A stretch of DNA of 21,930 bases from a virus. This document shows, piece after piece, positions 1-21,930 of the stretch (positions are counted from its first letter, which is position 1; each line of letters starts with the position of its first letter). A program made the position numbers and the translations under genes. The notes beneath the pieces are model-generated. The model saw nothing but the letters and a program-made list of their open reading frames with translations, ran no database searches and was not told the DNA's origin. The stretch covers positions 1 to 21,930 of the IMG/VR virus record IMGVR_UViG_3300015371_000205; one strand, 5' to 3'.

Positions 1-1401
1 ATGAGCGGCCCGCACCCGGACGCGGTGGGCTCATTCGGCCCGGAGGCGGAGGAGCTGGCGGCCGCCATGGGGATGACGCTCCGGTGGTGGCAATCCCTGG
101 CGGTTTACCGGCTCTTGGAACATGACCGGGACGGCCTCTTGGTGTGGGTGGACGCGTTGGTTTCCACCGCTAGGCAGGTTGGTAAGTCGGTGCTCTTGGT
201 GGTCCTGGCGTGGTGGCGGTTGCACCAAGCGGAACGGTTCGGCCAAGCCCAATTGGTGATGCATACCGGCAAGGACATTTCGGTTTCGGCGGAAGTCCAG
301 CGGCGGGCCCGCATCGTGGCCCGGGACCGGGGATACAAAACCCGGGAGGCCAACGGCCAGCAGGAAATCGAAATCCCGGACGGTTCCCGGTGGATGGTGC
401 GGGCCCACGCTTCGGTGTACGGGTATCCGGCCACGCTGGCCCTGGCGGACGAATCGTGGAAGCTGGCCGCCGCCGTGGTCGAAGAGGGTTTGGAACCCAC
501 GTTGGCCGAAACCTTTAACGGCCAATTGGTCATGTTCTCGACCGCCCACCGAATGTGTACGGCTTTGGTCCCGGTGCGCCGGGCCGCGCTCTTGGACCGG
601 TGGGGGATCCCGGGCGGGTCCAGTCTGCTCTTGGAATGGTCCGCCGAACGGGCCGCCGATATCGGGGACCGGGACGCGTGGAAACAGGCGAGCCCGCATT
701 GGGGCCGGAACCGGGCCCGGCTCATGGAAGCGAAATGGGAACGCGCCACCGGCGGCCAGTCGATTGACCCGGATGAGGATGACCCGGTGGAAGCGTTCCG
801 GTCCCAATTCTTGAATGTCTGGCCGGTCCGCCGAATCGTGGCCAGCACCAAAGCGGAACTACTCATTGACCGGGACGCGTGGGCCCATGCAATGGACCTG
901 TTCGCCCCGGTGCCGGACGGGCCGCTCATCGTGGCGGTGGAGGATTTCTACGGGCTCGGGGCCGCCGCGTGTGCGGCCGTGCAACTACCGGACGGCCGGA
1001 CGTTGGTGTGGGGCGACACGTTCGGAACCCGGGCGGAGGCTTACGCGTGGGCCAGCTTCACCCGGGGCCGCCGGGAGGGGTGCCGGGTCCTGGCCGGTGG
1101 GTCCCTTCCGGCTACGGAGCTGGCCGAAGCGTTGGGGCCGGACGTGGAACGGATGGGCACCCAACAGACCTACGCCGCTCTTCCGCTCATCCGGTCCATG
1201 GTCCGGGGCGGCCGCATCGCCCACTCCGGGGACGAATCCATGACCGCCCAATTCGGTTCGGTCCGGGTGGTCCCCACGTCATCGGGCGGGCTCACCCCCG
1301 CCCACAAGGGCGTCCGTTCGGACCTGCTCCGGGCCGTGGCGTGGTCCGTCTATGCCACCGCCGAACGGGCCGCCGAACCGTTGGAATTCTTCGTTTACTA
1401 G
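1..1401 (+). CDS. terL: Terminase large subunit (ATPase and nuclease)
   Basis: Motor and nuclease that cuts concatemeric phage DNA and pumps it into the prohead through the portal. The 466-residue protein has a Walker A-like motif, ARQVGKS at residues 57-63, and a Walker B motif ending ADE at 149-151. An STAHR coupling motif lies near 180-184. An acidic residue in VAVEDFYG (D315) and a late RSDLLRAVAW stretch fit the RNase H-fold nuclease domain. It is followed directly by the portal gene, as in HK97-type phages. The ATG is the first base of the window, so an upstream extension cannot be excluded; no small terminase is visible in the window. Family assignment is from the motifs seen and gene order. 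Confidence 0.92.
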   Translation: MSGPHPDAVGSFGPEAEELAAAMGMTLRWWQSLAVYRLLEHDRDGLLVWVDALVSTARQVGKSVLLVVLAWWRLHQAERFGQAQLVMHTGKDISVSAEVQRRARIVARDRGYKTREANGQQEIEIPDGSRWMVRAHASVYGYPATLALADESWKLAAAVVEEGLEPTLAETFNGQLVMFSTAHRMCTALVPVRRAALLDRWGIPGGSSLLLEWSAERAADIGDRDAWKQASPHWGRNRARLMEAKWERATGGQSIDPDEDDPVEAFRSQFLNVWPVRRIVASTKAELLIDRDAWAHAMDLFAPVPDGPLIVAVEDFYGLGAAACAAVQLPDGRTLVWGDTFGTRAEAYAWASFTRGRREGCRVLAGGSLPATELAEALGPDVERMGTQQTYAALPLIRSMVRGGRIAHSGDESMTAQFGSVRVVPTSSGGLTPAHKGVRSDLLRAVAWSVYATAERAAEPLEFFVY

Positions 1402-1416
1402 GGAAGGCCCTTACGC

Positions 1417-1503
1417 ATGAGTAACCCCCGAAGTGGCACCCACCCCCACGGTCCCCCTGTACGTCCGTCCAAGGGCCCTTTCTGTGGCTCTGAGAGGGGT
1501 TAA
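1417..1503 (+). CDS. Possible 28-residue protein between terL and portal
   Basis: Short open frame starting at an ATG about ten bases after a good Shine-Dalgarno-like GGGAAGG that overlaps the end of terL. The peptide is rich in Pro, Gly, His, Arg and Ser, with one Cys and no membrane segment. Its stop lies five bases before the portal ATG, and the portal ribosome site (AGAGGGG) lies inside its last codons, so translating it could couple terL to portal. No function is recognised. It may be only the leader between two structural genes. Confidence 0.35.
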   Translation: MSNPRSGTHPHGPPVRPSKGPFCGSERG

Positions 1504-1508
1504 CGGCC

Positions 1509-2804
1509 ATGGCCACCCCCGTCCGTACGCCACGCCCCACGCCGAACCGAAACCGCCGGGTGGCCGGGGTGCGCAACACCACCGCCAACGTCCGGCCGCA
1601 AAGCCAATGGGCGTTCCTGACCGGGGACCCCTACCCCGCCAGCCCCTGGCCCGCCACCGAAGCGGAAGCCATGGGGCTCCCACCGTTCGGGCGGGGTGTC
1701 GCGCTCCTGGCCAACGCCATAGCTGGCACCGCGTGGCACGCGGTCCGGTGGGATGCCGCGTCCGGGGTGTCCGTCCGGCTCCCGGACCAACCCGCCGTGG
1801 CCACGGACCCGGACCCGGAAACCACGCCATGGAATTACCGGTGGGCCGCAATTGAGGACCTGATTCTGTACGGAAACCATTTCGCGCTATATGGCGACTT
1901 GGACTTTAGGACTTTGCGTCCCGGGTGGTTAGTCCCCATCCCGGCGGATTGTGTGTGGATATTGCAGGACCCATCCGATCCGTCATGGTGGCGGTGGATT
2001 ATCGGGGGCGAAGAATTCACCCCCGCCGATCTATTCCACGTGTCCGCCGGAAACCGGTCCGGGGAAGTCCTTGGGCGGGGTGTCCTGGCCCAATATGCGG
2101 AATGGCTCGGGGGAGCTGTCGCGGCGGAGCGTCACTCCGGGGATTACTTTGCCGGTGGCGCATTACCCCCGGCCGTATTACAGGCCCCCCAAGTATTGAC
2201 CGAACCACAAGCCACGGACCTAAAAGCCAAGTGGCGGGAAATGACCAACACCCGGGAGCCGGTAATCCTCCCGATCGGTTATGTCCTAACCCCCGTGGTG
2301 TCCAATGCGGAAACGTCCCAATTGGTCGAATCCCGCCAATGGAACGCCGCCAGCGTGGCAATGATGCTCGGAATTCCGAGCTATAAGCTCGGGCTGTCCG
2401 GGCCATCCATGACATACCAAAACGTGGAAATGGCGGACATTGATTTCGTGCGGGATTCCGTGGACCGGTACGGGGAGCCCCTATCCGAAGCGTTTACCAA
2501 GTGGCTTTTGCCACGCGGAACGTCCCTGGCGTGGGATTACGCGGGCCGTATGCGGGCCGATCAATCCACCACCGCCAATGTCCTCACCACCTACACCGGG
2601 GCCGGGATCCTCACCGTGGATGAGGCCCGCGCGGCCATCGGACGGCCGCCCCTGCCCGAGCCGGAACCGCTGGCCCTGCCAGCTCCCGAGCCCACCGACG
2701 CATTACCGGAGGCCCCCGGCCCGGAGGACCTGTCCGCCCCGGCCCTACCGGCGGACCAAATCCAACAGGCACCCGGCCCCGCCCCGAACACGGGAGGTAA
2801 CTAG
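1509..2804 (+). CDS. Portal protein, HK97 family
   Basis: Forms the dodecameric ring at one capsid vertex through which DNA enters and to which the tail attaches. The 431-residue protein has the usual portal pattern: an N-terminal arm, a core with GNHFALYGD near residue 120, and the signature run from SYKLG through GPSMTYQNVEMADIDFVRDSVDRY in the clip/stem region (about 295-325). The tail is rich in Pro, Glu and Ala and probably disordered. The start is the ATG after AGAGGGG (1489-1495). It lies between terL and the prohead protease, the canonical position. Confidence 0.93.
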   Translation: MATPVRTPRPTPNRNRRVAGVRNTTANVRPQSQWAFLTGDPYPASPWPATEAEAMGLPPFGRGVALLANAIAGTAWHAVRWDAASGVSVRLPDQPAVATDPDPETTPWNYRWAAIEDLILYGNHFALYGDLDFRTLRPGWLVPIPADCVWILQDPSDPSWWRWIIGGEEFTPADLFHVSAGNRSGEVLGRGVLAQYAEWLGGAVAAERHSGDYFAGGALPPAVLQAPQVLTEPQATDLKAKWREMTNTREPVILPIGYVLTPVVSNAETSQLVESRQWNAASVAMMLGIPSYKLGLSGPSMTYQNVEMADIDFVRDSVDRYGEPLSEAFTKWLLPRGTSLAWDYAGRMRADQSTTANVLTTYTGAGILTVDEARAAIGRPPLPEPEPLALPAPEPTDALPEAPGPEDLSAPALPADQIQQAPGPAPNTGGN

Positions 2805-2806
2805 TC

Positions 2807-3379
2807 ATGCCCGAATTGATTATCGAACGGGCCGCCCCGGCCCTAGAACCGGTGGGGGATGGCTGGACCGTGGAAGGAATCGCGGTCCCCTACGGGGTGG
2901 CCCACCGGGTCACGGATGACGGGGTGAGCTATTACCGGGAAGGGTTCACCCCCGGAGCTTTCGCCCGGGACGCCACCAAAGGCGGCCGGTGGGTCAATCT
3001 CATGTTGGGCCATGCCGGGGATTTTGGGGACCGCTTCCTAGGCCGTTGCGTGGCCCTGGCGGACGAATTGGAAGGGCTCCGGGCCACGTTCCGGCTGGAC
3101 CGCTCCCACCCCCAAGCGGAGGCCGCTAGGGCCGGTGAGCTAACCGGGTGGTCCGTGTCCGCAAAGGTGTACCGGTCCCGGACGGAAGGGGCCGCCGATG
3201 ACCGGGTGGTGTGGCGCGAAAATTGCGCCTTGGACCACGTGGCCGCCACCGCCCAACCCCAATACGCGGGGGCCGGGGTGTTGGTGGCCCGGGAACACGT
3301 GATGGTGGAAGGGCCATCCCCCACGCCGAAGCTGGACGCGCTCCGGGAATGGCTGGCCACGATTCCCGAGCGGCCATGA
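2807..3379 (+). CDS. Prohead maturation protease, HK97 family
   Basis: Serine protease that removes the capsid N-terminal scaffold domain during head maturation. The 190-residue protein fits the S78-type prohead protease family. It has an N-terminal EGIAVPYG strand, an EGFTPGAF motif, the histidine in MLGHAGD (about residue 68) and the serine in GWSVSAKV (about 112), which are the expected catalytic His and Ser. The gene starts two bases after the portal stop and ends by overlapping the next ATG. The capsid protein downstream has the long N-terminal domain such a protease would remove. Assignment is by motif and position; cleavage is inferred. Confidence 0.88.
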   Translation: MPELIIERAAPALEPVGDGWTVEGIAVPYGVAHRVTDDGVSYYREGFTPGAFARDATKGGRWVNLMLGHAGDFGDRFLGRCVALADELEGLRATFRLDRSHPQAEAARAGELTGWSVSAKVYRSRTEGAADDRVVWRENCALDHVAATAQPQYAGAGVLVAREHVMVEGPSPTPKLDALREWLATIPERP

Positions 3380-3483
3380 CCGCCGCCGAATTGGCCGAGC
3401 TGGCGGAAGCGGTGGCCCGACAGGCGGAAGCGGTGGCCCAAACCGCGCGGGCCCTGGCCGCCTCTTTGCGTGAGCCGGGGTAA
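3376..3483 (+). CDS. Small alanine-rich helical protein (35 residues)
   Basis: Starts at an ATG whose last two bases are the start of the protease stop (ATGA), so it is probably translationally coupled. The sequence is almost entirely Ala, Glu, Leu, Val, Gln and Arg with repeated AEL/AEAV units. It would form one amphipathic, coiled-coil-like helix followed by a short basic end. It could be a scaffold or protease-associated helix, but no family is recognised. The clean overlap and strong helical periodicity favour a real gene; size is the main doubt. Confidence 0.55.
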   Translation: MTAAELAELAEAVARQAEAVAQTARALAASLREPG

Positions 3484-3488
3484 AGCTC

Positions 3489-4232
3489 ATGGCCACCATC
3501 CGCCACGCCCATTCGTCCAGCCTCTATTCCAACAGCCCCGATTCCCTGGCGGACCAAGTGGAACGGTGGGTGGAAGCGGAGGACCCTTCCGCCACCATTT
3601 GCACGTTTACGGAAGTGGGCTCCGATGCCCGAACGAAAGTCCTAAAGGATGCGGACCCGGACGCGTGGGCCGCGTGGGTGCCATCCCAAACCGATATCGG
3701 GATTATGTGGCGGAAAGCGGATTACTCCCCGATATGGAAAGAGGGTAAGAAACTCACGGACAAAGTGTGGACCGATGGGCAGGGCCGCAAACATGAAACA
3801 TGGTGTGGAACGGCCCTGTTAAAACACAAGTCCGGGTGCAAGCTCTTTGTGTCGGTTTGCCACCTACCGTCCCACGTGCAAAACGGGAATAAGTTTTACG
3901 ATAACGCCCAAGCTAAAGCGTGGAAGTCCGCCTGTTCCGGGTGGTCCGATTATTGGAATAACAAGCGGAAAAAGGATCACCCCGATATCGCAATGATAAT
4001 TGCGGATTGGAACGTGGACTTCCATTCCGGCCATTGGCGAGACGTGGTGCAAAGCTATTTTCCGTCCATGTTCCTGGGGTGGAATGGGCACATGCCCCCG
4101 AACGGGAAAGGCACCCACGGATCCCGGCTCATTGACGGAACAATGGCCACCAAGAAAACCACCAAGTGTGAGCTGTTAAAGGATGACAATTCGTCCGACC
4201 ACCGCCCCTATGGGGAAGTCATCCCGTGGTGA
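3489..4232 (+). CDS. Endonuclease/exonuclease/phosphatase (EEP, DNase I-like) family protein
   Basis: Metal-dependent phosphodiesterase fold. The 247-residue protein carries a full set of EEP motifs in the right order: E42 in FTEVG, H125 in VCHLPS, D173 and N175 in IADWNVD, D216 in SRLIDG, and D237-H238 in SSDHRP. Catalytic competence is therefore likely; the substrate (DNA, RNA or phospholipid) is unknown. No signal peptide or membrane segment is seen. It interrupts the protease-capsid order. By hand count, 3661-4200 is about 54% G+C against about 68% in sampled protease lines, and Lys and Trp are frequent, so it looks imported. A 54-residue membrane protein follows with no gap. It may be a moron acting against host or rival phage DNA. 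Confidence 0.8.
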   Translation: MATIRHAHSSSLYSNSPDSLADQVERWVEAEDPSATICTFTEVGSDARTKVLKDADPDAWAAWVPSQTDIGIMWRKADYSPIWKEGKKLTDKVWTDGQGRKHETWCGTALLKHKSGCKLFVSVCHLPSHVQNGNKFYDNAQAKAWKSACSGWSDYWNNKRKKDHPDIAMIIADWNVDFHSGHWRDVVQSYFPSMFLGWNGHMPPNGKGTHGSRLIDGTMATKKTTKCELLKDDNSSDHRPYGEVIPW

Positions 4233-4397
4233 ATGGTGAACACCACGGGGCGGCCATGGCTGGACCTATTCCTAGCCGCGCTCGGGAGCGGAACCGGATC
4301 CTTTGGGCTCGGGGTATTCGTCGGATACCGGTGGGCCCGCCGCCGCTCAACACCTGGCCGCCACGTTAAAGAGGCCCGGGGGGATAAGGGTTTCTGA
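4233..4397 (+). CDS. Small single-span membrane protein (54 residues)
   Basis: Begins at the base after the EEP nuclease stop (TGA-ATG); a GTG one codon later is an alternative start. Residues about 9-33 form one hydrophobic, Gly-rich span (WLDLFLAALG followed by GSFGLGVFVGY). It is followed by WARRRS and a basic, hydrophilic tail, which predicts a cytoplasmic C-terminus. A hairpin follows the stop, so this gene and the nuclease look like a unit. It could anchor or regulate the nuclease, block superinfection, or act as a small holin; nothing in the sequence decides between these. Confidence 0.6.
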   Translation: MVNTTGRPWLDLFLAALGSGTGSFGLGVFVGYRWARRRSTPGRHVKEARGDKGF

Positions 4398-4420
4398 CGG
4401 GCCGCTATTGACGGCCCGTT
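4396..4420 (+). terminator. Hairpin after the membrane protein gene
   Basis: ACGGGCC (4397-4403) and GGCCCGT (4413-4419) form a perfect 7-bp stem with a nine-base loop, overlapping the stop of the preceding gene. No clear T-run follows, so it may be a weak terminator or an RNA-processing or stability element between the insert and the capsid gene. The rest of 4421-4562 holds no convincing gene; it has several CGGCCACCC-like repeats and then the capsid ribosome site. Confidence 0.45.
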
Positions 4421-4562
4421 AACCCGGGCCTAACGTCCGAAACAGAACCGCCACCCCGGCCCCATTACCGGCCACCCCGCCTCATGAGCGGCCACCCCGG
4501 AATGTGTGAGTACCGGCCACCCGGTCAGGACTATTCGACCGAGCCCTAAAGGGGTTACTGGC

Positions 4563-5753
4563 ATGGGCAGCTATCTTGACCGCCTCAATAGGCAGTATGA
4601 CGAAATCCGGGACGGTATTGACGCGGTGATTAACCGCGCGGCCGATGAGGACCGGGACGTTAACGAAACCGAACAGGGACAGGTGGAAAGGGACCGTTCC
4701 CGCCTGACCGAGCTACAGACGGCCATCACGCATTACACCGAATTGGAAACCCAAAACGGGCGTGTGGCGGAGCTTCGGCGGACCGCCCCGGCGGCCAGCA
4801 CCACGCGGACCGCGCGGGATTCCGAGCCCGAATATGACGTGGCCCGGGAATTCCCAACCGCCGGTGACTACGCCATTACGGTCCACCGGGCCATGATGCT
4901 CCGGGACCCGGAAGCCCGGGAAAAGCTTGACCGCGCAACCGCTCACCAACTCCTGGCCGATAACCCGGGAATCGTGCCCCGGCCGGTGCTCGGCCCGGTG
5001 CTCAATAACATTGACAGCGCGCGGCCGTTTATCAATTCGATTTCCCGGCGGCCACTTCCGGCCGGGACTTTCGATAGGCCCACGATTACCCAACACGTGG
5101 CCGTCGATAAGCAAGCGGCGGAAAAGACCCTGACCGCTAGTCAAAAGCTTGTTATCGGAAAGATTCCGGTACAGGCGGACACGTTCGCGGGCCACCTGAA
5201 TATCTCCCGACAGGACGTCAAGTGGACTTCCCCCGGGATTATGCAAATCGTGTTTGAGGATTTCGCGGCGGTTTATGCCAACGCCACGGATAATGAGGCT
5301 TGCGAAGATTTCGCGGCCTCCGTTACCAATGTCCTCCCCATTGACACGTGGGACGCGGCCGGGATTTTCGAGGGGATTTACGGCGGGGCGGAAAACACCC
5401 TGTCGTCAAGTAACGCGCTCCCCAATACCCTTTGGGTTTCCCCGGACGTGTGGGGCCGCCTTGGGGCTTTGCAGGTCCCGATGGGCGGGCCGCTCTTCCC
5501 CGGCATTAGCCCGAGCGGAACCACCGGCGGATCCCCGGCCGGGTTCAATTTCGTGGTTGACCGGAATTTCCCGGCGGCCACCATGATTCAGGGCCCGAGC
5601 GTTTACGCCGAATGGTATGAGGACGTGGACGGGCTTATGCAGGTGGGCGAGCCGGACGTGCTCGGCCAGCTTGTGGGGTATGCCGGTTATGGGGCTTTCG
5701 TGAATGTCCTTCCGGCGGCGTTCACAAAGTTCACGGTTCCGGCTCCGGTGTAA
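4563..5753 (+). CDS. Major capsid protein, HK97 fold, with N-terminal delta domain
   Basis: Shell protein of the icosahedral head, 396 residues. Residues 1 to about 95 are charged and helical with Glu/Arg-rich heptads, as in the HK97 delta domain that serves as internal scaffold and is cut off by the protease. After this come the P-domain and A-domain parts, ending at a hydrophobic C-terminus near AAFTKFTVPAPV. A longer frame opens at GTG 4506, but ATG 4563 is chosen: it follows AAAGGGG by about nine bases, in a context nearly the same as the portal start (AGGGGTTA, then ATG). No separate scaffold gene is seen, which fits the fused delta domain. Confidence 0.88.
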   Translation: MGSYLDRLNRQYDEIRDGIDAVINRAADEDRDVNETEQGQVERDRSRLTELQTAITHYTELETQNGRVAELRRTAPAASTTRTARDSEPEYDVAREFPTAGDYAITVHRAMMLRDPEAREKLDRATAHQLLADNPGIVPRPVLGPVLNNIDSARPFINSISRRPLPAGTFDRPTITQHVAVDKQAAEKTLTASQKLVIGKIPVQADTFAGHLNISRQDVKWTSPGIMQIVFEDFAAVYANATDNEACEDFAASVTNVLPIDTWDAAGIFEGIYGGAENTLSSSNALPNTLWVSPDVWGRLGALQVPMGGPLFPGISPSGTTGGSPAGFNFVVDRNFPAATMIQGPSVYAEWYEDVDGLMQVGEPDVLGQLVGYAGYGAFVNVLPAAFTKFTVPAPV

Positions 5754-5756
5754 ACC

Positions 5757-6110
5757 ATGACCACCACGCCGGGCCCCTGGCCATCGGATCCCCCGGTAAC
5801 GCTGGACCTAGAAACGGTCCGGGCTTATATCCGGGTGCCCGCAACCAACCTGTCCGATGAGGATTTGGACCGGATGATTTCGGGGTGTTCCACGGACCAA
5901 TGGGCCCGGTGTGTGTGGGATCCGGCCGCCTATCCGGACGCGCTCGCCCAAGCTCTTTTGCGGCGGGTCCAGAAAGAAATCGCGGCCCGGAACCTGCCCC
6001 TAGGAATGGTGGGATTGGACGCGGCCGAATACGGGCCCCAATCCCTGCCATTCCTAGATTCCCTAGTGGAAGAGCATGAGCGGGCCTATCGGCGGGTTGT
6101 CCTGGCATGA
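5757..6110 (+). CDS. Head-tail connector (HK97 gp6-like)
   Basis: Adaptor that binds under the portal after packaging. The 117-residue protein has the usual design for this family: a short Pro-rich start, a LDLETVRAYIRVP helix, a DLDRMISGC helix, a long helix with LAQALLRRVQKEIAARN, and a C-terminal helix with EEHERAYRR. It starts three bases after the capsid stop and overlaps the next gene by ATGA. Its position straight after the capsid gene supports the call. Confidence 0.75.
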   Translation: MTTTPGPWPSDPPVTLDLETVRAYIRVPATNLSDEDLDRMISGCSTDQWARCVWDPAAYPDALAQALLRRVQKEIAARNLPLGMVGLDAAEYGPQSLPFLDSLVEEHERAYRRVVLA

Positions 6111-6502
6111 GCCTTGCAAACCCGGCCGTTAACGCCCATGACCCGGCCACCCGGCCCGGAGCTACCCGCGCGGCCCTAGTGGCCGTTCTAGGGGCCATTC
6201 CGGGCCTTACGGCCTACCCCGTGGCTCCGGACCAAGCCACCGCCGGGGCCGCGTGGCCACGGTGGATCCAATCCACGTATGACGGCCAGCTCTGCACCCT
6301 GGCCCGGGACCAATTCGACGTGTTGGTGACGCTCCCGGCGGGCTATTTGGAATCCACCGTGGATGAGGGGGACAGCCTCCGGGACGTGGTGGCCCTGGCC
6401 CTTAACAGGGTGGGCCGAATCAATTACGTGGAACCCGTTTCAATCGCTTTTGCGGACCGCCAAACCATGCCCGGATTACGGGTCCGAATCACTGTTTCCT
6501 AA
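6107..6502 (+). CDS. Head-tail or tail completion protein
   Basis: 131-residue protein overlapping the connector by four bases. It begins with an Ala-rich helix, then mixed strands such as WIQSTYDGQLCTLARDQFDVLVTLPAG and a C-terminal RVRITVS strand. The size, alpha/beta pattern and place just before the major tail protein suggest a tail terminator (lambda gpU / HK97 gp10-neighbour type) or stopper protein. No diagnostic motif is visible, so this is mainly an assignment by position. Confidence 0.6.
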   Translation: MSLANPAVNAHDPATRPGATRAALVAVLGAIPGLTAYPVAPDQATAGAAWPRWIQSTYDGQLCTLARDQFDVLVTLPAGYLESTVDEGDSLRDVVALALNRVGRINYVEPVSIAFADRQTMPGLRVRITVS

Positions 6503-6512
6503 GGGGGAACAA

Positions 6513-6995
6513 ATGACCGTTACGCCTCCCGAGCCCGAGACATTCCCATTAGGTCCCGGGACCCTTTCCATTGGGCTGACCGCCACGCCAATCGATATCT
6601 CTTGCGCGGTCAATAACGTGGTTATCTCCGCTGACAAAAATCAGGGGGACAGCACCACCAAGCTTTGCGGGACCGTCAAGCCCGGGGCCGTGTCATATGA
6701 CTATTCCATGAGCGGGAATCTCGACACGGACATTTCGGACCCCCAAGGATTCTTTGCGCTGTCCCAAGCCCAAGCGGGACAGCAATTGGATTACACCTTT
6801 ACCCCGTCCACCGATGCCGGGACCGTGGCCGCCGGAAAGCTCATCGTGGACCCGCTGGACTTTGGTGGGGACACGGCCGGGGAAACCATGACTAGTGATT
6901 TCGAATTCGCGCTAGTGGGACAGCCCACGTACACCTACGGCGGTGCCACCGTCATGGCCGAATCGGAATCCGGCTCCGAAACCAACGCCGCGTGA
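6513..6995 (+). CDS. Major tail tube protein
   Basis: 160-residue protein predicted to form the hexameric rings of the tail tube. It is rich in Thr, Gly and beta strands, with alternating motifs such as TLSIGLTATPIDISCAVNNV and VSYDYSMSGNL, and a C-terminal strand before a Ser/Glu-rich end. The frame opens at 6363, but ATG 6513 follows AAGGGGGAA by a proper spacing and begins just after the stop of the previous gene. It overlaps the GTG of the next gene. Unusually, it precedes the HK97-gp10-like gene instead of following it. Confidence 0.75.
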   Translation: MTVTPPEPETFPLGPGTLSIGLTATPIDISCAVNNVVISADKNQGDSTTKLCGTVKPGAVSYDYSMSGNLDTDISDPQGFFALSQAQAGQQLDYTFTPSTDAGTVAAGKLIVDPLDFGGDTAGETMTSDFEFALVGQPTYTYGGATVMAESESGSETNAA

Positions 6996-7363
6996 CCGGT
7001 GAGGCCGTCCGCGCCGAAGTGGAAGGGGACACGGCCCTGGCCGCATCCCTTAACCGGGTGGCCGGGGAGCTGGACGAATTACAGGCGGCCGGGACCGCCG
7101 GTGGCCAAGCGGTCAAACAGCGGGCCCAAGCGGACGCCCCGGTGGACACGGGGACCCTGGCCCGGTCCATTCGGGCCGATGCCACGGGGGAAACAATCAC
7201 GGTTGGCGCGTACGCCGAATATGCCCGCTTCCAAGAATTCGGGACCGTTTACGTTCCGGCCAGCCCATATCTACGTCCGGCGCTAGAGGCCGCGCAAAAC
7301 CAAATCGTGGACGCGTACACCGGGGAAATTCAAAAGCTGTTGGAAACCGTGAAAGGGGCGTGA
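6992..7363 (+). CDS. HK97 gp10-like tail/head-tail joining protein
   Basis: 123-residue protein with the family signature: APVDTGTLARSI, then YAEYARFQEFGT, then a P-x-PYLRPAL motif. This is the common pattern of HK97-gp10 proteins that finish the tail end at the head. It starts at GTG overlapping the tail tube stop (GTGA). The order here, tube protein first and gp10-like second, is reversed from the usual one. Confidence 0.82.
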   Translation: MTGEAVRAEVEGDTALAASLNRVAGELDELQAAGTAGGQAVKQRAQADAPVDTGTLARSIRADATGETITVGAYAEYARFQEFGTVYVPASPYLRPALEAAQNQIVDAYTGEIQKLLETVKGA

Positions 7364-7366
7364 CCT

Positions 7367-7693
7367 ATGGGTGACGTTCGGTTAGTGGCACCCCGGGTCC
7401 GGGTGATTCGGGCCAGCCAAAACGGGTCCGAACCATTGGAAATCCAAACGGATAACCGGGACCTATTGGCGTGGGAACAAACGGCCATCCGCCACAAGTG
7501 GGGCTCATTCCAAGAGCGGCCGTTTAAGTGGCTCACATTCCTGTCATGGTCCGCCGCCCGGCGGGCCGGGACCGTGGAAACGTCCCTGACATATGAGGCA
7601 TGGGAGGCGGACGTTTTGTCCGTAGCTGACACGGCCTCCGATGAGGACGCGGGACGCCCTACGGACGCGGAACCCGGCACCGCCTCATCGTAG
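7367..7693 (+). CDS. Tail assembly chaperone, upstream part (gpG-like)
   Basis: 108-residue protein that would hold the tape-measure protein during tail polymerisation. It has a short beta start, then DLLAWEQTAIRHKWG and PFKWLTFLSWSAARRAG, a helical core typical of siphoviral chaperones upstream of the tape measure. The C-terminus is acidic and Ser/Asp-rich, where a frameshift extension normally joins. It lies immediately before the tape-measure gene. See the next entry for the downstream frame. Confidence 0.75.
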   Translation: MGDVRLVAPRVRVIRASQNGSEPLEIQTDNRDLLAWEQTAIRHKWGSFQERPFKWLTFLSWSAARRAGTVETSLTYEAWEADVLSVADTASDEDAGRPTDAEPGTASS

Positions 7694-7701
7694 AAATTGC
7701 C

Positions 7702-7821
7702 GTGGCCACCCAAACCGCGTACCGGGATTGGGCGGGCGAAACGGACGAAATCCTGGCAACCGTTTTAGACGTGCTGGACAAACAGGCTAAAGAGGTGAAG
7801 AAACGTGGCCGCCACCGCTGA
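7702..7821 (+). CDS. Tail assembly chaperone, downstream (-1 frame) extension (gpT-like)
   Basis: The -1 frame relative to the upstream chaperone is open from 7645 to 7819. It encodes VEIAVATQTAYRDWAGETDEI followed by LATVLDVLDKQAKEVKK, which has the look of gpT-type extensions. The coordinates given use GTG 7702 for independent re-initiation, eleven bases after the upstream TAG, giving 39 residues. A -1 shift anywhere in 7645-7690 would instead fuse it to the upstream part. No clear X-XXY-YYZ slippery heptamer is visible in that interval. The end overlaps the tape-measure start by 17 bases. Confidence 0.6.
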   Translation: MATQTAYRDWAGETDEILATVLDVLDKQAKEVKKRGRHR

Positions 7822-9427
7822 CTTAGTAGTCCGGGTCATCACGGACACCTCTTCGGCCGCCTCCGGGCTCGGGAGCGCGGAAGGGTCCGTTTCCAAATTC
7901 TCGTCCGGTATCAAACGGGCCGCCGTACCGGCCGCCGCCGCTCTGGCCGCCGTGGGGGCCGCCGCGATATCCGCCGGGAATGCGGCCGCAGAGGACGCCC
8001 AAGCGGCCGCTGTCCTGGCCCAAGGGCTTAGGAATTCCACCGGGGCCACGGAAGACCAAATCGCGGCCACGGAAAGCTATATCGACAAAATGGCCAAAGC
8101 CACGGGCGTGGCCGATGACCAATTGCGGCCAGCCATGGCGGCCCTGGCCCGGGGCTCCGGGGACGTAACCAAAGCCCAAGAGGATTTGGGCGTGGCGCTG
8201 GACGTGGCGGCCACCACCGGCAAAGACGTGGAAACCGTTTCCAACGCCATAGCTAAAGCCTATGGCGGGTCCACCGGGTCCCTAAAGAAGCTTATTCCGA
8301 GCTTGGATGACGCCACCCTGGCCAGCGGCGATATGTCCGCCATTATGGATGAGCTGGCACAGAAAACCGGGGGTGCGGCCGCCGCCGCCGCCGATACGGC
8401 CGCCGGGAAAATGGCGCGAATGAAAGTGTCAATGGATGAGGCCCAAGAGGAGATTGGGTCCGCTCTTTTGCCTCTCATGTCCAAGCTGGCCACCATCCTG
8501 GCCACGGTGGCCGGGGCCGCCCAAGCTCACCCCAAAGTCTTTGTGGCCCTGGCAATCGCTATCGCGGCCGTGGCCACCGCTGTTCTCGTGTTAAACGTGG
8601 CGCTGTCCGTCATGGCGGTGGCGGAGGCTGTCGCGCTCGGGCCCATTCTGCTCATCGTGGCCGCCGTGGTGGCGCTAATTGTCGTGGTGGTGCTCATTGT
8701 TAAGCATTTCGACACGCTAAAAGCGGCCGGGCTGGCGGTGTGGGATGCAATCAAAGAGGGGGCCAGCGCCGTGGCCACTTCCGTCACCAATTCCTTTAAC
8801 AAAGTCAAAACGGCCGTGTCGAATGTCTTTAATTGGATCCGGTCCAATTGGCCCACCATTCTGGCCGTGCTGACCGGGCCCTTTGGGCTGGCGGTCCTGG
8901 CCATTGCCAAGAATTGGGACGCAATTAAAACCGGGGTGGATAACGCTGTTACCCGCATCGGAAACATTATCTCCGGGCTACAGGGTGAGCTAACCAAGCC
9001 CTTTAACGCGGCCAAGAATGCCGTGGGGGACGTGTCCGGGGCGGTTGAAACCATGATCGGTTGGATTCGAAAGATTGTGCCCCCGGCCGCCTTTACTGCC
9101 CCATTCGACGCCGCTAAAACCGCTATCAATCTCGTGATTACGGCGGTCCAGTCCCTGATTAGTTGGCTCGGGAAAATCCACGTCCCGAAGATCCACCTTC
9201 CCCATATCCCTGGCACCTCCCGGGCCGCCGCCCCCGCCACGGTGGCCACCCGGACCGGGGCCGTGGCGGCCCCCACGGTTGCAGGGGTGAGCCGGGGGGC
9301 CGCCACCGGGACCACCGGGGCCGTGGTCATAAATGTCACGGGAGCTTTGGACCCGGAGGCCGTGGCCCGGCAAATCAACCGGATCCTTTCCGGCCATAAC
9401 CGCCGCGTGGGATTGGCCGCCACATGA
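7805..9427 (+). CDS. Tape measure protein
   Basis: Sets tail length and helps eject DNA. The 540-residue protein has a Ser/Gly-rich N-terminus (DTSSAASGLGSAEGSVSKFS), long Ala-rich helices, and two or more hydrophobic spans around residues 240-300 (AIAIAAVATAVLVLNVAL, then PILLIVAAVVALIVVVVLIV). Trp-containing helices such as IRSNWPTILAVLTGPFGLAV repeat further on, and a Thr/Ala-rich C-terminus follows. It starts at GTG 7805 after AAAGAGGTGAAG. At about 0.15 nm per residue the tail would be about 80 nm (inference). The gene overlaps the next by ATGA. Confidence 0.87.
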   Translation: MAATADLVVRVITDTSSAASGLGSAEGSVSKFSSGIKRAAVPAAAALAAVGAAAISAGNAAAEDAQAAAVLAQGLRNSTGATEDQIAATESYIDKMAKATGVADDQLRPAMAALARGSGDVTKAQEDLGVALDVAATTGKDVETVSNAIAKAYGGSTGSLKKLIPSLDDATLASGDMSAIMDELAQKTGGAAAAAADTAAGKMARMKVSMDEAQEEIGSALLPLMSKLATILATVAGAAQAHPKVFVALAIAIAAVATAVLVLNVALSVMAVAEAVALGPILLIVAAVVALIVVVVLIVKHFDTLKAAGLAVWDAIKEGASAVATSVTNSFNKVKTAVSNVFNWIRSNWPTILAVLTGPFGLAVLAIAKNWDAIKTGVDNAVTRIGNIISGLQGELTKPFNAAKNAVGDVSGAVETMIGWIRKIVPPAAFTAPFDAAKTAINLVITAVQSLISWLGKIHVPKIHLPHIPGTSRAAAPATVATRTGAVAAPTVAGVSRGAATGTTGAVVINVTGALDPEAVARQINRILSGHNRRVGLAAT

Positions 9428-10740
9428 TCGGCACCCCGCGAGTCATGCTTTACCCGGACCCCACCACCCTGGCCGGGGCCGTGGACATTACGTGTCTGCT
9501 GGACCGGGCCGAGATTCGGCATGGCCGCTCATCCTCTTCCGGCCAACCGGAGGCATCCACCATCACCATGGATATTTCCGTGGACACGGACCTGGCCGCC
9601 ATGCCAGCCGGGTTGGAAGTGGGCTCCGGTATCCGGGTGTTTGTCACGGTTCCGGCGGGCGAATCCCAACGGTTTTGGGGCCGGGTGACCGATATCAATT
9701 ACGGGTGGGATGACGTAGGGGAGGACACCCCTAACGCGTTGGTGGCCCAAGTGAGCGCGGCCGGGCCGCTGGCCGACTTGGGCCGCCGCGTGGTGGGGGA
9801 CACCCCGTGGCCCCAAGAGCTGGACGGGGCCCGGGTGACCCGGATTTTGACGGCCGCCGGGATTAACCCGGATCCGGTGGTGAATGACCCGGGAACGGTG
9901 CAAATCCTCGCCCGGGACATTGACGCCCAAGCGGCCTTAGACCTGGCCAACACCGTGGCGGATGACTCCATGGGCGTGGTGTGGGAAACCCGGGACGGAC
10001 AGGTTTTGTACGCCGATGCAAGCCACCGCCGGGGAATCGGGGTGACGCTCACTCTGGACGCGTGCGATTTGTTGGTGTCCCCCACGTGGTCCCGGAACAC
10101 TGACGGCCTAGTCAACCTGGCCAGCGTTGGTTACGGGGTGCCACCGGAAGGGGAAGAGCAACCGCGCTATGTGGCCAGCTCCGCCGCATCCCAAACCCGT
10201 TACGGCCGGTACGAATACACCCGGGCCACCCAATTGGCGGACCTGACGGCCGCCACCACCCTGGCCAATATTCTCGTGGCCCGGAACGCCACCCCCGTTT
10301 GGGTGTTCTCCGATTTGCCGGTGGCCGTGGCCGATTTGGACCCGGCGGAAACGTGGTCCTTACTCACGTTGGATATGCATTCCTTACTCATCGTGACCGG
10401 GCTGCCTAGGGCCGGGAACGCCCCCTCATCCGCCTATTTGTGGGTGGAAGGGTGGACCGAACAGCTAGAGGCGGGAATTCATGAGCTGGACCTAGTGATT
10501 TCGGATTATTGCCGGACCGCTCCCCCGCCCCGGTGGGATGACCTACCGGCCGCGTGGACATGGGACACGGTTTCCACTTCCGTGACATGGGACGCGGCCG
10601 CGTGTCTCGGGCCCATTGTCCCGGCCGGGGGCCGGTGGATGGATATTCCCGCATCGCTCCGGTGGGACCAAGTGGCGGCCACGGTCACGTGGGACGGATG
10701 GGCCGTTTTCACATTCGAAGAAATGGAGGTGGCCGCGTAA
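9424..10740 (+). CDS. Minor tail protein with C-terminal tryptophan repeats
   Basis: 438-residue protein straight after the tape measure, where distal tail or baseplate-hub proteins lie. The N-terminal 340 residues are beta-rich with strands such as GSGIRVFVTVPAG and VFVTV/RVTDINYGW, resembling hub-like siphoviral tail proteins. The C-terminus has two 34-residue-spaced repeats of pattern RW-x-D-x-PA-x-x-x-WD-x-V-x-x-x-VTWD, at residues 370-390 and 404-424. Overlaps the next gene by a single base (TAATG). Confidence 0.72.
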   Translation: MIGTPRVMLYPDPTTLAGAVDITCLLDRAEIRHGRSSSSGQPEASTITMDISVDTDLAAMPAGLEVGSGIRVFVTVPAGESQRFWGRVTDINYGWDDVGEDTPNALVAQVSAAGPLADLGRRVVGDTPWPQELDGARVTRILTAAGINPDPVVNDPGTVQILARDIDAQAALDLANTVADDSMGVVWETRDGQVLYADASHRRGIGVTLTLDACDLLVSPTWSRNTDGLVNLASVGYGVPPEGEEQPRYVASSAASQTRYGRYEYTRATQLADLTAATTLANILVARNATPVWVFSDLPVAVADLDPAETWSLLTLDMHSLLIVTGLPRAGNAPSSAYLWVEGWTEQLEAGIHELDLVISDYCRTAPPPRWDDLPAAWTWDTVSTSVTWDAAACLGPIVPAGGRWMDIPASLRWDQVAATVTWDGWAVFTFEEMEVAA

Positions 10741-11096
10741 TGGGGTCCACTACACCGAAATACGGCATTCCGTACCCGCTCGGGACTGACCGGGTAATGG
10801 ATGGTGACAACGCTATGCAATCCCTGGCCCAAAAGGTCGAGGACCTGCTATCCAAGCGATTCCAAGCGGGGGTAATCACGGTCAATCTCAATAACCAAAA
10901 CTACAATTTCGCAACCGTTATTTTCCCCTTTGCGTTCACAAAAGTCCCGCGCGTTACGGTCGGCAGCTCAGCGGGCGATTTCGTCGCTTCCGCGCTAAAT
11001 CCTCAAACCACGGGATTCGACGCGGGGGCATTCCGGCCCGCCGGGCCGATTACCTACACCGTAAATGTCCAATGGATTGCCACCGACCTTTATTGA
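10740..11096 (+). CDS. Tail tip protein with H-type-lectin-like domain
   Basis: 118-residue protein starting at the ATG inside TAATG. The first 40 residues are a helix-rich linker (MQSLAQKVEDLL). From about residue 43 the pattern VITVNLNNQ ... NFATVIFPFAFTKVPRVTVG ... TYTVNVQWIATDLY matches the H-type lectin domain, a sugar-binding fold found in phage tail tips. It probably binds a cell-wall glycan for host recognition. The longer upstream frame is not used. Moderate certainty: motif and position agree, but lectin activity is inferred. Confidence 0.65.
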   Translation: MGSTTPKYGIPYPLGTDRVMDGDNAMQSLAQKVEDLLSKRFQAGVITVNLNNQNYNFATVIFPFAFTKVPRVTVGSSAGDFVASALNPQTTGFDAGAFRPAGPITYTVNVQWIATDLY

Positions 11097-11109
11097 GAGG
11101 GGCCCGGTT

Positions 11110-11394
11110 ATGTATTTCACCCAAGGATTGATTGCCGACGATGCGGATATGCGCGTCCGGGTGGCCCAAGCGGCCGCCCAAGAGGGTGTGACGGATGAGC
11201 ACATTGACCCGGATATTTGGGCCAATGAGTGGAAGCGGGTTTGGGCGTCCGCCCCCGGTTGGTCCGATGCGTGGGAATCGGCCCTGGCCGGGGATAACCC
11301 CCGCCCGGGAGCGGACCCGGCCGTGATTACGGACGGTCAAATCCTCGCCCAAGTCCAAGGAATGAAACCGTTTACCCGCCCAACCATCACCTAG
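11110..11394 (+). CDS. Conserved-looking tail-region protein of unknown function (94 residues)
   Basis: Starts at ATG 11110 after TGAGAGGGG, which also includes the stop of the lectin gene. It is acidic, with a WANEWKRVWASAPGWSDAWESAL stretch rich in Trp (about residues 37-60) and a C-terminal half beginning PGADPAVITDG. No catalytic or metal motif is seen. Genes of this size sit between the tail tip and lysis genes in many actinobacteriophages; the role is unknown. Confidence 0.6.
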   Translation: MYFTQGLIADDADMRVRVAQAAAQEGVTDEHIDPDIWANEWKRVWASAPGWSDAWESALAGDNPRPGADPAVITDGQILAQVQGMKPFTRPTIT

Positions 11395-11405
11395 GGAGAA
11401 ACACC

Positions 11406-11627
11406 ATGACCCACCGGGAAGAGCGAAAGTCCGAAGTGACCGAAACCGAAACCGTGGAAAGTCAGGACCCGGAAGCCACGGCCCCATCGGACCCGGAAGC
11501 CCCGGAGGCTCCCGAGCCCGAGCCCGAGCCCGAGCCCGCACCGGAAGCCCCGGAAGGAAACGAATCGGCCCGAGCTGGCCGGGAGGCATCCTCCGATGGT
11601 GAGGACAGCGGAACAAACGGCGGTTAG
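11406..11627 (+). CDS. Acidic disordered Pro-Glu repeat protein
   Basis: 73-residue protein starting after GGGAGAAACACC. It is rich in Glu, Pro, Ser, Thr and Ala. PEPEPEPEPAPEAPE is encoded by a perfect CCCGAG hexanucleotide run (four copies, 11511-11534). Its charge and lack of hydrophobic residues predict an unfolded chain, perhaps a linker or tail accessory. The last 32 bases overlap the endolysin gene in another frame. No function is recognised. Confidence 0.55.
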   Translation: MTHREERKSEVTETETVESQDPEATAPSDPEAPEAPEPEPEPEPAPEAPEGNESARAGREASSDGEDSGTNGG

Positions 11628-12141
11628 CGCCGAAGCTTCCACCACCTACACCCCGCCGGGGATGTGTCTGCAATGGTCACGGACCCGGGCGGATATCCCG
11701 TCCCTGTTCCCGGACGCGGCCACCGCGTGGAAACACGCCCTAGACCGCCACAAAGGGGACCGGGAGCCCCCGCGCGGGGCCATGGTGTATTGGCTCGGGG
11801 GATCCAAGGGCTATGGCCACATTGCCGTTTCCGTGGGCGGGCTGTTGGTCCGATCCACAGACGTTCCCACCGGCGGGAAAATCGGGACTGTCCCGGTGGC
11901 TTGGTTTGAGCAACATTGGGGCCTTACCTATGGCGGTTGGGCCGATAACGTCAATGACGTACGGATCCCGGGAGTGGGTGCCGAAATGAATGAGGACGAT
12001 TGGGACCGAATGGAAAAGCTCATCCGGTCCGTATGGGACGGGAAAATGACCGTGACCCAACCCGGCACCGGGGAGGACACGCAAAAGGCCCGCCAACAGG
12101 TGTTGCGGGAGCTATGGCAGAAAGTCACTAGGGCCACGTGA
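11596..12141 (+). CDS. Endolysin with CHAP-like cysteine peptidase domain
   Basis: Cleaves peptidoglycan peptide bonds to release progeny. In the 181-residue protein, C24 in GMCLQWSRT, H75 in GYGHIAVSVGG and D89 in VRSTDVP form the expected Cys-His-Asp order of CHAP-type amidase/endopeptidases, with AMVYWLGGSKGYGH as the core. The C-terminal 60 residues are helical and charged (WDRMEKLIRSVW, ARQQVLRELW) and may bind the cell wall. ATG 11596 is chosen after GGGAGG; a GTG follows at 11599. It ends in the TGATG overlap with the next gene. No separate cell-wall-binding repeat is obvious. Confidence 0.78.
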   Translation: MVRTAEQTAVSAEASTTYTPPGMCLQWSRTRADIPSLFPDAATAWKHALDRHKGDREPPRGAMVYWLGGSKGYGHIAVSVGGLLVRSTDVPTGGKIGTVPVAWFEQHWGLTYGGWADNVNDVRIPGVGAEMNEDDWDRMEKLIRSVWDGKMTVTQPGTGEDTQKARQQVLRELWQKVTRAT

Positions 12142-12383
12142 TGGGCGGCCCCGGATCCGGCCGCCGTACCGGCCAGCGTGGACCGGGCGGGCGGTTCGTC
12201 AGCGCCAGCGGACCGCCCCCCTTCCCGGTGGGCCACTCCCGGGTGGAACTAGAACCGGTGCTAGCCCGGGACCTGACCGTGGCCACCCCGGAGTCCCTGG
12301 CCGAAGCGGAAGCCATCCGGGCGGAGCTGGCCGGGAGGACCTGGCAGGGGACCAACCCCTACGCGGATTGGTTACCGGCGTAA
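12141..12383 (+). CDS. Small protein of unknown function after the endolysin
   Basis: 80-residue protein beginning at the ATG inside GTGATGGG, overlapping the endolysin stop. The N-terminus is Gly/Arg-rich (GSGRRTGQRGPGGRF) and the C-terminal half is helical (LAEAEAIRAELAG). No membrane segment, so it is not a holin of usual type. It could bind nucleic acid through the basic start or take part in lysis; no evidence decides. A strong hairpin follows its stop. Confidence 0.55.
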   Translation: MGGPGSGRRTGQRGPGGRFVSASGPPPFPVGHSRVELEPVLARDLTVATPESLAEAEAIRAELAGRTWQGTNPYADWLPA

Positions 12384-12385
12384 AG

Positions 12386-12423
12386 CCCCCGGCCCGGTAC
12401 GTCAGGTTTGCCCGGGCCGGGGG
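12386..12423 (+). terminator. Strong hairpin closing the structural/lysis operon
   Basis: CCCCCGGCCCGG (12386-12397) is a perfect 12-bp inverted repeat of CCGGGCCGGGGG (12412-12423), with a 14-base loop, placed three bases after the preceding stop. No U-run follows, as is common for actinobacterial terminators. The perfect stem is the strongest in this block and marks the end of the late operon. Confidence 0.7.
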
Positions 12424-12428
12424 TCCAC

Positions 12429-12434
12429 TAGCGT
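12429..12434 (+). promoter_or_regulatory. Candidate -10 box for a leaderless transcript
   Basis: TAGCGT fits the actinobacterial TAnnnT -10 pattern and ends six bases before ATG 12441. That spacing would put the transcription start at or next to the start codon, as in leaderless mRNAs common in actinobacteria. A weak TTGCCC (12408-12413) lies 15 bases upstream inside the terminator stem. No Shine-Dalgarno sequence precedes the ATG, which fits. Confidence 0.35.
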
Positions 12435-12440
12435 GGGGCC

Positions 12441-12635
12441 ATGGCGGACGGAACAGACGACTTTGGTACCGGCTATCGGATGGGGTGGGCCCAAGGGGTG
12501 GCGGACACGGGGGCCCGCCTAGTGGCCGTGGTGGCGGCAGAGTTGGGGCATGACAACCCGTTAGTGGACCAAATGGTTACGCGGTTGGGGGCCATAGCTC
12601 CGCCGGAACCGCCCCGGCCCATGGTTGGCGGCTAG
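12441..12635 (+). CDS. Small protein of unknown function (64 residues)
   Basis: Starts at ATG right after a strong hairpin and a possible -10 box. The protein has an acidic N-terminus, a mildly hydrophobic helix GARLVAVVAAELG (about residues 24-36), and a Pro-rich tail. The helix is too short and polar for a sure membrane span. It is followed three bases later by a 24-residue membrane peptide, so the two may act together, possibly in lysis. No family recognised. Confidence 0.5.
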   Translation: MADGTDDFGTGYRMGWAQGVADTGARLVAVVAAELGHDNPLVDQMVTRLGAIAPPEPPRPMVGG

Positions 12636-12637
12636 GC

Positions 12638-12712
12638 GTGTTGGCAGACGCGTGCCTAGTGGCCGCCTGTCTTGGCTTGGTGGTGTTCCTGGCCCTACGC
12701 CGCCGCCGCTAA
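12638..12712 (+). CDS. Very small membrane peptide (24 residues)
   Basis: GTG start followed by a nearly all-hydrophobic stretch, LADACLVAACLGLVVFLAL, and then RRRR at the C-terminus. This gives one transmembrane helix with a strongly positive cytoplasmic tail. It lies two bases after the previous stop. It is the only hydrophobic span near the endolysin, so it is the best holin or lysis-helper candidate, though it is short even for that. No ribosome site is obvious; coupling with the upstream gene is possible. Confidence 0.4.
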   Translation: MLADACLVAACLGLVVFLALRRRR

Positions 12713-12758
12713 CCACGTTTCAGAGTGCACCGATTCGTCGGAATACTCGCAAGCATGG

Positions 12759-12778
12759 TAAGCTTGGCCTACGGCCAA
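12759..12778 (+). promoter_or_regulatory. Candidate promoter with overlapping palindrome
   Basis: TGGTAAGCT contains an extended -10 (TAAGCT, 12759-12764; TAnnnT). The last T begins a perfect palindrome TTGGCC-TAC-GGCCAA (12764-12778). An operator placed over the -10/start region would let a repressor block transcription of the integrase operon that begins downstream. The -35 is poor. The rest of 12713-12818 holds no gene. Confidence 0.35.
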
Positions 12779-12818
12779 AGGGGAACAGCCCCGGGTCATG
12801 AGGTTAGGGAAGCTAGAC

Positions 12819-12989
12819 ATGGAAACCACTTACGTTGCCGATTGCGAGTCTTGCGGGGGGGTCCACCCGGCGGAGTTTTCGCACCTGTCCCAATGGGGCG
12901 GGGCGGAGGGGTTCGCGGTGGTGTGCCCCGTGGACTATCTGACTGACTACTACACCGCCCCCCACGGTGTTCGGGCGGTGGCCCGATGA
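12819..12989 (+). CDS. Small cysteine-containing protein (56 residues)
   Basis: ATG 12819 is chosen over ATG 12798 because AGGGA lies eight bases before it. The protein contains DCESCGG (C-x2-C) and later VVCPVDY, with His residues between, suggesting a small zinc-binding fold. The gene overlaps the next by ATGA and leads into the integrase operon. Function unknown; a regulator of integrase or DNA binding are guesses only. Confidence 0.5.
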   Translation: METTYVADCESCGGVHPAEFSHLSQWGGAEGFAVVCPVDYLTDYYTAPHGVRAVAR

Positions 12990-13168
12990 GCCCCGAGCGT
13001 TACGCCGCCCCGTCATGGGCTTACGGCCGGTTGCTTTGCCGGGAGTGTTCCACGCGGACCCTGGCCGTCATGATCCCCGCCGATGAGCGGGCGGACCATG
13101 ACGCGTGGCATGACGGGGCCACCACCCCGGCCCCCACGCGCGGCCCGCTTTCCCGGCGGCCCTTGTGA
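12986..13168 (+). CDS. Small zinc-finger-like protein (60 residues)
   Basis: Begins within ATGA overlapping the previous stop and overlaps the integrase start by GTGA. It contains LLCRECS (C-x2-C) followed at a spacing of 17 residues by H-x3-H in ADHDAWHDG, a possible C2H2-type zinc site. The rest is Pro/Thr/Arg-rich. Tight coupling to the integrase suggests a helper role, for example a recombination directionality factor, but this is inference. Confidence 0.5.
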   Translation: MSPERYAAPSWAYGRLLCRECSTRTLAVMIPADERADHDAWHDGATTPAPTRGPLSRRPL

Positions 13169-14757
13169 GCACCATCATTAGCCCCGGCCAACCGGCCGGG
13201 GCTTTCGCCCGTTCTGCCGTGGCCAGCTTTGTGAAGCCCACGCGCGGGGCTGTCGTCTCGTATGAGCGGCTGTCCCGTTTCAAAGAAACGGTTGGGTTCC
13301 GGGAAGTGGAATCCACCGTGGGTGAGGACCGTCAAGCGGCGGACGCGGAAGCCCTGGCGTTGGAATGGGACCTAGGCCCCATCGACCGCCACTACCGGGG
13401 TGACCGGTCCGCTTCGGAGTTTCGGACCAAAGAGCGGGAAGCCTTTGACCAACTGCTGGCAGACATAGCCGCCGGGGAAATCCGGGTCCTCATTTGTTGG
13501 GTGTTTGACCGGATCATTCGTGACCCGGAGGACCAAGAGCGGCTGTTTAAGCTCTGCAAGAAACATGGGGTCCGGCTCATCCAATCCGGGACCCGTAAAG
13601 AGCTGGACTGGCATGACCCGGACGCCATTACCCACGCCCGGGTCCAAGGGGCCTTTGCGGCCGGGGAGGTTGCTAAAACGTCTATGCGTGTCCGCCGGGC
13701 CAAGCTGGCCAACGCCCAACGGGGCTTGCCATCGGGCGGCCGCCGCCGCTTCGGTTATGAGCCGGGCTTTACTGCCCCCCGCGAATCGGAGGCCCGTATC
13801 GTCCGGGAGCTTTGTACGCGGTTCCTGGCCGGGGAGTCCCTTTACGCGTTGGCCGCGTGGCTCAACACCCCGGGGCCGGTGGGGCCCACCGGTCCGGGAT
13901 CCCTGCCCATCACCGGAGCCCAAGGCGGGAAGTGGACGGGGCCGAACCTCCGCCACCTGTTGGCCGGGCCTCACCTGGCCGGGCTCCGGGTCCACCAAGG
14001 GGAAGTGATCGGGACGGCCGCGTGGGAACCGATCATCCCGCTAGAGACACACCACCACGTGGTGGCCATGCTGTCCGAACCCACCCGGCGGACCAACGGG
14101 ACCGGGACCAATGCCAAGCGGTGGCTGTTGTCCGGGCTCATGGTGTGCGATGAGTGTTCGGCCCCGGTGCGCGTTGGCCGCCCATCCGCCCGGCGGAAGA
14201 ATCGGAAGGGGGAGTGGGTGGCCCGGCAAACCCGGACCTATTCCTACCGGTGTTCCGCTTCCGACAAACACGCCCAACGGCCCGTGGAACTTGTGGACGC
14301 GCTTGTGGAAACCGCCATGGTTAAGCGGCTGGCCCTGTTCGATCCCGCGCTAGGGATGCTTGTGGATGATGAGGCAACCGAAGAGCTGGCCCGGCTCACC
14401 GAAGCCCGCGCGGCTATGGAGGATGAGCTAAAGGACCTGGCCGAAGAGCTGGCCGCCGGGACGCTCCGGGCTAAGGCGTACGCCACCGGGACAGCCCGCC
14501 TAGAGGACGCCATGGCCGCCACCGACGCGGCTATCAAAGTGGCGGCCGCCGAAGTGGGGCAGTCCTCCCGGATCCTGGCCGGTGCCATCGGGGACGTGGC
14601 CCACGCGGCATGGTTCGGATCCGATGGGGAGCCCGGCTGGACCCTGGCCCGTAAGCGGGCCCTGATTTCGGAGCTGGCGGAAGTCCGGTTGCGGGGTGGC
14701 CGCCGGGGCCGTCACTCGTGGGACCCGGACCGGGACGTGGTGGTGTCGTGGCGATAG
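13165..14757 (+). CDS. int: Large serine integrase (serine recombinase)
   Basis: Catalyses site-specific integration between phage attP and host attB. The 530-residue protein has the resolvase-type catalytic domain, with SYERLS (R35, nucleophile S37) and the DRIIRD motif (R116, R119). The recombinase DNA-binding domain follows, with GLPSGGRRRFGYEPGF near residue 190. A zinc-ribbon-like region then has CDEC near 330 and YRCSASDKH near 370, and a coiled-coil (about 400-475) precedes the C-terminus. Length is usual for this family. The GTG start overlaps the upstream stop. Excision would need a directionality factor not identified with certainty. Confidence 0.92.
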   Translation: MSTIISPGQPAGAFARSAVASFVKPTRGAVVSYERLSRFKETVGFREVESTVGEDRQAADAEALALEWDLGPIDRHYRGDRSASEFRTKEREAFDQLLADIAAGEIRVLICWVFDRIIRDPEDQERLFKLCKKHGVRLIQSGTRKELDWHDPDAITHARVQGAFAAGEVAKTSMRVRRAKLANAQRGLPSGGRRRFGYEPGFTAPRESEARIVRELCTRFLAGESLYALAAWLNTPGPVGPTGPGSLPITGAQGGKWTGPNLRHLLAGPHLAGLRVHQGEVIGTAAWEPIIPLETHHHVVAMLSEPTRRTNGTGTNAKRWLLSGLMVCDECSAPVRVGRPSARRKNRKGEWVARQTRTYSYRCSASDKHAQRPVELVDALVETAMVKRLALFDPALGMLVDDEATEELARLTEARAAMEDELKDLAEELAAGTLRAKAYATGTARLEDAMAATDAAIKVAAAEVGQSSRILAGAIGDVAHAAWFGSDGEPGWTLARKRALISELAEVRLRGGRRGRHSWDPDRDVVVSWR

Positions 14758-14948
14758 AGGAACGCATCTACGGGGCGGAGCTTGGCCACGTAATCCACGT
14801 GGCCGGGCCCTTCCCGGCGGAGGCTGGCGGGCCGTTCCTGTTGGAACTAGTCCTAGACGTGGGTGACCAAGCCCTAGCCATCCGCCTAGATCCAACGGAG
14901 GCCCGGCGGTTGCGCCTAGTCCTCCAAAGGTTTGAGCGAATCGGATAG
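14748..14948 (+). CDS. Small protein downstream of the integrase (66 residues)
   Basis: Overlaps the integrase by ten bases; GTG 14748 is chosen as the last start before the conserved part. The protein has beta-like VIHVAGPF and FLLELVLDVGDQALAIRLD segments, then a helix with EARRLRLVLQRFERIG. The LDPTEARRL pattern recalls small phage proteins with a terminal helix. A directionality factor or unrelated helper is possible; nothing proves it. A strong terminator follows. Confidence 0.5.
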   Translation: MAIEERIYGAELGHVIHVAGPFPAEAGGPFLLELVLDVGDQALAIRLDPTEARRLRLVLQRFERIG

Positions 14949-14955
14949 GCAGACA

Positions 14956-15005
14956 GGAAACCGGCCCCCCATGCGTGATGGGTGGGCCGGTTTCCCGTTT
15001 TCTTT
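14956..15005 (+). terminator. Strong intrinsic terminator after the integrase operon
   Basis: GGAAACCGGCCC (14956-14967) pairs perfectly with GGGCCGGTTTCC (14984-14995). Within it CCCAT (14968-14972) pairs with ATGGG (14978-14982) around a GCGTG loop, with one bulged T. CGTTTTCTTT follows. This is a textbook intrinsic terminator, probably also working on the opposite strand. Confidence 0.88.
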
Positions 15006-15167
15006 GGCCGCCCCCCGGGACCAAAGGGACCACCCGGCCACCGGCTAATGAGCACCGGTGACCGGATGGCTGGACGGATCCGGGCGACACTCCGGCCGGG
15101 TTAGGGAATCGGCGCGCGTGTCGCGCGGGTAACCGCTCGGGCCGGATCCCCGCTCATGGTAGGCCCC
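15006..15167. other. Intergenic region; possible attP locus
   Basis: About 160 bases between the integrase terminator and the next small gene. It holds CACCGG repeats (near 15041 and 15054), a GCGCG-CGTGT-CGCGC inverted repeat near 15112-15127, and no convincing gene. Serine-integrase attP sites commonly lie beside the integrase gene, so this is a reasonable place for it, but no core dinucleotide or attB match can be seen from the phage sequence alone. Confidence 0.3.
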
Positions 15168-15365
15168 ATGCGTGAGAGTGACCGGGCGGCCATAGACCGC
15201 CGGGCGGAAGAGCTGGCGGCCGAAGCCCCCGAGCTGTCCCCGGAGGCCCTGGCCCGGCTCCGCCGCTTGACTAACCCGCCGAAGACACCACGGCCGGGCC
15301 GCCACCGGAAGTCCCATGGGCCGCTTTCCGATGAGCCCCCAACCCTTGGGGACGGGCGGACCTGA
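15168..15365 (+). CDS. Small helical protein of unknown function (65 residues)
   Basis: ATG 15168 is preferred over ATG 15156. The protein begins with a charged helix, SDRAAIDRRAEELAAEAPELS, then PEALARLRRL, a form common in small actinobacterial and phage proteins of unknown role. The C-terminal half is Pro/Arg/Gly-rich. Its last 95 bases overlap the convergent Lsr2-like gene, so the tail may not be constrained. No ribosome site is clear. Confidence 0.45.
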   Translation: MRESDRAAIDRRAEELAAEAPELSPEALARLRRLTNPPKTPRPGRHRKSHGPLSDEPPTLGDGRT

Positions 15366-15819
15366 ATTCGCATCCCGGCTCGGGGCACGCGTAGGGCTCG
15401 GGCTTGCCGTATGCCTTGGCCATGGTCATCCCGTCATGGTTGGCCCGTAGGTGGCTTGCCAGCGCCACCCGGTTAGCCGGGACCGCCTCACACCCGGCTA
15501 TGGGGCAGGGGACCGGGACCATAGACCCGTTAGCGGGCTCCGTAGGGGCCGCGTGAGAGCTTGCCGGGGCCGGGGTGGACTCCCGGGCCGCCGTAGCCTT
15601 ACGGGGCTTCCTAGGGCCGTCAATGACGCGGCCCACCGCCCCGAGCATCACGGCCAAGTCCTCTAGTGTCTTACCGTCCGCCCGGCAAAGATCCACGGAC
15701 CACGTGGTGGGCTTGGTGGCATCGGGGCCCAACAGGGTTACTTCCCACGCCAGCCCCGGAACCTCCGCCTCTTCGGTGTGTAGGTGCGCATCGCACATCG
15801 TGACAATCTTTTGAGCCAT
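15271..15819 (-). CDS. Lsr2-like N-terminus fused to two C2H2 zinc fingers
   Basis: 182-residue DNA-binding protein. Residues 1-66 resemble the dimerisation domain of Lsr2, the actinobacterial nucleoid silencer: an MAQKIVTMCD start, a beta strand, and a SVDLC strand followed by a helix ending GRVID. A basic, Pro/Ala-rich linker (68-104) leads to two C2H2 fingers, C105/C110/H123/H128 and C145/C150/H163/H168, in place of the usual Lsr2 DNA-binding domain. It is the last gene of the leftward operon with the repressor. ATG 15819 follows the previous stop closely, with GGCGGGA upstream; a GTG just before is possible. It may silence phage or host genes in lysogeny (inference). Confidence 0.72.
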   Translation of the reverse strand: MAQKIVTMCDAHLHTEEAEVPGLAWEVTLLGPDATKPTTWSVDLCRADGKTLEDLAVMLGAVGRVIDGPRKPRKATAARESTPAPASSHAAPTEPANGSMVPVPCPIAGCEAVPANRVALASHLRANHDGMTMAKAYGKPEPYACPEPGCEFRSARPQGLGAHRKAAHGTSGGGPAVVSSAG

Positions 15820-15822
15820 CAC

Positions 15823-16176
15823 TCATCCCGCCTTGGTGTTTGTCTTCTCTAGCCAACGGGTGAGAGCTTCCAACCGGAACGTGTCCCGGGACAGCCCTTC
15901 CCTGTTGAGCACCTTTGTGGCCAAGTATCCGTCCGCGTAGGTGTAACCGTTCCGGATGACGTGGCCCCGCCTGTCTAGCACCTGGCGGCGTATGGAGCGG
16001 CAAGACTGGCAAACCAAGCTCCGGTCAAACACGCGGGCCGTGGGGTCCCACGTGACCGTGGAATCGCGCCACACGTGGCCAAGCTCCCGGCAATGTAGGG
16101 CTTTGTCCGACAGGCTTTGTGCAAAGGATGATGCGTCCCGTAGTTCGGGCTCATCGGTACGTCTGACTGCTCTCAC
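15823..16176 (-). CDS. Zinc-ribbon-like protein of the lysogeny operon
   Basis: 117 residues from GTG 16176, which follows GGAAGGGA by seven bases; the frame continues upstream to TTG 16221 but without a ribosome site. The core has LHCRELGHVW, then RSLVCQSCRSIRRQVLDRRGHVIRNGY and YADGYLA. The C-x2-C plus the earlier Cys/His suggest zinc binding. Proteins with this C-x2-C and YxYxDGYL layout occur in actinobacteriophages, with no known function. It ends three bases before the Lsr2-like ATG, so the two are likely co-translated. Confidence 0.6.
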   Translation of the reverse strand: MRAVRRTDEPELRDASSFAQSLSDKALHCRELGHVWRDSTVTWDPTARVFDRSLVCQSCRSIRRQVLDRRGHVIRNGYTYADGYLATKVLNREGLSRDTFRLEALTRWLEKTNTKAG

Positions 16177-16191
16177 GTGGGGGTCCCTTCC

Positions 16192-16221
16192 CGGGTAGGG
16201 GTGAGCGTTGCCAAGCGTCAA
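16192..16221 (-). promoter_or_regulatory. Candidate leftward promoter between repressor and zinc-ribbon genes
   Basis: On the minus strand TTGACG (16221-16216) is followed after 18 bases by TACCCG (16197-16192), with the GTG start about 16 bases further on. The -35 is good, the -10 poor. It would give the Lsr2-like and zinc-ribbon genes transcription independent of the repressor, which ends upstream at a strong hairpin. Confidence 0.35.
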
Positions 16222-16226
16222 AGTAG

Positions 16227-16265
16227 CCGGGCGGCCCCGTCTAGTGAAGAGGCGGGGCCGCCCGG
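16227..16265 (-). terminator. Strong hairpin after the repressor gene
   Basis: CCGGGCGGCCCCG (16227-16239) and CGGGGCCGCCCGG (16253-16265) form a perfect 13-bp stem with a 13-base loop, eight bases after the repressor stop in the direction of transcription. On the minus strand CTACTTTG follows, a weak U-tract. It would end or attenuate transcription from the repressor promoter before the zinc-ribbon gene. Confidence 0.7.
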
Positions 16266-16273
16266 GCGTGTCG

Positions 16274-16633
16274 TCAGCTAGCTACGCGTAAGCGTTTGAG
16301 AGCTTGCGCGGTTGCCAGCACCACTTCCAATTGTTGGTCCGTCAACCCTTCCGCGTGGGCCATGAGCGTGGCCACCAACACGCGGGGTGGGGGTTGGTCC
16401 CCACCGTTCTGACGCTCCGCCGCCACCTGACGGACGGACTCAACAGAGACACCCAAGCCACGCGCCAACGCTTCCAAAGTCGAGTGACGTGGCCACGTGT
16501 TCACACTGTCCGGCCGGTTGACCAAGCCCGACAGTGTTTGCCTACTCATCCCCCCACGCTTGGCAATCCCGGACAGCGTGTCCCCGGTCCTCTCGCAGTG
16601 AGCTAACACAAGCTCCGCCAATGCGTTTTGCAT
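16274..16633 (-). CDS. Helix-turn-helix repressor (probable immunity repressor)
   Basis: 119-residue XRE/Cro-CI-type protein. Residues about 3-68 hold the DNA-binding domain, with the recognition region SGIAKRGGMSRQTLSGLVN and a following LEALARGLGVSVESVRQV helix. The C-terminal third (VLVATLMAHAEGLTDQQLEV) is helical, perhaps for dimerisation. ATG 16633 follows TAGGGG by eight bases. It is divergently placed from the early operon, whose first gene is an HTH protein, the normal repressor/Cro-Xis switch layout. Which operators it binds is not known. Confidence 0.75.
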   Translation of the reverse strand: MQNALAELVLAHCERTGDTLSGIAKRGGMSRQTLSGLVNRPDSVNTWPRHSTLEALARGLGVSVESVRQVAAERQNGGDQPPPRVLVATLMAHAEGLTDQQLEVVLATAQALKRLRVAS

Positions 16634-16939
16634 GATGCTTACCCCTAACCCTTGACGCGGACCGCCGCCCCCCCGGGCGGGTCCGTGGGGTGTGACTATG
16701 CCTCACCTGGCGGTGTTTGCACCTGCCAAACGCTCTTTGGTTCCCCAAGTCACGTGATGGCAAGCGGACGGCCGGTTTGGTCCCGGGTGGTGTCAAAAGA
16801 AAAGTGTCGGCCCTGTCTGGCGTGTCGGACGGCCATGGGCGTAGGACAGGGGTACGGGCTCCGGTATGGGCGGGCCCCACCCCCCGGCCCCCTGGCGGGC
16901 CGCCCCACCCACACACCCCCGACACTCGGGAGCCCTGCC
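16634..16939. promoter_or_regulatory. Divergent control region of the lysis-lysogeny switch
   Basis: About 300 bases with no convincing gene, between the leftward repressor and the rightward early operon. Seen in it: CGGACC (16659-16664 area) and its inverse GGTCCG (about 16679-16685) around a GC-rich block; an inverted repeat GTGTTTG/CAAACGC with a seven-base spacer (16713-16733), 6 of 7 matched; TTGG-TTCC-CCAA near 16738-16749; and a bulged GC-rich hairpin (TGGGCGGGCCC 16867-16877 with GGGCCGCCCCA 16897-16907). Operators, promoters and an attenuator are expected here, but no single promoter is convincing. Confidence 0.5.
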
Positions 16940-17242
16940 ATGCCCGAAACCTTCCCCACGCTGGACCCGGCAACCGGTGAGTTAATCCCGGTCCTCTACT
17001 ACGCCATAGAGGAGGCCGCCGAAATGTTGCACGTATCCGCCTCTTCGGTCCGCCGCCGGATCCTGGCCGGTGAGTGGCCACACCTGACTATCGCCCGAAG
17101 TCATTGGATGAGCGCGGAAAACATTGGATGGGTGGTGGCCCAATCCACCGTGGACCCGCCCCCCTTTCCCGGAATCCCCACCGGAGGACCCCCCAAGCTA
17201 GGCACCCCGCTATCGGACAAAGACCTAGAGGGGATCCGGTAA
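16940..17242 (+). CDS. MerR-type HTH protein: excisionase or Cro-like regulator
   Basis: 100-residue protein starting at ATG 16940 after GGGAG. Residues about 21-65 match the excisionase/MerR-like HTH: YAIEEAAEMLHVSASSVRRR, then ILAGEWPHLTIARSHWMSAENIGWVV, with the typical Trp and a basic recognition region. First gene of the early rightward operon, overlapping the next by TAATG. It may control integrase direction or repress the early promoter; with a serine integrase, either role is open. Confidence 0.68.
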   Translation: MPETFPTLDPATGELIPVLYYAIEEAAEMLHVSASSVRRRILAGEWPHLTIARSHWMSAENIGWVVAQSTVDPPPFPGIPTGGPPKLGTPLSDKDLEGIR

Positions 17243-18039
17243 TGGCGTCCCGGTTGGAATTCAAAGAGGCCCGCCACACGTACCGGTTGGATGGGGCCCC
17301 CGTCCCTGGCGTCACCACCACGATTAACCGCGCTCATGAAAAGCCCGGGCTTGTGTGGTCCGCCGCGAAAGAGGCCGCCGGTTGGGCCGCCGAACACGTG
17401 GCCCTATTGGACGAATCGCGGCCGGAAGCGTGGATCCGGGAAGCCACCGGGATCCACCGGGAGCTATGGAACGCCAGCGGGAAGCGGGGGACGCTCTTGC
17501 ACGATGCGGCCCGGCAATTGGTGGCCGGGGATCCGATCACCCCGGAAACCGATGGGGAGCCCTGGCCGGATGACGTGGTGGCTTCCGCCTACCAATTGGC
17601 CCGTTTCATGGACGAATGGGACGTGGACCCGGAGTGGACAGAAAGGCCCGTGTTCCACACCGAACACCTTTGGGCCGGGACCGTGGACCTAATCGCCCGG
17701 ATCCGGGACGGCCGCCGGGTGCTGTTCGATTACAAAACCGGCAAGACAGGCATTTACCCCAAGGATGCTTTGCAATTGGCCACCTACCGGCACGCCACCC
17801 ACATACAAATATCGGTTTCAACCAATGGAGAGGAGCCCGAGCTAATGGACCGCCCAATGCCCGAAGTGGATGAGGCCGCGTGTGTGTGGATCCGGCCCGA
17901 TTTCTATGAGGTTCGCCCGGTCCGCGCGGACCGCCTGTCTTATGACGTATTCCGCCACATGATGCCGGTGGCCCGGTGGGTGTCCTGGCCCGTCCAAGAA
18001 TCGGTTTACCCGCCCCAAGAGATTCCGGCCGCATCATGA
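17242..18039 (+). CDS. RecB/Cas4-like PD-(D/E)XK exonuclease
   Basis: 265-residue nuclease that probably resects DNA ends for the annealing protein encoded two genes later. Motifs in order: H87 in GTLLHDAA, E135 in EWTERPVF, D149 in GTVDLIA, then D163-x-K165 in LFDYKTGK, and QLATYR (Q178, Y182), the QxxxY motif of RecB/Cas4-type nucleases. No Cys cluster is visible, so it is not a [4Fe-4S] Cas4. ATG 17242 overlaps the previous stop. The ERF-type protein in the same operon makes a recombination system likely. Confidence 0.83.
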   Translation: MASRLEFKEARHTYRLDGAPVPGVTTTINRAHEKPGLVWSAAKEAAGWAAEHVALLDESRPEAWIREATGIHRELWNASGKRGTLLHDAARQLVAGDPITPETDGEPWPDDVVASAYQLARFMDEWDVDPEWTERPVFHTEHLWAGTVDLIARIRDGRRVLFDYKTGKTGIYPKDALQLATYRHATHIQISVSTNGEEPELMDRPMPEVDEAACVWIRPDFYEVRPVRADRLSYDVFRHMMPVARWVSWPVQESVYPPQEIPAAS

Positions 18040-18212
18040 CCGGCCCGGAATTGGATGACGCCCAAACGGCCATGCTCCGGTTTGAGTGTGGGCTATGTGG
18101 CGCGCTGTCCGGTCAATGGTGTGTGACCAAGAGCGGCCGCCGCTCCGGTTATCTCCATTCGGACCGTTACTACCAATGGCGGGGGGTCCGCGATGAGCAC
18201 CAATCCCAATGA
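18036..18212 (+). CDS. Small phage zinc-binding protein (58 residues)
   Basis: Starts within ATGA overlapping the exonuclease stop. The core FECGLCGALSGQWCVTKSGR and the His in GYLHSDR match a short zinc-binding module that is widespread in actinobacteriophages (C-x2-C, then a third Cys about ten residues later, then His). A second copy with more residues lies at 20498. Probable nucleic-acid binding; role unknown. It overlaps the next gene by 20 bases. Confidence 0.65.
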   Translation: MTGPELDDAQTAMLRFECGLCGALSGQWCVTKSGRRSGYLHSDRYYQWRGVRDEHQSQ

Positions 18213-18387
18213 GCATTGGTTAACCCGGGATCACGTGTTGGTCATCCAAGCGGCCCGGAACATGGCCGATTCACCTATGTACGCCGAACAGCTTTGGGCG
18301 GAAGCGGAACACCCGGAACGGGCCGCCATGCAATTACTGGACCTACTCATTCGGGAGCGTGTTGGTGATGGCCCGCCCGTTGGATGA
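18193..18387 (+). CDS. Small acidic helical protein (64 residues)
   Basis: ATG 18193 lies inside the end of the previous gene, and its own end overlaps the ERF gene by 20 bases. The protein is acidic with helical segments HVLVIQAARNMADSPMYAEQ and ERAAMQLLDLLIRERV. No motif is recognised. Being between a nuclease and an annealing protein, it may assist recombination, but this is only context. Confidence 0.5.
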   Translation: MSTNPNEHWLTRDHVLVIQAARNMADSPMYAEQLWAEAEHPERAAMQLLDLLIRERVGDGPPVG

Positions 18388-19237
18388 GCTGGCCGGGGCC
18401 CTGGCAGCTTTCCAAGCGGAAGTCCCGGTCATCCCCAAGAAACAGACAGCCAAGATAGAAACCGAGCGGGGCCGGAACTACTCATACACATACGCGGACC
18501 TGGCCACGATTGCACCGGTTGTCATGCCCCTGTTGGCCAAACACGGGTTGGCATTCCTGGCCCTGCCCACGGCCCGGAAAGAGGCCCCGCCGGTGTTGGT
18601 GGGGATGCTCATTCACACGTCCGGCCAATTCGTCCGGGGTGAATTACCGATCACGGGCCGGACTCCCCAAGAAATCGGGAGTAGCTTGACGTACGGCCGC
18701 CGCTATCTGTTGGGCTGTTTAACCGGTGTGGTTACCGATGACGATGATGACGGGGCCCTGGCCGAACGGGCATCCAAGGCCCGTAAGGCCCCCGAGCGGC
18801 CACCGGGGGTGGACCCCCAACCCCCGGTGGCCCCACCGATTCCCATACAACGGAAACGGACCCAACGGGCCCCGGTTACGGAGCGTGAACCGGCCCCGGC
18901 CGAAGAGCCCCCCCACGGGACTCGGCCGGGACCGGACAAAGGTGAGGATAAGCCAAGTCCCCCCATGCGGGAGCCCCAACGCCGGGCCCTGTTTGCGGCC
19001 GTGGGCCAAGCCCTACCGGACGCCCAACGGGAAGAGCGGCTGGCCCTTTGTTCTGCCGTGTTGGGCCGCCGGGTGGAATCGTCCAATGACTTAAACATGG
19101 CGGAAGTCTCTTCCATCCTCCGTTGGTTAGAGGACTTCCAAGCTGGCCGGGAAGCGTGGCAGTTTGACCCGGAACTAGGGCTCGGATACGTGTGGCCCAC
19201 GGACCCGCCCACCGATGAGCCGGGGCCGCCGGTATGA
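18368..19237 (+). CDS. erf: ERF-family single-strand annealing protein
   Basis: Anneals complementary single strands in phage recombination. The 289-residue protein has ERF-family features: VIPKKQTAKIETERGRNYSY with YTYADLATI at residues 30-45, KHGLAFLALP near 60, and SLTYGRRYLLGCLTGVVTDDDDD near 105-125. A Pro-rich linker (about 135-200) leads to a C-terminal helical region. ATG 18368 is chosen; GTG 18365 and two earlier starts are possible after GGGAG. It overlaps the next gene by ATGA. Paired with the upstream nuclease, it forms an exonuclease/annealing system. Confidence 0.85.
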   Translation: MARPLDELAGALAAFQAEVPVIPKKQTAKIETERGRNYSYTYADLATIAPVVMPLLAKHGLAFLALPTARKEAPPVLVGMLIHTSGQFVRGELPITGRTPQEIGSSLTYGRRYLLGCLTGVVTDDDDDGALAERASKARKAPERPPGVDPQPPVAPPIPIQRKRTQRAPVTEREPAPAEEPPHGTRPGPDKGEDKPSPPMREPQRRALFAAVGQALPDAQREERLALCSAVLGRRVESSNDLNMAEVSSILRWLEDFQAGREAWQFDPELGLGYVWPTDPPTDEPGPPV

Positions 19238-19599
19238 GGCCGCTTTGGCATTACACATGCGAACACGGGTGGGCCAGCTTGGGCGAAGAGGGTTACGTGA
19301 TTCCGGGCCGGAAGCTGTCCGAACGGGCCACCACCATGGCGGGCCAATTCTCGTGGTTCACAGACCTGGCCGTCCCTATCCGGGACGCGCTCGGGCTCAC
19401 TCAACAGCTAGCCAAATGTGACCGGACCGCCTACCGGTATCGCGTTACGGATCCGGTGGACGTGTGGCCGTGGGTGGAATGGGCCCGGTTGATTCCTAGG
19501 GATGACCGGGTGGCATTAGAGGCCGCACCCGGGGCCCGGCCCAAACATTGGTACGTGGCCGTGTTGCCGGTGCCCGTAGTGCTGGACCTACGGCCATGA
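19234..19599 (+). CDS. Protein of unknown function with HYT motif, possibly ADP-ribosyltransferase-like
   Basis: 121-residue protein overlapping the ERF stop by ATGA. It begins LWHYTCEHGWASLGEEGYVIPG (about residues 4-25): a hydrophobic residue, H6-Y7-T8, a helix and G20. It continues with QFSWFTDLAV (about 38-46) and CDRTAYRYRVTD. The early H-Y-T, the short helix with a following Gly-x-(I/V)-x-P, and a later S/W/F-T-D strand resemble the layout of small ADP-ribosyltransferase-fold proteins. The catalytic Glu cannot be placed with confidence. It could be a host-modifying enzyme or a conserved phage protein of another fold. Confidence 0.55.
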   Translation: MRPLWHYTCEHGWASLGEEGYVIPGRKLSERATTMAGQFSWFTDLAVPIRDALGLTQQLAKCDRTAYRYRVTDPVDVWPWVEWARLIPRDDRVALEAAPGARPKHWYVAVLPVPVVLDLRP

Positions 19600-19910
19600 C
19601 TGACCGGCCGGTGGATCCTCACACCCACGCCCGGACCACGGACCCGGCCACAAGCCACCTGGCGGCCGCCCGGCTCACTGACAAAACCACCATGCTCCGG
19701 AAGCTCTTATGGGCGTACGCGGTCCGCCCCATGACCGCCGAAGAGGCGTCCGACTATTGCGGATATAGCGCGGCGGACGGGGCGTGGAAACGGTCAAGTG
19801 ACCTAGCCGCGCGGGGATTGATTGCCGATACCGATTACGCCCGGCCGGGCCGCTCCGGGCGGTTGCAAATCGTCCGCGAAATCACCCAAGCGGGAAGGAA
19901 CGCGTTATGA
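19596..19910 (+). CDS. Winged-helix DNA-binding protein
   Basis: 104 residues from ATG 19596, inside the stop of the previous gene. It opens with the ARTTDPATSHLAA motif, then LRKLLWAYAVRPMTAEEASDYCG, WKRSSDLAARGLIADTDYARPG and a RLQIVREITQAGR strand-helix. This is the usual arrangement of a small phage winged-helix protein. It probably binds DNA in replication or regulation. Overlaps the next gene by ATGA. Confidence 0.68.
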   Translation: MTDRPVDPHTHARTTDPATSHLAAARLTDKTTMLRKLLWAYAVRPMTAEEASDYCGYSAADGAWKRSSDLAARGLIADTDYARPGRSGRLQIVREITQAGRNAL

Positions 19911-20263
19911 CGCTCACTAATCGCCAACGGGGGGACTATTTCGAAAGACAGGTCCGGGACACATTGCAGGAACACGGGTGGTTGGTGATCCGGTCCGCCG
20001 GATCCCTAGGGGTGGCCGATCTATGGGCCGCCCGCCATGACCGGACACTCATGTTGGTTTCCTGCAAAATCTCGGGCCGCATTGACCCGGCCGAACGGAC
20101 CGCGCTACTGGACGCGGCGGAAGTGGCCGGGGCTCGGGCGGTGGTGGCCATGCGTCCACGCGGGGGCCGGGTGACCGTGGCCGCCATTGTCCGGGGCACC
20201 AAACACCTAGTCCCGTTGGAAACGTTGCACGTCCCTACCCGCCAACGGGTGGTGGCCACGTGA
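19907..20263 (+). CDS. Holliday-junction-resolvase-like PD-(D/E)XK nuclease
   Basis: 118-residue protein of archaeal-Hjc-like pattern. E13 lies in RGDYFERQVRDTLQEHGW, D38 in GVADLWA, and S52-x-K54 in LMLVSCKISGRID. A typical GSLGVADL loop precedes the second acid. The usual E-x-K is S-x-K here, as in some related phage nucleases. It would resolve branched DNA from recombination or replication, in keeping with the ERF and exonuclease genes upstream. Starts in ATGA and ends in GTGA overlaps. Confidence 0.75.
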   Translation: MTLTNRQRGDYFERQVRDTLQEHGWLVIRSAGSLGVADLWAARHDRTLMLVSCKISGRIDPAERTALLDAAEVAGARAVVAMRPRGGRVTVAAIVRGTKHLVPLETLHVPTRQRVVAT

Positions 20264-20496
20264 CCATGGACGGATTGGACCCGCCGGGCGTCCAGCTAGC
20301 CCTATTCCCGGTCACCATGCCCGCCGTGGTCGAAAGCGTGGTCCACCGGGCCCGATGGGGGCCGGACGGTTGGTCATGCGCGTGTGGGGCTGGCCGAATC
20401 TGGCCGGACCGGTCCATTCCACGCGCCAAACAGGCGGCCGCCACCCACATAAGGGCCGCTCGGAAGCGGGCCGCAAAGAGCCCTGACCGGCCATGA
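20260..20496 (+). CDS. Small Cys-containing protein of unknown function (78 residues)
   Basis: GTG 20260 overlaps the nuclease stop; ATG 20266 is an alternative. The protein has LALFPVTMPAVVESVVHRARWG, then SCACGAGRIWPDRS and a basic helix AKQAAATHIRAARKRAAK at the C-terminus. The C-x-C and basic tail suggest nucleic-acid contact; no known family is recognised. It sits next to a zinc protein. Confidence 0.5.
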   Translation: MTMDGLDPPGVQLALFPVTMPAVVESVVHRARWGPDGWSCACGAGRIWPDRSIPRAKQAAATHIRAARKRAAKSPDRP

Positions 20497-20497
20497 C

Positions 20498-20764
20498 ATG
20501 GCCACCCCTAGCCCCTGGCGGTTAATCCTCCGGTCATACCCCTGTCCCACATGTGGGGCCGCCGTAGGGGAGCCATGCGTCACCACGTCCGGGAAAACCG
20601 CCGACATAGAACACGCCGAACGGGCCCGGTACGCCGACAGGTGCCCGAAATGTGGGACCCGGTTGGATGCCAGCTCCGAGCCGGGGGACCTATGCGGCCG
20701 GTGCCAAGTGGTCCGCTCATTGGAAGTGGAACGGTTGACCAAGTGGAAGCGGTTAGACCCATGA
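20498..20764 (+). CDS. Phage zinc-binding protein with two Cys modules (88 residues)
   Basis: Module 1, PCPTCGAAVGEPCVTTSGK with H in EHAER (about residues 15-40), is the same C-x2-C/third-Cys/His module as at 18036. Module 2, CPKCGTRLDASSEPGDLCGRC (about 49-69), is a C-x2-C ... C-x2-C zinc ribbon. A basic helix (VERLTKWKR) ends the protein. ATG 20498 follows the previous stop by one base. Probable DNA or RNA binding in replication or early control. Confidence 0.65.
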   Translation: MATPSPWRLILRSYPCPTCGAAVGEPCVTTSGKTADIEHAERARYADRCPKCGTRLDASSEPGDLCGRCQVVRSLEVERLTKWKRLDP

Positions 20765-20937
20765 GCACTACCGGCCCCCTGGCCGAATTCGTGGAAAGGC
20801 TGTTACGGACCACGGATCCGGATATGACCGTGGGTGAATTCGTGGCCCTGCTGGACGGATGGTTAGCGGAAGGGTTGCTAGTCCGGCCCCCGGATGACCC
20901 ACCGGGAACGTACCGGTTCCACGTCCCGGGGCCGTGA
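20761..20937 (+). CDS. Small acidic protein (58 residues)
   Basis: Begins in ATGA overlapping the previous stop and ends one base into the next ATG (TGATG). It is acidic, with helices PLAEFVERLLRTTD and VGEFVALLDGWLAEGLLV and a Pro-rich end. No motif recognised. The tight gene packing with the next wHTH protein hints at a partner role only. Confidence 0.5.
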   Translation: MSTTGPLAEFVERLLRTTDPDMTVGEFVALLDGWLAEGLLVRPPDDPPGTYRFHVPGP

Positions 20938-21272
20938 TGGGCTCCCGGCAAATCCGGCGGGTTAAGCGGTCGCTCATGGGCGAGGAACGGTTACCCATGG
21001 CGTGCCGGTGCGCCATGGTGTGGATGGCATGGCACGCGTTGGACGGAAAAGGGAAACACCCGGATGACCCGCCCGGAGTGTATTGGGGCGGCCACGCTGA
21101 ATTGGCGTTGGAAGTATTCGGGGCCACGCCCAAACCGGCCACCCGTAAACGGGAGATAACACGGGTTATCCGGGAATTGGAAAGGCGGAAACTAATAGAG
21201 GCGTACGCCAACACGCCCGGCGGCCGTGTCGCATATCGACTACTGCCAACGGAGCTGGACGGGGGTGGGTAA
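20937..21272 (+). CDS. Winged-helix protein, candidate replication initiator
   Basis: 111 residues from ATG 20937, in a TGATG overlap; GTG 20934 is possible. It starts basic (RQIRRVKRSLMGEERLPMA), has a Trp/Met-rich helix CAMVWMAWHALDG, a Pro/Gly turn, and ends with a winged-helix-like REITRVIRELERRKLIEAYANTPGGRVAYRLL. Its stop lies inside the first of four 23-24 bp repeats, a common arrangement for an initiator gene beside its own origin. No helicase or primase is seen, so this is the best initiator candidate in the window. The initiator role is inference. Confidence 0.6.
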   Translation: MGSRQIRRVKRSLMGEERLPMACRCAMVWMAWHALDGKGKHPDDPPGVYWGGHAELALEVFGATPKPATRKREITRVIRELERRKLIEAYANTPGGRVAYRLLPTELDGGG

Positions 21273-21351
21273 TACGTCACCCCTAGCGGTGGGTGATGAC
21301 CCACCGGGGGGGTGGGTGATGACCCACCGGGGGGGTGGGTAATACGTCACC
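21264..21351 (+). repeat. Four iteron-like repeats, candidate replication origin
   Basis: Repeats start at 21264, 21288, 21311 and 21334 (spacings 24, 23, 23 bp). The outer two share GGTGGGTAATACGTCACC; the inner two are GGTGGGTGATGACCCACC, a near-perfect palindrome with a 7-bp stem. The order is A-B-B-A, the two A units being 70 bp apart and identical over 23 bp (21261-21283 and 21331-21353). About two helical turns between units fits initiator-binding iterons. They begin inside the stop of a winged-helix gene. Repeat geometry is seen directly; origin function is inferred. Confidence 0.6.
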
Positions 21352-21356
21352 CCCTT

Positions 21357-21458
21357 AGGAACCAAGTAGGAACCAACAGGAACCAATGGGGAACACCAAT
21401 CACCCAAGGTGATTGGCTCACCACGCGCGCGAGGCAACCAAGCGCAACCAATGGACAA
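21357..21458 (+). repeat. Phased AACCAA repeats beside the iterons
   Basis: AGGAACCAA occurs at 21357, 21368 and 21378, then a variant GGGAACACCAA near 21388, GCAACCAA at 21434 and 21444, and CAATGG twice near 21449-21461. The 10-11 bp phase puts copies on one face of the helix, as at protein-wrapped origin or attachment sites. This stretch is lower in G+C and less coding-like than its flanks. It lies immediately after the iteron array and before the HNH gene. The duplex-unwinding or second protein-binding region is a guess. Confidence 0.5.
21396..21416. repeat. Perfect 9-bp palindrome in the origin-like region
   Basis: CCAATCACC (21396-21404) and GGTGATTGG (21408-21416) form a perfect inverted repeat around CAA. 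Placed between the phased AACCAA groups, it could be a protein-binding site, hairpin or primer-related element. No poly-T follows, so termination is unlikely. Confidence 0.5.
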
Positions 21459-21479
21459 TGGATATCGGTGGGGTGGACA

Positions 21480-21930
21480 GTGACACCCGTGGCACCCCGT
21501 AAAAGAAAGTCCGGTAATCGCCAACAGGTGGTTAATGGACAATTCGTCGGGACCCAAGAATGGAAACAATTACGGGACCGATGGCAAAAGCGATTACCCC
21601 AACCCTGCCCACGCTGTCCCCATGACGTGATGCCGTGGGACGAATGGGACCTAGACCACGTGGGCGTACCCGTGGCGTTGGGCGCAACCGATGGGGTCAT
21701 CCGTCCCGCGCACCGGGCGTGCAACCGGCGGGCCGGTGGCCAGCTCGGCAAGGACCTGGCCCGGCTCGGGAGGCAAGCGGCGTTGGGAATCCTGCCGTCT
21801 CAACAGGTGGACCCTGACTTGACACCCACCCCCGGGGTGGGGTTGTCAAGTCCGTCTCACGATGTGGACGCCGGCTCGAGCCAACCGGAGGCGGGCTCCG
21901 TTTTTTGTGAGCGCGACGGATCTCCAAGCG
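21480..21930 (+). CDS. HNH endonuclease, partial at the right edge
   Basis: At least 150 residues from GTG 21480, which follows GGTGGGG; GTG 21489 is possible. The sequence has CPRCPHD (C-x2-C), then EWDLDHVGVP, a typical D-H of HNH nucleases, and VIRPAHRACNRRAGG with the His and Asn of the second half. HNH proteins beside terminase assist DNA packaging cleavage at cos in many phages. A run of Pro/Ser/Gly residues follows and the frame stays open to the last base. The small terminase is expected just beyond the window. Confidence 0.8.
   Translation, partial: MTPVAPRKRKSGNRQQVVNGQFVGTQEWKQLRDRWQKRLPQPCPRCPHDVMPWDEWDLDHVGVPVALGATDGVIRPAHRACNRRAGGQLGKDLARLGRQAALGILPSQQVDPDLTPTPGVGLSSPSHDVDAGSSQPEAGSVFCERDGSPS
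21816..21852 (+). repeat. Long inverted repeat near the window end
   Basis: GACTTGACA (21816-21824) and TGTCAAGTC (21844-21852) are perfectly complementary, with further CCACCCC/GGGGTGG pairing inside. It could be a regulatory hairpin or terminator. It lies within the open HNH frame, so its role is uncertain. Confidence 0.5.
21886..21906 (+). terminator. Hairpin followed by T-run near the window end
   Basis: CGGAG (21886-21890), a five-base loop, CTCCG (21896-21900), then TTTTTT (21901-21906). Typical intrinsic-terminator shape, with a short stem. Because the HNH frame is still open here, it might terminate that gene prematurely, or the real HNH stop may lie beyond. The right edge is too close to tell. 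Confidence 0.4.

Follow-up and report, generated by a model that had tools for sequence, protein, structure and literature searches.

What function is served by a four-unit repeat array that begins at the very end of a small winged-helix gene in an uncultured phage? The question is raised by a metagenomic virus record of IMG/VR, whose entire 21,930 bp were analyzed here and are referred to as the window. The record encodes a portal, a prohead protease, a serine integrase, an HTH repressor-type protein and a PDDEXK exonuclease, with further genes up to the winged-helix gene for an ERF single-strand annealing protein, a Hjc-type resolvase and a zinc-finger protein; it terminates within an HNH-terminase gene. 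A DNA search of the named-phage collection with the early-to-HNH region gave no match. An earlier note on this DNA had proposed an initiator-binding origin, and our analysis supports that proposal: it is highly probable that approximately 21264-21432 is a phage replication origin and that the gene ending in it encodes the initiator; our best reading is an iteron origin whose O-like initiator stands alone. The layout found in relatives supports this reading, and three lines of evidence favour it over the alternatives: the DnaA boxes beside the arrays, the replacement of the gene by a recognized initiator in a sister-branch phage, and the O-like fold and profile matches.

The array (21264-21352) comprises four units in the order A-B-B-A with start-to-start steps of 24, 23 and 23 bp, which bears out the order, the 23-24 bp spacing, the palindromic inner units and the overlap with the stop of the winged-helix gene that the earlier note had described (Table 1). 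The two A units are identical to each other over 23 bp, and the two B units likewise; the left half, GGTGGGTRAT, is common to both types, the right half of A is different, and the A units are imperfect dyads. Unit 1 starts 6 bp ahead of the TAA (21270-21272), and at its other end the gene overlaps the TGA of the preceding gene with its ATG, a GTG at 20934 being a possible alternative start. At a lag of 23, the best 36-bp self-match in the array is 33/36, against a maximum of 23/36 in dinucleotide shuffles (0 of 300 reach the observed value), and the array is the strongest tandem repeat of the record, the runner-up in the whole 21.9 kb scoring 27/36. No further copies of the unit were found in the record, where four pattern matches with two mismatches compare with about 3.9 expected by chance; in viral contigs, the exact pattern of the window unit gave at least 119 single matches and no array among them.

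Table 1. Coordinates of the features of the locus and of the terminase loci in related phages and prophages.
Feature	Position or loci	Strand	Basis or remark
Winged-helix initiator gene (putative), 111 aa	20937..21272	+	ORF; family alignment of 10 phages; AlphaFold
Iteron 1, type A, GGTGGGTAATACGTCACCC	21264..21282	+	Stop codon of winged-helix gene inside
Iteron 2, type B, GGTGGGTGATGACCCACC	21288..21305	+	Perfect 7-4-7 dyad
Iteron 3, type B, identical to iteron 2 (GGTGGGTGATGACCCACC)	21311..21328	+	
Iteron 4, type A, identical to iteron 1 (GGTGGGTAATACGTCACCC)	21334..21352	+	
A/C-rich direct repeats AGGAACCAAG / AGGAACCAAC / AGGAACCAAT / GGGAACACCAA, candidate unwinding element	21357..21399	+	
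9-bp inverted repeat CCAATCACC-CAA-GGTGATTGG	21396..21416	+	Right arm GGTGATTGG retained in G001, G002
CGCGCGCGA block	21424..21432	+	Sequence
HNH domain of fused HNH-terminase gene, GTG start	21480..21930	+	PHROG HNH matches; fused ORF in relatives
HNH-terminase fusion loci	Window 21480-21930 + 1-1401; L130 4694-6859; L150 3989-5908; L298; L292; L299		
HNH-terminase fusion in actinobacterial prophages	L154, L155, L157, L159, L160, L162, L166		
Contig-end loci examined	L169-L241; L123, L125, L126, L132, L133, L139, L146		

Relatives were collected in several ways: the gene at 4506-5753, a capsid gene judging from its position, gave 25 related contigs when used as a query; a terminase profile had 80 hits in viral contigs and another 14 in bacterial genomes (Nocardioides, Kribbella and Nostocoides among these); and HNH profiles brought in additional relatives. 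A winged-helix profile identified the family in 14 phages in total, the window and 13 IMG/VR relatives, mostly directly 5' of the HNH-terminase gene; the winged-helix gene was not detected in G012 and G010, although both retain the HNH-terminase. The interval from winged-helix gene to HNH was read directly in every one of the 14 members and submitted to a periodicity test at lags 20-28 with 300 shuffles. Significant arrays with steps of 22-24 bp, beating all or all but three of the shuffles, precede the HNH-terminase gene in 11 of the 14 intervals, and the test was not significant in the other three (G011, L292 and G014). The earlier expectation that relatives would carry the same repeats beside the same gene holds for the array layout but not for the repeats themselves, whose sequence is mostly phage-specific. 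The units are GGTGGGTGATGACCCACC in the window, GGGGCCAACCATTGGCCCC in G001, GTGGGACATACGGTGTCCCAC in G002 and GTTACCCATAGCGGGTAAC in G007; among further relatives they are CCTGACAACAGTGTCAGG in G008, CCTGACGTATATGTCAGG in L298, GGTTCACGGGATGAACC in L150, GGACACTGGTGTCC in G014 and GGGGACATAGCGTGTCC in L299, and in G006, G004, L296, G011 and L292 they are less palindromic or direct repeats. About 1 kb of other sequence separates the winged-helix gene from the array in G014 and L296. Two local observations were also made: an open frame on the minus strand of L150 (3487-3867) separates the winged-helix gene from the array and overlaps the latter, and a tRNA-like sequence, read by eye and apparently for proline, lies just 5' of the origin-HNH interval in L151 (~3640-3720), a 25.8-kb relative.

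These comparisons show that the position before the HNH-terminase gene is fixed while initiator and repeats diverge among phages, and a phage-specific repeat sequence is the pattern expected of a co-evolving protein-site pair. With iteron units picked by eye, a Mantel test of the whole recognition helix against iteron sequence was not significant (p=0.29), and values of p=0.018 and 0.005 were obtained only for helix sub-segments chosen post hoc. One pair of relatives, G008 and L298, is suggestive, sharing an AAERAVAR helix and a CCTGAC...GTCAGG iteron.

The AlphaFold model of the 111-aa protein is a confident winged helix (pLDDT 85, pTM 0.78). A structure search against the PDB returned generic winged helices only, none below E=0.001, and 4pql (N-domain of a DNA-binding protein) and 5kbj (a Rep-DNA complex), weak fold matches, had TM scores among the higher ones (0.52-0.53); in the viral comparison, HTH proteins of phages were matched, replication protein O of Min27 among them (TM 0.62). 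Most family members have 106-117 aa and stop just past the wing; identity to the window protein is 20-40%. Single-sequence searches of viral contigs and named phages with the window protein gave no match, nor did the proteins of two relatives against named phages. According to the earlier note, the protein would be a small phage initiator of a type with no obvious match among known ones. The window's own protein matched no family in Pfam or PHROG. The relatives weakly match the N-termini of O-type initiators: their PHROG matches are mostly to "replication initiation O-like" or "replication initiation protein" families, with a best value of E=3.1e-4, and PF13730 is weakly matched by the winged-helix proteins of two of them. 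Outside the viral contigs, the sole match of the family profile in 396 Actinomycetota genomes is a weak one (E=2.8e-4) to a 276-aa frame, L316 (G051:C17:20998-21177), possibly a longer version of the initiator with a C-terminal domain.

DnaA boxes were counted as TTATCCACA, TTGTCCACA and TTATGCACA. Perfect boxes number 11 in the 14 intervals (4.0 kb) and 0 in the remaining 59.2 kb, and boxes within one mismatch number 24 inside and 15 outside, while shuffled intervals contain 0.09 perfect boxes on average, with a maximum of 2. Nine of the 14 phages have boxes beside the array; often at least one precedes the array and another follows it close to the start of HNH. No box within one mismatch was found in the intervals of the window, G001, G002, G007 and L298. 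The terminase tree groups the window with G001 and G002 with full support, G007 joins them with moderate support, and L298 lies elsewhere; consequently, the absence of boxes needs two changes on that tree.

The stretch at 21352-21400, just 3' of the array, has 49% GC and ranks at the 99th percentile of the record for duplex instability, but it is not the record's least stable place. In relatives as well, A/C-rich direct repeats, mostly with ACCA, come after the array. A CGCGCGC block similar to CGCGCGCGA is found at the same place in G001, G002, L150, G006, L298 and G012. An Rfam scan gave sub-threshold chance matches only.

The gene's position was informative in G013, a phage of a sister branch, where the slot before the interval to HNH is occupied by a 138-aa ORF matching phrog_3926 "replication initiation protein" (E=2.5e-27); since a known initiator family fills the slot, we argue that this is where the initiator is encoded and that the gene does not belong to the terminase. 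Profiles of DnaB_C, IstB and PolA, the three families searched for, found nothing in nine near-complete records, which may be incomplete, while positive controls worked. That related phages retain the layout with mostly different repeats points to a compact, fast-changing initiator-origin unit, which may rely on host replication machinery. In the model that we propose, the 111-aa protein would sit as dimers on the four iterons, which are spaced by two helical turns, so that the dimers line up along the same face of the helix; the complex would strain and open the adjoining A/C-rich direct repeats, and the host replisome would then load onto the opened origin, a step suggested by the failure to find a DnaB-type helicase, an IstB/DnaC-type loader or a PolA polymerase of the phage's own. 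Where boxes flank the array, as in most relatives, the helicase is probably brought by host DnaA bound to them. In the window's lineage, which has no recognizable DnaA box, the initiator would have to contact the helicase or DnaA itself, unless degenerate boxes serve. A stronger version, in which this lineage has a DnaA-independent minimal origin, without DnaA boxes and without a phage helicase or loader, opened by a 111-aa protein that lacks a helicase-recruiting domain and brings the host replisome alone while relatives keep the DnaA-assisted form, seems to us rather unlikely.

Where the contig of a relative covers the junction, a single continuous ORF (~600-850 aa) encodes both HNH nuclease and large terminase, a fusion for which a literature search found no description. 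Contig ends recur near the terminase: by our own count 39 of the 80 loci, about half, start at one, 89-262 bp 5' of the terminase motif MSxPHP, and the window record breaks at the same place, with apparently ~150 bp missing. These contig ends suggest that the fused gene probably contains the ends (cos) of the virion genome and would be whole only in joined DNA.

A first alternative, to which we give a very small chance, is that the winged-helix protein is a small terminase subunit and the array a packaging site (cosB/pac-type) 5' of the genome end. Small terminases too carry helix-turn-helix domains, the array lies directly 5' of the HNH-terminase gene, ~0.5 kb from the inferred genome end, and no small terminase gene was recognizable between HNH and large terminase in the window, where both flanking genes are present. 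However, DnaA boxes sit beside the arrays, and we know of no packaging role for such boxes; the gene is not kept wherever the large terminase is kept, being undetected in two relatives and replaced in G013 by a recognized replication-initiation protein with HNH-TerL still there; and the profile and fold matches are to replication initiators, not to terminases.

It is very improbable, in our judgment, that the array is instead an operator and the protein a repressor or activator switching the downstream HNH-terminase late operon. Winged-helix regulators do bind palindromic sites such as those found here 5' of the late operon, and the PDB sequence matches of the protein are IclR/MarR regulators, but no sigma-70-type promoter was detected in 20900-21700, and three to four helically phased sites plus DnaA boxes exceed what an operator needs. 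The array could have a dual role, as origin and late-gene regulator. Still less credible is a function of the repeats at the RNA level, as hairpins terminating or attenuating early transcription: being inverted repeats, the B units would form hairpins in a transcript, but no T-run comes after the units, no terminator was called on the + strand, and the units of G006, G004 and L296 are largely direct, non-palindromic repeats. Finally, the repeats could have arisen by chance, or could form a centromere-like or attachment array without connection to the gene; these readings can practically be discounted, since arrays beyond shuffles recur beside the same gene family in 11 of 14 phages, the serine integrase is 6.5 kb away and no ParA family match was obtained among the 20 window proteins scanned, even though parS arrays occur in some temperate mycobacteriophages (PMC7157519).

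A putative initiator-bound origin of this form is relevant because the DNA replication systems of mycobacteriophages have been described as poorly characterized (PMC7157519). The origin-initiator unit of ~0.5 kb is recognizable in 14 uncultured phages of a group without named relatives in the named-phage collection, and these phages offer initiators and iterons in a natural series, some with DnaA boxes and some without. Two questions become testable with it: by what route a helicase reaches an initiator that is little more than a DNA-binding domain, and how the specificity of initiator for origin changes. Should the hosts turn out to be actinobacteria, it may also yield small replicons for actinobacterial genetics.

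Several known systems can be compared with this locus. In phage lambda, an additional region of the O protein contacts the helicase loader P, whereas the proteins described here contain little beyond the DNA-binding domain and no C-terminal P-recruiting region; the iterons of ori-lambda lie mid-gene, whereas those found here lie at or after the stop codon, only iteron 1 overlapping it; and, unlike in lambda, no DnaB or IstB-type loader gene was found here and most relatives have DnaA boxes. In lambda, as proposed here, an early gene encodes a DNA-binding initiator, and four iterons are tied to that gene; the lambda iterons lie beside a less stable, AT-rich tract (PMC7466680), to which the 49% GC stretch after the window's array may correspond. 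Iteron plasmid origins combine DnaA boxes and iterons with a repeated sequence where unwinding occurs, and RK2 oriV, P1 oriR and F resemble our locus and its relatives in their 17-22 bp iterons, winged-helix initiator and DnaA helper, the last a probable one here (PMC4980987); tandem iterons about two turns apart, as in the RK2/P1 type, correspond to the steps of the window and its relatives. They differ in that the initiator here is a single winged helix of ~110 aa with no Rep_3/TrfA-type Pfam match, and in that boxes are restricted to part of the family, the window having none that is recognizable. In RepA_N plasmids such as pSK41, a winged-helix N-domain of ~120 residues binds four boxes tied to the rep gene, and the Rep of pPR9 has a phage-like PF13730 N-domain (PMC5703833), to which the weak PF13730 and PDB fold matches reported above correspond; here, in contrast, there is no C-terminal primase-binding domain, the boxes lie outside the gene and no RepA_N Pfam match was obtained. 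The O-like and replication initiation proteins of PHROG 391, 345, 678 and 270 are weakly matched in their N-terminal parts, and they span 297-383 positions, the proteins described here being about one third as long. The kind of system, an iteron origin with a winged-helix initiator, is already known; the novelty lies in how far the initiator is reduced and in how the DnaA boxes vary.
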